Source: Candidatus Kryptobacter tengchongensis (lineage in GTDB: Bacteria > Bacteroidota > Ignavibacteria > Kryptoniales > Kryptoniaceae). From it: a stretch of DNA of 64,000 nucleotides. The stretch spans positions 186,001-250,000 of the forward strand of contig FAON01000004.1 in assembly GCA_001485605.1 (NCBI GenBank). Direction: 5' to 3'. Position 1 is the first letter of the stretch. Every line of letters starts with the position of its first letter. This document shows positions 1 through 64,000 of the stretch, in pieces. The notes beneath the pieces were generated by a model, which did no database searches, was not told where the DNA came from, and saw only the letters and a program-made list of their open reading frames with translations. Position numbers and translations under genes: made by a program.

Positions 1-378
1 AACAACCCCAACTTCATATATAACGCTTATTCCAGCCCCAAGGAACGCAGATGTTTTTCCACTAAAACCGACCCATTTAAAAATACTTTTATAAACATCT
101 GAAAGGACATAAGAAAAATAAAAATGCCCTGCTTTATCAGCTCGCAATAAATCATTCCAATCCTCACGCAAAGTAAATTTTTTCACCTTCGTTGGTTTCC
201 ACCATACCTGATTGAAATAATCGTAAGTTAAAGCCCCAAACCCAGCAGTTCCAAGCACAACAATTCCAAGCTTGATCTTATTTACCCTCGTTCTCTCAAT
301 TACAATGCTTGACGAATCACCAAAGACATCGTTTCTTGCGCTTATAAAAAAGATAAACAAAAGCAAAAACTTTGACAT
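1..378 (-). CDS. DUF2279 family membrane/lipoprotein-like protein, 3' truncated by window
   Basis: The minus frame opens with ATG at 378 and stays open to base 1, giving 126 codons; the C-terminus lies outside the window. The N-terminus is a signal-like hydrophobic segment (MSKFLLLFIFFISA), followed by a second hydrophobic stretch near residues 35-52. A conserved-looking DKAGHFYFSYVLSD segment sits near residue 85 and is typical of DUF2279/YfiM-like proteins, predicted envelope proteins of unknown function. It begins 24 bases after the Yip1-like gene and probably shares its transcript. The family call rests on the DK..H motif plus the hydrophobic pattern and is moderately sure. Confidence 0.6.
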   Translation of the reverse strand, partial: MSKFLLLFIFFISARNDVFGDSSSIVIERTRVNKIKLGIVVLGTAGFGALTYDYFNQVWWKPTKVKKFTLREDWNDLLRADKAGHFYFSYVLSDVYKSIFKWVGFSGKTSAFLGAGISVIYEVGVV

Positions 379-402
379 CTGAGATATTTTTACATTTTTA
401 AA

Positions 403-1170
403 TTAGCTACCCAAAAATGGAACAAATAAACTTAACACAACCCATACAGCCCATGCACCAAATACAACTAAAAAAGATGATGTGTAATTCTTGTTAAATG
501 CCTTCGCCATACCAACCGCAAAAACAGCAAGTTGCCAAATTGTGAAAATTTCAATTTTTGACGCAAGTATATATACTTTACTTGTAGAAACTTCCATAAA
601 AATCGCGGGACTTGCACTCGCAAAAAACGAACCAGTTAAAAAAGCAAGAATTGTTGAAACGATAACCCCAACTGAAGATATTAAACTTGAAAGGGAGTAA
701 ATTGAGAAAATCGTCATGAATTCAACTTCACCTTTCAAAAACAATCTCCCAAGAAGAAAATAAACAAGTGATACAATTAAAAATACAATTGGAACGCCAA
801 TCAAAACACCAACTGAGCTAAAAATTTGTTGTGCTCTGCCAAATTCAGCGATTCTTTCCTTTGCCACCTCAGCTTGTTCTTCGGTCATTTTACCTTCCTC
901 AACAAGTTTGTCTATTCTTTGCTCTTGAAAGATCATCAATGAATCCTTTATTTTTTCATCATTAAATTTTAAAAAGTTTGATAAGATAGCAAGCACAACA
1001 AGCAGAACAATTGGAACAAGCCAGTCAATTACCCGAGGTTTTGCTTTAACAAGATTTTCAAAAACTTCACTTGGTGCTATAAATATCCCCGTTAATTTGT
1101 CAATGAAAGGAATTGGTTTAACTTCTTCTGCGAAACTTGATTCTTGATTAGGCTGGAAGTTTTCTGACAT
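403..1170 (-). CDS. Yip1-domain multi-pass membrane protein
   Basis: The 255-residue protein has a 45-residue polar N-terminus, a transmembrane helix at about 48-68, a charged helical stretch at about 75-118, and four further hydrophobic helices between about 118 and 253. This is the layout of bacterial Yip1/YIF1-like (DUF1282-type) membrane proteins, whose function is unknown. The ATG is preceded by a clear Shine-Dalgarno AAGGAG about 6 bases upstream, which fixes the start. It follows the MoxR ATPase gene by 11 bases, so the two are probably co-transcribed. Confidence 0.7.
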   Translation of the reverse strand: MSENFQPNQESSFAEEVKPIPFIDKLTGIFIAPSEVFENLVKAKPRVIDWLVPIVLLVVLAILSNFLKFNDEKIKDSLMIFQEQRIDKLVEEGKMTEEQAEVAKERIAEFGRAQQIFSSVGVLIGVPIVFLIVSLVYFLLGRLFLKGEVEFMTIFSIYSLSSLISSVGVIVSTILAFLTGSFFASASPAIFMEVSTSKVYILASKIEIFTIWQLAVFAVGMAKAFNKNYTSSFLVVFGAWAVWVVLSLFVPFLGS

Positions 1171-1181
1171 TGTCTTTCTCC

Positions 1182-2171
1182 TTAGATTATTTTTAAAAGT
1201 TTTTCAACTATTTCAACAGTTGATACGCCATCAGCCTCAGCATTAAAGTTTGTCACAAGGCGATGTCTTAAAACTGGCAATGCTACAGCTCTAACATCAT
1301 CTATTGTTGGGGTAAATCTTCCATCTAATATAGCCCGAGCTTTCGCCCCAAGTATGAGATACTGCGAAGCCCTTGGACCCGCCCCCCAACTTATCCAATG
1401 CTTGATGAAATCTGGAGCTCCATTCATGTTTGGTCTCGTTAATGTAACAAGCTTAACAGCATATTCAATCACATTATCTGCAACTGGAACCTTTCGCACA
1501 ACTTCTTGAAGTTTCAAAATTTCAAGTTTGTTGAGGACTTTTTCAACCTCAGGTTGATACAAACTTGTCGTCTTACGGACTATTTCAATTTCCTCATCAA
1601 AACTTGGATAATCTATCCAGATATTAAACATAAATCTATCAAGTTGAGCTTCGGGGAGCGGATATGTCCCCTCCATTTCAATTGGATTTTGAGTCGCAAG
1701 GACAAAAAATGGCTGTTCAAGCTCATAAGTTTGCCCACCAGCTGTGACGCGGTATTCCTGCATTGCTTCAAGAAGTGCGGATTGCGTCTTTGGCGGTGTG
1801 CGATTTATTTCGTCAGCAAGAATTATATTTGCAAAAATTGGACCTTTGACAAACTTGAAGAACTTTTCACCTGTGCTTATATTTTCCTCAATTATCTCAG
1901 TCCCGGTTATATCACTTGGCATAAGGTCTGGCGTAAACTGAATTCGGCTAAATTTTAAATCAAGCGCCTGAGCAAGCGTTTTTATCAGCAATGTTTTGGC
2001 AAGCCCGGGAACCCCAACAAGAAGACAATGACCTCTGGCAAACAGGGCAATTAAAAGCTCTTCAATTATTTTGTCCTGTCCTACAATTACCTTAGATATT
2101 TCATTCTTTATTTTTTTATATGCCTCGCTCAGTTCCTGAACGAGCTCAACATCAGTTTTTTCTCTTTGCAC
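1182..2171 (-). CDS. MoxR-family AAA+ ATPase
   Basis: The 329-residue protein is a typical MoxR ATPase. It has a Walker A GVPGLAKT near residue 54, a Walker B/DEINR segment (ILADEINRTPPKTQ), a sensor-1 ATQNP and a C-terminal lid. Members act as chaperone-like ATPases that help assemble or activate protein complexes, usually with a von Willebrand A-domain partner. No DUF58 or VWA gene is visible here; the downstream neighbour is a Yip1-like membrane protein. Translation appears to start at GTG, because an in-frame TAA lies just upstream and no earlier ATG exists. Confidence 0.9.
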   Translation of the reverse strand: MQREKTDVELVQELSEAYKKIKNEISKVIVGQDKIIEELLIALFARGHCLLVGVPGLAKTLLIKTLAQALDLKFSRIQFTPDLMPSDITGTEIIEENISTGEKFFKFVKGPIFANIILADEINRTPPKTQSALLEAMQEYRVTAGGQTYELEQPFFVLATQNPIEMEGTYPLPEAQLDRFMFNIWIDYPSFDEEIEIVRKTTSLYQPEVEKVLNKLEILKLQEVVRKVPVADNVIEYAVKLVTLTRPNMNGAPDFIKHWISWGAGPRASQYLILGAKARAILDGRFTPTIDDVRAVALPVLRHRLVTNFNAEADGVSTVEIVEKLLKII

Positions 2172-2196
2172 TTTTAAATGAAATTAAGTTTTAAAT

Positions 2197-3624
2197 TTAT
2201 TCAATTTTCCTCCCATCCGCATCATAAACAACCACAGGTCCAAATTTTTCAAGAACTGGTTTTATCTGCTTTGAATTGCCAGAAACAACAATTAAAACTT
2301 TGTCTGGATGTAGATATTTCTTTGCTGTTTCTTGAACATCTTTAGCTGTTACTTTTTTAACCTCCTCCCTAAACTTATCATAAAAATCCTTCGGCAAGCC
2401 ATAAATTTCAATCGTCATAACTCTTGAAGCAACCTGAGCTGGGGTTTCAATCTGCAATGGGAACGAGCCAACGATGTAATCCTTCGCCATTTTCAGTTCA
2501 TCCTCCGGGACGGGCTCATCAATAATTCTTTTCAGCTCTTTGAGTATTTCAGCAATAGATGAATCTGTGACCTCATTTCTCACATCTGTTGAAACAACAA
2601 ATGGACCTGGATACAACCTTGCATCAAAAGAGCTGGAAGCACCATATGTATAACCATGAGTTTCTCTTAAGTTCATGTTTATCCTTGAATTGAAATATCC
2701 ACCAAGCAAGGTGTTGAGCGTAAAAACCTTTGCATAATCCTTATTTTTTCTATCAATCCCGAGATGACCTATTCTTATCGCTGATTGAACTGCGCCGGGT
2801 TTATCAACTACAACAACTCTTGTTTGAGATACATTACTAACCACTGGGAATTTCCTGTGCGGATTTGGACCTTTCTTCCAAGCCCCAAAATATCTTTCAA
2901 CAAGCGGAATAGCTTCGTTTGGGGTAATATCACCAGCAAAAATTATGAATGAATTATTCGGGATGAAATGTGTTTGATAAAACTTCACAATATCATCCCT
3001 TTTCATCTTTTGAATTGATTCCTCATTCCCTCCGCTTTCATTTCCATATGGATGTCCCGAGAAAAGTTCCTTAGAAAATCTCACTCCAGCAAGATACCCA
3101 GCCTCTGCTTTTGCTTGTTTTATTGATGCCAGACGTTGCGTTCTTATCCTCTCAAGTTCTTCATCAGGGAAAGTTGGATTTAAAACAACATCTTGAAGGA
3201 TATCCATCCCAACTCCAAGATATTTCTTTAAAACGAGGACATTTACATTTGTTGCGTCCCATGAAGCGGTTGCATTTAGTGTTCCACCGACGAAATCAAT
3301 TTCCTCAGCAATTTGAGTTGCGGTCCTTGTCTTTGTCCCCTTCGTTAAAAGCTCAGCTGTCATGCTCGCAAGCCCAGGGAGATTTTCATCATAAGTTGAT
3401 CCACTTTTCACAACGAAGCTAATATAAACAATTGGTTGCTCATGATTTTCAATAACTATAACTTTAAGCCCATTTGGAAGTGTTTTCTCAAAATACGATG
3501 GAAATTTAACCTTGCTTTCAGGACCTGGTTTTGGTGGCTTTGTCCTGTCAACTTTTTCTTGTGAATTTGCAATTGTTGATAGAAGAAGTATCATCATGAA
3601 GAATGTCCAAATTTTTTTCAACAT
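2197..3624 (-). CDS. M16 family peptidase-like protein, non-catalytic subunit
   Basis: This protein of about 475 residues has an N-terminal signal peptide and two M16 (insulinase/mitochondrial processing peptidase-like) halves. The inverted zinc motif HxxEH is absent: the aligned position reads LASMTAELL. It is therefore probably the structural partner of the catalytic M16 proteins encoded just upstream, as in heterodimeric M16B enzymes. The start at 3624 is chosen because GGAGG lies 8 bases before that ATG; the longer TTG-initiated frame would begin inside the Shine-Dalgarno sequence. It is last of three tandem M16 genes. Confidence 0.88.
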   Translation of the reverse strand: MLKKIWTFFMMILLLSTIANSQEKVDRTKPPKPGPESKVKFPSYFEKTLPNGLKVIVIENHEQPIVYISFVVKSGSTYDENLPGLASMTAELLTKGTKTRTATQIAEEIDFVGGTLNATASWDATNVNVLVLKKYLGVGMDILQDVVLNPTFPDEELERIRTQRLASIKQAKAEAGYLAGVRFSKELFSGHPYGNESGGNEESIQKMKRDDIVKFYQTHFIPNNSFIIFAGDITPNEAIPLVERYFGAWKKGPNPHRKFPVVSNVSQTRVVVVDKPGAVQSAIRIGHLGIDRKNKDYAKVFTLNTLLGGYFNSRINMNLRETHGYTYGASSSFDARLYPGPFVVSTDVRNEVTDSSIAEILKELKRIIDEPVPEDELKMAKDYIVGSFPLQIETPAQVASRVMTIEIYGLPKDFYDKFREEVKKVTAKDVQETAKKYLHPDKVLIVVSGNSKQIKPVLEKFGPVVVYDADGRKIE

Positions 3625-3657
3625 ACCTTTTTCCTCCAAAGATTTTGTTATCTAAAT

Positions 3658-4995
3658 TTAATTTACTTTCGGTAGATAATGCAAAATTACACGCCTTTTT
3701 GAATCAAGATATATCTGGGCAACTCTTTTTATATCTTCAACCGTCACACTTCTATATTTATCTATTTCTCTGTTTACCAAAGCAGGGTTTTTATAAAATG
3801 TGTAATAATGTGCTAAAAGGTCTGCCTTACCTTGAACCGTTTGCCTTGCCGAAACAAGCGCTGATTCAATCTTATTCTTTGCCTTTTCAAGTTCTTTTTC
3901 TTCAACGCCATAATTTTTTATTTTATCAATCTCCTCATCAATCACCTTTTCAAGCGTATCAGAACTAAATCCCGGATTTGCAATTGCGTAAATTAAAAAC
4001 AAACCAGGATGTTCCCTTGAATCGGAATAGGTTTCAACTTCATTTGCTATTTTATCTTTGTAAACTAACCGTTGATATAACCTTGAACTCTCGCCGACTG
4101 AAAGTATATTTGAAAGCAACGCAAGAGCATATGAATCAGGATTTCCTTCTTCTGGGATTCTGTAACTCATAAAAACAGCAGGGAGTGGGGCATTTATATC
4201 TTCAACAACCTCACGAATTTCATTTTCAAGCGGCTCATCCTCTGGTGATGGATGTGGAATATTGTCTGGACCCTTCGGGATGTCAGCGAAGTATTTTTCA
4301 ACGAGTTTTTTGGTTTTCTCTATATCTATATCCCCAGCTATTACAAGGACCGCGTTATTCGGGACATAAAATGTCTCATAAAATTCTTTAACATCATCCA
4401 TACTTGCCTTGTCAAGGTGTTCTTGGTAACCGATAACAGGCCAACGATATGGATGTTTTTTAAAGCTTTTCTCAGAAATTTTTATCCAGGCGGAGCCATA
4501 AGGTCTGTTTTCATAACGCCATCTCCTTTCCTCTTTCACAACTTCCCTCTGTGTTATCAAACTTATTTCCTGAATTGAAAATTCAAGCATCCTATCTGAT
4601 TCAAGCCATAAAGCAAGCTCCAGATAATTTGAGGGGAGCACCTCGTAATAATTCGTTTTGTCCTCGGTTGTATAGGCATTATCATAACCGCCGGCTTGAG
4701 ATATATATTTATCAAATTCACCACGTTTAACATTTTTTGAACCATCAAACATTAAATGTTCAAAAAGATGAGCAAATCCAGTTTTATCCGGTTTTTCGTT
4801 TTTTGACCCAACATGATAACATACATTCACAGCAACAATCGGTGTGGAGTGATCCTCATGAAGTATGACATGAAGTCCATTTTCAAGTGTAAATTCAACG
4901 AAATCAATCTTCCCTTCACTTTGCGGGAAAAGTTCAACAGGTTTCAGAAAAACATTTAACATAAATAGAAAGACGTTTAGTTTTAGAATTTTCAT
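3658..4995 (-). CDS. M16 family zinc metallopeptidase (catalytic), periplasmic
   Basis: The 445-residue protein keeps the inverted zinc-binding motif HLFEH (His76, Glu79, His80 counted from the ATG at 4995) followed by the REVVKEERR segment that supplies the downstream acidic ligand. A hydrophobic N-terminus suggests export. M16B enzymes degrade peptides or process protein N-termini. The ATG at 4995 is preferred over an upstream TTG at 5007. It is strongly similar in layout to the next gene upstream, suggesting a tandem duplication. Confidence 0.9.
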   Translation of the reverse strand: MKILKLNVFLFMLNVFLKPVELFPQSEGKIDFVEFTLENGLHVILHEDHSTPIVAVNVCYHVGSKNEKPDKTGFAHLFEHLMFDGSKNVKRGEFDKYISQAGGYDNAYTTEDKTNYYEVLPSNYLELALWLESDRMLEFSIQEISLITQREVVKEERRWRYENRPYGSAWIKISEKSFKKHPYRWPVIGYQEHLDKASMDDVKEFYETFYVPNNAVLVIAGDIDIEKTKKLVEKYFADIPKGPDNIPHPSPEDEPLENEIREVVEDINAPLPAVFMSYRIPEEGNPDSYALALLSNILSVGESSRLYQRLVYKDKIANEVETYSDSREHPGLFLIYAIANPGFSSDTLEKVIDEEIDKIKNYGVEEKELEKAKNKIESALVSARQTVQGKADLLAHYYTFYKNPALVNREIDKYRSVTVEDIKRVAQIYLDSKRRVILHYLPKVN

Positions 4996-5010
4996 CGGTT
5001 TAAACAAATT

Positions 5011-6342
5011 TTATTTTGAAGCACGTTGTTCCTTGGGAAGATAATGAAGAACAACTGAATTTTCAGGTTTAAGGTATTTATTTGCTGATTCACGAATATC
5101 CTCACGAGTTATTGCAAGAATTTTGTCAAGCTCTTGGTTTATCTCATTCGTGTTTTTATGAATCACATAATAATGGGCAAGTTGATCTGCTTTTTGCAAG
5201 ATCGTTTGATAACCACTTATCACTTGTGATTCCGTCTGATTTTTCGCCTTTTGAAGTTCTCGCTCAGATACAAGCTCATTATGAATCCTTTCAATTTCTT
5301 CCCATATTTCCCGCTCAACCTCTTCAGGTGTATGTCCAATTGAACAATACGCATCTATCTTGAAAACACCGGCATCTTCCATACCTATTGCATAAACATT
5401 AACATTTTGAGCAATTCTTTTTTCATAAACAAGCTTTTGATAAAGCCGTGAGCTTCTGCCTGAACCGAGTATGTTTGCAAGAAGATCAAGCGCATAAAAA
5501 TCTTTTTCTCCATCTCTTGGAACTTTAAAAGCAATAAACACGGCTGGCAATCTTATGTTATCATAAATCGTATCCCGCACTTGTTGTGTCAATGGAGGCT
5601 CAAAAATGTTAGGTCTTTTTATCTCATATCTCCCTCTTGGAATATCACCAAAATACTTCTCAACAAGTTTCTTCGTCTTTTCAACATCAATATCACCAGC
5701 TATTACAAGGACAGCATTGTTCGGGACATAGTAGGTATCAAAAAATCTTTTAACTTCCTCAAGGGTTGCTGCGTTAAGATGTTCCATGTATCCAATTACA
5801 GGCCATCTATATGGATGCTCCTTAAAGAGCCGTTTAAATGTCTCCTCCCACTGCGTCCCATAAGGGCGATTATCAACACGCCATCTCCTTTCTTCCTTGA
5901 CAACTTCACGCTGATTGTCAAGATTTTCTTGGTTGACATTTAAACTCATCATCCTATCGGATTCAAGCCATAAAACAAGTTCAAGTTGATTTGATGGGAC
6001 AACTTGAAAATAATTTGTCCTATCCCAGTTCGTTGAGCCATTGAAGGTTCCACCAGCTTTTTGAATATACGCCATATGTTCAGCCTTCTTTACATTTGCA
6101 GAACCTTGAAACATCATGTGCTCAAACAAATGAGCAAACCCAGTTCTATTCGGATCCTCGTTCTTTGAACCAACATAATACCAAATATCAACCGCAACAA
6201 TTGGCGATGAATGATCCTCATGTAAAATAACATGAAGCCCGTTAGGAAGGTCATATTCAATAAAATCAATCTTTCCCACTTTCCCCTGAGCTAATGAGAT
6301 TGATAGAGCAAAAAGCATCAAAATTAAAAATTTAAGCCTCAT
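5011..6342 (-). CDS. M16 family zinc metallopeptidase (catalytic), periplasmic
   Basis: The 443-residue protein carries a signal peptide ending near ALSISLAQG, a HLFEHMMF zinc motif near residue 71 and the downstream REVVKEERRWR segment. It is the first gene of the three-gene M16 run and the closest relative of its downstream neighbour. The start at 6342 is preceded by AAGGTGG about 6 bases upstream; the GTG at 6351 lies inside that ribosome binding site. The function is probably periplasmic peptide processing or degradation; the substrate is unknown. Confidence 0.9.
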   Translation of the reverse strand: MRLKFLILMLFALSISLAQGKVGKIDFIEYDLPNGLHVILHEDHSSPIVAVDIWYYVGSKNEDPNRTGFAHLFEHMMFQGSANVKKAEHMAYIQKAGGTFNGSTNWDRTNYFQVVPSNQLELVLWLESDRMMSLNVNQENLDNQREVVKEERRWRVDNRPYGTQWEETFKRLFKEHPYRWPVIGYMEHLNAATLEEVKRFFDTYYVPNNAVLVIAGDIDVEKTKKLVEKYFGDIPRGRYEIKRPNIFEPPLTQQVRDTIYDNIRLPAVFIAFKVPRDGEKDFYALDLLANILGSGRSSRLYQKLVYEKRIAQNVNVYAIGMEDAGVFKIDAYCSIGHTPEEVEREIWEEIERIHNELVSERELQKAKNQTESQVISGYQTILQKADQLAHYYVIHKNTNEINQELDKILAITREDIRESANKYLKPENSVVLHYLPKEQRASK

Positions 6343-6391
6343 CTCAACCACCTTAGTTTAATTTTAAAAATTTTTAGTTTTATCTTTAGCG

Positions 6392-7669
6392 TCACTTAAA
6401 ACTTTCGTCAACATAAACATAAACTTCCTCTCTTAACCTCTCAAGCCATTTTTGATATTCACGATTTTGTTTCTCTATCAAGGCAAATTGATAAATTCTC
6501 ATATAGTCATCCTTCAAATTCATTCTATGCGCAGGGACTCTTTTCTTTAGAAGGACGATATGATATGCATAAGAGTTTCCATATTTCATTTTCAGAGGTT
6601 GCGTGATCTCACCGCTGTTAAGTGTGTTCAATGCCTCCTTAAGCTCTGGTTCAAGTTCATCTACCTCAATCAGTCCAAGATACCCACCTAGCAACTTCGT
6701 TTGTTCATCCTCACTGAATCTTTTTGCCATCTCTTCAAATTTAGCTTGCTTTGAAATAATTTTATACCTTATCTCCTCAAGTTTTGAAATCACAATTTTA
6801 TCACTTTCCTCTGTGAGCGGAACTTTGAAAAGTATATGCCTTGGGCGAACTTGCTCACCTCTTCTCTCAACAAGCTGAATTATATGATAACCGAAAGGAG
6901 TTCGCACAACATCTGATACTTGTCCCTCCTGCAACCTGAACACCGCCTCTTCAAATTCTTTAACAAACATTCCACGCCTGACCCACCCAAGATCACCTCC
7001 ATCATCTGCGGTAGCCCTGTCTTCTGAATAAACTTTCGCAAAATATTCAAAATTCCCGCCGTTTTTTATGCTATCAAGAATTGCCTTCGCCTTCTGATAA
7101 ACCGCCCTCTCAACTGAATCAACAGGTTTAGGTATCATCATGATATGATATAATTCAACCATTTCTGGAACTTCTGGCAGACTATCCTTATAAGTGTTGT
7201 AAAATTGCTCAACTTCATAACCAGATACTGTTATTGTTCCAAACTTTTGTTGTTTTAATTTCTCTATCATCAATCTTTTTTTCACATCCTCCCTTATTTC
7301 ACGCTTTATCTTGCCAATTGGCATCCCATAAATTTCCTCCAATCTCCTTTCCGAACCATATTGCCTAACCAACGCCTGAACCTGCGCATCAATTTGTCTT
7401 TCAACCTCATCATCTGAAACAACAACTGTGTCTTCAATTGCCTTCGTTAAAACAAGTTTATCATTGATCATTTCCCGCAAAACATATTTTCTAAGGTTCG
7501 GGTCATCCCATCTTAAATTATTTTGAATCGCAAAGATGTAGGTTTGATAATTTAAATCAGACTCAAGTATAATCTCATTCCCAACGATCGCAACTATTCT
7601 ATCAAGAACCTTTTGCTGTGCAAGTGTTAAATTAAAAACAGCAAGCAGAAATATAATTAACCTTACCAT
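6392..7669 (-). CDS. surA: SurA-like periplasmic peptidyl-prolyl isomerase
   Basis: The 425-residue protein has a signal peptide (MVRLIIFLLAVFNLTLAQ), a SurA N-terminal chaperone domain at about 20-170, and two parvulin domains at about 170-280 and 282-385, each ending in the usual FGYHI or SYAYHI strand. SurA chaperones outer-membrane beta-barrel proteins through the periplasm to the Bam complex. The start ATG has GAGGT a few bases upstream and overlaps the end of the preceding foldase gene by 7 bases, implying translational coupling. The gene symbol reflects domain architecture, not proven orthology. Confidence 0.88.
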   Translation of the reverse strand: MVRLIIFLLAVFNLTLAQQKVLDRIVAIVGNEIILESDLNYQTYIFAIQNNLRWDDPNLRKYVLREMINDKLVLTKAIEDTVVVSDDEVERQIDAQVQALVRQYGSERRLEEIYGMPIGKIKREIREDVKKRLMIEKLKQQKFGTITVSGYEVEQFYNTYKDSLPEVPEMVELYHIMMIPKPVDSVERAVYQKAKAILDSIKNGGNFEYFAKVYSEDRATADDGGDLGWVRRGMFVKEFEEAVFRLQEGQVSDVVRTPFGYHIIQLVERRGEQVRPRHILFKVPLTEESDKIVISKLEEIRYKIISKQAKFEEMAKRFSEDEQTKLLGGYLGLIEVDELEPELKEALNTLNSGEITQPLKMKYGNSYAYHIVLLKKRVPAHRMNLKDDYMRIYQFALIEKQNREYQKWLERLREEVYVYVDESFK

Positions 7670-8457
7670 TTTACCTCGTAATAATATTTTCTTTTCAAGC
7701 TTGTAATTAAACTATCAAGCAAAAGATTTTGTTTTTCAACGATTGCTCTTTCTCTCACATCCTCGGCAACCAATTCAAAATCAGCTTTGCTTCCAGCTTC
7801 CCTTTTCTCATAAAGAAAGATCAAAAAATAATTATCCCCAACTCTAACCGGGAAAGAAATTTCATTTTTATTTAAGCTCCATGCGACACGCCATAATTCC
7901 CCTGATGGGATGCTGAATTGGTCGTAATATCTCTCCGGCACAATTTCAACAATTCCTTGCTCCTTTGAGAGTCCTTCAACTGCCGATTTGAAATTTTTTT
8001 CTCTTAAAATTTTGCTCCTTAAAGATCCAGCATCCGCTCGTGAAGAAAACTTAACATATCCAATTTTCACAAAAGGTCTATCAAGAATAAACTCATCCTG
8101 ATGCTTTTGATAAAATTCCTCAACCTCTTGTTCTGATATCTTCATCGCTTTGTGCAATATCTCATTTTGAATAAAATTTTTAATTATGAGCGATTTCCTA
8201 AACTCGCTCACCATCCGTTCAATTTTATCATTCGCTTTATATCCCTGCTCAATTGCTTCAATATAAAGCAAATTGTTGTTTATCCACGCATCAATATAAC
8301 TTTTTACAAAGTTTGAATCTAATCCAGCAAGGTCGCTTTTTAAAAGATATTCGTTTTCAACTCTTGCAATGTAATCCTTATCAGCGTTTTTTTTGCCACA
8401 ACCTATCAATATCAAAACCAAACTAACGATTAAAAACTTTTTCAAGTGCTTTCTCAT
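7663..8457 (-). CDS. SurA-N/PpiC-like periplasmic foldase lipoprotein
   Basis: The 264-residue protein begins with a lipoprotein signal whose lipobox is LIGC near residue 20. It resembles the SurA N-terminal chaperone domain (helical, with the EVEEFYQKHQDEF segment near residue 111) followed by one weak parvulin-like module that lacks the usual GGDLG...GYH pattern. It is probably a chaperone with little or no isomerase activity. It overlaps the upstream triple-parvulin gene by 35 bases and the downstream SurA-like gene by 7, so the three are surely one operon. Confidence 0.78.
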   Translation of the reverse strand: MRKHLKKFLIVSLVLILIGCGKKNADKDYIARVENEYLLKSDLAGLDSNFVKSYIDAWINNNLLYIEAIEQGYKANDKIERMVSEFRKSLIIKNFIQNEILHKAMKISEQEVEEFYQKHQDEFILDRPFVKIGYVKFSSRADAGSLRSKILREKNFKSAVEGLSKEQGIVEIVPERYYDQFSIPSGELWRVAWSLNKNEISFPVRVGDNYFLIFLYEKREAGSKADFELVAEDVRERAIVEKQNLLLDSLITSLKRKYYYEVKW

Positions 8458-10432
8458 TTATCACGACCTTGTATTTCTTTTTTAAACTTTCAACCCATTC
8501 CTTTTCAAGTCGCTTTAATTCTTGTTCTTGCACTGCGCTTGCAACTTCGCTGAAAGCTTCTTCAAATGTTTTTATCCTGCTTGGCTCTTTCCCTGTTACT
8601 TTTATTATTGAATAACCTCCCTGAAACTTTACTGGCTCAGATATTTCATTAACCTTCATATTCCACGCTTTCCATGCGATTTCATTCTCAGACGCATCAA
8701 CAAGCCCCCAATCTCCCTTCTTTTCCTTCATTCCAGCTCGCTCAGTGTATTTGACAACAAGAGAATCAAACGGAACGCCCTTACCAAGCTGTGAATAAAT
8801 ATCTTTTGCAAGCGATTCGCTTTTCACCCAAATCTCGCTAAACCTAACCCTGTCTGGAAAACGATAATTTTCTTTATTTTTTTCATAAAACTCTTTCAAC
8901 TTCCCTTCGCTCAAATCCACTCTATCCCAGACCATTTTTTGCTCAATATGATAAAGCAAAATTCCATCAACAAATTCCTTCAATTCATTCTTAAACTCTG
9001 GATAAACTTTTTCAACATTTCTCGCCCTGTATTCTGTTAATTTCATCTCACCCAGTCTATCAATCATGCCGTTAATCCCTGAACGATCAAGTTTTCTTCC
9101 AGAGAACTCCGTGCTTCTTTTTATTATTTTTATTGCCGAATCAAGCGTTATTTTTTGATTTGCATACTCAAACAAAACTTTTTCTCTATCTTCCTTTGTA
9201 TAAACACTATCCCAATTTGAATGCGAAGTTGTCTTTGATGTGTCTGCTTTTGAGATAAAAATATCAAGCGTCTGTTGATTTAGTTTAAAGTTATATTCCT
9301 TCTTCAACTTTTCAACATATTTTTTGAAATCATACTCAAGCCGATATGACTGATAAAGCCTGTTTAGCTCATCAACCATTTCGTCAAATGGCTTTACTGG
9401 AACTATCTCCGTAACCTTAACTATATGATAACCCCATCTTGTTCTAATTATATCGCTTATGTCACCAACTTTTGCGTTGAAGATGAACTCATCAATTTCT
9501 CTATATGCCTGTCCCCTGCCGTAATATCCAGCGTCTCCGTTTCTTTCGTTTGAAAATTTATCATCCGAATGCCTCTTCGCAAGTTCCCCAAAATCATAAC
9601 CTTGCCTTAAACTGTCAAGCACCGCTTTCATCTCGTTGTAAAGTTTCAATGTGTCCTCTGGTGTGGCTTTTCTATCAACTTTTTTCCCAAGATGACTAAT
9701 CCTTACCATTTCAACACGGGGTTTCCTATCAAGAACCTCAATGATATGATACCCAAACTTTGTCCTCACTGGCTCTTGCGTCCTCTCGCCAATCTTCATT
9801 GAATAACACGCATCTTCAAATTCCGGAACCATCATACCAGCGGTAAAATAGTAAAGGTCTCCTCGGTTAAAAATCACGCTCGGGTCATCGGAATATTCAA
9901 GCGCAACTGAATCCCAAGGAACACCTGAATTAAGTTTCTCAATTGCGCTTTTTGCTCTTTTATAAGCAAAGGTTGTATCACCAGATAAATCTCCATGTAT
10001 TCCACCTGGGGTTTCAATCAAAATATGTCTTGCCCTTATCTCCTCTTTACGTCTTTCATAAAGCTGTCTTAATCCTGGATCAACAACTTCCCTTTTCGTA
10101 AGATATGAAAGGGCAAGGGTTGTATAGTAATCTTTTATCTCTTTTTGAATATTTGGGTCTTTGTCAAGTTTTTGCGATTTTGCGTCAAGAACTTTAAGCT
10201 TAAATTTAACAAGAAGATCAAGGTAATTTTTCCTATCCTCAAACGATTTTTCTTTCGCTTTCGCAATTCCACCGTTATTTTTTGCAAATGACTTCTCAAA
10301 TTCATCAAGCGTTATAATTTCCTTCCCAACTTTTGCAACATATTCTTTTTCCTCAACAAGCCCGATATTTTTCAAAAAAGCACATCCAGAAATAGCAAAA
10401 ATTAACAGTGCTAAAACTATGTTCTTTTTCAT
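8423..10432 (-). CDS. PpiD/SurA-like lipoprotein with three parvulin domains
   Basis: The protein is about 669 residues from ATG 10432 and starts with a lipoprotein signal (MKKNIVLALLIFAISGC). Two clear parvulin modules follow at roughly residues 130-240 and 245-350 (RARHIL and FGYHIIEV; AGYYGRG and WGYHIVKV). A third sits near 550-645 (KGDWGLV and GGYSIIKV). It is probably a periplasm-facing foldase for envelope proteins. A longer frame from 10540 would run into serS and place the signal sequence internally, so it is rejected. ATG 10438 is an alternative start two codons earlier. An AAAACAAA element lies just upstream. Confidence 0.85.
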   Translation of the reverse strand: MKKNIVLALLIFAISGCAFLKNIGLVEEKEYVAKVGKEIITLDEFEKSFAKNNGGIAKAKEKSFEDRKNYLDLLVKFKLKVLDAKSQKLDKDPNIQKEIKDYYTTLALSYLTKREVVDPGLRQLYERRKEEIRARHILIETPGGIHGDLSGDTTFAYKRAKSAIEKLNSGVPWDSVALEYSDDPSVIFNRGDLYYFTAGMMVPEFEDACYSMKIGERTQEPVRTKFGYHIIEVLDRKPRVEMVRISHLGKKVDRKATPEDTLKLYNEMKAVLDSLRQGYDFGELAKRHSDDKFSNERNGDAGYYGRGQAYREIDEFIFNAKVGDISDIIRTRWGYHIVKVTEIVPVKPFDEMVDELNRLYQSYRLEYDFKKYVEKLKKEYNFKLNQQTLDIFISKADTSKTTSHSNWDSVYTKEDREKVLFEYANQKITLDSAIKIIKRSTEFSGRKLDRSGINGMIDRLGEMKLTEYRARNVEKVYPEFKNELKEFVDGILLYHIEQKMVWDRVDLSEGKLKEFYEKNKENYRFPDRVRFSEIWVKSESLAKDIYSQLGKGVPFDSLVVKYTERAGMKEKKGDWGLVDASENEIAWKAWNMKVNEISEPVKFQGGYSIIKVTGKEPSRIKTFEEAFSEVASAVQEQELKRLEKEWVESLKKKYKVVINEKALEKVFNR

Positions 10433-10457
10433 CACCATCAATAACTTTTGTTTTTGA

Positions 10458-11726
10458 TTATTCAATGATTGTAAAACCAGTGTATTTATGGAGAACTTTT
10501 GGAACGATGACTTTGCCTTCGGGCGTTTGATAATTTTCAAGAAGTGCGACCATTAATCTTGATGTCGCAAGACCTGAACCATTAAGCGTATGGACAAATT
10601 CAGGTTTTGATCTTTTATCTCTTCTAAATCTAACGTTCATCCTTCTCGCTTGAAAATCTTCAAAGTTACTACAACTTGACGCTTCAAGCCATTTCCTCTC
10701 AGCTGGAGACCAAACTTCAATATCATATGTTTTCGCAGATGAAAAGCTCATATCACCTGTGCAAAGCAAAACAACTCTGTAAGGTATGTTAAGAAGTTGA
10801 AGCACCTCTTCAGCGTCCTTAACAAGTGACTCAAGCTCATCATAAGATGTTTCTGGGGTTGTGAATTTAACAAGTTCAACTTTGTTAAACTGATGAACTC
10901 TTAAAAATCCACGAGTTTCTCTTCCCCACGAACCCGCCTCACGCCTGAAACATGCAGAATAGGCAACATATTTCTTGGGAAGCTCGCTTATTTCAAGAAT
11001 CTCATCACGATGAATGTTTGTAACTGGAACTTCCGCTGTTGGTATTAGATAAAGATCGTCCTCGGGGCAGTAATACATGTCTTCTTTTAATTTTGGAATT
11101 TGCCCAGTCCCACGCATTGAAGTTTCATTAACAAGAAATGGGGGGAAAACCTCAACATATCCATGTTTTTGAATGTGAAGATCAAGCATAAAATTTATCA
11201 AAGCCCTCTCAAGCGTTGCGCCTTTCCCAATGTAAAGAGGGAAACCGCTACCTGTCAACTTCGCCCCACGCTCAAAATCAATTATTCCAAGCTTTTTACC
11301 AAGTGTTAAATGATCCATAATTTCAAAATCAAATTCCTGTATCTCCCCCCAAGTCCTCACAACTAAATTATCACTTGCATCCTTACCAATTGGAACTGAT
11401 TCATGAGGTATATTTGGAATCCAAAGTAAAAGGTTTTCAAGCTCACTCTCAACTTTCTTAAGTTCAGAATCAATTGCCTTAATCTCATCCGAAACCTTTC
11501 TCATCTCCTCAATTAATTCACTTGCATCTTTACCCTGTTTTTTAAGATTTGCGATTTCTTCGGTCACATCATTTCTTCTTGCTTTTAAGGAATCACCCTT
11601 TTTAATCAGTTCCCTTCTTCTTTCATCAAGTTTAATAATTTCATCAACATGATCTTTCTCTCCTTTCAACTCAATTGCCCGCTTAACAATTTCTGGATTT
11701 TCACGGATAAATTTAAGGTCAAGCAT
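10458..11726 (-). CDS. serS: Seryl-tRNA synthetase
   Basis: The 422-residue length is normal for SerRS. The N-terminal 110 residues form the long antiparallel coiled coil that grips tRNA-Ser. The class II core follows, with motif 2 ([14 protein letters not shown]) and motif 3 ([15 protein letters not shown]) plus the [10 protein letters not shown] serine-binding loop. It charges tRNA-Ser with serine (and tRNA-Sec where present). The start codon lies 14 bases after the stop of a DNA methyltransferase gene, so serS is read through from the restriction-modification genes or from a promoter inside them. Confidence 0.97.
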
Positions 11727-11740
11727 CTTAAACGTAAAAT

Positions 11741-12562
11741 TTATTTTGAGGATTTAATTTTTTTATCCCACAAACCCATCTGCTTTCTATCCTTAAAGGT
11801 CAATTCAACTGTATGCAATGATATTTCCTTTAAAACCCTACTTTTTTCCAATTCCGCTTTTTGAAGTCTATTACGAGCATACTCCACATATTCCTCAACT
11901 ACGTCTATACCTATAAAACTATGCCCGAGAATTTTAGCAGCTACAAGCGTCGTGCCAGTTCCGCAAAATGGATCTATAACAATGCCGTTTTTTTCTAGCA
12001 AAGAATAAATTATTCTAGCCGGCAATTCTATAGGAAAAACAGCAGGATGCATTTTATGTTCTCCTTCAGGTCTTATGTCCCAAACTGAAGTTAGCTTAGC
12101 GTGTTCAGGTTTTAACTCCTTTGGCTTTCCTTTAACTAACCAATATATCCTTTCTTCAATCTGCCAAAATCTCCAACCCCTTATGTTCCCCGCAATTTTT
12201 CTATTCCAAATAATCTCCTGCCATATATTCCACTTCGTTCTACTGAGCCATAAAATAGGGTGAAGCATTTTTCCATTTTCATATCTTATTTTATGGTTAT
12301 AGAAAAAACTGCCACCTTCTTTTATGACTCTGAAAAGTTCATTTAAAACTTCAACTTGCCACTTTTGATATTTATCTTCAGCCATTATATCTTTTACCCC
12401 TCTGTAAATAACCTTACTAACAAGCCACCCCCCATATTTTTCCTTTTTATTATAAGGCGGGGAAGTTATTCCCAAGTCAATACTTTCAGAGGGAATTTCT
12501 CTCAAAACCTCAAGGACATCACCACAAATCACTTTATTTAAAAATTCATTTATGTCTTTCAT
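11741..12562 (-). CDS. Type II DNA methyltransferase (TSPPY, beta class)
   Basis: The 273-residue enzyme has catalytic motif IV TSPPY at residues 33-37 and SAM-binding motif [10 protein letters not shown] at 197-205, so motif IV precedes motif I as in beta-class amino-methyltransferases. SPPY favours N4-cytosine methylation, but an N6-adenine product cannot be excluded. The upstream neighbour, 4 bases away, is a candidate restriction endonuclease, so this is probably the protective half of a type II system. An AAGGTT sequence sits directly before the ATG. Confidence 0.9.
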
Positions 12563-12566
12563 AACC

Positions 12567-13220
12567 TTAATTGCTTCTCTTTTCTTCTAAAAACTCATAA
12601 AGCTCTTTTGATATGAAGTCTTTAAATTTTTCAAGTTCTTTGTTTATCCATTTTACCTCTAACTCCTCACAGTCTTTATAATCTTTAAATTTAAAGCGTG
12701 CGGAACGAAGATATTGACCCGGTTCCCTTCTTCCTTCAGGAAACTTTTGTTTCAGTTGCTTTCTTAGCTTTTCCTTTAAACACCTAAAAGGAAACTCAAG
12801 TATATACACAAGCTTCCCATCAACAAAACCACTCACTAAAATATGTGGATTTTTCTTTAAATCTTTCTTTAATCTCTCCTCAGTGTAATCACTAAAATTA
12901 CCCTTGCCATTCAATTTTTCCTTCCCAGACCTATTTATATTTTGTGGTTTAACCTCACAATATCTTTCTTCACCCTTAAGTTCTCGTCTGTATCCGTTAT
13001 ATCCAAGCTTTTCTAATAACGGTTCATACCCTGCTAACCAAATTGTTAAAAGCTCCCTTAACTTAGAAGAATTTTTATCATTCATGTAAAGTTCAAGTAG
13101 CTCCCTAAAAGTTGATATTAATTCGTCAGTTGAAAGCCCGCTAAGAAAACTCTTAAATTTTTCATCTCCTTCAGTGCTGTGTAACTTTATCACTTCCCTT
13201 AATTTTTCACTTAAGCTCAT
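12567..13220 (-). CDS. Putative type II restriction endonuclease
   Basis: This protein of about 217 residues matches no family I can name with certainty. It has a candidate PD-(D/E)xK-type core: ERYCEVKPQN near residue 88 supplies an E-x-K pair, followed by a Lys- and Asn-rich stretch and a strand (LVSGFVDGKLVYILEF). Size, the ExK motif and the position 4 bases before a DNA methyltransferase all suggest the cognate endonuclease. Start ATG 13220 is chosen over the GTG at 13226. The recognition sequence is unknown. Confidence 0.65.
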   Translation of the reverse strand: MSLSEKLREVIKLHSTEGDEKFKSFLSGLSTDELISTFRELLELYMNDKNSSKLRELLTIWLAGYEPLLEKLGYNGYRRELKGEERYCEVKPQNINRSGKEKLNGKGNFSDYTEERLKKDLKKNPHILVSGFVDGKLVYILEFPFRCLKEKLRKQLKQKFPEGRREPGQYLRSARFKFKDYKDCEELEVKWINKELEKFKDFISKELYEFLEEKRSN

Positions 13221-13273
13221 TACCACTGAATTTTTAAATTATTTTACTAAAATCAGCCTATAAATCCAAAGTT

Positions 13274-14173
13274 TTACAACTCATTTAATTTTGCTTTAAA
13301 CTCACGAATTCCGTCCTCAACCCCATATGGTTTTAAACCAAGTTCAGATTCCGCTTTCAAAGTTATCAAACCCGATTTCAGTGGTCGTGGAGCTATTTGA
13401 TTTAATTCGGATGTTTTGACAGGAGTTATAAGTTCTCTATCAAACCCGAAAATCTCCGCAAGTTTCACCGCAAATGTGTATCTATCCACAAAATCCTTTC
13501 CCCCAACATTGTAAATTCCTTCTTTGTCAAACTCAACAATTTTCAAAATAGCAAATGCAAGGTCATCAACATAGGTTGGATTTCCAATCTGATCTGTTAC
13601 AACTTTTATACTTTCCCCGTTTGAGAGTTTTTGGTAAAGCCATAGGGCAAAATTACTTTTAACATTTTTCCCAACGCCATAAAGAACATTAGTCCTTAAA
13701 ATTGCAAACCTTATCCCACCGATTTTTATCTCATTTTCGCTCGCAAGTTTTGTCCTCCCGTAATAATTAATTGGATTCGGGATCGCATCCTCTGTGTATG
13801 GACCGTTTTTCCCATCAAATATATAATCAGTTGAAATGTGAATCAACTTTGCATCAACTCTTCTTGCTGAATTAACTAAATTACGAACACCTTCAACATT
13901 TACCCGCCAGGCAAGTTCCCGATTAGTTTCGCAACCATCAACATTTGTATAAGCAGCTGTGTTAATTATAACATCTGGGCGGAAATAAACGACAAGATTT
14001 TTAACATCACTTCTGGATGTTATATCAAGCATTGTATAATCAAATCCCCCAAAATCAAGAAATGTTCTTGCATCTTTCGCCGTTGCAAGGATTTCAGAAT
14101 CCGTACTTTTCAGAAACATCTTCAAAACACTTTGACCCAAAAGCCCGTGACATCCTGTTATCATAATCCTCAT
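13274..14173 (-). CDS. rfbD: dTDP-4-dehydrorhamnose reductase-like SDR (RmlD family)
   Basis: The 299-residue protein is an extended short-chain dehydrogenase. It has the nucleotide-binding GCHGLLG at 7-13, STDYIFDG near 114 and the catalytic YGRTK (Tyr138, Lys142). RmlD reduces dTDP-4-keto-rhamnose to dTDP-rhamnose for cell-surface polysaccharide. No rmlABC genes are in the window, so the exact sugar substrate is inferred from family resemblance; methionine adenosyltransferase beta-like relatives are an alternative. It overlaps the upstream PfkB kinase gene by 4 bases (ATGA). Confidence 0.8.
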   Translation of the reverse strand: MRIMITGCHGLLGQSVLKMFLKSTDSEILATAKDARTFLDFGGFDYTMLDITSRSDVKNLVVYFRPDVIINTAAYTNVDGCETNRELAWRVNVEGVRNLVNSARRVDAKLIHISTDYIFDGKNGPYTEDAIPNPINYYGRTKLASENEIKIGGIRFAILRTNVLYGVGKNVKSNFALWLYQKLSNGESIKVVTDQIGNPTYVDDLAFAILKIVEFDKEGIYNVGGKDFVDRYTFAVKLAEIFGFDRELITPVKTSELNQIAPRPLKSGLITLKAESELGLKPYGVEDGIREFKAKLNEL

Positions 14174-15072
14174 TTCTTCACAAGCTCTTTAAGTTTATCT
14201 ATATGCGTTGAACCTGGAATTGTTGCATTTAATCCAGCGACATAATTCGCAAATTCAGCTGATATAACAGGTTCTAAAGTTTTTGAATACCTATAGAAGA
14301 AAGCAGAGCCGAAAACATCACCACAACCCGTTGGATCAACAACATCAACCTCAAAAGCTTTAAGATCCACTCTTTTAAGCCCATTGGCAAAATAATAAAC
14401 CGTTGCCCCAAGATTAGCTTTAGTTATAACCATTACCTTAACCCCGAGATCTAAAACATTTCTCGCCAATGTATCATCATCCCAGCATTCTTCACCAATT
14501 GACCTTGCTTCAAATTCATTCATCTGAATTGTATCTACATTTTCAAGCCATTCCTTCCAATTAGGCATTCTTCTTCTAAATCTTACATTTTTCTCATCAA
14601 CGCCAAGCGTTGCACTATGAATGTCAAAATGTATGTATCCATTAAAATCACTACGCAGTTTCCTCAAAGTTTCAAGTTCAACATCAAATCCTGAAATCAT
14701 ATTTATGAAAATACCGTCAACTCCAACCTCAAGCAAAAATTTTAATCTCTCAAACTCAATTGGTTTTGCGATGTGCATTGAACATTCCGTTCTTTCATTT
14801 CTATCCTGATAAAAAAGATGAACACGATTAGTAAACCCCGAAAATTTAAAGATCCCATCAGTTACAACATTTGGATAAATTTTTATCCTTTCAATGAATT
14901 TATCATAATCAACATCTCCAACGCCAAAAACAGGATAAATAATATCCTCATCGTCAACTATGTTTGCAAGCGACGCAAGCGAAAAAAAGATTCCACCATA
15001 ACTTTGAACTTCACTTCCATCGGGGAGATGAATCACATCAAGACATAGATGTCCAACAAGACCATATTTCAT
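14170..15072 (-). CDS. PfkB/ribokinase-family sugar or nucleoside kinase
   Basis: The 300-residue protein carries the PfkB signature 2, [14 protein letters not shown] near residue 245, whose Asp is the catalytic base and whose GCGD forms the anion hole. It also has the N-terminal [13 protein letters not shown] strand expected of the family. It would phosphorylate a sugar or nucleoside hydroxyl with ATP; the substrate cannot be read from sequence. It overlaps purE by 4 bases upstream and the RmlD-like gene by 4 bases downstream, forming a tightly coupled operon. Confidence 0.85.
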
Positions 15073-15527
15073 AACTTTGAACCTTGTTTTCTAAACTCCT
15101 CAAGTTTTTTCCTCAGTTCTTCATTTTGCAAAGCGAGTATCTCCACAGCAAGAACAGCTGCATTTATCGCGCCTGCTTTTCCAATTGCAACAGTCGCAAC
15201 CGGTATCCCAGAGGGCATTTGAACGATTGAGTAAAGAGCATCAACCCCATTTAACTCCGAAGATGGAAGCGGAACCCCAATCACAGGTAAGCTCGTATTT
15301 GCAGCTATAATCCCAGGCAAATGTGCAGCCATCCCAGCACCAGCAATTATAACTTTGAAGCCATTAGATTCAGCACTCCGTGCAAACTCAATCGTTTCAA
15401 TCGGATTTCTATGCGCAGATAAAACTCTTTTCTCATAATCAACCCCAAAGTGCTGAAGATATTTCTCACAGTGTTGCATTATTTCCTCATCGCTTTTGCT
15501 TCCCATTAATATTGCAACCTTTGACAT
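15069..15527 (-). CDS. purE: PurE, N5-carboxyaminoimidazole ribonucleotide mutase
   Basis: The 152-residue protein matches PurE throughout: [13 protein letters not shown] near the N-terminus binds the nucleotide phosphate, SAHRNP carries the active-site His, and the [11 protein letters not shown] loop completes the site. It converts N5-CAIR to CAIR in purine synthesis. No purK is in the window. The upstream hydrolase gene ends 3 bases before its start, and that gene's last codons carry the AAAACAAA element found before many starts in this window. Confidence 0.96.
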
Positions 15528-15530
15528 ATA

Positions 15531-16433
15531 TTACTGAATTTTGTTTTTATTGCAGTTTTTCCACAAAAATTCAATAATCTTTTCACGATATCCATCTCCA
15601 AGGACCTCCCACGAATTCACATGCCCAGCTCCCTCAACAAGTAAAATTTCGCTATTTGAAGTATAGCGATGCAAAACAATAGAATGCCACGGTTTAACTG
15701 TTTCATCGTTCTTCCCATGAATGTAAAGAACAGGACACGAAACTTTCTTAACATATTCAATTGGCGATATCTCGTTGACCTTTATGCCCGATGTCCTTTC
15801 AACATTTTCAAGAACTTTATTTATTAAAAACTTAGGAGAAAATTTAAACTTCACCTTATGGTAATCAAAAATAAGGTCATAAAAATTTGCGAAACTTCCC
15901 TCTGCTATGATTGCACAAACCCTGTTATCAACCCCTGCGGTTTGAATTGCAACTGCACCGCCAAGCGAAATTCCAAAAAGTGCAATCGGAACATCTGGAA
16001 ATCTCTTCAAAAGAAAACTTATCCACTCCGAAACATCAAACTTTTCAAGATAACCATATGTGCAAAAACTTCCTCCGCTTTCACCGTGATAACGAAGATC
16101 TATAAGAAGAACATTGTATCCCGCCTCGCTCAAAAATTTTGCCCTTTTCAATCCAAACGCTTTGTTCGTATAGGTTCCGTGAATGTAAATCACATTCCCA
16201 ACCAGATTTGACCTCGTTTTTACAAGCCATCCTTTTAAAGTTACACCGTCAAATGATTTTATCTCAACATTTTCATAATCAAGCCCAAGCTCAGACGGCG
16301 ATGAAATTATTTTCCCATCAATTAAAAAATTTTTTTGCCTTGGTTTTAAAATCATTGATGGACCCACGAAATTAACAAGCAAGAAATAAGCAAGCAATAT
16401 AACAAGAGCAAGAATTAAAATTAATATCGCCAT
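15531..16433 (-). CDS. Alpha/beta hydrolase, membrane-anchored
   Basis: The 300-residue protein has an N-terminal transmembrane helix (residues 2-22) and an alpha/beta hydrolase fold with nucleophile elbow GISLGG (Ser156), acid Asp243 (HGKNDETVKPWHS) and His271 (GAGHVNSW). The oxyanion-side IHGTYTN lies near residue 85. It belongs with the BAAT/YqkD/serine aminopeptidase-like group; the substrate is unknown. It starts 9 bases after the MFS gene, with AGGTGAT just upstream of its ATG. Confidence 0.85.
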   Translation of the reverse strand: MAILILILALVILLAYFLLVNFVGPSMILKPRQKNFLIDGKIISSPSELGLDYENVEIKSFDGVTLKGWLVKTRSNLVGNVIYIHGTYTNKAFGLKRAKFLSEAGYNVLLIDLRYHGESGGSFCTYGYLEKFDVSEWISFLLKRFPDVPIALFGISLGGAVAIQTAGVDNRVCAIIAEGSFANFYDLIFDYHKVKFKFSPKFLINKVLENVERTSGIKVNEISPIEYVKKVSCPVLYIHGKNDETVKPWHSIVLHRYTSNSEILLVEGAGHVNSWEVLGDGYREKIIEFLWKNCNKNKIQ

Positions 16434-16442
16434 TTTCTTTTA

Positions 16443-17603
16443 TCACCTACTTTTTGAATTTTTCCTGTTATAAATTCCAATCGCAAGCAGAAAGCTTAAA
16501 CTCATAGCCATAGCCCCAAGAATAAATGGTGATTTATGCCCGAAATTTCCATAAAAAAATCCACCTGTTGAAGGACCAAACACACGAGCTAAACTTGAAA
16601 GCGATTGCCCGAACCCAAGCGTGACACCTTGAATCTCAGCCCTTGCTTGTCTTGAAATTAAACTTAACACACTTGGAGTTGTTATCCCGCTGCCAAATGT
16701 AAAAAATGTGGCAAAAATTAAAAATTGAGAAAAATGAACTGAAAACACCATCCCGAGCAAACCCAAACCCATAAAAAATGTTCCTGCGATTAAAATTTTC
16801 TCCTCCTTAAACTTTTTCGTCAACTTCCCAACAAGATAACCCTGTGTCAGCACACCTATCATCCCAATATAACCAAACAACAACCCATTGTGGGAAGCAT
16901 CAAAATCAAACATATCTTTCGTGAAAAGCGGAAATACAACATAGTTTATTGAAATACCAAATGTTATCACAAAAAATGTGAAATAAAGAAAAAGTAAAAT
17001 TTTATCCCGTGCGATTTCAAAAACGCTATCACCATAGTTTGATCTATAATACTTATGCCCTTTCGGTTCAGGGAGAAACTTATAAGCAAGGATGAAATTC
17101 AAAAGTGAAAGCCCAGATGCAAAGAGAATTGGAACATTATACCCAAATTTGCTCAAAATTCCCCCGATGAATGGTCCAACTACAAATCCTATCCCAAACC
17201 CAGCTCCAACTATCCCCATCCCCTTTGCCCTTTCCTCAGGTGGAGTAATATCGGCTATATACGCCTGCGCAGTCGCTATGTTTGCCCCCATCAATCCAGC
17301 GAGCATCCTTGAAAGAAAAAGAACAAAAAGCGAATTCGCAAAAGCAAAAATCAAATATGAAACGAAAGAACCAAAAACACTTATAAGTATAACTGGTCTT
17401 CGCCCAATTTTATCCGAAATCCTTCCCCATATAGGATTGAAAATGAACTGCATAAATGAAAATGAAGAAACAAGCAAACCAATCTGGTATGATTTCGCTC
17501 CAAAACTAAGCGCATAAAATGGTAAAAGCGGAATCACTATGCCAAATCCAATCAAGTCTATTAAAACAGTCAAAAAAATAACGCCAAATCGGTTCCTCAT
17601 CAA
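16443..17603 (-). CDS. MFS transporter, TetA-like drug efflux family
   Basis: The 386-residue protein has about 12 hydrophobic helices and the MFS motif A GRISDKIGRRPV between helices 2 and 3. The N-terminal FLTVLIDLIGFGIVIPLLPFY and AQAYIADITPPEERAKGMG segments are typical of the TetA/multidrug-resistance subgroup. It is probably a proton-coupled exporter in the inner membrane; the substrate is unknown. It heads a minus-strand operon that runs on to the hydrolase and purE, and diverges from the coiled-coil gene at 17766. Confidence 0.88.
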   Translation of the reverse strand: MMRNRFGVIFLTVLIDLIGFGIVIPLLPFYALSFGAKSYQIGLLVSSFSFMQFIFNPIWGRISDKIGRRPVILISVFGSFVSYLIFAFANSLFVLFLSRMLAGLMGANIATAQAYIADITPPEERAKGMGIVGAGFGIGFVVGPFIGGILSKFGYNVPILFASGLSLLNFILAYKFLPEPKGHKYYRSNYGDSVFEIARDKILLFLYFTFFVITFGISINYVVFPLFTKDMFDFDASHNGLLFGYIGMIGVLTQGYLVGKLTKKFKEEKILIAGTFFMGLGLLGMVFSVHFSQFLIFATFFTFGSGITTPSVLSLISRQARAEIQGVTLGFGQSLSSLARVFGPSTGGFFYGNFGHKSPFILGAMAMSLSFLLAIGIYNRKNSKSR

Positions 17604-17701
17604 CTCAATCTTAATTTTTTTAAAAATTTAAAAACAAACAACCGCTATTCCAAATTTTAGCAAAATCCCGACAAAATTTTTGAAAAAATTCAAATGAATC
17701 T

Positions 17702-17730
17702 TTGACTTTAAAAACAAATTGTGCTATATT
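17702..17730 (+). promoter_or_regulatory. Sigma70-like promoter for coiled-coil gene
   Basis: TTGACT at 17702-17707, a 17-base spacer and TATATT at 17725-17730 fit a strong housekeeping promoter. The start codon at 17766 lies 35 bases beyond the -10 box. Confidence 0.7.
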
Positions 17731-17765
17731 AATGGTGAGTTTACTTAAGAAAATCAAAAATTTTT

Positions 17766-18203
17766 ATGAGAGAAATAATAACGAAAACGATCAAAAAGGT
17801 TACACTTGAACTTATCTATGAAGTTGTTGATGAAAGGACAAAAAGCATTTTTGAGATGTTAAACGAGATAAAACGAAGACAGGAAGAAGATTTCAGATAT
17901 CTTAACAGCAAAATAGATACACAAATTGGACAGCTAAGGCAAGAGATGGGACAACTAAGACAGGAAATGGGGCAAGAAATCGGACAATTGAGACAGGAAA
18001 TCGGACAACTAAGACAGGAAATGGGACAGCTAAGACAAGAAATCACCCAGCTTAGTCAAAGACTTGACTCACAAATAGCTCAACTCAATCAAAAGGTTGA
18101 TTCACAAATAGCGCAGCTTAATCAAAAGATTGATTCTCAAATAGCTCAACTTAACCAGAGAATTGATACAGTCATACAACTTCTCATTGATTTAAAGAAA
18201 TGA
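17766..18203 (+). CDS. Repeat-rich coiled-coil protein
   Basis: The 145-residue protein has no recognisable enzymatic domain. Residues 1-50 are a basic helical region. Residues 55-95 are near-identical heptads of the QLRQEMG type, and residues 101-133 are three 11-residue units (DSQIAQLNQKV/I), so the coil shifts from heptad to hendecad periodicity. It ends in a hydrophobic helix (VIQLLIDLKK). There is no signal peptide, so it is probably a cytoplasmic homo-oligomer. It precedes the DUF309 and hydrolase genes on the same strand. Function unknown. Confidence 0.75.
   Translation: MREIITKTIKKVTLELIYEVVDERTKSIFEMLNEIKRRQEEDFRYLNSKIDTQIGQLRQEMGQLRQEMGQEIGQLRQEIGQLRQEMGQLRQEITQLSQRLDSQIAQLNQKVDSQIAQLNQKIDSQIAQLNQRIDTVIQLLIDLKK
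17928..18044 (+). repeat. In-frame tandem repeat, about 21-base unit
   Basis: About five and a half copies of a unit close to ggacaactaagacaggaaatg encode the QLRQEMG heptads. One copy is interrupted by a shorter GQE(I/M) insert. Near-identity at the DNA level suggests recent slippage or unequal crossover. Confidence 0.8.
18066..18164 (+). repeat. Three tandem 33-base repeats, in frame
   Basis: Three successive 33-base units encode DSQIAQLNQKV, DSQIAQLNQKI and DSQIAQLNQRI. They differ mostly at third codon positions, so they are older or under stronger selection than the 21-base array just upstream. Confidence 0.8.
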
Positions 18204-18223
18204 TAAGCGGAAGATAATTAAAA

Positions 18224-18613
18224 GTGTCCATAGATAAATTTCTAAAAGGGATAGAGGAATTTAACAGCGAGCTTTTCTTTGAATGCCATGATACACTTGA
18301 AGAGATTTGGAACGGGGAGAAAGACCCAGAGATCAAAAAATTTTATCATGGTTTGATTCATATAACTGTTGGATTTTACCATCTCACTAACTTTAATTTC
18401 AAAGGTGCGAAAAGCCAATTCAAAAAAGCAATTGACAAACTTGACAATTATCCTGATATTTACATGAACATAAAACTTTCCGAACTTCTATCCAATGTAA
18501 AATTATGGCTTAAAAAAATAGAAAACACCCCAAACACAGCAAGTTTTAATTTAAACCCCGAGGATTTACCAAAAATAAAATTTGCTAATGAAAATGAAAA
18601 TAGGAAAATATGA
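18224..18613 (+). CDS. DUF309 domain protein
   Basis: The 129-residue protein has the DUF309 core: FFECHDTLEEIW near residue 17 and a GLIHITVGFYHL helix with conserved His residues, which may form a metal or ligand site. Family function is unknown. The start is GTG at 18224, 21 bases after the coiled-coil gene; no ATG fits the conserved N-terminus. Its end overlaps the start of the downstream metallo-hydrolase gene. Confidence 0.85.
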   Translation: MSIDKFLKGIEEFNSELFFECHDTLEEIWNGEKDPEIKKFYHGLIHITVGFYHLTNFNFKGAKSQFKKAIDKLDNYPDIYMNIKLSELLSNVKLWLKKIENTPNTASFNLNPEDLPKIKFANENENRKI

Positions 18614-19451
18614 AATTCACTCAATTGAAACAGGTCGTTTTAAACTTGATGGTGGCGCTATGTTCGGAATCGTTCCAAAAACAATTTGGGATAAATTAAA
18701 TCCAAGCGACGATAGAAATAGAATTGAACTTGCATTGAGAACGCTCTTGATCATAACTGACAATAGAAAAATTCTCGTTGATACTGGCATAGGGAAAAAG
18801 TGGGAAGAGAAGTATATTGACATTTACGGGATTGATCACACAAAATACACGCTTGAGGATTCACTTGCTAAACTTGGTCTGAAAACGGACGATATAACCG
18901 ATGTTATTTTAACACATCTTCACTTTGACCACGCTGGAGGTGCAACAATGATTGACACTGATGGGATTATAAAACCAACTTTTAAAAATGCAACTTATTA
19001 TGTGCAAAAGCGAAACCTTGAACTTGCAATGAACCCAAATGAAAAAGATAGAGCAAGCTACTTAGCTGAAAATTTTATCCCACTTATTGAATTTAACCAA
19101 CTTGAAATCGTTGATGGTGAATTTGAAATTTTTGACGGGATTGAACTTATCGTCTCCGATGGACACACAATTGGTCAGCAACTCGTGAAGGTCTCCGATG
19201 GAGAAAAAACGATTGTTTACTGTGGCGATTTAATCCCAACATCTTCCCATATCCCGATTCCCTATGTCATGGCGTATGACCTACAACCCTTGATAACGAT
19301 GGAAGAAAAGAAAAAACTTTTGAAAAAAGCAGTTGATGAAAACTGGATTTTGTTTTTTGAACATGACCCATACGCTGATTGTGCAACCGTAAAACAAGGC
19401 AAAAAATATGTTGAGCTTGATAAAAGATTTAATCTCTCTGAACTATCTTAA
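18588..19451 (+). CDS. Metallo-beta-lactamase-fold hydrolase
   Basis: The protein of about 287 residues has the zinc motif THLHFDHAGG (HxHxDH) near residue 107, a DGHTIGQQ segment with the third His, and YCGDLIPT carrying the bridging Asp. Layout and length resemble N-acyl homoserine lactonase or quercetinase-like MBL hydrolases; the substrate is not known. The first ATG is at 18588, with another at 18594. Either way it overlaps the DUF309 gene by about 20-26 bases, so the two are translationally linked. Confidence 0.85.
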   Translation: MKMKIGKYEIHSIETGRFKLDGGAMFGIVPKTIWDKLNPSDDRNRIELALRTLLIITDNRKILVDTGIGKKWEEKYIDIYGIDHTKYTLEDSLAKLGLKTDDITDVILTHLHFDHAGGATMIDTDGIIKPTFKNATYYVQKRNLELAMNPNEKDRASYLAENFIPLIEFNQLEIVDGEFEIFDGIELIVSDGHTIGQQLVKVSDGEKTIVYCGDLIPTSSHIPIPYVMAYDLQPLITMEEKKKLLKKAVDENWILFFEHDPYADCATVKQGKKYVELDKRFNLSELS

Positions 19452-19460
19452 ATTTTTAAA

Positions 19461-20108
19461 CTATATCCCTGAAACGAGTATAAAAACTCCAGTAAGAGCG
19501 ATCACTGCCCCCGCAATTGTATGAGAATATCTCTCAATCCTTTCAAGTTTGATAAGTTGAACGCCAAGATAACCGAGCAATGCTTGACCAATCATCATAA
19601 TCCATGTAACAACACTAAAAACAATTGCTACTGTAATAACCCCAGCAAGTTTAAACTTAAGCGATATAAAAAACAATGGGATCAACGGCTCACACGGACC
19701 AAGGACAAAAACCGCAAACAATGTCCAAATAGTGACAGTTTTTCTATTCAAAATTTTTTCATCAACTATCTCATGCCTATGTGGATGTCTTGCATGTTTT
19801 AATCCCCAAAGAGCATAGGCAATCCCAAAGCCAATCAAAAGCCACAATCCCACTTCCCCACGTAATGCCTCAAACCCTTCAAGTTTGCTCAACTCCATTC
19901 CTATAAATAAACCTATAAAACCAAGCAAAATAGAAGAACCAACATGACCAATTCCACCAATAAATGTTACAAATACCAACTTTCTTACTGACCACTTTTG
20001 AGCTTTCCCTATCATTACAAATGGAAGCCAATGATCGGGAGCAAGCGCATGGACAAACGCAATTGATGCAGTGCTTAAAATCAAAGTTAAAAATGAAGCA
20101 TCATTCAT
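19461..20108 (-). CDS. UreH/NiCoT-like six-helix membrane protein
   Basis: The protein of about 215 residues has six hydrophobic helices and the first-helix motif HALAPDHWLPF, matching the H-x(4-5)-DH metal-transport signature of UreH/RcnA/NiCoT-like proteins. A His-rich cytoplasmic loop (HARHPHRHE) supports metal handling. A sulfite-exporter (TauE)-like role is an alternative. ATG 20108 is preferred because AGGGAG lies just upstream; an earlier ATG at 20138 would overlap the ABC permease gene by 19 bases. Confidence 0.72.
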   Translation of the reverse strand: MNDASFLTLILSTASIAFVHALAPDHWLPFVMIGKAQKWSVRKLVFVTFIGGIGHVGSSILLGFIGLFIGMELSKLEGFEALRGEVGLWLLIGFGIAYALWGLKHARHPHRHEIVDEKILNRKTVTIWTLFAVFVLGPCEPLIPLFFISLKFKLAGVITVAIVFSVVTWIMMIGQALLGYLGVQLIKLERIERYSHTIAGAVIALTGVFILVSGI

Positions 20109-20119
20109 TACAAGTCTCC

Positions 20120-21376
20120 CTATTTTGTTTTTACCCATGAAATTATTTCTTTCAAACTTGGGAATTTGCCATAACTTAAAATTGCAACCCTGAAAATTCT
20201 ACCAGAAACCCAAATCATCCCGATGACAGATAAAAGAAGCAAAAACATTGTTGCGATGATTTCCCACATCGCTGGCATTTTAATTGGAATCCGTGCAACC
20301 ATAAAAGGAGCAGTGAAAACAGGAACAAAGGATAAAATTTTTATCAAAGGTGAATCAGGATTTTGCATAATCAAAAAAGCAAATGCAATTGGAAAAACCA
20401 TAATTAAACTCACATATCCAGCCACCTGTTGTGCTTCATATTCTGAATTCACAGGCGCACCAATTGCAACGAAAACAGCTGAATAAAAGAGGTAACCAAG
20501 AATGAAATAGATTAAAGAAATTAACAATATCTCAAAATTTATCAATGTTATCGCATAACCAGAAAGGAAATAAAATGCAACAAGCCCCCATATCAACATC
20601 TGTGTTAATCCAACAAGACCAAGCCCAATTATCTTCCCAGCCATCAACTGATTTGCAGTGCATGAGGAGAGAAGAACTTCAATCACACGATTTGATTTCT
20701 CCTCAACAACACTTCTTATTAACATCTGCCCACCAGTCATTACAAGAATCATCAAAGCAAAAATAAAGATATAAGAGCTGAAAAATATCCCAACGAAATC
20801 AGCCTTCTCTTCCTCACCCTTTTTTGAAATTTTAACAGTTGTATATTTTACTGACTTTACAATTTGTTCAACTTTGTCTTTCCCAACCCCATACCTCTCA
20901 AGATTCGCCCCTATGACAATTTCTTGTAATATGCTCTTAAATCTTTCAATATCTCTTATATTACCCACATTTTGTCCAACATATTGAAAAGTCAAAGTAT
21001 CCTCACCGAAATTTTTCGGTATGATCAAATATCCCTCAATCTTTCCCTCAACCACTTCTCTGTTCGCAATTTCTTTAAGTTGCGATAGACTCTGGTATTC
21101 ATTTACAAATTTGATTTCAAAAAGCACATAATTTGATCTTCCGTCTGGAAGTTTAAATTCCCTCTCAAGTTTATCTTTTAATTCATTAAAAACCCAATTT
21201 GTCTGATCTATGACCCCGATAAATTTCTGTCGCACATCGGCTTTCTCAGCCAAAATCGTCGGAAGAATTGAAAATCCAACTATGATTATTGGCATCAAAA
21301 CAATTGAAATTAAAAATGCCTTTGTCCTCACCTTCGTTATATACTCCCACCATGCGATGATAAAAACTTTACTCAT
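20120..21376 (-). CDS. ABC-2 type transporter permease (NatB-like)
   Basis: The 418-residue protein has one N-terminal helix (about 20-42), an extracytoplasmic domain of about 150 residues, then five to six helices at about 190-400, the layout of NatB/ABC-2 exporter permeases. These pair with an ATPase to extrude sodium, drugs or other solutes. No ATPase gene is adjacent, which is unusual because natA normally sits directly upstream. The last codons (encoding VKTK) form an AAAACAAA element before the next gene's start. Confidence 0.85.
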   Translation of the reverse strand: MSKVFIIAWWEYITKVRTKAFLISIVLMPIIIVGFSILPTILAEKADVRQKFIGVIDQTNWVFNELKDKLEREFKLPDGRSNYVLFEIKFVNEYQSLSQLKEIANREVVEGKIEGYLIIPKNFGEDTLTFQYVGQNVGNIRDIERFKSILQEIVIGANLERYGVGKDKVEQIVKSVKYTTVKISKKGEEEKADFVGIFFSSYIFIFALMILVMTGGQMLIRSVVEEKSNRVIEVLLSSCTANQLMAGKIIGLGLVGLTQMLIWGLVAFYFLSGYAITLINFEILLISLIYFILGYLFYSAVFVAIGAPVNSEYEAQQVAGYVSLIMVFPIAFAFLIMQNPDSPLIKILSFVPVFTAPFMVARIPIKMPAMWEIIATMFLLLLSVIGMIWVSGRIFRVAILSYGKFPSLKEIISWVKTK

Positions 21377-21552
21377 AAAATTCTGTTTTTAAATTTAACT
21401 TAACTTGATTTTTCAGCAACAACCTTACAAAGAAAAGTTAGCAAAACTTTCCCTTTTATACAACCATTAAAATTAACCGATTAAACTTGAGTAACTTTTA
21501 TCCCCCGCTTTTCGTATATTTATCCCAGAAATAAAAAATAACAAGAAAGCCT

Positions 21553-23316
21553 ATGAAGAAAATCATTACGATTTTATCGCTCATTTTGCTTACCCAATGC
21601 ATCTTCCCACAAGAACCCGAAGAAAAGAAAATTGAAACTTTAATTGATGAAATTCTCAAAAAAATTGAAAATTATTATTCATCCGAAGAAATCATACCTG
21701 AACAACAAATCCAAAAACAAAAAGAAATGCAACGACAACTTGAAAGGATAAAAAAGCAACTTGAACTTTTACAGAAGCAAAAAGAATTTATGGATGCTGA
21801 AAAGTTTCAAGAGGAAATTCAAAAAATTCAAAAAGAGGCAATTGAAATTCAAAAGAAAAGCGAGGAATTGCTTGAGATATTGAAAGAAAAACAACTCTTC
21901 CCGATTTCACCCACCTTCAGGTTCAAAGGGGATACGGAAATTGGAGAAAACGACTTTATAGAAGGCGATGTCGTTGTTGAAGATGGCGATCTTATCGTTT
22001 ATGGTCGCATCAATGGTAACATACTTGTTGAAAATGGTGATGTGATAATCAAAAACGGTGCTGAAGTTACTGGCAATATCTATACAACAAATGGAGAGAT
22101 TAAAATAAGCGAGAAAGCGAAGTTTACAGGTCAAAGATACGAAAACTTTTCACCTCTTGCTGAAATTGATAGAATAACATCATACAACCGAAAAAAACAT
22201 AGAACGGAAATAAGATATAGACAATTTTATGAGGAACAACCTGGGGTTGACAATTTTTATTTTGAGTTTGAGAGGGTAAGTGGCTTTAAAATTGGTGTGA
22301 TGTTCCCGAGAAAATACACAAGCATAATCTACCGACCCATTTCAATGTACGGTTACGGTGGATACGCAACAAAACTACATAGATGGATTTTTTCATTTGG
22401 AATTGACAGAGCATTGATAGATGTTTCAGAAAGCTTATCTAAATCCTTTCTCCTTATTTTCGGTGGAAGAGTTTTTTCAACTATTGGAACAAAAGACGAC
22501 TGGCTAATATCTCCAAACGCAAACACAATTTCAGCTCTTATTTGGAACAACGATTACAGGGATTATTTCAAGCATGAGGGATTTGATATTTATTTTGACA
22601 TATACATTCAAAATGACTTTTTACCCGATGTTCAGAACTTTAAGATAAATTATTCAAATGCCAACTATGGAAGCGAAACAACGAAATATATCCGATATTT
22701 TAAATGGAACGAAAAACGACCATTTCGTGATAATCCAGCTGTATATGAGGGAAATTTAAAATCCCTTTCTTTAAGTTATAGGACAGGAAAGTTTAAACTT
22801 GTTGAGGGATTCAAAAAATCCGGATTTGGGATGTTTATCAATTTTGAGAGGGAGCTTGGAAAGTTTAACTACAACATATTGAGTGTTGAATTTAGAGCAC
22901 GCTTGAACTTATCAAATTACGACAATTTTGGTTTAAGGTTTAGGGTTGCAAGCTCGGATAAAGTCTTACCGAAACAAAAATCATTTGAACTTGGCGGATT
23001 TGGAACGCTTTATGCTTTCCCGTATAAATCATTTGAAGGAAACAAGATGATGCTTGCAAACATTGAATATATATTGAAAAACCCTGTTGATATATTTGAC
23101 TTTGTTAACTTCTTTATCTTCTTTGATGCAGGATATGTGCAGACAGCTGAGGGGAAAATCACATCGGGGTTTAAAATTAAAAACATAAATGAGATAAAAT
23201 CTGATTTTGGATTCGGATTTGGCACAGAAAGCATGAAGACGAGGATTTACTTTGCCTGGAGAACTGATGCAAAAATGCCCCCAATAATAGTGGTGAGATT
23301 GTCAAATCCTTTTTAA
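21553..23316 (+). CDS. Coiled coil / bactofilin-like / outer-membrane beta-barrel fusion
   Basis: The 587-residue protein has a signal peptide (residues 1-20), a Gln/Lys/Glu-rich coiled coil at about 21-115, and a short right-handed beta-helix-like segment at about 124-195 with hexapeptide-like turns (EGDVVVEDGDLIVYGRINGN). A long aromatic-rich region at about 205-587 follows, with alternating strands and a C-terminal Phe. The ELGGFGTLYAFP...NIEYIL segment near residue 480 resembles the Omp85/surface-antigen barrel. It is probably exported to the outer membrane, with the coil and beta-helix in the periplasm. Function unknown. Confidence 0.7.
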   Translation: MKKIITILSLILLTQCIFPQEPEEKKIETLIDEILKKIENYYSSEEIIPEQQIQKQKEMQRQLERIKKQLELLQKQKEFMDAEKFQEEIQKIQKEAIEIQKKSEELLEILKEKQLFPISPTFRFKGDTEIGENDFIEGDVVVEDGDLIVYGRINGNILVENGDVIIKNGAEVTGNIYTTNGEIKISEKAKFTGQRYENFSPLAEIDRITSYNRKKHRTEIRYRQFYEEQPGVDNFYFEFERVSGFKIGVMFPRKYTSIIYRPISMYGYGGYATKLHRWIFSFGIDRALIDVSESLSKSFLLIFGGRVFSTIGTKDDWLISPNANTISALIWNNDYRDYFKHEGFDIYFDIYIQNDFLPDVQNFKINYSNANYGSETTKYIRYFKWNEKRPFRDNPAVYEGNLKSLSLSYRTGKFKLVEGFKKSGFGMFINFERELGKFNYNILSVEFRARLNLSNYDNFGLRFRVASSDKVLPKQKSFELGGFGTLYAFPYKSFEGNKMMLANIEYILKNPVDIFDFVNFFIFFDAGYVQTAEGKITSGFKIKNINEIKSDFGFGFGTESMKTRIYFAWRTDAKMPPIIVVRLSNPF

Positions 23317-23690
23317 AGTTTGTTCAGAATAAACTCAAGAATTTCCCTGATCTGAATAAGATCGCGGCGAAGTTCAGGATCGGTAATTTTTGGAATCTTG
23401 ATCCTTCCCTCTTCAATTATGATCTCCGTCGGGTCCTCATCCGGGTTATAGCTTTCAAGAACTTTCTTTGCCCCTGCAATTGTATAACCTTCCTCGTAGA
23501 GCAAACGCTTGATCATCAAAATAATTTTAATATCGCGATTTGTGTAAATTCTGTTTCCACCTTTATTTTTTGCTGGCTTGAGCTTTTCAAATTCCTTTTC
23601 CCAGTATCTCAAGACATACCTTTCAATTCCCGTCAACTTGCTTACCTCTCCAATTGAATAATATAGACGTTTAATTTTAAACTCTGGCAT
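23313..23690 (-). CDS. MerR-family transcriptional regulator
   Basis: The 125-residue protein has the MerR winged helix at residues 10-80: YSIGEVSKLTG, LRYWEKEF and the wing GNRIYTNRDI. A short C-terminal helix follows, with no metal-binding Cys pattern, so it is not a classic MerR metal sensor. The effector is unknown. It converges with the beta-barrel fusion gene, sharing 4 bases at the stop codons, and is divergent from the carboxylase gene. Confidence 0.9.
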   Translation of the reverse strand: MPEFKIKRLYYSIGEVSKLTGIERYVLRYWEKEFEKLKPAKNKGGNRIYTNRDIKIILMIKRLLYEEGYTIAGAKKVLESYNPDEDPTEIIIEEGRIKIPKITDPELRRDLIQIREILEFILNKL

Positions 23691-23709
23691 ACATCAAGTT
23701 TTTTATTTT

Positions 23710-23738
23710 ATTTTAATCATTTCCCCTTTAAAATTCAA
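23710..23738 (-). promoter_or_regulatory. Sigma70-like promoter for MerR gene
   Basis: On the minus strand, TTGAAT (23733-23738), a 17-base spacer and TAAAAT (23710-23715) precede the regulator's start by about 20 bases. Confidence 0.6.
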
Positions 23739-23846
23739 CTGGTTTATTAAACCTTAACCGACCCTTAAAATTTATTTAATTCTGTGAGTGTAATCTAATT
23801 TTGGATATTGCTTTTCAAAAAATTGTGCTTATTTGTAAATTTAGTT

Positions 23847-23876
23847 AAGCTTTCCCTTATACAAAGGGAAAGGCTT
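23847..23876 (+). promoter_or_regulatory. 5' leader hairpin before carboxylase gene
   Basis: AAGC-TTTCCCTT pairs with AAGGGAAA-G-GCTT around a 5-base loop (ATACA), with one bulged G. It ends 26 bases before the ATG and is followed by A-rich rather than T-rich sequence, so it is not an intrinsic terminator on the plus strand. Confidence 0.55.
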
Positions 23877-23902
23877 AAAAAATTAAAAAGAGACAAAAAG
23901 CG

Positions 23903-25447
23903 ATGAAGAACACAATTGAATATTTGCTTAAACTCCGCCAGGAGGCAAAACTTGGTGGAGGATTAAAAAGAATTGAAGAACAGCACAAAAAGGGAAAATT
24001 AACAGCGAGAGAAAGGATTGACATACTTCTTGATGAAGGAAGTTTTCAAGAAATAGACATGTTTGTTAGACACAGAACATATGATTTCGGGATGGATAAA
24101 ACTCGTCCACTTGGGGATGGGGTTGTCACAGGTTATGGGACAATTGACGGTAGACTTGTTTTTGTGTTCAGTCAGGATTTCACTGTTTTCGGTGGTTCCC
24201 TTTCGGAAGCACATGCTGAAAAAATTTGTAAAATCATGGACCTTGCAATGAAGGTTGGGGCACCAGTTATCGGTTTGAACGATTCGGGCGGAGCAAGGAT
24301 TCAAGAAGGGGTTGCAAGTTTAGGGGGATACGCGGAAATCTTTTTGAGAAATACGCTTGCTTCAGGGGTTATCCCACAAATTTCAGCGATCATGGGTCCA
24401 TGTGCAGGTGGAGCGGTTTATTCCCCAGCAATTACAGATTTTATCTTCATGGTTAAAAACACAAGCTATATGTTCGTTACTGGTCCAAATGTTGTTAAGA
24501 CAGTAACACATGAAGATGTAACATTTGAAGAACTTGGCGGGGCAACAGTTCATGCAACGAAAAGCGGAGTTGCCCATTTTATATGCGACGATGACGTTGA
24601 ATGCCTTATGCATATTAGAAAACTTTTAAGCTACCTTCCATCAAACAATATGGAAGATCCACCAAGAATTGAAACAAGCGATGATCCCAACCGTGAAGAG
24701 CCAAAGCTTGATTCAATAATTCCAGATAATCCGAATAAACCTTATGATATGAAGGAAATCATTTTATCTGTGGTTGACAATGGTGAGTTCCTTGAGGTTC
24801 ATGAATATTTTGCCCAGAATATAATCTGCGGATTTGCGCGATTTGATGGCTATCCCGTCGGAATAGTTGCCAACCAACCATCTGTACTTGCTGGCGTTCT
24901 TGATATTGATGCTTCAGTTAAAGCTGCACGATTTGTTCGCTTCTGTGATGCTTTTAACATCCCAATTGTAACCTTCGTTGATGTCCCTGGGTTTATGCCC
25001 GGGACAGATCAAGAGTGGCGTGGCATAATAAAACACGGCGCTAAACTTCTTTACGCTTATTGTGAGGCAACCGTTCCCAAAATCACCATAATTACAAGAA
25101 AAGCTTATGGTGGAGCCTACGATGTTATGGGTTCAAAACACATAAGAAGTGATATTAACTATGCTTGGCCAACTGCTGAGATTGCGGTGATGGGACCAAA
25201 AGGAGCTGTTGAAATAATATTTAAAAAAGAAATTGAAAAATCCGAAAATCCAGAGGAACTTGAAGAAAAACTCATCCAAGAATACCGTGATAAATTTGCC
25301 CACCCATATATCGCAGCCGAGCGAGGTTACATTGACGATGTAATAGAACCAAGAAAAACAAGACAGATGATAATCAAGGCACTTAGAATGCTTGAGAATA
25401 AAGTTGACACAAATCCGAAGAAAAAACATGGGAATATACCTCTGTAA
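23903..25447 (+). CDS. pccB: Acyl-CoA carboxylase carboxyltransferase (propionyl-CoA carboxylase beta type)
   Basis: The 514-residue protein has the two crotonase-like halves of the carboxyltransferase family, with [28 protein letters not shown] and a second [11 protein letters not shown] oxyanion-hole segment. It would move carboxyl from carboxybiotin to propionyl-CoA or a related acyl-CoA, or act in methylmalonyl-CoA decarboxylase. No biotin carrier or biotin carboxylase gene lies in the window, so the exact substrate is inferred. The gene stands behind a long divergent region containing a leader hairpin. Confidence 0.93.
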
Positions 25448-25460
25448 AAACAAAATTTTT
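25445..25460 (+). promoter_or_regulatory. AAAACAAA-type pre-start element (example)
   Basis: TAAAAACAAAATTTTT begins at the stop codon of the carboxylase gene and ends 5 bases before the glycosyltransferase ATG at 25466, where no Shine-Dalgarno sequence is present. It is one of about 16 similar elements placed between genes in this window; the other positions are in the findings. Confidence 0.55.
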
Positions 25461-25465
25461 GTCGC

Positions 25466-26605
25466 ATGTTTGACTTAATTTTAGTTGTATCTGCAATTTA
25501 TTACTCAATTGAAATAATTTTGTTTTTATTCGCTCTGAATAAGGATAAACGGAGGAACCCAATTAACACCGAAACTCTTCCGGATGTAAGTGTGGTCGTC
25601 GCAGCAAGAAACGAAGAAGAAAATATAGAAAGATGCGTCAGATCAATTCTTGAACTTGACTATCCGAAAGATAAGCTTGAGATCATCATTGCAAATGACG
25701 GTTCAACAGACAGAACTGAAGAAATCGTTAGAAACCTTCAACAAAATAACTCAAATCTTAAACTTTTAAACATTAAAGCGAATATAAATAACTTGAAAGG
25801 GAAAGCAAATGCACTTGCTCAAGCAATAGACAAAGCAAGAGGTGAAATCATATTTATGACCGATGCTGATTGCGCCGTGCCAAAAACTTGGATTAAGGGA
25901 ATGCTAAAATATTTTGATGAAGAAACAGGTGTAGCCTCTGGAATAACTATAATTGAATCAGGGAAAACTTTCTACGGGATGCAATCTCTTGATTGGGCAT
26001 TTCTACTTGGGGTTGCAGCCTCGGTTGGAAAACTTTTCAAGCCCGTTGCATGCATTGGAAATAATATGGCTTTTAGAAAGAAAGCATATGTTGAATGTGG
26101 CGGTTATCAAAATTTGAAATTCAGCATAACCGAAGACTTTGCCTTGTTTAAAGCGATAACGAGTAACGGTAAATGGAAATACGCATTTCCAGTAGATATT
26201 GAAACACTTGTTATAAGTAAGCCTTTAAAAACTTGGAAAGAACTCTATCATCAGAAAAAGAGATGGGGAACTGGTGGACTTGATACAGGTCCACTTGGAA
26301 TAAGTGTGATGATTGGTGGTTATATCTTTCATCTCCTTTTGCTCCTTTCCCCTCTTTTTATAAACAACCCACTTTCTCTTCTATTGGCTCTGTCTTTGAA
26401 ATTGCTTGTTGACGGTTCTTTCCTCTTTAAAATTCTAAAAAAACTCAAAAAACTTTCATTGCTTAAATACCTCCCTTTCTTTGAGCTCTACTACATAATT
26501 TATGTCGTCGTTCTTCCATTTATCGTTTTCTTTGGTGGTAAAACTGTATGGAAAGAAAGGCAATATAAAGGATTGAGAAATTTAAAAGTGATTGAGAAAA
26601 GTTAA
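25466..26605 (+). CDS. Family 2 glycosyltransferase, membrane-bound
   Basis: The 379-residue protein has an N-terminal membrane helix, a GT-A domain with VVVAARNEEENIERC, ANDGSTDRT, TDADC (metal-binding DxD type) and TEDFAL, then a KKRWGTGG motif resembling the QxxRW of processive synthases. Three C-terminal helices follow. It probably polymerises or transfers sugars at the inner face of the membrane. It follows the carboxylase by 18 bases. Confidence 0.88.
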   Translation: MFDLILVVSAIYYSIEIILFLFALNKDKRRNPINTETLPDVSVVVAARNEEENIERCVRSILELDYPKDKLEIIIANDGSTDRTEEIVRNLQQNNSNLKLLNIKANINNLKGKANALAQAIDKARGEIIFMTDADCAVPKTWIKGMLKYFDEETGVASGITIIESGKTFYGMQSLDWAFLLGVAASVGKLFKPVACIGNNMAFRKKAYVECGGYQNLKFSITEDFALFKAITSNGKWKYAFPVDIETLVISKPLKTWKELYHQKKRWGTGGLDTGPLGISVMIGGYIFHLLLLLSPLFINNPLSLLLALSLKLLVDGSFLFKILKKLKKLSLLKYLPFFELYYIIYVVVLPFIVFFGGKTVWKERQYKGLRNLKVIEKS

Positions 26606-26671
26606 AGTTTCCGAAAAATCTTCCGATAATATAACTTGGAAACAACTCAAACCCAACAAATCACATTTTTA

Positions 26672-26914
26672 ATGTTCAAGAAATGTCCAATGTGTAATAG
26701 CACGTGGGAAAGCAAGGAAGATTTTTTAAGTGACAAATCAGTAAAACTTGTTGGATATCAAAAATATATGGGTTTATACGGCGGTGGGTACTTGCTTTTT
26801 AAGCATAAAACGAAACTTTGTGGAACAACGATTGCTGTTAAAGCTGCTCTATTCTCAAATAGCATCTCATCAGCACAAAGATTGAAGCGAATTTACAATA
26901 AAAAAGAAAATTGA
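26672..26914 (+). CDS. Small Cys-containing protein (CPMCNSTW...FLSD)
   Basis: This is an 80-residue protein from ATG 26672; a TTG at 26636 would add 12 residues. It has an N-terminal CPMC zinc-ribbon-like pair, then TWESKEDFLSDKSVKLVGYQ, a glycine-rich stretch and a later LCGTT Cys. Similar small proteins with CPxCGxxW...FLxD...GYQ and a C-terminal CG are known to me from anaerobes, but their function is not. It ends 17 bases before a bidirectional terminator. Confidence 0.65.
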   Translation: MFKKCPMCNSTWESKEDFLSDKSVKLVGYQKYMGLYGGGYLLFKHKTKLCGTTIAVKAALFSNSISSAQRLKRIYNKKEN

Positions 26915-26930
26915 TTTATTAAAATAAAAC

Positions 26931-26952
26931 GGGCAGGCTTTTCAGCCTGCCC
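26931..26952. terminator. Bidirectional terminator between convergent genes
   Basis: A 9-bp perfect stem, GGGCAGGCT and AGCCTGCCC, with a TTTC loop sits between convergent genes. T-rich tracts follow on both strands (TATTTTTAT on plus, GTTTTATTTT on minus). Confidence 0.9.
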
Positions 26953-26961
26953 AATGTATTT

Positions 26962-29562
26962 TTATCTTTGCATCACCAAAGTTGAACCACCCCTGCGAGC
27001 GAAAGTCCAGATGTAGTCGCGCAACGCTCTGATTTGCTCATTCGCATTTCCATCAAGCACATCAGGAACTGGGCTTGTCCCTTCATAGAAAAATGTCGGC
27101 ATGTTTGTCCCAGGTTGAATTGCCTGTGGATCTCTTAACCAGTCAATGACCCATTCGGGCTTTAATCTCCTTGGGGCAAGATCAAGGTTTGGAGCAAGCA
27201 TTGAAGCCGAAAGCTGACTGCCAGCGGTATGGCATTTCAAACATTGTAATTGCTCAAATAAAACCTTCCCAGCTTGAACATATTTCTTCTCAAGTGGAAC
27301 ATCATAACTTCTGACTTTAAATTCTTGATTGCTTAATCCAAGGAAATATCTTATAAGCGATGTGATCTCATCATCTGTCAACTGAAATGTTGGCATCCTC
27401 AATTTAAACCATGGTCTTATAGTTGTCGGGTTTTTTAGAAATTCATAAAGCCATGGTTCTTGAACCTTTGCACCTTCAATTGTAAGCAACGGTGGACGCA
27501 ATCCGGGGTCTTCAATCATTGGATGAATATACCCACCTTGCTCTTCAATCTGATGACAGTTGATACAGTTATACCAAAGTGTTAATCTTCTTCCTTCGTT
27601 GATTTCTTTTCTCTTTCTATCAAATTTTTGAACATACCCGGAGCCAACTTCATTTTTCTTAAAGCTCGCTATCAAGGTCACCAAAGCTTCTATCTCTTTA
27701 TCTGTAAAATTAAATTGTGGCATTTTCAATTTAATTCTTTCAGTTGAATATCCCCGCGGATCACGCAATTTTTCAGCAAGCCAGATAAGACGATCCTTCG
27801 GAAGATGCTCTTTGTATCCAAAGTCAAGCTGTTCAATGTTTTTTCGTGCAAAGTCCGAAATATCAACGCTTACCTTCGTTTCTCTCTCCGTCCCTTTTAT
27901 TTCATGACAACCATAACAACCATAACTTTTTATCAACTTCAAACCCTGGTCAGCTTTAGCCTCTGAATAATTTATCTTTATACCCGCATAATCTACCGTG
28001 TCCTTCAAAGTCATTAAATAAGCAACAATATCGCTTGCTTCTTGATCCGTCAACCTTAAACTTGGCATTTTTGTGTTTGGCAAATAATGACGCGGATTTT
28101 TCAACCAGTCATAAAGCCATTGTGGATTTACTTTACTACCGATCTTTGTCAACTCGGGAGCAATGTCATAATTTAATCCACGCGTTTCTCTCACGACCTT
28201 ATTATCACCGATTGCATGACAACCAAGGCAACCGATATTTTCAACAAGTTCTTTACCTCGGGCGGGATTTCCACCACCTTGATATTTAAATTGATATTGC
28301 CAATTTTTTGAGCTATCCTGTCCAATTTTTACAAGATAAGCAGTTATCGCCTCAGCCTCCTCTGGAGTTAATTTAAAATCTGGCATTCTTCCATGGGGTA
28401 AATACTCACGCGGATTCAAAATCCACCTGTAGAGCCACCCAGGTGTTGTCTTCACAAGAAGATTATTTAAACTTGGCGCTATCTTAGGAAAGTCATTATA
28501 ACCATCAACACCATGACATCCGTAACAACCTGATTCAATTAAAATATGTTTTCCCATTGTAAGCTTTGGAGCCCATTTCAAATTAATCTCGTTGAAATGA
28601 CAATCATTACACCCAGCTTCTATATATTCCTTTTTCAAAATCGGCCATTCCCAATGTTTATCTTTATCACCGTGAGCATATCCTTCAGTTAAAGCTGGAC
28701 CTTGACCTCGATGGCATGGTGTGCAACCAAATGTTTCAGGATTATGCTTTTCAAGAAGCTCACGATTTGGATGTGTTTTAAACGGTTGAGGAGCGTCTTC
28801 AAAAAGAGGATCGTCCCATCCCAAATGACATGTTTGACATCTATCAACGCGCGATTTTAATGTTCCGAAATTTGTCCGCTCAAATTCGGGCAGAATTACC
28901 TGAACAATTTTAACCTGCGCTTCTTTTGTTTTTTGAATTCTATCTTTAATCCTATTTATTTCCTCAAAAAGTTTATCAATTTCATGCTGAAGTTCGCTAA
29001 CCTTTGCCCTATACCCTTTAACTATTGCCCAAGTTGAATCTTTTTTCTTCGTTACTTCTTCTATCTTTGCATTAAATTCACTCATTAATCTCTCTTCCCG
29101 CTGAACTCTTTCCCACCACTTTTGAGTTTCTCTGCCATTTGCATTTTCAAGTTTCGCTCTTTGATAAAAATAATAATACTCATCCGACCTGCTCTTGGCA
29201 AATTGAAATTCCCGTGTTAATTCAGCAAGTTCCCTTTCATACTTTTTATAGTCTTCAAGTGCTCTTTTATATTCCTCCGATTCAAGTCCAGCTTTTGCCT
29301 TTTCAAGTTCTTCCGTTAACTCTTTGTATTTTGCACTGTCAAAATTCGCAACAGCAAGCCTATAGAGCGAATCAAGCTTTGCAAGTTTCAACTGATAAAA
29401 TTTTCTCTGGTATTCCTTCCATGGTCTTCGTGTTGAAACTTCATTAAAAACAGCCCATAATGTAGCAAGAAAAAGAATTAAAGCAAGAAAGAGGTAAATT
29501 TTATCATATCTTCTTTGTTCAACGGGTATTTCTCTGCGTTTCTTTAACCAGTTTAAAACCAT
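26962..29562 (-). CDS. Membrane-anchored octaheme cytochrome c of the quinol oxidase complex
   Basis: The 866-residue protein has one N-terminal transmembrane helix (about 24-43), a long charged coiled-coil region (about 45-225), then eight CxxCH heme sites near residues 240, 278, 317, 345, 443, 548, 668 and 772. The last five are followed by class I cytochrome domains, each with a putative axial Met in an MP motif (RMPDF, KMPSL, KMPQF, RMPTF, NMPTF). It lies directly downstream of Rieske and both halves of cytochrome b, so it probably replaces cytochrome c1 and wires the complex to the oxidase. Confidence 0.9.
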   Translation of the reverse strand: MVLNWLKKRREIPVEQRRYDKIYLFLALILFLATLWAVFNEVSTRRPWKEYQRKFYQLKLAKLDSLYRLAVANFDSAKYKELTEELEKAKAGLESEEYKRALEDYKKYERELAELTREFQFAKSRSDEYYYFYQRAKLENANGRETQKWWERVQREERLMSEFNAKIEEVTKKKDSTWAIVKGYRAKVSELQHEIDKLFEEINRIKDRIQKTKEAQVKIVQVILPEFERTNFGTLKSRVDRCQTCHLGWDDPLFEDAPQPFKTHPNRELLEKHNPETFGCTPCHRGQGPALTEGYAHGDKDKHWEWPILKKEYIEAGCNDCHFNEINLKWAPKLTMGKHILIESGCYGCHGVDGYNDFPKIAPSLNNLLVKTTPGWLYRWILNPREYLPHGRMPDFKLTPEEAEAITAYLVKIGQDSSKNWQYQFKYQGGGNPARGKELVENIGCLGCHAIGDNKVVRETRGLNYDIAPELTKIGSKVNPQWLYDWLKNPRHYLPNTKMPSLRLTDQEASDIVAYLMTLKDTVDYAGIKINYSEAKADQGLKLIKSYGCYGCHEIKGTERETKVSVDISDFARKNIEQLDFGYKEHLPKDRLIWLAEKLRDPRGYSTERIKLKMPQFNFTDKEIEALVTLIASFKKNEVGSGYVQKFDRKRKEINEGRRLTLWYNCINCHQIEEQGGYIHPMIEDPGLRPPLLTIEGAKVQEPWLYEFLKNPTTIRPWFKLRMPTFQLTDDEITSLIRYFLGLSNQEFKVRSYDVPLEKKYVQAGKVLFEQLQCLKCHTAGSQLSASMLAPNLDLAPRRLKPEWVIDWLRDPQAIQPGTNMPTFFYEGTSPVPDVLDGNANEQIRALRDYIWTFARRGGSTLVMQR

Positions 29563-29586
29563 GGCAAGTTTACTTTTTGTTTTTAA

Positions 29587-30480
29587 TTAAACATTAAACC
29601 ATGGCGTCACCCACACATATTTAACATTTAAAGTCCATCTCAAGATCATCTTTATCGGCAAGGCAATCATCGTTAAAAGCAAGTAAGATGTAATTATGTA
29701 TCTTGTCAATCCAAATTTTTCAGCAAAATCAGGCATTTTCTTTTTCAGCCAAAGCCAGCCAAGTGGCATCAAAATAGCGTAATAACCCACAACAATTACT
29801 CCACCTAAAATAGATGCAACTGGATTTAAAGTTCCATCGGGGTTATAAGTTGGTATTCCAAAAAGTTCAGTCAAATCAACATTTGTAATTGCAACAACTT
29901 TATGCGGATCCCACTCTTCCCAAGGCCAAAAGAAGTTCCAACCAGGACCCCTGAAAAATGTCCCAACAAAAATTAAAAGAACCCAAAGAACCAAGAAACC
30001 AAATGCAAAAATCGTGATCGCCCATTTTCTCTCTTTAAATGTGTAATAACCGTTGCCTTTAGGATTTATGTCAATATACGGTATTGCCATCAAACCAATT
30101 ATAATAAGCCCCGGCAATAGAACTCCCGCAATCCAAGGATCAAAATAAACAAGCATTTCTTGAAGCCCGAGAAAGTACCATGGTGCTTTTGATGGATTTG
30201 GGGTAAGCGTTGGATTTGCTGGTTCCTCAAGCGGGGCATCAAAAGCAATGGACCAAACAAGCACAAAAGCCATTACAGCAATCGCTGCGATGAACTCAAT
30301 ACGAACAAGATAAGGCCAAACTTGAACTTTATCTGTTTCATCTGCTTCGTATGGAATTCCCCGCTCATCATTTTTTTTCGCCTTCCTCATTGAGTAAATG
30401 AAGAAACCATATACAGTGAAAAGAAGAATTATTATCGGGAAATTATCTGGGTTGCCAAGAATTTTCAAGAGATTATGCAT
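29587..30480 (-). CDS. Cytochrome b C-terminal subunit (subunit IV-like)
   Basis: The 297-residue membrane protein has an extra N-terminal helix, then the cytochrome b C-terminal domain. The Qo-site segment reads KAPWYFLGLQEML, where classic cytochromes b have PEWY. More helices follow to the C-terminus. It belongs with the upstream cytochrome b N-terminal half as a split b6/IV-type core. Its start is preceded by a variant AAAATAAAA element rather than a ribosome binding site. Confidence 0.9.
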   Translation of the reverse strand: MHNLLKILGNPDNFPIIILLFTVYGFFIYSMRKAKKNDERGIPYEADETDKVQVWPYLVRIEFIAAIAVMAFVLVWSIAFDAPLEEPANPTLTPNPSKAPWYFLGLQEMLVYFDPWIAGVLLPGLIIIGLMAIPYIDINPKGNGYYTFKERKWAITIFAFGFLVLWVLLIFVGTFFRGPGWNFFWPWEEWDPHKVVAITNVDLTELFGIPTYNPDGTLNPVASILGGVIVVGYYAILMPLGWLWLKKKMPDFAEKFGLTRYIITSYLLLTMIALPIKMILRWTLNVKYVWVTPWFNV

Positions 30481-30500
30481 GTCAAGGTCAAAATTTTATT

Positions 30501-31277
30501 TTAAATCTTTTTTGGAGCAGGACCAGAGATACCTCCGTCTTTCCTTACACGCCAAAAATGAACTGCAAGGAAGATCGCCGTAACAAGCGGTAAAAATATA
30601 CAATGCAAAACATAAAATCTTAACAACGCTGGTGGACCAACCTGTGTCCCCCCGAGAAGTAAAAACCTAATATCATTATCAGGTCTCATTCCAAGCTCAG
30701 GTCCAAAAGGTCCTTGATGTCCGAGAAATGGCGTTGCACGTGCCATATTTGTTCCAACCGTTACAGCCCATATCGCAAGTTGATCCCAAGGCAAAAGATA
30801 ACCTGTAAAGCTTAAAAGAAAGGTCAAAAGCAAAAGTATCACCCCGATAACCCAATTAAACTGCCTTGGTGGTTTATACGAGCCAGTCAAAAACACTCTA
30901 AACATATGTAACATAACTGTTATAACCATTAAATGGGCAGACCAGCGATGCATATTCCTTATCAACGCCCCGAATGGAACATCATTCATTAGATATTTCA
31001 TATCCTCATAAGCATATTCAGCAGCTGGACGATAGTAAAACATCAAAATCACCCCAGTTATCGTAAGAATTATAAATAAAAGAAACGAAATTCCGCCCAT
31101 TCCCCAAGTATAGCCATAATTCACCGCATGTCTTGAGACTCTAACTGGATGAAGGTGAAGAAAAACATTATCAACAACCATAAGAGCCCTATTTCTCTGG
31201 GTATCCTCATAACCATGGCGAAAGATTGATTTATAAATCTCTGAACTTTTTATTTTTTTCTTTATCTGAGCAAGCAT
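30501..31277 (-). CDS. Cytochrome b N-terminal subunit (b6-like)
   Basis: The 258-residue protein has four transmembrane helices and four heme-ligand His residues: His110 and His124 in the second helix (HxxxxH...LMVITVMLH), and a second pair in the last helix separated by 14 residues (VLH...AVH), the spacing typical of b6-type proteins. It binds the two b hemes that carry electrons from menaquinol across the membrane. It is the second gene of the reductase operon, after Rieske. Confidence 0.94.
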
Positions 31278-31307
31278 AACTTGAAATCAAATTTTGTTTT
31301 GATTGAG

Positions 31308-31907
31308 TTAACCTCTATATGGCAAAAATGAACCAGGCTTACCCCATTCGCCTTTTTCGTATCTATATGTAATGCCTTTATCAATTAAAAGTTGTCCATC
31401 TTCAGCAAGCGTTATCTTAACTCTTTCAAGCGGTCTTGGAGCAGGTCCTTCAAAATTAATTCCAGATTTTCTAAAGCCACTACCATGGCAAGGACATTTA
31501 AATTTATTCTCACCACTCAACCATCTGGGCGTACAACCAAGGTGAGTGCAAACAGCCAGGAGAGCATAAAATCCGTCTTCTTCCCTGACTATCCAAACAC
31601 GCTGTGAATCCTTAAATCTTTCACTTACCTCACCAACTGTATATTCATCTGGATAACCAGCTTTAAATGCCGTTGGTGGTTCGTAAAGAACGCGCGGAAA
31701 CATATATCTTATTGCCCCAACTATTGATGTAAATATAAACCCCAAAAATCCAAGCCACCCAGCTAATGTCAAAAATGAACGACGATTGAACTTCCAAAGA
31801 CCGGTATCATTTTCAGGTGGTTTATCTTGCTTAGGTATAATCTTTTTTTTCTCTTCAGGTTTTTGCACTACCTCTCGACTTCGGGGTTGGTTCAAAATTT
31901 CGCTCAT
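31308..31907 (-). CDS. qcrA: Rieske iron-sulfur protein of the menaquinol:cytochrome c reductase
   Basis: The 199-residue protein has an N-terminal cytoplasmic tail, a Tat-like or anchor segment NRRSFLTLAGWLGFLGF with a helix at about 44-66, and the Rieske box. Cys120-x-His122 and Cys138-x2-His141 bind the [2Fe-2S] cluster, and Cys125 and Cys140 form the usual disulfide. It takes electrons from menaquinol at the Qo site. It is the first gene of the operon, behind a sigma70-like promoter and a palindrome; an AAAACAAA element precedes its ATG. Confidence 0.95.
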   Translation of the reverse strand: MSEILNQPRSREVVQKPEEKKKIIPKQDKPPENDTGLWKFNRRSFLTLAGWLGFLGFIFTSIVGAIRYMFPRVLYEPPTAFKAGYPDEYTVGEVSERFKDSQRVWIVREEDGFYALLAVCTHLGCTPRWLSGENKFKCPCHGSGFRKSGINFEGPAPRPLERVKITLAEDGQLLIDKGITYRYEKGEWGKPGSFLPYRG

Positions 31908-31950
31908 AAGCTTGATTTTTGAACTTTGTTTTTAATTGCTTCAAAAATTC

Positions 31951-31965
31951 GGACAAAAAATATCC
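31951..31965. promoter_or_regulatory. Candidate Rrf2 operator of the reductase operon
   Basis: GGACA-AAAAA-TATCC is an imperfect inverted repeat between the predicted -10 box and the Rieske start. A related palindrome lies at the equivalent place before the oxidase operon (43097-43113). The Rrf2-family gene is next door, which suggests but does not prove who binds. Confidence 0.45.
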
Positions 31966-31982
31966 TTTTTATGTATAAAAAA

Positions 31983-32011
31983 ATTATACCTTGTGCGGAA
32001 AAAAGAGACAA
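31983..32011 (-). promoter_or_regulatory. Sigma70-like promoter of the reductase operon
   Basis: On the minus strand, TTGTCT (32006-32011), a 17-base spacer and a consensus TATAAT (31983-31988) lie inside the last codons and stop of the Rrf2 gene, about 75 bases before the Rieske start. Confidence 0.7.
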
Positions 32012-32427
32012 ATTTTATCATCCACTGAATCAACTACCTCTTGCAGATTCACAGATTTCAAGTAAAGTTTTATCCTTTCATTAACATCAGCGAATAAACT
32101 CCGTACCAAACAATTTTTCTTAAAACGACACCCGATCGCGGTAGAAAGATAACAAATTTCTTCTCTTGACGGCTCAATTGCAACAACAAGATCATAAAGC
32201 GTTATCTGATCAAGCGGTCGCGAGAGAATATATCCTCCTTTTATACCAATTGTACTATCAACTATCCCCGCACGACGCAATCCTTGAAGTATTTTCATCA
32301 TATAGCTAACGGATAATCCACATTCACGCGCCACTTCGGACGCACGAACAGGTTTTTTCTCCTTTCTTGTGGCTATATAAATTATCGCATGTATTGCGTA
32401 GCCTAGGGATTTTGATATATCTATCAT
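31984..32427 (-). CDS. Rrf2-family Fe-S transcriptional regulator
   Basis: This protein of about 147 residues has the Rrf2 winged helix (ASEVARECGLSVSYMMKILQGLRRAG...GIKGGYIL) and three Cys residues at 92, 100 and 106 that match the [2Fe-2S] ligand region of IscR/NsrR. ATG 32427 gives an N-terminus aligned with IscR; a GTG at 32445 inside the ferredoxin gene is the alternative. It probably senses iron-sulfur status, nitric oxide or redox state, and sits between the ATP synthase/ferredoxin genes and the reductase operon it may control. Confidence 0.9.
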   Translation of the reverse strand: MIDISKSLGYAIHAIIYIATRKEKKPVRASEVARECGLSVSYMMKILQGLRRAGIVDSTIGIKGGYILSRPLDQITLYDLVVAIEPSREEICYLSTAIGCRFKKNCLVRSLFADVNERIKLYLKSVNLQEVVDSVDDKICLFFPHKV

Positions 32428-32437
32428 TCTTCCAAAA

Positions 32438-32776
32438 TTATTCACTATCTTTTTGAACCATCTCTATTGTTTCCCAAGGGCAATATTTGGCACACAGCTT
32501 ACAACCTATGCAAATTTCTTCATCAACTATTACAATACCATTTACATTTGAAAATGGATTTATTCCATTGGCGAGATTTTCTCTTAAAATGTCAAGCGTC
32601 GTTGATTTAACCCCATCAAACACATCAACATGCTCAGGTCCTTTAACTTTGTAAATGCAATCTACAGGACAAAACTCAATACACACCTCGCATCCAGTGC
32701 AACCTGTTGGATTAACGAAAGCAATAAGCTTAACCTTTTTCTTCCGAGTTTGCTTTTCTATATGAACCTGTGCCAT
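32438..32776 (-). CDS. Two-[4Fe-4S] ferredoxin
   Basis: The 112-residue protein has two CxxCxxCxxxCP clusters: CTGCEVCIEFCP near residue 26 and CIGCKLCAKYCP near residue 90. About 50 residues lie between them, longer than in small clostridial ferredoxins. It is probably a soluble low-potential electron carrier. ATG 32776 is preferred to a TTG two codons earlier. It follows atpC by 18 bases and precedes the Rrf2 gene by about 10. Confidence 0.92.
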   Translation of the reverse strand: MAQVHIEKQTRKKKVKLIAFVNPTGCTGCEVCIEFCPVDCIYKVKGPEHVDVFDGVKSTTLDILRENLANGINPFSNVNGIVIVDEEICIGCKLCAKYCPWETIEMVQKDSE

Positions 32777-32794
32777 TTTCAAAGCAAATTGGTT

Positions 32795-33154
32795 TTAAAA
32801 ATAAGTTCTATCTTTCACATCAGAAGCAACAAATCCAGAAATCATCATCTTTCTCTTTCTTTCCTTAACAACTTTATCTATTTGTGCTTTTTCAAACTGT
32901 TCAGCTGAATCAACGAGGACTGTTACAACATTATTTCTAACTTCTGCAAATCCATCTGATACAACAAAATAAAGCATGTTACCGTTCCCATCAATGATCT
33001 TAATTTTCCCAATCTCAAGCAAACTTATTAAAGGTGCGTGATTATAAAGAACTTGAAAACTCCCCATAATTCCCGGAAGAGTTATGCTTTTAACCTTGCC
33101 ACGATAGACTATATTTTCAGGGGTTAAGATTTCAACTTGAATTAGTTTATCCAT
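32795..33154 (-). CDS. atpC: ATP synthase F1 epsilon subunit
   Basis: The 119-residue protein has the epsilon N-terminal beta-sandwich (VEILTPENIVYRGKVKSITLPG, GSFQVLYNHAPLISLL) and a short helical C-terminus rich in Lys and Arg. It links the F1 head to the c-ring and damps ATP hydrolysis. It starts 1 base after atpD; the other F1Fo genes are not in the window, a split known from the Bacteroidota/Chlorobiota side. Confidence 0.94.
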   Translation of the reverse strand: MDKLIQVEILTPENIVYRGKVKSITLPGIMGSFQVLYNHAPLISLLEIGKIKIIDGNGNMLYFVVSDGFAEVRNNVVTVLVDSAEQFEKAQIDKVVKERKRKMMISGFVASDVKDRTYF

Positions 33155-33155
33155 T

Positions 33156-34595
<1,440 letters not shown>

Positions 34596-34614
34596 TTAAT
34601 AAACTGCATTATCT

Positions 34615-34651
34615 CCTCTCCGAGCAATTCCAAAAAATTTACTCGGAGAGG
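34615..34651 (-). promoter_or_regulatory. Leader hairpin upstream of atpDC
   Basis: CCTCTCCGAG and CTCGGAGAGG form a perfect 10-bp stem around a 17-base loop. Neither strand has a T tract after it, so it is not a standard intrinsic terminator. It falls in the predicted 5' leader of the atpD transcript. Confidence 0.65.
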
Positions 34652-34677
34652 AATAAAAAGGTAAGATAACTTGATGA

Positions 34678-34705
34678 AATATACGAAAATCAAGCCGTAT
34701 TTCAA
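34678..34705 (-). promoter_or_regulatory. Sigma70-like promoter for atpDC
   Basis: On the minus strand, TTGAAA (34700-34705), a 16-base spacer and TATATT (34678-34683) lie just after the upstream small gene's stop, about 115 bases before atpD. Confidence 0.6.
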
Positions 34706-34708
34706 AAA

Positions 34709-34960
34709 TTAATTCAAGTTAAATCCTCGCGTTTTTCTCCTCCTCGCTGAAACATAAATCACGATCGCAAAACCAGCAAATATCAAATATGGAACAACAA
34801 GCAAATAAACTATACCATCATTTAAACCACTGGCAAACTTCATCCCCTCCTCTGAACTTGTAACATTTTGCTTACACATCGCACATTGCGAATAAACATC
34901 ACTGAAAAAAAGAAACATTATAATGACAAACAACCCAAGAAAATAAATCAACTTTTTCAT
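34709..34960 (-). CDS. Small membrane protein with CAMC motif, oxidase-linked
   Basis: The 83-residue protein has a signal peptide or first helix (MKKLIYFLGLFVIIMFLFF), an exported CAMCKQNVTS segment just after it, a central helix (GIVYLLVVPYLIFAGFAIVIYV) and a basic RRRKTRG tail. Small proteins of this pattern recur in Bacteroidota-type genomes; I do not know their function. As the last gene of the oxidase cluster, with an exported CxxC, a role in copper delivery or oxidase assembly is a reasonable guess. Confidence 0.75.
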   Translation of the reverse strand: MKKLIYFLGLFVIIMFLFFSDVYSQCAMCKQNVTSSEEGMKFASGLNDGIVYLLVVPYLIFAGFAIVIYVSARRRKTRGFNLN

Positions 34961-34975
34961 TTTCCAACTTTGATT

Positions 34976-35392
34976 TTATTTGAAAATGTGGTAAAGCATA
35001 ATGTAAATCAAAACTCCCGTCACAGAAACATACATCCATATGGGCAATGTTAGCCGTGCTACTTTCGGATGTTTATCAAATTTTTTAAATAAAGCATAAG
35101 ATAATGTAATGATTGCCATTGGCAGAGCAAAAATAGCAAAAAATGTATGAGATGATAAAATTGAAAAATAAATAAATCTCCAAATCCCAACTCCCTGAAA
35201 ACGCGTTACACCAGCATTATAATGGTAGATAAGATAGCCGATAATAAAAAATGTAGAAGAAATAAAAGCAGAGATCATGAATTTCTTATGTCTTTGAACA
35301 TCCCTTTTTTTAATGCTCAAAAATCCAAACAAAAGGAACACAAAGCTCAATCCATTGAAAATCGCATTAATAGTTGGCAATAGTTTTATCAT
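34976..35392 (-). CDS. DUF420 membrane protein, oxidase-associated
   Basis: The 138-residue protein has four helices and DUF420-like conserved residues, including HKKFMISAF near residue 35 and SSHTFFAIFALP. DUF420 proteins (CtaM/YozB relatives) are needed for heme-copper oxidase function in some Firmicutes. It overlaps the SCO1 gene by 4 bases upstream, and the small CAMC protein follows it. Confidence 0.88.
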   Translation of the reverse strand: MIKLLPTINAIFNGLSFVFLLFGFLSIKKRDVQRHKKFMISAFISSTFFIIGYLIYHYNAGVTRFQGVGIWRFIYFSILSSHTFFAIFALPMAIITLSYALFKKFDKHPKVARLTLPIWMYVSVTGVLIYIMLYHIFK

Positions 35393-35991
35393 CTTTCGCG
35401 TAAAATTAGTTTTACATCTCTTATCAGGTTATCAACATCCTCGGGATCAGTCCCACCATAGTATCCTCGGATTCTTCCCTTTGTATCAATAAGAACAAAT
35501 CTATCAGAGTGAATGAAATCCCCAGGACCTCCATCTCCTTCTTCAACAGGTAGTTTAAAACCTTTTCTGGCAAGTTCATAGATTTTTTTCTTATCACCGG
35601 TGACGAAGAACCATTTCCCGTCAATCGCTCCCCAACCTTTTGCATACATTGAAAGAACCCAAACGGAATCAGTTTCAGGGTCAACGGTAAAGGAAACTAT
35701 TTTAACTTTATCATTATTTTTGAAAGCCTCCTGAACTCTTGTCAATTGTTCGGTCATTCTTGGACAGATCCCAGCACAACTCGTAAAGAAAAAATCAGCA
35801 ACCCATACATTCCCTTTCAACTTCTCAAGGTTAATTTCTTGACCATGATGTTCAATCAGGCTAAACTCGGGAATTTCTCCGTAAACTGGTAAACTTGCAG
35901 CCGATGAAACTTTCCAGATTTGAATCTTTAGGGCTATAAAAACCCCAAGCGCCAGACTTAAAATCGCAAGGACAACTTTTCTGCCGGGCAT
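35389..35991 (-). CDS. SCO1/SenC copper chaperone for cytochrome oxidase
   Basis: The 200-residue protein has an N-terminal helix anchor, then a thioredoxin-like fold with the copper-binding CAGIC (CxxxC) near residue 75 and the downstream His in FIHSDRFVL. SCO proteins deliver or reduce copper for the CuA site of subunit II. It sits with the oxidase genes, downstream of subunit IV. Confidence 0.94.
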   Translation of the reverse strand: MPGRKVVLAILSLALGVFIALKIQIWKVSSAASLPVYGEIPEFSLIEHHGQEINLEKLKGNVWVADFFFTSCAGICPRMTEQLTRVQEAFKNNDKVKIVSFTVDPETDSVWVLSMYAKGWGAIDGKWFFVTGDKKKIYELARKGFKLPVEEGDGGPGDFIHSDRFVLIDTKGRIRGYYGGTDPEDVDNLIRDVKLILRER

Positions 35992-36015
35992 TTTTTACTT
36001 TAATTTGATTTTTAA

Positions 36016-36327
36016 TTAGTAGCCCAAACCAAGACGCATTAAAAGAGCCACGCTTCCATCCGGGATAAGAGCAGCTGCAAGAGCCACAATTAAAATCAAA
36101 GGCAAAACTATTGAATAAACCAATCCAAGTTGTTCAAACTTCAAATGCATAAAATATCCAGCGATCAAACTCGCTTTCATCAACGCCATTATTGTAAAAA
36201 GCAAAGCCATAAGCGAATGCGAAATCGGAAGAAAAGCTACAATTATTTCTACAATGGTAATTGCAAGTAATTGAAACCAAACACGCCAGTAAATTTTTTT
36301 TGATGATTTGTGAGTCATCTCTGTCAT
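36016..36327 (-). CDS. Cytochrome c oxidase subunit IV (prokaryotic)
   Basis: The 103-residue protein has three helices and the pattern of bacterial subunit IV (COX4_pro): a basic N-terminus, HSLMALLFTIMALMKASLIAGYFMHLKFE and a hydrophobic C-terminal helix. It stabilises the oxidase. It lies directly downstream of subunit III; an AAAACAAA element precedes its ATG. Confidence 0.88.
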   Translation of the reverse strand: MTEMTHKSSKKIYWRVWFQLLAITIVEIIVAFLPISHSLMALLFTIMALMKASLIAGYFMHLKFEQLGLVYSIVLPLILIVALAAALIPDGSVALLMRLGLGY

Positions 36328-36352
36328 AGTTCAAAAATTTAAAAATTTGTTT

Positions 36353-37057
36353 TTAAAGAAGATAGAAAAACGCAAAAATGAAAACCCAAACGAGATCAAC
36401 GAAATGCCAATAAAGCCCTGCAACCTCAACCCCTTCATAAGAACCACGCTTGTCATAAATTCCTTTCGCCACTCTTATTGCCATAACTATTAATACGATA
36501 ACTCCACTTAAAACATGCGAACCGTGAAATCCAGTTATAACAAAGAAGGAAGCTGAAAATAAAGGAACTCCCCATGGATTGCTTGTAAGCCGTGCGCCCT
36601 CGTGAATTAAATGTCCCCACTCATAAGCCTGACAAAGTAAGAACAAAAACCCACCTCCTATCGTAAGCAAAAGATATTTAAGCACGCTTTTCCTTTCCAT
36701 CCTTTTCCCTGCGTCCACAGCAAGAGCCATAGTTAAGCTACTACATATCAAGATAAAAGTCATTATGCTAACGAAAACAAGTGGAAGTTTCGCACTTGTA
36801 AATGGAAAAGATGAAAAAACTTCAATTCTACTTGGCCAACTTGGTAAACTCGCCCTTAAAGAACCATAACCAGCAAGTAGCCCTCCAAATGTGAACGCAT
36901 CAGATAATATGAAAATCCACATGGTAAATTTCTCCCTTGACACACCAAAAGGTGATTTTCCACCACCCCACGAGGACTTTAAAATTTTTTCTTGCTCAAA
37001 CGCTACTTCCTGTGTCATTTGCTTTTCTCCCGTCTTTTGTTTTTCAAATTGTGACAT
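36353..37057 (-). CDS. Heme-copper oxidase subunit III
   Basis: The 234-residue protein has a polar N-terminus, five or six helices, and the subunit III segments QAYEWGHLIHEGA, FFVITGFHGSHVLSGV and a C-terminal YWHFVDLVWVFIFAFFYL. It is the second of two adjacent subunit III genes, overlapping the first by 14 bases, so the pair is translationally coupled. Confidence 0.92.
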   Translation of the reverse strand: MSQFEKQKTGEKQMTQEVAFEQEKILKSSWGGGKSPFGVSREKFTMWIFILSDAFTFGGLLAGYGSLRASLPSWPSRIEVFSSFPFTSAKLPLVFVSIMTFILICSSLTMALAVDAGKRMERKSVLKYLLLTIGGGFLFLLCQAYEWGHLIHEGARLTSNPWGVPLFSASFFVITGFHGSHVLSGVIVLIVMAIRVAKGIYDKRGSYEGVEVAGLYWHFVDLVWVFIFAFFYLL

Positions 37058-37691
37058 TTATGAAAATAAAAAGATAAATCCAGAGTATATCAAGAAAATG
37101 CCAATATGTTATGCAAAGTTCAACACCAAGTCTATTTTTTGAGTTATAATGCCCAAACAGCGCTTTTATCAAAACATAAACAAGCGCAACAACCCCACCT
37201 ATAAGATGAATCGCATGAGCCCATGTCAAAAGATAGAAAAATGAACTTGATGGATTCGTGCCCACATAAATCCCCATATTTTTCAGTTGTTCCCAACCAA
37301 TCAATTGTCCAATCAAAAACGAAACGCCAAGCAAAGTTGAAAACAAAAACAAAAGTTTAAATTCAGAAAGTTTATTTCTCTTCAAACGAAAATAGCTCAT
37401 TTGAATTGTCACGCTACTAAAGATCAAAATTAAAGTATTAACCACAAAAATTGGGGGCAAATTAAATTTCAACCAATTCCCCGCAGAATGTCTTACTATA
37501 TAAGCGCTTGTTAATGCGGAAAAGAACATAATTATCGCAGATATAAATAACCACAGACCGAACTTTGCAGGGTTAACTGGCAAAGCGTATGAGTAAGAAT
37601 GCCCGCCGGCACCACCGCCACCTCCGTTGTTAAAAATTCTTCCAGAATCTATATTTGAAATTCCTGCTTCTTTTTTCTTTTCAGCTACCAT
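37044..37691 (-). CDS. Heme-copper oxidase subunit III paralogue
   Basis: The 215-residue protein has a Gly-rich N-terminus (NNGGGGGAGGHS), five helices, and subunit III features such as TWAHAIHLIGGVVALVYV and YWHFLDILWIYLFIFI. It lacks the QAYEW segment of its downstream partner. Two subunit III genes in tandem are known in some FCB-group oxidase clusters. An AAAACAAA element precedes its ATG. Confidence 0.88.
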   Translation of the reverse strand: MVAEKKKEAGISNIDSGRIFNNGGGGGAGGHSYSYALPVNPAKFGLWLFISAIIMFFSALTSAYIVRHSAGNWLKFNLPPIFVVNTLILIFSSVTIQMSYFRLKRNKLSEFKLLFLFSTLLGVSFLIGQLIGWEQLKNMGIYVGTNPSSSFFYLLTWAHAIHLIGGVVALVYVLIKALFGHYNSKNRLGVELCITYWHFLDILWIYLFIFINVTI

Positions 37692-37714
37692 AATCTGCCT
37701 TTGCGAATTTTGTT

Positions 37715-38578
37715 TTAAATTTTATCAATTAAAAGAAATATGAGAATCAAAGGGAGATAAATTTCAGCCATAAACATAATTTTCTTTGCTGACCGCATTG
37801 AATTATCCTTAAAAAGTGAAAGCGTTTGAAGGAAGAACAAACCACCGCCAAAAATAGAAACAACAAGAGCATATTTCCCTGCAAATCCAGCTATTGTCGG
37901 CATCAAACCCATCGGCAAAAGCATAAATGTGTAAATCACAAGATTAACCGCTGTTATCCTATTATCTGAAGATGGCAAAACCTTAAAGCCAGCTCTTTCA
38001 TAATCAGATTTACATAACAAAGCTATTGACCAGAAATGGGGGAATTGCCATATAAATTGAATTCCAAATAAAATAATCGCCCCAAGCTCAATTTGTCCTC
38101 TAACCGCAGTCCATCCAATCACAGGTGGAATTGCCCCTGGAATTGCTCCGACAAATGTACAAAGCGGAGTTATCCTTTTTAATGGAGTATATGCAAAAAC
38201 ATAAATTACAAATGCAATCAAAGCAAGCAAGCCACTTATACCATTGACAAATTTATAAAGGATATATTGACCTGAAGCCAACATCAAAATTGAAATTAAA
38301 ATCGCTGTTTTCTTTTGCATCCTTCGGCTTGGGAGCGGTCTACTTGCTGTCCTTTTCATCATTCCATCTACTTTCACCTCAAAAACTTGATTCATCGCAT
38401 TTGCAGAGCCAACGACAAGGAAAACACCCAAAATTGTCATGATAAAATTAAACAGCTCAATATCACCTCTATTCGCTATCAAATATCCCATAGCGGTCGT
38501 AAAAACGACAAGCGATGTTAAACGATGCTTTATCAAAAGGAGAAAATCATTCAAAAAAATTGAAAAACTTCTAAACAT
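37715..38578 (-). CDS. ctaB: Protoheme IX farnesyltransferase (heme O synthase)
   Basis: The 287-residue UbiA-family protein has about nine helices and the prenyl-diphosphate binding region NAMNQVFEVKVDGMMKRTASRPLP. It converts heme B to heme O for the aa3 oxidase. The start has CAGGAG about 10 bases upstream. It follows the heme A synthase gene by 4 bases. Confidence 0.95.
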   Translation of the reverse strand: MFRSFSIFLNDFLLLIKHRLTSLVVFTTAMGYLIANRGDIELFNFIMTILGVFLVVGSANAMNQVFEVKVDGMMKRTASRPLPSRRMQKKTAILISILMLASGQYILYKFVNGISGLLALIAFVIYVFAYTPLKRITPLCTFVGAIPGAIPPVIGWTAVRGQIELGAIILFGIQFIWQFPHFWSIALLCKSDYERAGFKVLPSSDNRITAVNLVIYTFMLLPMGLMPTIAGFAGKYALVVSIFGGGLFFLQTLSLFKDNSMRSAKKIMFMAEIYLPLILIFLLIDKI

Positions 38579-38582
38579 AACT

Positions 38583-39629
38583 TTAAACTCCTGATTTTGA
38601 CAAAATTAATTCACTTTGTTCAAAGGCGACGGAATTTACTCCCTTCCATCCAAGCACAGCAAGTATAAGCGTTGTCCCAAGAATTGTAGCACCAGTTGCA
38701 ACATGAAGGACAGTGACTATTACTGCAAGTTTCGTCCATACAACGAAAGCCCCAAGCAAAATTTGAAACACAATCAAAGCAAGCCAAAACTTCGCAAAAT
38801 TTCCAAGCAACTTATCTTTATTTTTTATTGTTAAAACTGAAGCATAAATCCCAATCCCGGCAACAATGAATGCCCAAACTCTATGTGCGAAGTGAATTGC
38901 CACTTTAAATTGGAGCTCGGCATAACTTATCGGGAAAGGAGCGTTCGGATCATAAGGAAGAGCATTAAATGGCGGAATAATTTTACCGAAAGAAAGAGGA
39001 AAATCAGGGATAACGCTTCCCGCTTGTGTATGCCTTACAAGAGCCCCAAGCAAAACCTGTATAAACGCAAAAACAAATGTCAATGTATATAACTTTGCAA
39101 TTTTTAAGCTTGAAGTTACTTCTTTAACTTTAAAATTACTCCAAGCCTTTGAAGTGAAAAGAGATATTAAAAAGGTCATGCAAAGAACAATCTCAGCTAA
39201 TGTTGCATGGGTTATAGCTATAGCCATTCTCACGGGTTCAACATGTCCAGTTGAAAATATACCTGTAACTGTGTCCTGAACTTTTGGATCCGAAACGACA
39301 AGCACCCTCAAACCACCAAGCATTGCTTGAAGTACAACAGACACAAAAGCGACGACGCTAAGAACTTTAACATATTTTGGTTGTTTGCTTTTCAAAGACC
39401 AAAGCATAAGGACTGTTATTAAAATTCCAACTGTTCCCGCAACAAGGCGATGTCCATGCTCGTACAGAACCCCACCAGCCATCCTTGGGAAAAGAGTTCC
39501 ATAAGAAAGTGGCCAATCAGGAACGGCATCACCCGAACCAGTGCTTGTAACCGAAGCGCCAACACCAATTAGAAATACAGCAAATATAGCCGTTAATATT
39601 GCGAAACGATGCAGATTTTTTGAATACAT
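38583..39629 (-). CDS. ctaA: Heme A synthase (CtaA/COX15)
   Basis: The 348-residue protein has eight helices in two similar halves, with conserved His in EHGHRLVAGTVG and HFAHRVWAFIVAG and the loop motifs GSGDAVPDWPLSYG and AGSVIPDFPLSFG. It oxidises heme O to heme A. An imperfect terminator-like hairpin lies between it and ctaD, so heme A synthesis may be expressed below the core subunits. Confidence 0.95.
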   Translation of the reverse strand: MYSKNLHRFAILTAIFAVFLIGVGASVTSTGSGDAVPDWPLSYGTLFPRMAGGVLYEHGHRLVAGTVGILITVLMLWSLKSKQPKYVKVLSVVAFVSVVLQAMLGGLRVLVVSDPKVQDTVTGIFSTGHVEPVRMAIAITHATLAEIVLCMTFLISLFTSKAWSNFKVKEVTSSLKIAKLYTLTFVFAFIQVLLGALVRHTQAGSVIPDFPLSFGKIIPPFNALPYDPNAPFPISYAELQFKVAIHFAHRVWAFIVAGIGIYASVLTIKNKDKLLGNFAKFWLALIVFQILLGAFVVWTKLAVIVTVLHVATGATILGTTLILAVLGWKGVNSVAFEQSELILSKSGV

Positions 39630-39657
39630 CTATCAATTTTAATTTATTTTAGAAGAA

Positions 39658-39679
39658 GGGGAGGTTAAAAACCTCTCCC
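39658..39679. terminator. Hairpin between ctaD and ctaA
   Basis: GAGGTT and AACCTC pair around AAA, extended by outer GGG/CCC with a bulge. The minus-strand tail is TTCTTC-rich, so this is probably a weak or partial terminator within the oxidase gene run. Confidence 0.55.
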
Positions 39680-39710
39680 TCTAAAACGATCACCTTGATT
39701 ATGAAAATTT

Positions 39711-41477
39711 TTATTTCACCTCAGCTTCAAGAGGAACTGTTTGCGGTATATAATCTTCATCGGCACTTGGAACACTATATTCATAAGGTCCACGATAAAC
39801 AACAGGTAGTTCAGGACCCCAATTTCCATGTGGAGGTGGCGAATCAGCTTGCCATTCAAGCGTATTCGCTTTCCAGGGATTTTTTTCGGCTTTTGGACCT
39901 TTGAACATACTCCAGAAGAAATTGAAAAAGAAAACAAATTGAGCTACACCAGCTACAAAAGCTGCTATCGTTATGAACTTATTCAAGCCAAGGAATTGTG
40001 ATGTAAAGTTATATTCAGTAAATGAATAATATCTTCTTGGAACACCCGAAATTCCCTGGAAAAACATTGGGAAAAAGATAAGGTAAACACCTATAAATGT
40101 CGCCCAAAAATGTATTTTACCAAGTTTATCATTCATCATTCTTCCAAACATCTTCGGGAACCAGTGGTAAACCCCTGCAAACATCCCGAATGCAGCAGCT
40201 GTTGCCATCGTGAAATGGAAATGTGCAACTACAAAATATGTATCATGAAGTTGTATGTCAACCGGAGCAGTTGCAAGAAAAGCACCTGTTAAGGCACCCG
40301 GAATAAACAAGCCAAGAAAACCAAGCGCAAATAACATCGCAGGTGTAAATCTCAAGTTACCACGCCATATTGTCACAAGATAGTTAAATATAAGAATCGC
40401 TGTTGGAAAAGATATGGCAAGCGTTGTTATGACAAAAACTTCACCAAGTATCGGGTTCATTCCACTAACATACATATGATGTCCCCACACAATCATACTT
40501 AATGCGCCAATTCCAATAATCGCACCTATTGAAACTTTATATGCGAATAATGGCTTTCTTGCATTTGTAGCAAGGATTTCACCGACGAGTGAAACCGCCG
40601 GAAGTAAAACTATATAAACTTCAGGGTGCCCCAAAAACCAAAAAAGATGTTGCCATAGAATCGGATTCCCACCTTCATGAGGAACGGGTTGCCCCCCAAG
40701 AACAAGACCACCTGGGACGAAGAAACTTGTCCCGAATTCACGATCAAAAATTAACATCACAGCCCCTGCAAGAAGAACTGGGAAAGAAAGCAATCCAAGA
40801 ATGGCAGTTACAAACATCCCCCACACTGTGATCGGCAACCTTCCCATTGACATGCCTTTGGTTCTATAGTTAAGCGTCGTCGTAATATAATTTAACGCAC
40901 CAAGTAAAGATGAAACGATAAATAAAGCCATGCTCACAAGCCAAAGCGTTGCTCCAACATCTGCTCCTGGAATTGAATTTTTAAGTGCACTTAAAGGCGG
41001 GTACATTGTCCACCCAGCACCTGCTGGACCAGTTTGAACAAAGAAAGAAATTAACATTACAACGGATGCTGCAAAAAATACCCAATAAGAAAGCATATTT
41101 AAAACAGGAAATGCCATATCCCTTGCACCAATCTGCAATGGGATAAGAAAATTTGAAAAAGTTCCACTCAAACCAGCGGTTAATAAAAAAAATACCATTA
41201 TAGTGCCATGCATCGTTATGAGGGCAACATAAAACTCCGGCTTCAAAATTCCACCTTCAGCCCACTTACCAAGAATCTTCTCAAGAAAAGGTATCGGTTG
41301 ATTCGGATAAGCAAGTTGTAATCTCATAAACCATGATAAAATCATGCCTATGAAACCCCAAATAACTCCAGTTATAAGGTATTGCTTTGCTATCGTTTTG
41401 TGATCTGTGCTAAAAATATACTTTGTTATAAAATTTTCTTTGTGATGAGCTTCAACTGCGATATGCTCATGGCTCAT
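39711..41477 (-). CDS. ctaD: Cytochrome c oxidase subunit I (aa3-type)
   Basis: The 588-residue protein has 12 core helices. The low-spin heme ligand is His90. The CuB/active-site motif GHPEVY is near residue 281 (His-Tyr cross-link), followed by HH near 329 and HDTYFVVAHFHF near 409. It reduces oxygen to water and pumps protons. The GHPEVY and HDTYFVVAHFH motifs mark an A-type heme-copper oxidase. A strong GGAGGT precedes its ATG. Confidence 0.98.
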   Translation of the reverse strand: MSHEHIAVEAHHKENFITKYIFSTDHKTIAKQYLITGVIWGFIGMILSWFMRLQLAYPNQPIPFLEKILGKWAEGGILKPEFYVALITMHGTIMVFFLLTAGLSGTFSNFLIPLQIGARDMAFPVLNMLSYWVFFAASVVMLISFFVQTGPAGAGWTMYPPLSALKNSIPGADVGATLWLVSMALFIVSSLLGALNYITTTLNYRTKGMSMGRLPITVWGMFVTAILGLLSFPVLLAGAVMLIFDREFGTSFFVPGGLVLGGQPVPHEGGNPILWQHLFWFLGHPEVYIVLLPAVSLVGEILATNARKPLFAYKVSIGAIIGIGALSMIVWGHHMYVSGMNPILGEVFVITTLAISFPTAILIFNYLVTIWRGNLRFTPAMLFALGFLGLFIPGALTGAFLATAPVDIQLHDTYFVVAHFHFTMATAAAFGMFAGVYHWFPKMFGRMMNDKLGKIHFWATFIGVYLIFFPMFFQGISGVPRRYYSFTEYNFTSQFLGLNKFITIAAFVAGVAQFVFFFNFFWSMFKGPKAEKNPWKANTLEWQADSPPPHGNWGPELPVVYRGPYEYSVPSADEDYIPQTVPLEAEVK

Positions 41478-41499
41478 TTTTGCACCTCCATTAAATTTT

Positions 41500-42348
41500 T
41501 TAATAATATATATCGCCCGCCGGCGTTTGCTCGCTCAACCACTCTTGAACTTTCTCCATCGGTTCAACAACAACTGGCAATTTCATCCTGTAATGTCCAA
41601 GCCCACATAACTCCGCACATGCAAGCTCATATTCACCCTCCTTCTTTGGAACAAACCATGTCCTGGTCGTCATACCAGGAACTGCATCCTGCTTAACTCT
41701 AAAATTCGGCAAATAAGGACTGTGAATTACATCTTTTGACTTTATCAAAAAAACAACGGGATGATTTAAAGGTAAATACAGCACACCTTGTCCAGCTGGA
41801 AAAACTATATCATCCTTAGCTGCTTCATCACTTATATCAATCCCAAGCGGATTATCGTAAGAAATAAGATTTGGATCAGTCTTACCAAATTTCCCATCAG
41901 GTCCTGGATATCTTACGCTCCAAGCAAATTGTTCTCCCGTGATCTCAACAAGAAAAGCATCTTTTGGAACTTCTCCGTGAATTCTACTCCACAGGGAAGC
42001 TCCACCTATAAATTCAGCACTTATCTCAAGAATTATCACAACAAGGGTTCCAGGCAAAATTGACCATAAAATTTCCTTTTTTGTTTTCCCCGGAAGATAA
42101 AACGCTTTCCTTCCTGGCTCACCAGCATATCTAAAGACAAAGTAAGAAAGTGTAAGCTCACTTAAGATAAACAAGATACCCGCAATGATAAATATCGTCA
42201 CAAAAATTTTGTCAATAGTTTCCCTATCTGATGCAAGTTCCGGAAGCCACCATCCATTTCTTAACACCACCCACACACTCGCAATTACGCCGAAAACAAA
42301 GAAAAACAAAAATAATAATCCGTGAATTTTGCTCTGTCTTTGAAACAT
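41500..42348 (-). CDS. coxB: Cytochrome c oxidase subunit II (CuA)
   Basis: The 282-residue protein has two N-terminal helices (about 10-30 and 48-72) and a periplasmic cupredoxin domain. The CuA ligands lie in CAELCGLGHYRM near residue 246 and an upstream His (DVIHSPYLPNF). No CxxCH is present, so it has no fused cytochrome c. It accepts electrons from cytochrome c. AGGAG precedes the ATG. Confidence 0.96.
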   Translation of the reverse strand: MFQRQSKIHGLLFLFFFVFGVIASVWVVLRNGWWLPELASDRETIDKIFVTIFIIAGILFILSELTLSYFVFRYAGEPGRKAFYLPGKTKKEILWSILPGTLVVIILEISAEFIGGASLWSRIHGEVPKDAFLVEITGEQFAWSVRYPGPDGKFGKTDPNLISYDNPLGIDISDEAAKDDIVFPAGQGVLYLPLNHPVVFLIKSKDVIHSPYLPNFRVKQDAVPGMTTRTWFVPKKEGEYELACAELCGLGHYRMKLPVVVEPMEKVQEWLSEQTPAGDIYY

Positions 42349-42365
42349 TGCTTTAACTCCTGAAT

Positions 42366-43070
42366 TTATTTTTTCCTCTCAAAAGTGAATTCAATCGTTT
42401 TTGTTTCCCCTGCTTTTACCGTCACAGTTTGCGTCTGTGTCCCAAGCTTTTCATGCCATGCTTCTATTGTATATGTTCCCGGGGGAAGATTTTTAATTTC
42501 AAATCCACCTTTATCATCAGTTACGCTGAAAAATGGATGATCAAGAACCCCAGCATATGCACTCATCCATGGATGAACATCACATTTAAATGGAACCATA
42601 ATTTCTGGAGTTGTAAATGTGTAATAGCTTTTCATTCCTTTCACAGGTTGCCCGATGTTAAAAGGTTTATTCTTCTTCGGCATCGCATGAACATTGTGAA
42701 GTAATGGGTCACTATTTCTAATTTCAATTTTTTGTCCAACCATCACCCCAAAAACATGAGGATGATACCAACAACCCTGCTGATCAAGGACAACAGGTTC
42801 ATCCGGTGGGTTATACTTTCCCTTCACTCCTTCCTTAACATAAACAAAAACCCATTTCAAAGTTCCATTCTGATTGACAACAATATCTTCGGCTTGAACT
42901 TGTTTCCCACCATGGATTGCATCACATTGTCTGTCAGCCTTCATACTTATTAACCTCGGCTTCGGCGCCTCTCCAGCAAATTTTACAACCCCCTTAATCG
43001 TTGCATTTTGTGCGAAGGCATGAAAAGATAAGAGGATTGAAAATCCGATATAGATTGCTTTTTTGATCAT
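42366..43070 (-). CDS. Exported cupredoxin-like protein with carboxypeptidase regulatory-like domain
   Basis: The 234-residue protein has a signal peptide (residues 1-20) and a cupredoxin-like region. HNVHAMP supplies a His, and FKCDVHPWMSAY supplies a Cys-x2-His-x2-Met set near residue 158. A C-terminal beta-sandwich follows (GGFEIKNLPPGTYTIEAWHEKLG). It leads the oxidase operon, so it may carry electrons or copper to subunit II. Similar proteins are often annotated as methylamine-utilisation or plastocyanin-like; binding is inferred. Confidence 0.75.
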   Translation of the reverse strand: MIKKAIYIGFSILLSFHAFAQNATIKGVVKFAGEAPKPRLISMKADRQCDAIHGGKQVQAEDIVVNQNGTLKWVFVYVKEGVKGKYNPPDEPVVLDQQGCWYHPHVFGVMVGQKIEIRNSDPLLHNVHAMPKKNKPFNIGQPVKGMKSYYTFTTPEIMVPFKCDVHPWMSAYAGVLDHPFFSVTDDKGGFEIKNLPPGTYTIEAWHEKLGTQTQTVTVKAGETKTIEFTFERKK

Positions 43071-43096
43071 TTGCTTTCAAGGTTTTGTTTTTAATT

Positions 43097-43113
43097 AGGA
43101 CAAAATTCGTCTT
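43097..43113. promoter_or_regulatory. Candidate operator of the oxidase operon
   Basis: AGGAC and GTCTT flank AAAATTC, directly after the predicted -10 box. On the minus strand the downstream half reads TTTTGTCC-n-AA, identical to the half-site before the reductase operon at 31951-31965. Confidence 0.45.
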
Positions 43114-43142
43114 AATTTAATACATTAAAAAGTAAAAGTCAA
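43114..43142 (-). promoter_or_regulatory. Sigma70-like promoter of the oxidase operon
   Basis: On the minus strand, TTGACT (43137-43142), a 17-base spacer and TAAATT (43114-43119) precede the cupredoxin gene by about 44 bases. Confidence 0.7.
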
Positions 43143-43196
43143 GTTTTAAAGATTAATTTTTCAATTCCATCGCCCAACCCAATGCTCAAAAATTTC

Positions 43197-43225
43197 TTGA
43201 AAAAGAGGTTAATTTTAAATAGATT
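43197..43225 (+). promoter_or_regulatory. Sigma70-like promoter for HisA-like gene
   Basis: TTGAAA (43197-43202), a 17-base spacer and TAGATT (43220-43225) precede the ATG at 43258 by 32 bases. Confidence 0.65.
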
Positions 43226-43257
43226 TTAAACAAACACAAAAATGAAGCAACATCTTA

Positions 43258-43974
43258 ATGATACTCGTAATACCATCTATCAAAATAAAACATGGAAAGT
43301 GCGCTTGTTTAATTCAAAGTTTGCCCGAATTCCCAAAAGTTTATCCAGATGATCCAATTAAAGTCGCTAAGATTTGGAGGAAAGAAAACGCACGGGCATT
43401 GTGTTTAATTGATGTGGATGGCGAAATATCGGGTAGACCACAAAATTTTGAAATAATTGAAAAAGTTGCCAACGAAGTTGACATCCCTGTTATAGTAAGC
43501 GGTGGATTTAGAACATATGAAGATGTTAAACAAGCAATTGACTCGGGAATCTTAAGAGTTATCCTTGATCCAGAAACAGTTAATGATTTAAAACTTTTAA
43601 AAGAACTTGTCAATGAATTCACTTCAAAGCGAATTTCTTTAAAGATAGTAGATGAATCTGATGGAAAGAGCGAAAATTCGCACGCAATTGAGAACTCTTT
43701 AAAGGTCAAAGAATCTGGAATTGAACGAATTGTTTACAAAAATGTCTTTGAAGATGAAAATGTTAATTTCATTGGGCTTAAAAATTTCGTTTTAAAAATA
43801 AATCTAAAAATAACAGTTGAAGGAGAACTCAACAGTTATTATGAACTTAAAAAACTTTCTGATTTTGAAAAATGGGGGGTTGACTCTATTATAATGGGGA
43901 AATCGCTCTATTATAACAAATTTCCATGCCAGCGACTTTGGAGAATTGTTGAAAATGAGATAGATTTTAAATAA
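43258..43974 (+). CDS. Divergent HisA/HisF-like TIM-barrel protein
   Basis: The 238-residue protein follows HisA along its length: IPSIKIKHGK at the N-terminus, LIDVDGEISGRPQN near residue 50, VSGGFRTYEDV near 80 and VDESDGK near 131. The first catalytic Asp of HisA (Asp8 in Thermotoga) is Lys9 here, while the second (Asp132 here) is kept. The second phosphate-binding SGG reads EGE. It is unlikely to be a normal ProFAR isomerase. No other his gene is nearby; it starts the operon with the methyltransferase/MTHFR fusion. Confidence 0.75.
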   Translation: MILVIPSIKIKHGKCACLIQSLPEFPKVYPDDPIKVAKIWRKENARALCLIDVDGEISGRPQNFEIIEKVANEVDIPVIVSGGFRTYEDVKQAIDSGILRVILDPETVNDLKLLKELVNEFTSKRISLKIVDESDGKSENSHAIENSLKVKESGIERIVYKNVFEDENVNFIGLKNFVLKINLKITVEGELNSYYELKKLSDFEKWGVDSIIMGKSLYYNKFPCQRLWRIVENEIDFK

Positions 43975-43992
43975 AAACAAAAATTGGTAAAG

Positions 43993-45840
43993 ATGAAGAA
44001 GCCTTTTTTGGAAAGGTTACTTGATGATAGACCGATAATCTGCGATGGAGCAATGGGTACAATGCTTGATCTCTATGAATACCCAGAACAGCCAAGATGT
44101 ATACATAACCTGCTCAACCCCGATATAGTTGCAAGAATTCACCGTGAATATATTGAAGCTGGTGCGGAAATAATTGAAACAAATACATTTGATGCGAATA
44201 GATTTCGTCTTGAATTTTATCACCTTCAGGATAAAATTAAAGAAATTAACAGAGCTGGGGTTGAAATAGCGAAATCCGTCGCCGGTGATGATGTCTATGT
44301 TGCTGGGTCAATTGGTCCAACTGGAAAATTAATTGAGCCACTTGGAAAAATAAAAATTCAACAAGTTAAGGATGTAATTAAAGAGCAGGCGGAAATTTTA
44401 ATTTCAGAAGGGGTTGATTTAATAATTCTTGAGACATTTGTTAGTTTAAACGAACTTGATGCAGCAATTGAAGCTGTTAAAGAAATATCTGACAAAATTC
44501 CACTAATTGCGCAAAAAACATTTCCAGAAGATGGTGCAATACTTGCGACTGATTTTCCAATAGAGGTTGTAAAGCATATAAAGGGAAAAGGTGTAACTGT
44601 CGTCGGCTCAAATTGCACTGTTGGACCACAAAGGATGTTTTCAATAATTAAATCAATGTATCAAGATGATGTGATTCTTTCAGCTCAACCCGCCGCTGGA
44701 ATTCCAACGCTTGTTGATGGTAGGTCTGTTTATCACGCAAGTCCAGAATATCTTGCAACATATGCAAAACAACTTGTTGAAGCAGGTGTTAAGATAATTG
44801 GCGCCTGCTGTGGTTCAACACCTTCGCATATAAGAGCAATAGCAAACGCAGTAAAAGATTTAAGGCTTAAAAAACCAAAAATTGAAATCAAGGTAAAAGA
44901 ACAAGGACAGATTGAAACACAACAAGAAAGAGGTTCAAAAGCTGAAGTAGTCGTATTGGAAGCCGAAAGTTCAAACTTTGCTAAAAAAATTGGGAAAAAA
45001 TTTTTAACAACAGTTGAACTTGATATACCACGCGGACTTGACATAAGTTCTGTGATTGAAGGTGCAAAGTATTTGAAGGAAAATGATATTGATGCAGTAA
45101 ATATAACTGATGGAGCAAGGGCAAGATTTAGAATGGACCCCGTTGCAATATCTCATCTTGTTCAAACGAAAACTGGAATTGAGACCATAACACATATCAC
45201 ATGCAGGGATAGAAACCTTATTGGATTACAAGGACTCCTTCTCGGAGCGTGGGCTCTTGGGGTCAAAAACATACTTGCGATAACAGGTGATCCGACAAAA
45301 ATTGGTGATTTCCCACAGGCGACAACAGTTGGAGATGTTGATTCAATTGGACTTATAAAAATTTTGAGGAATATGAATCATGGTCTTGATGCAGTGGGGA
45401 ACACAATTGGTGAGCCGACTCATTTTTTGATTGCTTGTGCAGCAAACCCAACAGCACAAAATCTTGATTATGAAATTTCACGACTTGAAAAAAAAGTTGA
45501 AGCGGGTGCTCAAATTGTCTTCACCCAACCTTTATATGAAATCCAAACACTTGAACTGTTCATTAAAAAGATTGAACATCTTAAAATTCCTGTAATGCTT
45601 GGGGTTCTACCCCTTAGAAGCTACAAACATGCTGAATTCCTTCACAATGAGGTCCCAGGAATAAACATTCCCGCCTGGGTTCGTGAGAAACTTTTCCTTG
45701 CCCGTGATGACGCAGGTAAAGTTGGAATTGAAATTGCATCACAATTCTTAAAAGAAGCAAAGCCACTTGTTCAAGGTGTATATCTTCTCCCGCCCTTCAA
45801 AAAATATCATATAGCAATTGAAATACTTCAAAAAATCTAA
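43993..45840 (+). CDS. Bifunctional homocysteine S-methyltransferase / methylenetetrahydrofolate reductase
   Basis: This protein of about 615 residues joins an N-terminal homocysteine-binding barrel to a C-terminal MTHFR barrel, like YitJ of Bacillus. Zinc ligands are the Cys in VGSNCTVGP near residue 207 and the Cys pair in GACCGSTPSH near 273. The MTHFR half (about 325-615) has THITCRDRN and the FTQPLYE flavin/folate segment. It makes methyl-folate and methylates homocysteine without the B12 domain of MetH. Start ATG 43993 is preferred to the upstream TTG; an AAAACAAA element lies just before it. Confidence 0.93.
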   Translation: MKKPFLERLLDDRPIICDGAMGTMLDLYEYPEQPRCIHNLLNPDIVARIHREYIEAGAEIIETNTFDANRFRLEFYHLQDKIKEINRAGVEIAKSVAGDDVYVAGSIGPTGKLIEPLGKIKIQQVKDVIKEQAEILISEGVDLIILETFVSLNELDAAIEAVKEISDKIPLIAQKTFPEDGAILATDFPIEVVKHIKGKGVTVVGSNCTVGPQRMFSIIKSMYQDDVILSAQPAAGIPTLVDGRSVYHASPEYLATYAKQLVEAGVKIIGACCGSTPSHIRAIANAVKDLRLKKPKIEIKVKEQGQIETQQERGSKAEVVVLEAESSNFAKKIGKKFLTTVELDIPRGLDISSVIEGAKYLKENDIDAVNITDGARARFRMDPVAISHLVQTKTGIETITHITCRDRNLIGLQGLLLGAWALGVKNILAITGDPTKIGDFPQATTVGDVDSIGLIKILRNMNHGLDAVGNTIGEPTHFLIACAANPTAQNLDYEISRLEKKVEAGAQIVFTQPLYEIQTLELFIKKIEHLKIPVMLGVLPLRSYKHAEFLHNEVPGINIPAWVREKLFLARDDAGKVGIEIASQFLKEAKPLVQGVYLLPPFKKYHIAIEILQKI

Positions 45841-45858
45841 AACAAACTTGAAATAGAA

Positions 45859-47187
45859 ATGCTACCTGTAGAAATAATACGCAAAAAAAGGGATGGTAAA
45901 AAATTAACAAAAGATGAAATATCGCTTTTCATCAACGGGTATTTAAACGGAACAATACCGGATTATCAAATGTCGGCTTTCCTAATGGCGATATATTTTC
46001 AAGGTATGGATTTTGAAGAGACAATATGTCTTACAGAGATAATGTTAAATTCTGGGCATGTTGTTGATCTATCAGATATTCCAGGAATTAAAGTTGATAA
46101 GCATTCAACAGGTGGTGTTGGGGATAAGGTTTCCTTAATCCTTGCGCCAATCGTTGCCTCAGCCGGCGTCCCGGTACCAATGATCTCGGGTCGTGGACTC
46201 GGTCATACGGGTGGAACACTTGATAAACTTGAATCAATCCCGGGTTTCAAAACAAATCTTTCCATTGAGGAGTATAAAAAAGTTATTTCAGAGATTGGAG
46301 TTGTAATGATTGGGCAAACATCGGAGATTGCACCTGCGGATAAGAAAATTTACGCTCTTCGCGATGTAACAGCAACTGTTGAATCAATTCCTTTGATTTC
46401 AGCAAGTATAATGAGCAAAAAACTTGCTGAGGGAATTGATGCTCTCGTCCTTGATGTCAAAACTGGACAAGGTGCTTTCATGAGTGAATATGAAAAATCA
46501 CTTCAACTTGCACAAACCCTTTTTACTATTGGGAAAAATTTCGGTAAGAAAGTCATCGCTTTTATCACAGATATGAATCAACCACTTGGATACGCTGTTG
46601 GAAATTGGCTTGAAGTTGTTGAATCTGTCCAATGCCTTCGGGGTCTAAATGTTCCAGATTTAATGCATTTAACCTATGTTCTTGCTGGAGCAATGATCAT
46701 GCTTGGAGGGAAAGCGAACTCAATAGAGGAAGGGATGAAAATTGCGCAAAAAGTTGTCCTTTCGGGAGAAGCATATGAAAAATTTATTAAACTCGTGGAA
46801 AAACAAGGCGGAGATGTAAGCTATATTGAAAACCTTGAAAAATATCCGTTGCCAAAACATTCAATTGAAGTTAAAAGTATCTTTGACGGCTATGTTTATG
46901 AAATTGATGCTTTAGAAGTTGGAATAGTATCCGTCATGCTTGGTGCCGGAAGGACAAAGGTTGATGATGTAATTGACCCAAAAGCAGGAATTGTTCTAAA
47001 GAAAAAAGTCGGTGATAAAGTTGAAGCTGGTGAACCACTTGCCATTTTCTACACGGACAAAGATGATGTTATAAAAATTGCCAAAGAGCGACTTTCAAAA
47101 GCGTTTAAAATTAAGCCTGAAAAACCAGAATTACCTAAATTGATAAAAACAATAATTGATAACGAAGGCATAAGGGATTGGAAATAA
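45859..47187 (+). CDS. pdp: Pyrimidine-nucleoside (thymidine) phosphorylase
   Basis: The 442-residue protein has the thymidine phosphorylase signature SGRGLGHTGGTLDKLESIPG near residue 111, the phosphate-binding KHSTGGVGDKVS near residue 80 and the C-terminal PYNP domain. It splits pyrimidine nucleosides with phosphate for salvage. Uridine or thymidine specificity cannot be read here. The ATG follows the stop of the fusion gene by 18 bases and an AAAACAAA element. Confidence 0.94.
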   Translation: MLPVEIIRKKRDGKKLTKDEISLFINGYLNGTIPDYQMSAFLMAIYFQGMDFEETICLTEIMLNSGHVVDLSDIPGIKVDKHSTGGVGDKVSLILAPIVASAGVPVPMISGRGLGHTGGTLDKLESIPGFKTNLSIEEYKKVISEIGVVMIGQTSEIAPADKKIYALRDVTATVESIPLISASIMSKKLAEGIDALVLDVKTGQGAFMSEYEKSLQLAQTLFTIGKNFGKKVIAFITDMNQPLGYAVGNWLEVVESVQCLRGLNVPDLMHLTYVLAGAMIMLGGKANSIEEGMKIAQKVVLSGEAYEKFIKLVEKQGGDVSYIENLEKYPLPKHSIEVKSIFDGYVYEIDALEVGIVSVMLGAGRTKVDDVIDPKAGIVLKKKVGDKVEAGEPLAIFYTDKDDVIKIAKERLSKAFKIKPEKPELPKLIKTIIDNEGIRDWK

Positions 47188-47215
47188 AAAAGGGCAGGCA
47201 TATGCCTGCCCTTTT
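47188..47215. terminator. Bidirectional terminator between convergent genes
   Basis: A perfect 28-base palindrome has arms AAAAGGGCAGGCAT and ATGCCTGCCCTTTT. The built-in A and T tracts make it a terminator on both strands. The GC core GGGCAGGC is the same as in the terminator at 26931-26952. Confidence 0.92.
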
Positions 47216-47229
47216 GACGCTTTACAGAA

Positions 47230-49311
47230 TCATTTAATCAAAACCATTTTCTTCGTTGCAACAAAATCGTCAGCTGTCAATCTGTAGAAGTAAATTCCGC
47301 TCGCAAGCCCAGATGCATTAAACTCAACTGTATGTACACCCGCTCTCATATATTCATCCTTCAAAACAGCAATTTTCTCGCCGAGAGCATTAAACACCTC
47401 AAGTTTAACCTTTGCATCTCTTGGCAAAGCAAAACCAATTTTGGTCGTTGGGTTGAAAGGATTCGGATAGTTTTGATATAGTTCAAATCTGACTGGAACA
47501 TCTGGGGTTGTAAATTCTACACCTGTTATCTTGCTTATTGAAAGTTGCAACAATCTCACAACATATTTAGGATTATGAACACCATGGCTTTTATCCTCAA
47601 CGACATAACGATAGTTCCAATATGCTTGTTTCAATCTAACTGAATCAGGATCAGTTCTGATCTGCTGCCAATCAACTGTTGGTTGCCCCTTGGGTGGCAA
47701 CGCCATTGCAAGTTTTTCAATTAAACCGTCAACTTCCTTCATAAATGGCTCAACTGTTCCATCCATATCATAATCATAAGACGCGATTATATCATCAAAC
47801 TTTGTAATTCCAGTATGGCATTTTACGCAACCAGTGATGTTATCATATTCCTGACCATCTGGGGCAACATATTTCATTTTCCATGTATGCATCCCGATTT
47901 TATCCCTTGCAACATGACCAGTATCTGGAGTTGCAGACATATGGCAACCAACGCAAGCATTTTCAACAAGACGATGTCCAATACTGCTTGGTAAAGTTTC
48001 ACCCCAAGTATATCCATTCTGACCAAGATAGACATCTCCAGCACCCGCATGGTGTGGTCCCCAAACAGAGCTGAGGTTTGTAGTGACATATGTTAAAGCA
48101 TTCCTGCGATACTTGTGACAATTGATGCAAAGCTTGCCTTTTCCAAGATCAATCTGTGAATAATTGAATCCATTTGCAAGCGTATCCGCTGAGGCTGGAG
48201 CCTCTCTTAATTCCATTGAATGTGGATCATGGCAAGTCTGGCAAGTTATTGATGTATGTTGAATTCTGCTATAACCCGATGCTGCTCTGTTATCAAATGA
48301 TTCATTTTTAACAAAACTCACAAAGGCTGCGCCATCATGACAACGAACACAAGCATTAAGGTTATATTGCCCTGGTTGAATTGGTCCTGCGGGAGAGGTT
48401 CTAAATGTATTTGACCAAACTGCCTCAGCATGACCTGAGTATTCCCACTGGACATAGCGGTTATGCCTCCAGGGTTCATTATGGCATTGAGCACAAACTT
48501 CTGCACTCATAGTCTTTGGCTGAGTCCCTGCTCCATAGTGAGATGGATTCTTCGGACCATGGCAATTTTCACATCCAATAGTTGCAACTAAACTTAAAGC
48601 CTTCTTATCGGTTGTTAACAACGAATCAAATAAACCAGCTCTTGGCGGTTTCCATTGATTCCAATCAAAACCAAGCTGTCTTGCTACATCGTCGTAACCC
48701 CCATTATTTGCCATCAGATTATATCCAGTTGTATGACATCTTCCGCACCTTGCCGGATCCCAGTAAGGGGCAAGCTGTCCATTCATACCACGTTCAAAAA
48801 TAGTCGCGTGATCTGATGATTTCCACTTTGAATAAATTTCCGGTGTAACGCTCTTATGACAAGTTGCACAATTTAAACTTGAACTCCCAATCTCTTTCCA
48901 ATCAACCCCTGTGTAATTTGCAGCTATGATTGTAATTGTGGTATCATCAACGCCATTAACAACAAGCTTAATTTGATATGTCCCAGCCAAATCAGGGATA
49001 AATGAAACTAATTGAGCATTTGTGCTACTTAAAACCGCATTTGAACCTGCTGGTTTATCAACAATTGACCACTCATAGCTTGTAGCGGGCTTAAAAGCTG
49101 TATCACCCGAGACATCATAACCATTAAGCCACACAACCGTGCCAGTTCCAACAACCGACAAACCAGAAGATATACTATCAAGATTCGCAATCCCCATTCC
49201 TTCTAATTCATGTGGTGACATTCCTTTAATTTTGATATAAGCCTTTTGGGCAAAAAGAGATGAGCTGAAAACTAAAAGCAAAAGCAATAAAGTTGTTACT
49301 TTCGCTTTCAT
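47230..49311 (-). CDS. Exported nonaheme cytochrome c with T9SS sorting domain
   Basis: The 693-residue protein has a signal peptide (residues 1-22), an Ig/PKD-like beta domain (about 40-135), and nine CxxCH sites (CATCH, CGRCH, CENCH, CAQCH, CVRCH, CQTCH, CINCH, CVGCH, CVKCH) between about residues 145 and 505. The C-terminal Por-type sorting domain begins with FELYQNYPNPFNPTTKI. It is probably exported across the outer membrane by type IX secretion and attached or released there. Its role, perhaps extracellular electron transfer or a nitrite/tetrathionate-type reductase, is not shown. AGGTG precedes its ATG. Confidence 0.9.
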   Translation of the reverse strand: MKAKVTTLLLLLLVFSSSLFAQKAYIKIKGMSPHELEGMGIANLDSISSGLSVVGTGTVVWLNGYDVSGDTAFKPATSYEWSIVDKPAGSNAVLSSTNAQLVSFIPDLAGTYQIKLVVNGVDDTTITIIAANYTGVDWKEIGSSSLNCATCHKSVTPEIYSKWKSSDHATIFERGMNGQLAPYWDPARCGRCHTTGYNLMANNGGYDDVARQLGFDWNQWKPPRAGLFDSLLTTDKKALSLVATIGCENCHGPKNPSHYGAGTQPKTMSAEVCAQCHNEPWRHNRYVQWEYSGHAEAVWSNTFRTSPAGPIQPGQYNLNACVRCHDGAAFVSFVKNESFDNRAASGYSRIQHTSITCQTCHDPHSMELREAPASADTLANGFNYSQIDLGKGKLCINCHKYRRNALTYVTTNLSSVWGPHHAGAGDVYLGQNGYTWGETLPSSIGHRLVENACVGCHMSATPDTGHVARDKIGMHTWKMKYVAPDGQEYDNITGCVKCHTGITKFDDIIASYDYDMDGTVEPFMKEVDGLIEKLAMALPPKGQPTVDWQQIRTDPDSVRLKQAYWNYRYVVEDKSHGVHNPKYVVRLLQLSISKITGVEFTTPDVPVRFELYQNYPNPFNPTTKIGFALPRDAKVKLEVFNALGEKIAVLKDEYMRAGVHTVEFNASGLASGIYFYRLTADDFVATKKMVLIK

Positions 49312-49357
49312 CTTTACACCTGAATTTAGTTTTTCTATATGTGCGTAACATTTGAAG

Positions 49358-49372
49358 GCAATTTTTATGCCA
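49358..49372 (-). promoter_or_regulatory. Sigma54-type promoter candidate for nonaheme cytochrome
   Basis: On the minus strand TGGCA and TTGC match the -24/-12 consensus with the exact spacing, about 46 bases before the start. An overlapping sigma70-like TTGCCT, 16 bases, TATAGA is an alternative. Confidence 0.4.
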
Positions 49373-49469
49373 GATAAAAAACCTTAAAATTCACTAATCT
49401 TTAAAGCCCCTATGTTCAAAATAGTCACGATTTATTTTCAAATCAATGTCTCGTTTTTCAACATTTTAA

Positions 49470-50814
<1,345 letters not shown>

Positions 50815-50842
50815 TTTTCATCCAAGTTTTGTTTTTAAAATT

Positions 50843-51565
50843 TTATCCTGCTGTTATAATTTCATGAATTTTACCGTCAACTATTTTCACGATTCTATCT
50901 GCTCTTTCAGCGAGCTTTTCATTATGAGTTGCGATGATAAAGGTTTGCCCATGTTTTTTATTTAATTCAACTATTAAATCATGAAGCGCTTCTGCATTTT
51001 GACTATCAAGGTTCCCAGACGGTTCATCTGCAAGAATTATCTCAGGAGAATTCATCAACGCTCTTGCAACCGCGACCCTTTGCTGTTCCCCGCCCGATAG
51101 TTCCGATGGCTTATGTTCTATTCTGTCTGCAAGTCCAACTTCTTTGAGAAGTTCATATGCCCTATCTTTAGCCTCATCAAAACTTTTACCTGCTATCATT
51201 GCTGGCATTGCGACATTTTCAATTGCGGTAAACTCCGGCAAGAGGTGATGAAATTGAAATACAAAACCAATTTTTCTGTTTCTGAACTTAGCAAGTTCAA
51301 CATCGCTCATTTGAAAAACATCAACTCCATCAACATAAACTTTGCCCTCGCTTGGTCTGTCAAGTGTACCAAGAATGTGAAGAAGTGTGCTTTTCCCAGC
51401 ACCCGAAGCCCCAACTATAGCAACTATTTCTCCTCTTTTAACTTCAAGATCTATACCTTTTAAAACATGAAGTTTAACATTTCTCCCAAGCCAAAAAATT
51501 TTATGTATGTTTTCCGCCCTCAAAACTATATTCTTCAAATCCAGCCCACAGTTATATTTTGTCAT
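50843..51565 (-). CDS. lolD: ABC transporter ATPase, LolD/MacB-like
   Basis: The 240-residue protein has Walker [10 protein letters not shown] near residue 53, signature LSGGEQQR, Walker [12 protein letters not shown] and switch His (IIATHNE). The [16 protein letters not shown] segment is typical of the LolD/FtsE/MacB group. It would power release of lipoproteins from the inner membrane, but no LolC/E permease lies beside it. The start overlaps the icd stop by 4 bases. Confidence 0.88.
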
Positions 51566-52845
51566 TTCACAGCTAAAACTTCACTCAAATCACACTTCAT
51601 TATATTTTCAACGATCCTGCCTCCAAATTCGCTTGTCTTCACTTCAATTGCTCCTTCCATCTGCCGTGCAAAGTCATAAGTTACATATTTTTGTTTTATC
51701 GTTTCCTGCATACCATACTCAATCAACTTAGCAGCTTCTTTCCACCCGATATATTCAAACATCATAACACCGGAAAGAATAACAGAACCCGGGTTAACTT
51801 TATCAAGCCCTGCATATTTTGGAGCGGTGCCATGCGTTGCTTCAAAAACAGCATAAAAATCACTTATGTTCCCACCTGGTGCAATCCCAAGTCCTCCTAC
51901 AAGAGCAGCTGCAGCATCAGAAAGGTAATCACCATTAAGATTTGGAGTCGCTATAACATCATACTCACTTGGTCTTGTGATCAACTGCTGAAACATATTA
52001 TCAGCAATCCTATCCTTGATAACTATTTTGCTATCTGGTTGCTTCCCGCCATAATCTTTGGTGAGTTCTTCCTCCGTTATAACATACTCTCTGAATTCCT
52101 CAAGCGCAACCTGATATCCCCACTCACGAAAAGCACCTTCGGTAAACTTCATTATATTTCCTTTATGAACAAGGGTAACACTTCTTCTCCCATTTTCAAT
52201 TGCATACTTTATCGCTTTACGAACAAGTCGTTTTGAACCAAATTCCGACATAGGTTTAACACCAATCCCGGAATCTTTTCTAACCTTAAATCCAAACTCC
52301 TTTTCAAGTATGTCTATCATCTTCAACGCCTCTGGTGAGCCCATCTTCCACTCAATTCCTGCATAAACATCTTCAGTATTTTCTCTGAAAATAACGACAT
52401 CAACATCTTGTGGTCTTTTCATTGGGCTTGGAACCCCTTCATAATATTTAACTGGTCTAACACATGCGTAGAGATCAAGAACTTGCCTCAAAGTAACATT
52501 TAAACTTCTTATACCACCGCCAACAGGAGTTGTTAAAGGACCTTTAATTGCAATTATGTGCTCTTTTATCGCCTCAAGCGTATCATCTGGGAGCCACACT
52601 TCACGACCATATACCTTATTCGCTTTCTCTCCCGCATAAATTTCAAACCAAACAACTTTTCTTTTCCCATTGTACGCCTTCTCAACCGCAGCATCAAATA
52701 CCATCTTTGCAGCTCTCCATATGTCAGGTCCAGTTCCATCGCCTTCAATAAATGGGATTATCGGGTTATCCGGGACATGTAACTTTCCGTCTTTAACGGT
52801 TATTTTTTCTCCTTCTGAAGGTGGAACTAATTTTTCATATGCCAT
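51562..52845 (-). CDS. icd: Isocitrate dehydrogenase (NADP-type)
   Basis: The 427-residue protein is an Icd of the E. coli type, with [16 protein letters not shown] (isocitrate-binding Ser), [12 protein letters not shown] and the [19 protein letters not shown] metal-binding region. It turns isocitrate into 2-oxoglutarate with NADP in the TCA cycle. AGGAGG lies 7 bases before the ATG, the strongest ribosome binding site in this stretch. Confidence 0.96.
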
Positions 52846-52860
52846 ATTCCATTCCTCCTG

Positions 52861-53316
52861 TTAAATTATTTGGGTTTTAGGTTCGTTTATCTTTTGTCTT
52901 ATTAAATTCGCATACCTTTCAATTTCCCCCTTGGCGTATCTTTTAACAACAGGTTTAAATTTTAAACCATCACCCGAATACCTTGGGATCACATGAAAAT
53001 GAGCGTGGAAGATTCTCTGACCTGCAACGAAACCATTATTTGAAAGTATGTTAAAACCCTCAGGTTTTGGCTCAACCGACTCCATAATTGCTTGCGCAAT
53101 AATCCTAAGTGCTCTTAAAAGATGCGAATAAATCCCCTCTGGCAAAGACAAAAAATTCTCATAATGTTCCTTTGGGATCACAAGTGCATGACCTAAATTA
53201 ACTGGATTGATATCAAGAATTGAAATCACATGGCTGTCCTCGTAAAGAATCTCTGCCTTCTCTAAACCTTTAATAATTTTGCAAAATACACAATTTTCTC
53301 GCAGTTTTGACTCCAT
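52861..53316 (-). CDS. HIT-family nucleotide hydrolase
   Basis: The protein is about 151 residues from ATG 53316. It has CVFCKII near the N-terminus, PVNLGHALVIPKEH and the histidine triad FHAHFHVIP. It is probably a hydrolase of nucleoside phosphoramidates or dinucleotides. The longer frame (start 53433) adds a 39-residue basic leader not normal for the family; GAGG before 53316 supports the shorter form. Confidence 0.9.
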   Translation of the reverse strand: MESKLRENCVFCKIIKGLEKAEILYEDSHVISILDINPVNLGHALVIPKEHYENFLSLPEGIYSHLLRALRIIAQAIMESVEPKPEGFNILSNNGFVAGQRIFHAHFHVIPRYSGDGLKFKPVVKRYAKGEIERYANLIRQKINEPKTQII

Positions 53317-53469
53317 AATTTTCCTCAAAACATTTCTTCCAGGAAAAAACTTTGACTGAAAAATCCAGAAAGTTATGTAACGGAAAACTTTTTTCATCAT
53401 ACTAAATTTAATCAAACTATGAGTAAATAACAATCATGCAACCCAAACCCAAACTTAATCTCAACAATT

Positions 53470-53498
53470 TTGCTTTTGCAATATGCGTGAGTTAAATT
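53470..53498 (+). promoter_or_regulatory. Sigma70-like promoter for glycosyltransferase gene
   Basis: TTGCTT (53470-53475), a 17-base spacer and TAAATT (53493-53498) precede the ATG at 53518 by about 19 bases, leaving a very short leader. Confidence 0.55.
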
Positions 53499-53517
53499 TT
53501 ATTAAAAACTTCACCTG

Positions 53518-54549
53518 ATGGAACAGCCAAAGGTAAGCGTGATCATCCTGAACTGGAACACAAAACATTTCCTTGAAAGATTCCTTCCAACAGTCATTAA
53601 AACAGATTATAAAAACCTTGAAATAATTGTTGCAGATAACGGCTCAACGGATGGGAGCGCTGATTTCGTCAGGGAAAATTTTAAAGAAGTAAAACTTATA
53701 ACTTTTGATAAAAATTACGGCTTCTGCAGTGGCTATAACAAAGCAATTGAATTTGCAAAAGGTGACTACATAGTCCTGTTAAACTCAGATATTGAGGTAA
53801 CTCCCAACTGGATAAATCCAATCATAAATTTCATGGAAGAAAATAGAGATGTCTTTGCATGTCAACCCAAACTTTTATCTTACTTTGAGAGAAATAAATT
53901 TGAATATGCTGGCGCATGCGGTGGTTTCATTGATAAATTTGGATATCCGTTCTGCCGTGGTAGGATTTTCAACTTCTGCGAAGAGGATACAGGTCAATAC
54001 GATGAAATAAAGCAAGTTTTCTGGGCAACGGGCGCATGTATGGTGATAAGGAAAAAATTTCTTGACGAGGTTGGTTCCCTTGATGATGACTTTTTTGCAC
54101 ATATGGAGGAAATTGATCTGTGCTGGCGTGCCAATCTTCACGGATATAAAATTTTTTGCATCCCTCAAAGCGTAGTCTATCACATCGGCGGTGGAACTCT
54201 ACCGAAAACAAACCCTCAAAAGACATTCCTAAATTACAGAAACAGTTTGATAATGCTTGAAAAAAATTTACACCTTATTGATGCGCTTTTTGTCATCCCA
54301 GTGCGATTGCTTTTTGATCTAATATCCGCCATCATTTACTTAATTAAAGGAAACCTTGGAGATTTCATTGCGGTGCTTAAAGCACATATGGTCTTCTGGC
54401 TTAAACAACCAAAATGGATAAAGAAAAGAATCAAAACCCAAAAAAACATTAAAAGAAAAAAGATAAACTCTAACATCATCTTCAAGAAAAGCATTGTGAT
54501 TGAGCACTTCATTTTCGGTAAGAAACGATTTTCTGAATTGAAATTTTAA
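53518..54549 (+). CDS. Family 2 glycosyltransferase, rhamnosyltransferase-like
   Basis: The 343-residue protein has a GT-A domain with VSVIILNWNT, ADNGSTDGSADF, LNSDIEV (metal site) and MEEIDLCWRANLHGY, the pattern of WbbL-type rhamnosyltransferases. A hydrophobic segment near 260-290 and a basic tail suggest peripheral membrane attachment. It converges on anmK with a 4-base overlap. Acceptor and donor are unknown, though an RmlD-like gene is elsewhere in the window. Confidence 0.87.
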   Translation: MEQPKVSVIILNWNTKHFLERFLPTVIKTDYKNLEIIVADNGSTDGSADFVRENFKEVKLITFDKNYGFCSGYNKAIEFAKGDYIVLLNSDIEVTPNWINPIINFMEENRDVFACQPKLLSYFERNKFEYAGACGGFIDKFGYPFCRGRIFNFCEEDTGQYDEIKQVFWATGACMVIRKKFLDEVGSLDDDFFAHMEEIDLCWRANLHGYKIFCIPQSVVYHIGGGTLPKTNPQKTFLNYRNSLIMLEKNLHLIDALFVIPVRLLFDLISAIIYLIKGNLGDFIAVLKAHMVFWLKQPKWIKKRIKTQKNIKRKKINSNIIFKKSIVIEHFIFGKKRFSELKF

Positions 54550-55730
54550 AAGTAAATTCCCCCCAAGATAGTTCTTTTTCTCGCCCCTGTAACTGAAGTT
54601 ATATTTATAGGATTTCCACTTATTGTTTCATTTGCGAAAACGGCAAAACATATCGCTTCTTTTGCATCCGAAGAGACGCCGAATTCATCGCTTAATCGGA
54701 CGGGAACTCGGAAATGTCTTTCAAGCGAATTAAGCATAAACTTATTTTTCGCGCCACCTCCACTTACGATTAACTCATCAACTTCAGCATATGGTTTGAC
54801 AAATAATTCATAATTTTTAAATATCGCATAGGTTGTAAATTCAGTCGCGGTTGCAACCATATCTTCCGGTGCAAGTGAAAGTTCCTGACCCCATTTCAAA
54901 ATTTGATTTACAAACAATGAACCGAATTCTTCACGTCCTGTTGATTTAGGTGGCTTTTTTGTAATAAATGGATGCTCCATCATTTTATCAAGCAGATCTT
55001 TTGAAATCCTCCCACTTTGAGCGATTTCACCATTCTCATCATACTCACGATCAAAAAATATCTTAACAAGAGCATCAACAACCATATTTCCAGGTCCTGT
55101 ATCAAAAGCGATTACATCTTCAACATCACAATTTTTCTTCAAAACGGTGAAGTTTGCAATTCCACCGATGTTAAGAACTAATCTATTTAGCTCATCTGAT
55201 GCAAAGACAAGATAGTCAAAATAGGGAACAAGCGGAGCCCCCTCACCGCATAGCGCCATGTCTCCAACCCTGAAATTTCCAACGGTTGGAACGCCGGTAA
55301 GTTTAGCTATAACCCCGGGCTCTCCAATTTGAAGAGTTGATTTAATCCTATAACCAAACATCTCAATCTCAATCGGTAAATGCTGAATAGTTTGACCATG
55401 TGAGCCGATAAGATCAACATCTGAAATCTTCATTCCAAGTTCATCAAGGGTTTTAAAAATTGAATCTGCATAAACACGAGCGATTAAAAAATTTAATCTG
55501 CAAATTTCATCAACCCTGCTTGCTTCGGGTTGTGAATTTTTTAAAATTAATTTTTTTAACTTTTCATCAAACGGGAATGTCCTCCATCCAATTGTCCTCA
55601 CCTTCGTTTGTTTTCCGCTGTTAAAAACCTCAACCACTGCAACATCAACTCCATCCGCCGATGTCCCAGACATCAAACCGACAACTATCTTTGGATTTTT
55701 TTCTTTTAATCTCATCAATTTGTCAAGCAT
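54546..55730 (-). CDS. anmK: Anhydro-N-acetylmuramic acid kinase
   Basis: The protein of about 394 residues has the ATP-binding GLMSGTSADGVDVAV near its start, the conserved IGSHGQTIQHLP, RLVLNIGGIANFTVL, the AFDTGPGN loop and a C-terminal SGGGAKNKFML. It phosphorylates 1,6-anhydro-MurNAc from cell-wall turnover. ATG 55730 is preferred; the longer frame begins at TTG 55766 and overlaps mqnD by 20 bases. Confidence 0.95.
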   Translation of the reverse strand: MLDKLMRLKEKNPKIVVGLMSGTSADGVDVAVVEVFNSGKQTKVRTIGWRTFPFDEKLKKLILKNSQPEASRVDEICRLNFLIARVYADSIFKTLDELGMKISDVDLIGSHGQTIQHLPIEIEMFGYRIKSTLQIGEPGVIAKLTGVPTVGNFRVGDMALCGEGAPLVPYFDYLVFASDELNRLVLNIGGIANFTVLKKNCDVEDVIAFDTGPGNMVVDALVKIFFDREYDENGEIAQSGRISKDLLDKMMEHPFITKKPPKSTGREEFGSLFVNQILKWGQELSLAPEDMVATATEFTTYAIFKNYELFVKPYAEVDELIVSGGGAKNKFMLNSLERHFRVPVRLSDEFGVSSDAKEAICFAVFANETISGNPINITSVTGARKRTILGGIYF

Positions 55731-55746
55731 CTCAACAAGATTATTT

Positions 55747-56586
55747 TTAGTATTCTGCAAATTCAACTTTAACCCTTTTAGGGATTAAACCCTTTTCAAA
55801 TCCCATATCAAGAAACAACTGCACTGCTTTTCTGCCTTCCTCGCCGTAATCAAGCGTTAACTCGTTCACATACATTCCAATAAATTTATCTGCAAGATTA
55901 TCATCCATACCCCTCGCAAATTTCAAAGCATATTTAAGTGCCTCATTTCTATTTTCAATTGAATATTTTATGCTCTCATATACATATTTTGAAATCTCTC
56001 TGATTAATTGCCCTCCAAGTTCCCTCTTAATGGCATTTCCACCTAAGGGAAGTGGCAAAGCTGTTTGTTTATACCACCATTCTCCAAAATCAATTATCTT
56101 AACAAGTCCAGAGTTTGAATATGTCAACTGCCCCTCGTGAATTAAAAGTCCCGCATCAACTTCACCATTTAAAATAGCATCTATGATTTTGTCAAATTGA
56201 ATTACCTTATATTTAACTTCTGGCTCAAAAATTTTCAAAATAAAGAAAGCGCTCGTCAATGTCCCGGGAACACCAACTGTGAATTTCTTTAAATCAGCAG
56301 GGTCAAATTCCTCCTTCGCTACAACAATTGGACCATAGCCAAGTCCCATGCTCGCGCCACAGGGCATAAGTATGTATCTATCAAACACATAAGCGTATGC
56401 ATGGAACGAAATTGCAGTAACATCATAAACACCATCAAGCGCTTTTCTATTCAATGTCTCTATGTCGCTTAAAATGTTTATAAATTTCAAATTACCTGAA
56501 TTAATCTTATTGTTCACGAGTGCATAAAACATGAACGCATCATCTGAATCAGGACTATGTGCAATGGTTATTTCTCTCATCTCCAT
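55747..56586 (-). CDS. mqnD: 1,4-dihydroxy-6-naphthoate synthase (menaquinone, futalosine pathway)
   Basis: The 279-residue protein has the MqnD start (IAHSPDSDDAFMFYAL), a periplasmic-binding-protein fold, SFHAYAYVFDRYILMPCGASMG and LLIHEGQLTY. It makes dihydroxynaphthoate from cyclic de-hypoxanthine futalosine, so the quinone for the reductase complex is probably menaquinone. Other mqn genes lie elsewhere. An AAAACAAA element precedes the ATG. Confidence 0.93.
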   Translation of the reverse strand: MEMREITIAHSPDSDDAFMFYALVNNKINSGNLKFINILSDIETLNRKALDGVYDVTAISFHAYAYVFDRYILMPCGASMGLGYGPIVVAKEEFDPADLKKFTVGVPGTLTSAFFILKIFEPEVKYKVIQFDKIIDAILNGEVDAGLLIHEGQLTYSNSGLVKIIDFGEWWYKQTALPLPLGGNAIKRELGGQLIREISKYVYESIKYSIENRNEALKYALKFARGMDDNLADKFIGMYVNELTLDYGEEGRKAVQLFLDMGFEKGLIPKRVKVEFAEY

Positions 56587-56607
56587 GTATTTTTGTTTTA
56601 ATTGAAC

Positions 56608-57273
56608 TTATGCTTTTGCAGATGGACAAAGTTTGCTGATCTTGCAAATTGAACATTTCGGTTTTCTCGCCTCACAAACATATCTCCCATGATCACCAAT
56701 AAGATGAGAAAAAAGCGTCCATTTATCTTTTGGGACTATTTCCATCAACTCAAATTCAATTTTGTCTGGATTTTTACTTTTAACAAGTCCAAGCCGTGCG
56801 GTTACCCTTTTCAGATGCGTATCAACTATAATTCCCTGCTTTCCAAATGCGTTTGCAAGGACAGCGTTTGCGGTTTTTCTACCGACCCCGGGAAGTTCAA
56901 CAAGCTCCTCAAGCGTATCTGGCACTTGCCCACTGTATTTCTCAACGAGAACTTGACAACAATTTTTTATTGCCCTTGCTTTGTTTCTATAAAATCCCGT
57001 CGGCTTTATCTCTTGCTCAAGAGTTTTAAGATCAGCATTTGCGTAATCATATGCGGTGCGATATTTCTTAAAAAGATATTCCGTCACCTTGTTAACCCTC
57101 TCGTCTGTGCATTGCGCTGCAAGTATCGTCGCTACAAGAAGTTCAAGCGGATTTGAAAAATTTAAATGTGTCTTCGCATTTGGGTAAAGCTTCTTCAAAA
57201 CATTTATGATCTTGCGAACTCTCTTCTTCTTATCCTGAATCGTTTCTTTTGAAAGCTTCAATTTTCCCGACAT
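56608..57273 (-). CDS. nth: Endonuclease III (DNA glycosylase/AP lyase)
   Basis: The 221-residue protein has the helix-hairpin-helix LPGVGRKTA with catalytic Lys133, catalytic Asp151 in VDTHLKRV and a [4Fe-4S] loop Cys199-x6-Cys206-x2-Cys209-x5-Cys215. It removes oxidised pyrimidines from DNA. It follows the thioredoxin-like ferredoxin gene by 3 bases with GAGG before the ATG. Confidence 0.97.
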   Translation of the reverse strand: MSGKLKLSKETIQDKKKRVRKIINVLKKLYPNAKTHLNFSNPLELLVATILAAQCTDERVNKVTEYLFKKYRTAYDYANADLKTLEQEIKPTGFYRNKARAIKNCCQVLVEKYSGQVPDTLEELVELPGVGRKTANAVLANAFGKQGIIVDTHLKRVTARLGLVKSKNPDKIEFELMEIVPKDKWTLFSHLIGDHGRYVCEARKPKCSICKISKLCPSAKA

Positions 57274-57276
57274 TTT

Positions 57277-57663
57277 TCAATCCTCAGCTTGTTTTTGGTT
57301 GTGATTTAACGGTTCAATTTTCAAATTTTTCATCAATTCGGGTTTAAATTTCTCATCCTTGATCAAAAGAGTTTCAATAACTTTACCCTCAAGCAAATGC
57401 TCATTTATAATTTTTTCTATATCCTCCTCCCTTACACCTCCGTACCAAACCGCTTCTGGATAGATCACAAGGCTTATACCATACTCACACGCATCAAGAC
57501 AACCTGCAGAATTAACCCTGACAAATTTACTTAAACCAAGTTCAGCAATCCTTTTTTTAAATTTATCCCTTAATTCCTCCGCACCTTTCCCACCGCATGA
57601 GCCTTTTGGATGCTCTGGCGGACGAATGTTTGTGCAGATGAAAATATGTTTTTTAAATCTCAC
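57277..57663 (-). CDS. Thioredoxin-like [2Fe-2S] ferredoxin
   Basis: The 128-residue protein fits the thioredoxin-like ferredoxin family: CTNIRPPEHPKGSC gives Cys-x12-Cys near the start and GCLDAC gives Cys-x3-Cys near residue 57. It is an electron carrier of uncertain partner. The start is GTG at 57663, after an AAAACAAA element. It has a 25-residue C-terminal extension without obvious motifs. Confidence 0.9.
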   Translation of the reverse strand: MRFKKHIFICTNIRPPEHPKGSCGGKGAEELRDKFKKRIAELGLSKFVRVNSAGCLDACEYGISLVIYPEAVWYGGVREEDIEKIINEHLLEGKVIETLLIKDEKFKPELMKNLKIEPLNHNQKQAED

Positions 57664-57682
57664 CTTTACCCAAAATTTTGTT

Positions 57683-57937
57683 TTAACTCCTTCTCAAGTC
57701 AATTAACAAAACAACATCTCCAGATCTTGTTCCCCTGCTTGCAAATGTCTCGTCATTTTTATATTCAAATCCACGGGTCAAATTGAAAAGCACAAAACTA
57801 TCAACATCGGTTTCACCTTGATAAATTTCACTTACAAACCTTTTCATCATCTCCCCCACTTGAAGTTCATCATCAATCTCATATCTGAAAATTTCACCCG
57901 AGAAACCTTTTCCAACTGCAAGTGTTATTTTAGTCAT
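57683..57937 (-). CDS. Ubiquitin-like beta-grasp protein, 84 residues
   Basis: I know no exact family. The order of strands (KITLAVGKGFSGEIFRYEID, a helix VGEMMKRFVSEIY, then SFVLFNLTRGF and the final SGDVVLLIDL) is that of a ubiquitin/YukD-like beta-grasp fold. It ends RRS with no di-Gly, so it is probably not a conjugated tag. Start ATG 57937 overlaps the ferredoxin stop (TGATG), so the two are coupled. Confidence 0.68.
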   Translation of the reverse strand: MTKITLAVGKGFSGEIFRYEIDDELQVGEMMKRFVSEIYQGETDVDSFVLFNLTRGFEYKNDETFASRGTRSGDVVLLIDLRRS

Positions 57938-58224
57938 CACCAGTAAGATGTTGTGATTTTAACATCTCCATAAATTCTCGTTGAACATGCAAGCCGTTCA
58001 TTCTCGGAAAATCTTTTCTCCGCCATCAATTTTCTTTCATCAGGCTCTGGTTCTGATAAATTCTCAATTCCATGAATCACAGTAATACGACAATGCCCGC
58101 AGATTTTTTCGCCTCCACAAGATTCTGCAAGCGGAATAGAGTTTTTCATAGCGACTTCAAATATCGTTTCACCGAAATCGCAAGTTATTTTAATTCCTAA
58201 GCCGTGAAAATTTATAACGGGCAT
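57937..58224 (-). CDS. [2Fe-2S] ferredoxin, plant/adrenodoxin-like fold
   Basis: The 95-residue protein has the ligands CGGEKICGHC (Cys-x5-Cys-x2-Cys near residue 36) and a distal Cys in LACSTRI, matching the ferredoxin domain of chloroplast/Fdx type. It is a soluble one-electron carrier. Its TGA overlaps the next gene's ATG. It is separated from the methyltransferase-like gene by 48 bases. Confidence 0.9.
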   Translation of the reverse strand: MPVINFHGLGIKITCDFGETIFEVAMKNSIPLAESCGGEKICGHCRITVIHGIENLSEPEPDERKLMAEKRFSENERLACSTRIYGDVKITTSYW

Positions 58225-58272
58225 AAACTTTAAATCTCTTTACATTTCAATTTACTTAAAAAGCAGAAATAA

Positions 58273-59004
58273 TCAAAGATTTTTCTTTTTCATTGCAACC
58301 ACAGCGACATAACCCATCCACTTATCTCCGCCCTGATCAAGGAAAACGCTCACTTCATGTTTGAACCTTTTAACTTCTTTGAATTCATCCTTCGTGAATT
58401 TTATCTCTTTTAATGAGGTTTGAATTATCTTCTTAAACTTTGAATAATAATTTACGAGTTCTTTGCTTATATCTTGAACAAATACTGGCTCAAATCCATA
58501 ATTTTTTAATATTTTTAGTTTTTCATCAAGCGTCTCAATGCCACCGCCTTCAACATACCATGCATCCTGCACATAGGTTGGCACAGGTTTCTTCTTCCAG
58601 TAAAAATCAGCAATTCCGATGAAAGAACCATCTTTCAAAACTCTGTAAAATTCTTTCAATATCTGGCTCTTTTTATACTGGCTCAAAATCCCTTCTGTTA
58701 TTATCAAATCAAAGGTCTCATTTTCAAAGTCAAGTGAAACTGGGCTCATAACTTTAACCTTTACGATATCTTCAAGTCCATAGTTTGCTATTTCACTTTT
58801 TGCCGAGATAACTATATGTGGCAATTCATGTATGCCGTAAACATTGCACTTGAAATTTTTCGCTATATAAACAACGCTATCTTGCAAATTAACACTTGCA
58901 ACAAGAACATTCATCCCCTTTTTTATCTCAATCTTTGAGCATAGAAGTTTTGTTGTTTCCGTTCCCCCAAGTGTTGGGAGTTTGATTTCTTTGCCGTGTT
59001 CCAT
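58273..59004 (-). CDS. Methyltransferase-like protein with degenerate SAM motif
   Basis: The 243-residue protein aligns with class I methyltransferases: the DLIITEGILSQY and FYRVLKDGSFIGIADF strands and the YGFEPVFV end are intact. Motif I reads VLVASVNLQDSVVYIA in place of VLDxGxGxG, so the glycine-rich SAM loop is lost. It may bind SAM poorly or have a non-enzymatic role. It follows the UvrD helicase gene by 17 bases. Confidence 0.75.
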   Translation of the reverse strand: MEHGKEIKLPTLGGTETTKLLCSKIEIKKGMNVLVASVNLQDSVVYIAKNFKCNVYGIHELPHIVISAKSEIANYGLEDIVKVKVMSPVSLDFENETFDLIITEGILSQYKKSQILKEFYRVLKDGSFIGIADFYWKKKPVPTYVQDAWYVEGGGIETLDEKLKILKNYGFEPVFVQDISKELVNYYSKFKKIIQTSLKEIKFTKDEFKEVKRFKHEVSVFLDQGGDKWMGYVAVVAMKKKNL

Positions 59005-59021
59005 CGTTCAGGTGCTAATTT

Positions 59022-61172
59022 TTACAAGGTTATAACTTTCAAATTTGCATACTTCAAGAGTAAAAGCTTTCTCCCAAAGTTCTCAAAATCAACGAGAACA
59101 CGGGTGTTATCACCATACCCAGATATTTCCCTCACAATCCCGATTCCAAAAATTTCATGCTCAACAAGTAATCCAACTGAGAGATTTAAAGCCTGTGATC
59201 TAACTCTTGAAGTTTCATAGATTCTTGCTCTTCTGTCGTCATTTGAAGTGTGTTGAATAACAAGTTCAATTGGGATTTCGTCAAGGAACCTTGATCTTCG
59301 CTGTTCAAACATATTTCCAGCCTTCATTCTTCTTTTAGCATAAGACAGATAAAGTTTTTTCATTGCTCGTGTCATTCCGACATAAAATAATCTTCGTTCC
59401 TCTTCAAGTTCTTTTATGTTATAAAACGAGCTCACAATTGGGAAAAGTCCCTCTTCCAGTCCAGTTATAAAAACAACGGGAAACTCAAGCCCTTTGACGC
59501 TGTGAAGTGTCATCAAAGTTACAGCGTCTCTTTTATTCTCCCATGTGTCAATATCCGAAACGAGAGAGACCTCCTCAAGAAACTTTTCAAGTGTGCCATC
59601 CTCGGGATTTTCATTTGAAAATTCAGTTATCGCTGATAAAAACTCCTCTATATTTTCAATCCTTTGCTGTGCTTCTGGCGTTCCTTCCTGCTTGTAGTAT
59701 CTTATGAGACCAATATCATCTACAAGAGCTCTTGCAAGCTCACCAGCGCTTATTTTATCCTTCAAATCAATGTATTTTTGAATTAAGATACAAAAATTAT
59801 AAACACCCCTTCTTGCTCTCTCGGTCAACCCAGGGATTGCGTATAATTTGCACATTGCCTCAAAAAGCGATAGTCCCTTTGCATTTGCAAAAGCTCTGAT
59901 CCGTTCTATTGTGATATCACCTATGCCACGATTTGGAAAATTAACTATTCTGAGTAAACTCTCGTCATCTTTTGGATTTACAATAACTTTAAGATAAGCA
60001 AGTAAATCTTTAACCTCTTTTCTTTTGTAAAATGCGACGCTACCGACAATTGTATACGGGAAGCCTTCACGGCGAAGTTCATCCTCAAACAATCTTGACT
60101 GCGCATTTGTCCTGTAAAGAATTACGAAATCACGAAGATTATATTTATTTTTGCGAATTTCCTCTTTAATGAAATGAACGACTTTTTCAGCCTCATCTTT
60201 ATCATCTTTGCATTCAAGCACAACAATTGGATCCCCTTCACTGTTTTCCGTCCACAAATTTTTAAGTATTTGCTCGGTGTTGTTTTTTATGACGGAATCA
60301 GCTGCACGAAGTATTTTCTTAGTTGAGCGATAATTTTGCTCAAGCTTGAAGATTTTACATTCTGGGAAATCATTTTTGAAGTCAAGTATATTTCTTATCT
60401 CAGCTCCACGCCAGGAATATATGCTCTGTGCATCATCCCCAATGACACATAAATTTCGGTGCCTTGCGGAAAGCATTTTCAAAAGAACATATTGAACACG
60501 ATTAGTGTCCTGATATTCATCAACAAGTATATATTTAAATTTAGTCTGATATTTTTCAAGAACATCGGGATGTGTTTCAAAAAGCTCAACAGATTTTATA
60601 AGAAGATCATCAAAGTCCATTGCATTTCTTTGAAAAAGCGATTGTTGATAAGCCTTGTAAATTTGCGCAATTTTAACATCAAATTGATTCTCCGCAAGCG
60701 TCAAAAAGACTTCCGGAGTAATAAGAGCGTTTTTTATATTGCTTATCTTTGCCTGCGCAAGAGATGGATTTACATTATCCTCAGAAAAATTGAGTTCCTT
60801 TATCACATTTCTTATCAAGCTCAAACTATCATCTTGATCGTAAATTGTGAAACTTTTTGTATAACCAAGTTTTTCAGCTTCTTGTCTCAAAATCTTTGCA
60901 AAGACGGAATGGAAAGTTCCAATTGTAACATTTTTTGCGATGTCCCCAACAAGTTGGATAGCTCGTTCCTTCATTTCATTAGCTGCCTTATTCGTAAATG
61001 TCAAAGCAAGTATCTCCCACGGTTTAACACCAAGAGATAAAAGATATGCAATTTTATAGGTTAGAACCCTTGTCTTCCCGCTTCCTGGTCCTGCGAGTAT
61101 CAAAACAGGTCCATTTACCCACTTTACAGCTTCCCTTTGCTCTTTATTAAGGTCCTTCAAAAAATCCCTCAT
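59022..61172 (-). CDS. pcrA: UvrD/PcrA-type ATP-dependent DNA helicase
   Basis: The 716-residue SF1A helicase has Walker A AGPGSGKT near residue 28, motif II VDEYQDTN, the QNYRSTKKILRAA motif IV region, TLHSVKGLEFPVVF (motif V) and VGMTRAMKKLYLSYA (motif VI). It unwinds DNA in repair and replication-fork processing. Length and C-terminal tail favour PcrA/UvrD over Rep; the symbol is tentative. Confidence 0.93.
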   Translation of the reverse strand: MRDFLKDLNKEQREAVKWVNGPVLILAGPGSGKTRVLTYKIAYLLSLGVKPWEILALTFTNKAANEMKERAIQLVGDIAKNVTIGTFHSVFAKILRQEAEKLGYTKSFTIYDQDDSLSLIRNVIKELNFSEDNVNPSLAQAKISNIKNALITPEVFLTLAENQFDVKIAQIYKAYQQSLFQRNAMDFDDLLIKSVELFETHPDVLEKYQTKFKYILVDEYQDTNRVQYVLLKMLSARHRNLCVIGDDAQSIYSWRGAEIRNILDFKNDFPECKIFKLEQNYRSTKKILRAADSVIKNNTEQILKNLWTENSEGDPIVVLECKDDKDEAEKVVHFIKEEIRKNKYNLRDFVILYRTNAQSRLFEDELRREGFPYTIVGSVAFYKRKEVKDLLAYLKVIVNPKDDESLLRIVNFPNRGIGDITIERIRAFANAKGLSLFEAMCKLYAIPGLTERARRGVYNFCILIQKYIDLKDKISAGELARALVDDIGLIRYYKQEGTPEAQQRIENIEEFLSAITEFSNENPEDGTLEKFLEEVSLVSDIDTWENKRDAVTLMTLHSVKGLEFPVVFITGLEEGLFPIVSSFYNIKELEEERRLFYVGMTRAMKKLYLSYAKRRMKAGNMFEQRRSRFLDEIPIELVIQHTSNDDRRARIYETSRVRSQALNLSVGLLVEHEIFGIGIVREISGYGDNTRVLVDFENFGRKLLLLKYANLKVITL

Positions 61173-61186
61173 TTAAAAGATTGAAA

Positions 61187-62110
61187 TTACTTCAAAAATT
61201 CTTTAACTGTTTTCGCAATTCCTTTAGGGTCAAGTCCATATTTCTCATAAAGTTCCTTTGGGCTTCCAGATTCACCAAATTTTCTTATCCCAATTCTTTT
61301 CACCTTAACGGGATAATTTTCACCGAGAATCTCCATCACTGCTGAACCAAGCCCACCGACGATGTTATGATCCTCAACTGTAACGATTTTACCCGTTTCA
61401 ATTGCGCATTTTATTATAAGTTCTTCATCTATTGGCTTAATAGTATGAATGTTAACGACCCTTGCGCTTATTCCTTCCTTTTCAAGCTCTTCTGCAGCAA
61501 TCAGAGAATTAAATACAACGCCTCCAGTTGCAAAAATTGTAACATCTTTACCATCTTTTAAAATAACACCTTTACCGAATTGAAATCTATAATTAGCTTG
61601 ATTAACCACCTCAAGAGGTTGTCTTGTTAAACGCAAGAACACGGGACCTTGATGCAATGCAATATATTCAACAGCTTGCTTTGTTTCAATATCATCGCAA
61701 GGCTGAACCACTGCGACATTTGGCAATGCTCTCATAAGTGCGATGTCCTCAAGCCCCATCTGACTATAACCATCCTCTCCTATTCCGATCCCAGCGTGAG
61801 TTCCAACAAGCTTGACATTTGCATTCGTATAAGCGACCGAGATCCTTATTGTTTCATATCTTCCAATTAAAAAACACGCAAAACTACATGCAAATGGAAT
61901 TTTACCAGCGAGCGCAAGCCCAGCGGCTGTTCCAATCATATTTTGTTCCGCAATTCCCATTTCAAAAAATCTATGTGGGAACTTCTTTGCAAACTTAATT
62001 GACATAGTTGATTTAGAAAGGTCAGCATCAAGAACAACTATATCGGGGATTTTTTCGCCAAGTTCTTCAAGTGCTTCACCAAAAGAGACGCGGGTTGCTT
62101 TGGCTGGCAT
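61187..62110 (-). CDS. Transketolase C-terminal subunit
   Basis: The 307-residue protein carries the pyrimidine-binding domain (FFEMGIAEQNMIGTAAGLALAG) and the transketolase C-terminal domain (GKIVTVEDHNIVGGLGSA). With the gene upstream it forms a split transketolase, as common in thermophiles and archaea. It would swap two-carbon units between sugar phosphates. Its ATG overlaps the partner's stop by 1 base. Confidence 0.93.
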   Translation of the reverse strand: MPAKATRVSFGEALEELGEKIPDIVVLDADLSKSTMSIKFAKKFPHRFFEMGIAEQNMIGTAAGLALAGKIPFACSFACFLIGRYETIRISVAYTNANVKLVGTHAGIGIGEDGYSQMGLEDIALMRALPNVAVVQPCDDIETKQAVEYIALHQGPVFLRLTRQPLEVVNQANYRFQFGKGVILKDGKDVTIFATGGVVFNSLIAAEELEKEGISARVVNIHTIKPIDEELIIKCAIETGKIVTVEDHNIVGGLGSAVMEILGENYPVKVKRIGIRKFGESGSPKELYEKYGLDPKGIAKTVKEFLK

Positions 62111-62967
62111 TATTTCGCCTCCATCTTTTGTGATAAAAGTTCGTTAAGCTGTTCTTCAAGTTCTGCAAGTGCAAGTTTCGCCTCCTCATCATTCGGAGCT
62201 TTCCCATGCCATTCGTGATTATCTTCCATAAATGAAACACCTTTCCCTTTAACGGTGTGAGCAACTATGAAAGTAGGCTTTCCTTTCACAAGTTCAGCTT
62301 CGTCAAGAGCGGTTAAAATTTGCTCAAAATCGTGCCCATCAATCTCAATCACATTCCAGTTGAATGCTCTCAACTTATCAACAAGTGGTTCAATATCCAT
62401 TACATCTTTTACATAACCATCAATTTGACCTTTGTTATAATCAACGATAGCGCAAAGATTATCAAGTTTAAATTTTGGAGCTGACATTATGGCTTCCCAA
62501 ACTTGTCCTTCCTGCATTTCCCCATCTCCGAGCAAGCAATATACACGATAATTTTTTCCATCAATTTTCCCAGCAAGCGCTATTCCCTGGGCAATTGACA
62601 AACCTTGTCCAAGTGAACCCGTTGACGCTTCCACATAAGGGAGGTCAAGCCGTGATGGATGCCCCTGAAGTCGCGAATTTATCTTTCTTAAAGTGAAAAG
62701 CTCATCATAAGGTATGACTCCTCTGTGAGCCAAAACTGCATAAAGCGCTGGGACACCATGACCTTTAGATAAGATGAAACGATCTCTATCGGGGTCAAGT
62801 GCGTTTTCAGGTGTTCTTTTTATCTTTTCCCAGAAAAGGGCAACGAGAATTTCAACACATGAAAGCGAACCCCCAGAATGACCAGAACCAGCTTTGTTTA
62901 GCATTTTTATTATATCAATTCGTATTTTCGTCGCTATGACTTTAAGGTCAAGAATTGAATTTTGCAT
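62110..62967 (-). CDS. Transketolase N-terminal subunit
   Basis: The 285-residue protein has the thiamine diphosphate site LLGDGEMQEGQVWEA...VDYN, plus GHSGGSLSCVEI and SKGHGVPALYAVLA. It pairs with the C-terminal half to make the active site at their interface. AAAGGAG lies 8 bases before the ATG, and a sigma70-like promoter lies further upstream. Confidence 0.94.
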   Translation of the reverse strand: MQNSILDLKVIATKIRIDIIKMLNKAGSGHSGGSLSCVEILVALFWEKIKRTPENALDPDRDRFILSKGHGVPALYAVLAHRGVIPYDELFTLRKINSRLQGHPSRLDLPYVEASTGSLGQGLSIAQGIALAGKIDGKNYRVYCLLGDGEMQEGQVWEAIMSAPKFKLDNLCAIVDYNKGQIDGYVKDVMDIEPLVDKLRAFNWNVIEIDGHDFEQILTALDEAELVKGKPTFIVAHTVKGKGVSFMEDNHEWHGKAPNDEEAKLALAELEEQLNELLSQKMEAK

Positions 62968-63008
62968 TCATCTTCTCCTTTTATTTTAAGCAAGGTTTAG
63001 CACCCGAA

Positions 63009-63037
63009 AATATAAAAATTTCAACCTTAAAAAACAA
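63009..63037 (-). promoter_or_regulatory. Sigma70-like promoter for split transketolase
   Basis: On the minus strand, TTGTTT (63032-63037), a 17-base spacer and TATATT (63009-63014) lie about 42 bases before the start. Confidence 0.6.
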
Positions 63038-63090
63038 TTGCTATTTTATTAACGCAGTAGATTCAACAAGTTAAAAAATTAAAAAGAAAC

Positions 63091-63115
63091 CTGTGGGCTT
63101 GAAATAAACCCACAG
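63091..63115 (-). terminator. Intrinsic terminator of pnp
   Basis: CTGTGGG and CCCACAG form a 7-bp stem, and on the minus strand the tail reads TTTCTTTTTAATTTTTT, just after the pnp stop codon. Confidence 0.85.
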
Positions 63116-63118
63116 ATT

Positions 63119-64000
63119 TCATCTTCTAACTCTGGTAGCAGAGGCAGGTTGAGTTTGATGAGTGCTGCGAGTGGTTTGGCTTTGCTGTTCCGACTTGGGG
63201 ATAAGAGATTTCCGACTCAATGTGAATCTTCCCATATCATCAACCGTCAATATCTGAACTTCAATTTCATCACCAACCTTCAATACATCTGAGACCTTTT
63301 CAATTCTTTTATGATCAATTTCCGAAATGTGAAGCAGTCCAATTTTACCAGGCAAAATTTCCACAAATGCGCCGAAATCGGCGATCTTACGGACTATTCC
63401 TTTGTAAACTTTTCCAACCTCAGGGACCTCCGCAAGTTGCTCAACCATTTGCTTTGCCTTTTCACATGCCTCTTTAGATGGACCACTTATCCAAACGAGA
63501 CCATCGTTTTCAATGAAAACTTCAGCACCAAATTCTTGTTTCATCATTTTGATATTTTTACCTGCTGGACCAATCACCCACCCTATCATTTCAACTGGGA
63601 TTCGCGTTGTCATCAATCTTGGAGCATAGGGAGAAATTTCAGAACGCGGACCTGGGATCGTTTGCTCAAGGATATCAAGAATTTTCATCCTCGCCTCTTT
63701 CGCCTGTTCAAGTGCCCGTTCAAAAATATCGTAACTTATGCCACTTATCTTTATGTCCATCTGAAATGCGGTAATTCCATCACGAGTACCTGCAACCTTA
63801 AAATCCATATCACCAAGTTTATCTTCATTACCAAGTATATCAGTTAAAATTGCAACCTCATCACCTTCTTTAACAAGACCCATAGCGATCCCAGCAACAT
63901 GTTTTTTAAGCGGAATTCCACCATCCATCAAGGCAAGCGTCCCTGAGCAAACAGTAGCCATTGAAGATGAACCGTTTGACTCAAGAATGTCAGAAACAAC
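63119..64000 (-). CDS. pnp: Polyribonucleotide nucleotidyltransferase, 5' end outside window
   Basis: The minus frame stays open to base 64000, giving 293 residues of the C-terminal part; the N-terminal two fifths or more is missing. Visible are the end of the second RNase PH domain ([42 protein letters not shown]), the KH domain ([17 protein letters not shown]) and the S1 domain ([31 protein letters not shown]), ending in a Gln/Thr-rich tail. It degrades RNA 3' to 5' with phosphate. A terminator follows the stop. Confidence 0.96.

Follow-up and report, generated by a model that had tools for sequence, protein, structure and literature searches.

A thioredoxin-like ferredoxin gene next to the endonuclease III gene in Kryptonia and related bacteria, and an optional ubiquitin-like neighbour

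In the stretch of DNA from the hot-spring bacterium Candidatus Kryptobacter tengchongensis analyzed here (the window, 64,000 nucleotides in length), the gene for a thioredoxin-like [2Fe-2S] ferredoxin (TLF) lies directly upstream of nth, and the enzyme linked to the local pair of ferredoxins is endonuclease III. This ferredoxin-nth operon, a variant of the known arrangement in which electron-transfer genes precede nth, has a strong genomic signal and a putative mechanism, and is of more interest than the small ubiquitin-like protein (UBL) encoded between the two ferredoxins. Two questions meet at this locus, one about the role of thioredoxin-like ferredoxins and the other about whether the [4Fe-4S] cluster of endonuclease III has a cellular reductant. 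A soluble ferredoxin whose gene, in dozens of genomes, abuts nth or overlaps with it offers a small, purifiable pair with which to probe both. To this the UBL adds a family with a predicted ubiquitin fold that falls outside Pfam and whose neighbours shift with lineage.

Organization of the Kryptonia locus

The features of the locus are the following.

59022..61172, minus strand: UvrD/PcrA-like helicase (named from its translated sequence)
58273..59004, minus strand: SAM methyltransferase (Pfam Methyltransf_11)
57937..58224, minus strand: Fer2, [2Fe-2S] ferredoxin, 95 aa (Pfam Fer2, 39.2 bits; cysteines; PDB profile matches)
57683..57937, minus strand: UBL, predicted ubiquitin-fold protein, 84 aa (AlphaFold2 model, structure comparison, family profile)
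57277..57663, minus strand: TLF, thioredoxin-like [2Fe-2S] ferredoxin, 128 aa, GTG start (NCBIfam, profile match and cysteines)
56608..57273, minus strand: nth, endonuclease III with [4Fe-4S] motif (TIGR01083, HhH-GPD, cysteines)
55747..56586, minus strand: MqnA/MqnD-type menaquinone biosynthesis gene (Pfam VitK2_biosynth, E 3.5e-75)

These genes follow one another with short gaps in the order listed, and AnmK comes after the MqnA/MqnD-type gene. The three reading frames described by the initial annotation (58224-57937, 57937-57683 and 57663-57277) were confirmed, as was the TGATG in which the Fer2 stop and the UBL start overlap. Between UBL and TLF there are 19 bases, and nth begins 3 bases after the TLF stop codon, so that the module can no longer be described as lacking an obvious enzyme. 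The methyltransferase precedes Fer2, and the helicase precedes the methyltransferase, in five of the six loci of the genus; the MqnA/MqnD-type gene follows nth in the sister family (f2) as well. The initial annotation had suggested looking for adjacent oxygenases in relatives; none was recognized among the direct neighbours examined, where the linked enzyme is endonuclease III. The methyltransferase (58273-59004) bears a remote likeness to the DVU_1556 and ArsM families, with scores under their cut-offs. Searches of four proteins against PADLOC returned no match at E<=1, leaving a defence role unsupported, and a promoter and terminator scan gave counts close to those of shuffled sequences and was uninformative.

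The ligand set of Fer2 is complete (C36, C42, C45 and C80, with C15 as an extra cysteine), and its x5/x2/x34 spacing is found in all 36 Fer2 reading frames of TLF loci. The initial annotation had taken Fer2 for a plant-type ferredoxin. The plant-type motif, given in a passage of PMC11138216 as C-x4-C-x2-C-x29-C, does not fit the observed C-x5-C-x2-C-x34-C, and both this spacing and the best PDB profile matches (Ferredoxin-4, E. coli ferredoxin and adrenodoxin, with ISC and adrenodoxin types among them) suggest that Fer2 is instead ISC/adrenodoxin-like. Compared with the adrenodoxin/ISC form C-x5-C-H-x-C-x35-37-C, the Fer2 arrangement C-x5-C-G-H-C-x34-C agrees in x5 and x2 but differs in the position of the His and in x34. 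Fer2 ends exactly in Tyr-Trp throughout an alignment of 15 members, as do 31 of the 36 Fer2 reading frames of TLF loci, and this C-terminus may possibly represent a docking end.

The assignment of the 128-residue protein as a thioredoxin-like [2Fe-2S] ferredoxin, on the other hand, was borne out. Its four ligands (C10, C23, C55 and C59) are complete and fit the pattern C-x10-12-C-x29-34-C-x3-C, which is kept in 123 of 123 TLF reading frames. Both the Aquifex aeolicus ferredoxin (1f37, profile match E 9.6e-33) and the Azotobacter vinelandii Shethna protein I (5abr, E 2.1e-25) share this cysteine pattern and are similar in sequence, and the NCBIfam model NF041613 matches at E 1.9e-24, below its cut-off, together with other NCBIfam models that also match under theirs. 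The Shethna protein I gene is placed in a nif cluster in a portion of PMC8561814, whereas the TLF gene described here adjoins nth; part of PMC11138216 calls the function of thioredoxin-like ferredoxins elusive. The product of nth itself scores 268.9 bits against TIGR01083 (cut-off 211.7), matches HhH-GPD and carries a complete [4Fe-4S] motif, C200-x6-C207-x2-C210-x5-C216.

Linkage of TLF to nth and of Fer2 to TLF

The TLF profile matches 124 of 391 genomes of the class at E<=1e-25. Since the nth profile search gave best matches only, linkage was measured on individual loci, one for each of the 124 genomes, and was defined as nth lying no more than 1.7 kb 3' of TLF in the same orientation. TLF is so placed in 92 of these genomes and in seven of the ten families represented: f1, the genus of the window (6/6), f2 (8/13), f13 (15/17), f22 (32/34), f26 (4/4), f10 (23/24) and f17 (4/4), the remaining families being f3 (0/7), f5 (0/4) and f11 (0/11). 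The two genes are separated by at most 24 bases, or their reading frames overlap, in 73 of the 124, distances being taken from the first possible start codon, which may overstate the overlaps. The 32 misses are for the most part real; scored among them were five TLFs close to the end of a contig (G009, G011, G015, G349 and G369), and in G015 an nth-like fragment follows TLF. In G198 the TLF match lacks an intact reading frame, and this genome counts as a miss among the 124 and is excluded from the sets of 123.

Grouping the genes found within about 3 kb of TLF in 123 genomes gave 296 clusters, 266 of them limited to a single family. TLF aside, the nth cluster reaches seven families, that of an HD-domain gene five and that of Fer2 four, in a clustering based on reading frames of at least 90 aa that undercounts UBL and Fer2. 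The surroundings of TLF are therefore mostly scrambled, and nth stands out among them. All 93 Nth reading frames of TLF loci keep the [4Fe-4S] motif. We found no earlier report of this linkage in the open-licence literature, searched mostly by paper listings.

The association is not a strict one. Matches to nth occur in 378 of the 391 genomes (350 over the cut-off) and TLF in 124; TLF is unlinked to nth in all 22 genomes of f3, f5 and f11, and, outside the class, in all seven loci examined with 1.5 kb flanks. Among 20 nth loci (12 from f10 genomes lacking TLF, 6 from f3 and 2 from f5), chosen from the best nth matches and not randomly, neither TLF nor Fer2 was found beside nth. TLF has the look of an accessory, accompanying nth within a portion of a single class and not required for it. 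Two other genes recur in these surroundings. The HD-domain gene lies 3' of nth in f22, f26, f10, f17 and f13 (L112:7687-8253 and 59 further loci), and nth is still beside it in 11 of 12 f10 genomes devoid of TLF. In f11, f22 and f10, 19 loci have a peroxiredoxin (AhpC/TSA) gene in the vicinity of TLF (e.g. L111:10896-11354).

Fer2 and TLF are adjacent or at most two genes apart in 36 of the 124 TLF genomes, Fer2 adjoining TLF in f1, f2 and f13. The three-gene set proposed by the initial annotation is conserved in other genomes, and its UBL component is optional. Six of the seven f1 genomes carry Fer2, UBL, TLF and nth in the same order, the seventh, 71% complete, being without the locus. All 13 f2 genomes pair Fer2 with TLF; UBL lies between them in four, and in the other nine the Fer2-TLF gap, of 18-151 bases, is too short for it. 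In f13, Fer2 stands beside TLF in 14 of 17 genomes, none of which has UBL there. Three f5 genomes have Fer2, c3 (a secreted-looking protein with no Pfam match), UBL and TLF, with nth not nearby, an order compiled across several locus comparisons. A gene for a PolX-type repair polymerase precedes Fer2 in 13 of 13 f2 loci and in most f13 loci too.

What the ferredoxins may do for endonuclease III

A comparable placement of electron-transfer genes is that of E. coli rsxABCDGE-nth, where nth follows immediately on a series of genes whose annotation is the SoxR [2Fe-2S] reducing system. The likeness consists in an electron-transfer module before nth: Rsx is built of several subunits, some of them in the membrane, whereas the Kryptonia locus has two small ferredoxins, and a common origin is not implied. 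No Rsx or Rnf genes were found among the nth neighbours, and no RnfC match in the genome exceeds the cut-off (four weak matches). The redox switching of endonuclease III has been studied in vitro. According to a section of PMC11840932, the oxidized enzyme binds DNA more tightly and reduction leads to its dissociation; the words ferredoxin, reductase and electron donor are absent from that text.

Given the electron-transfer genes before nth in E. coli and the redox-dependent DNA binding of endonuclease III, TLF and Fer2 are proposed to serve the Nth cluster. We tentatively favour a reading, possible though short of probable, in which TLF, joined by Fer2 in the loci that have it, either feeds electrons to the endonuclease III cluster or maintains it, and UBL is a dispensable adaptor. 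The locus would then be a ferredoxin-endonuclease III operon in its Kryptonia version. Electrons would go from TLF (and Fer2 where present) to the Nth [4Fe-4S] cluster, and reduction would return the oxidized, DNA-bound 3+ cluster to 2+, upon which Nth would let go of DNA; as an alternative to redox switching, the two ferredoxins might otherwise keep the Nth cluster intact. UBL would be an adaptor that binds one or both ferredoxins non-covalently; it would be dispensable and would have been lost on several occasions. The genomic data are compatible with electron supply as well as with cluster upkeep. The placement of the genes suggests, without proving it, that the repair enzyme is served by the two carriers. 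Electron transfer cannot be read from gene order; the linkage is established, and any contact between the proteins, the way in which electrons flow and the function of UBL as an adaptor are inferred. Several findings count against a strict TLF-Nth partnership: nth without TLF is common, TLF is unlinked in f3, f5 and f11 and in the seven loci outside the class, and an HD-domain gene likewise stays next to nth, in five families, so that TLF is not its only faithful neighbour.

In a doubtful alternative TLF has no direct tie to endonuclease III. TLF, nth and the HD-domain gene would share an ancestral stress operon, directed at DNA or nucleotide damage and oxidants, and the target of TLF would lie elsewhere. 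The persistence of nth and the HD-domain gene together in 11 of 12 genomes without TLF is in keeping with it, as are the peroxiredoxin gene near TLF in three families and the TLF genes that occur apart from nth. It accounts less readily for the position of TLF directly 5' of nth, with frames overlapping or nearly touching in the majority of the f10, f22 and f26 loci, where the other flanks change.

Somewhat less likely still is a role of TLF and Fer2 in the assembly, delivery or repair of the Nth cluster and not in redox switching, co-expression securing the cluster. Such a role would produce the same TLF-nth and Fer2-TLF linkage, and Fer2 appears to be of the ISC/adrenodoxin kind, described in a passage of PMC11138216 as donating electrons in Fe-S cluster synthesis. 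However, no Fe-S assembly gene (cysteine desulfurase or scaffold) was recognized in the loci around the trio, and nth does without TLF in the greater part of the class. A more specific form of the reading that we favour, which would make TLF the dedicated physiological reductant of endonuclease III, Fer2 its donor and UBL, as a new bacterial family of ubiquitin fold, a docking factor, and the whole a soluble counterpart of Rsx for the glycosylase redox switch, is unlikely.

The ubiquitin-like protein

The initial annotation had described the 84-residue protein (85 aa if the upstream GTG is the start) as a beta-grasp, and this has held. An AlphaFold2 model built with 15 relatives has a mean pLDDT of 93.1 and a pTM of 0.82, and compares with ubiquitin-fold chains at a best Z of 13.2 (rmsd 1.6 over 78 residues); on the basis of model and comparison, we are confident in predicting a ubiquitin-type beta-grasp. 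Nearly all of the top 50 Foldseek and VIA matches are ubiquitin, SUMO, ISG15 and the like, which is informative on fold only, and the absence of RnfH and TmoB from these top-50 lists is uninformative. At the level of sequence, UBL has no Pfam match at E<=1 and nothing meaningful in NCBIfam or the PDB. Matches to DndE (E 0.27), to ubiquitin chains (E 0.29 and 1), to glycerol kinase (15.3 bits, cut-off 590) and, in one of 16 members, to DWNN (E 0.042) were taken as chance, and a profile comparison gave no relationship to Fer2 (probability 1.0). The conserved stretches of the family are KGFSGEI, LxNxT, FEY and a late T...D, and its C-termini vary from DLRRS-like in Kryptonia to a terminal Cys in three of four f2 members and ACHK in f5.

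Small ubiquitin-like proteins are associated with electron carriers in other systems as well. RnfH, a stand-alone protein of this kind, is sometimes linked to Rnf electron-transfer genes according to an excerpt of PMC1779556, and an RnfE-RnfH pair was observed; in E. coli the RnfH-family protein YfjF, encoded elsewhere on the chromosome, is annotated as a putative component of the Rsx system, and a portion of PMC4014512 names RnfH and endonuclease III among subunits proposed for RNF whose role is obscure. In an hhalign comparison with five RnfH sequences (probability 1.8, E 0.027), UBL showed no detectable relationship to RnfH other than the fold. TmoB, the ubiquitin-like subunit of toluene 4-monooxygenase, is encoded beside a ferredoxin gene (in the same excerpt of PMC1779556); none of 16 UBL members matched TmoB at E<=1, and no monooxygenase subunit was recognized adjacent to UBL.

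The idea of a small redox or sulfur-transfer module stands in its redox half, Fer2 and TLF lying near each other in 36 of 124 genomes, and is unsupported in the other. A function of UBL as sulfur carrier or conjugated modifier, exercised together with the two ferredoxins, is very improbable, in spite of its predicted ubiquitin fold and its position between them in f1 (6/6), in f2 (4/13) and, with one further gene, in three f5 loci: the UBL of this genome has no Cys, C-terminal Gly-Gly is absent from all 20 aligned members, the ferredoxin pair and UBL each occur in the absence of the other, and the sole ThiF match and sole above-cut-off JAB match of the genome are grouped on a different contig, next to a small protein ending in Gly-Gly-Asn. 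UBL shares a fold related to that of the ThiS and MoaD sulfur carriers but not their C-terminal Gly-Gly or an adjacent E1 gene. The operon on the other contig (L276:1763-4609) is compact and comprises a cysteine-synthase-like gene, JAB, the small Ubl-like protein, whose Gly-Gly comes one residue before the end, and an E1-like protein, the first and third of these being named from sequence only.

Nor is a central place of UBL in the module supported: it is missing from the nine f2 genomes and the 14 Fer2-bearing f13 loci mentioned above, and elsewhere it occurs without ferredoxin neighbours. The nine f2 genomes lacking the intervening gene yielded no UBL at any other site either. In a FastTree phylogeny of Fer2 and TLF from 36 genomes the UBL-bearing f2 genomes are scattered, with weak inner supports, a pattern that favours repeated loss of UBL within f2.

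The UBL profile matches 35 of the 391 genomes of the class, in nine families, and its ten matches in a sample of 395 genomes of the phylum all fall within the class. In other families (L084, L085, L090, L093, L095, L096, L087 and L072) UBL is followed by a Sir2-type gene, in most cases with AcpS behind that gene and c3 in front of UBL; one f28 locus (L087) has the order Fer2-c3-UBL-Sir2-AcpS. Finally, two UBL members (L027:5968-6477 and L028:2991-3509) carry an N-terminal extension of about 85 residues that is very rich in His and Asp/Glu and looks metal-binding.
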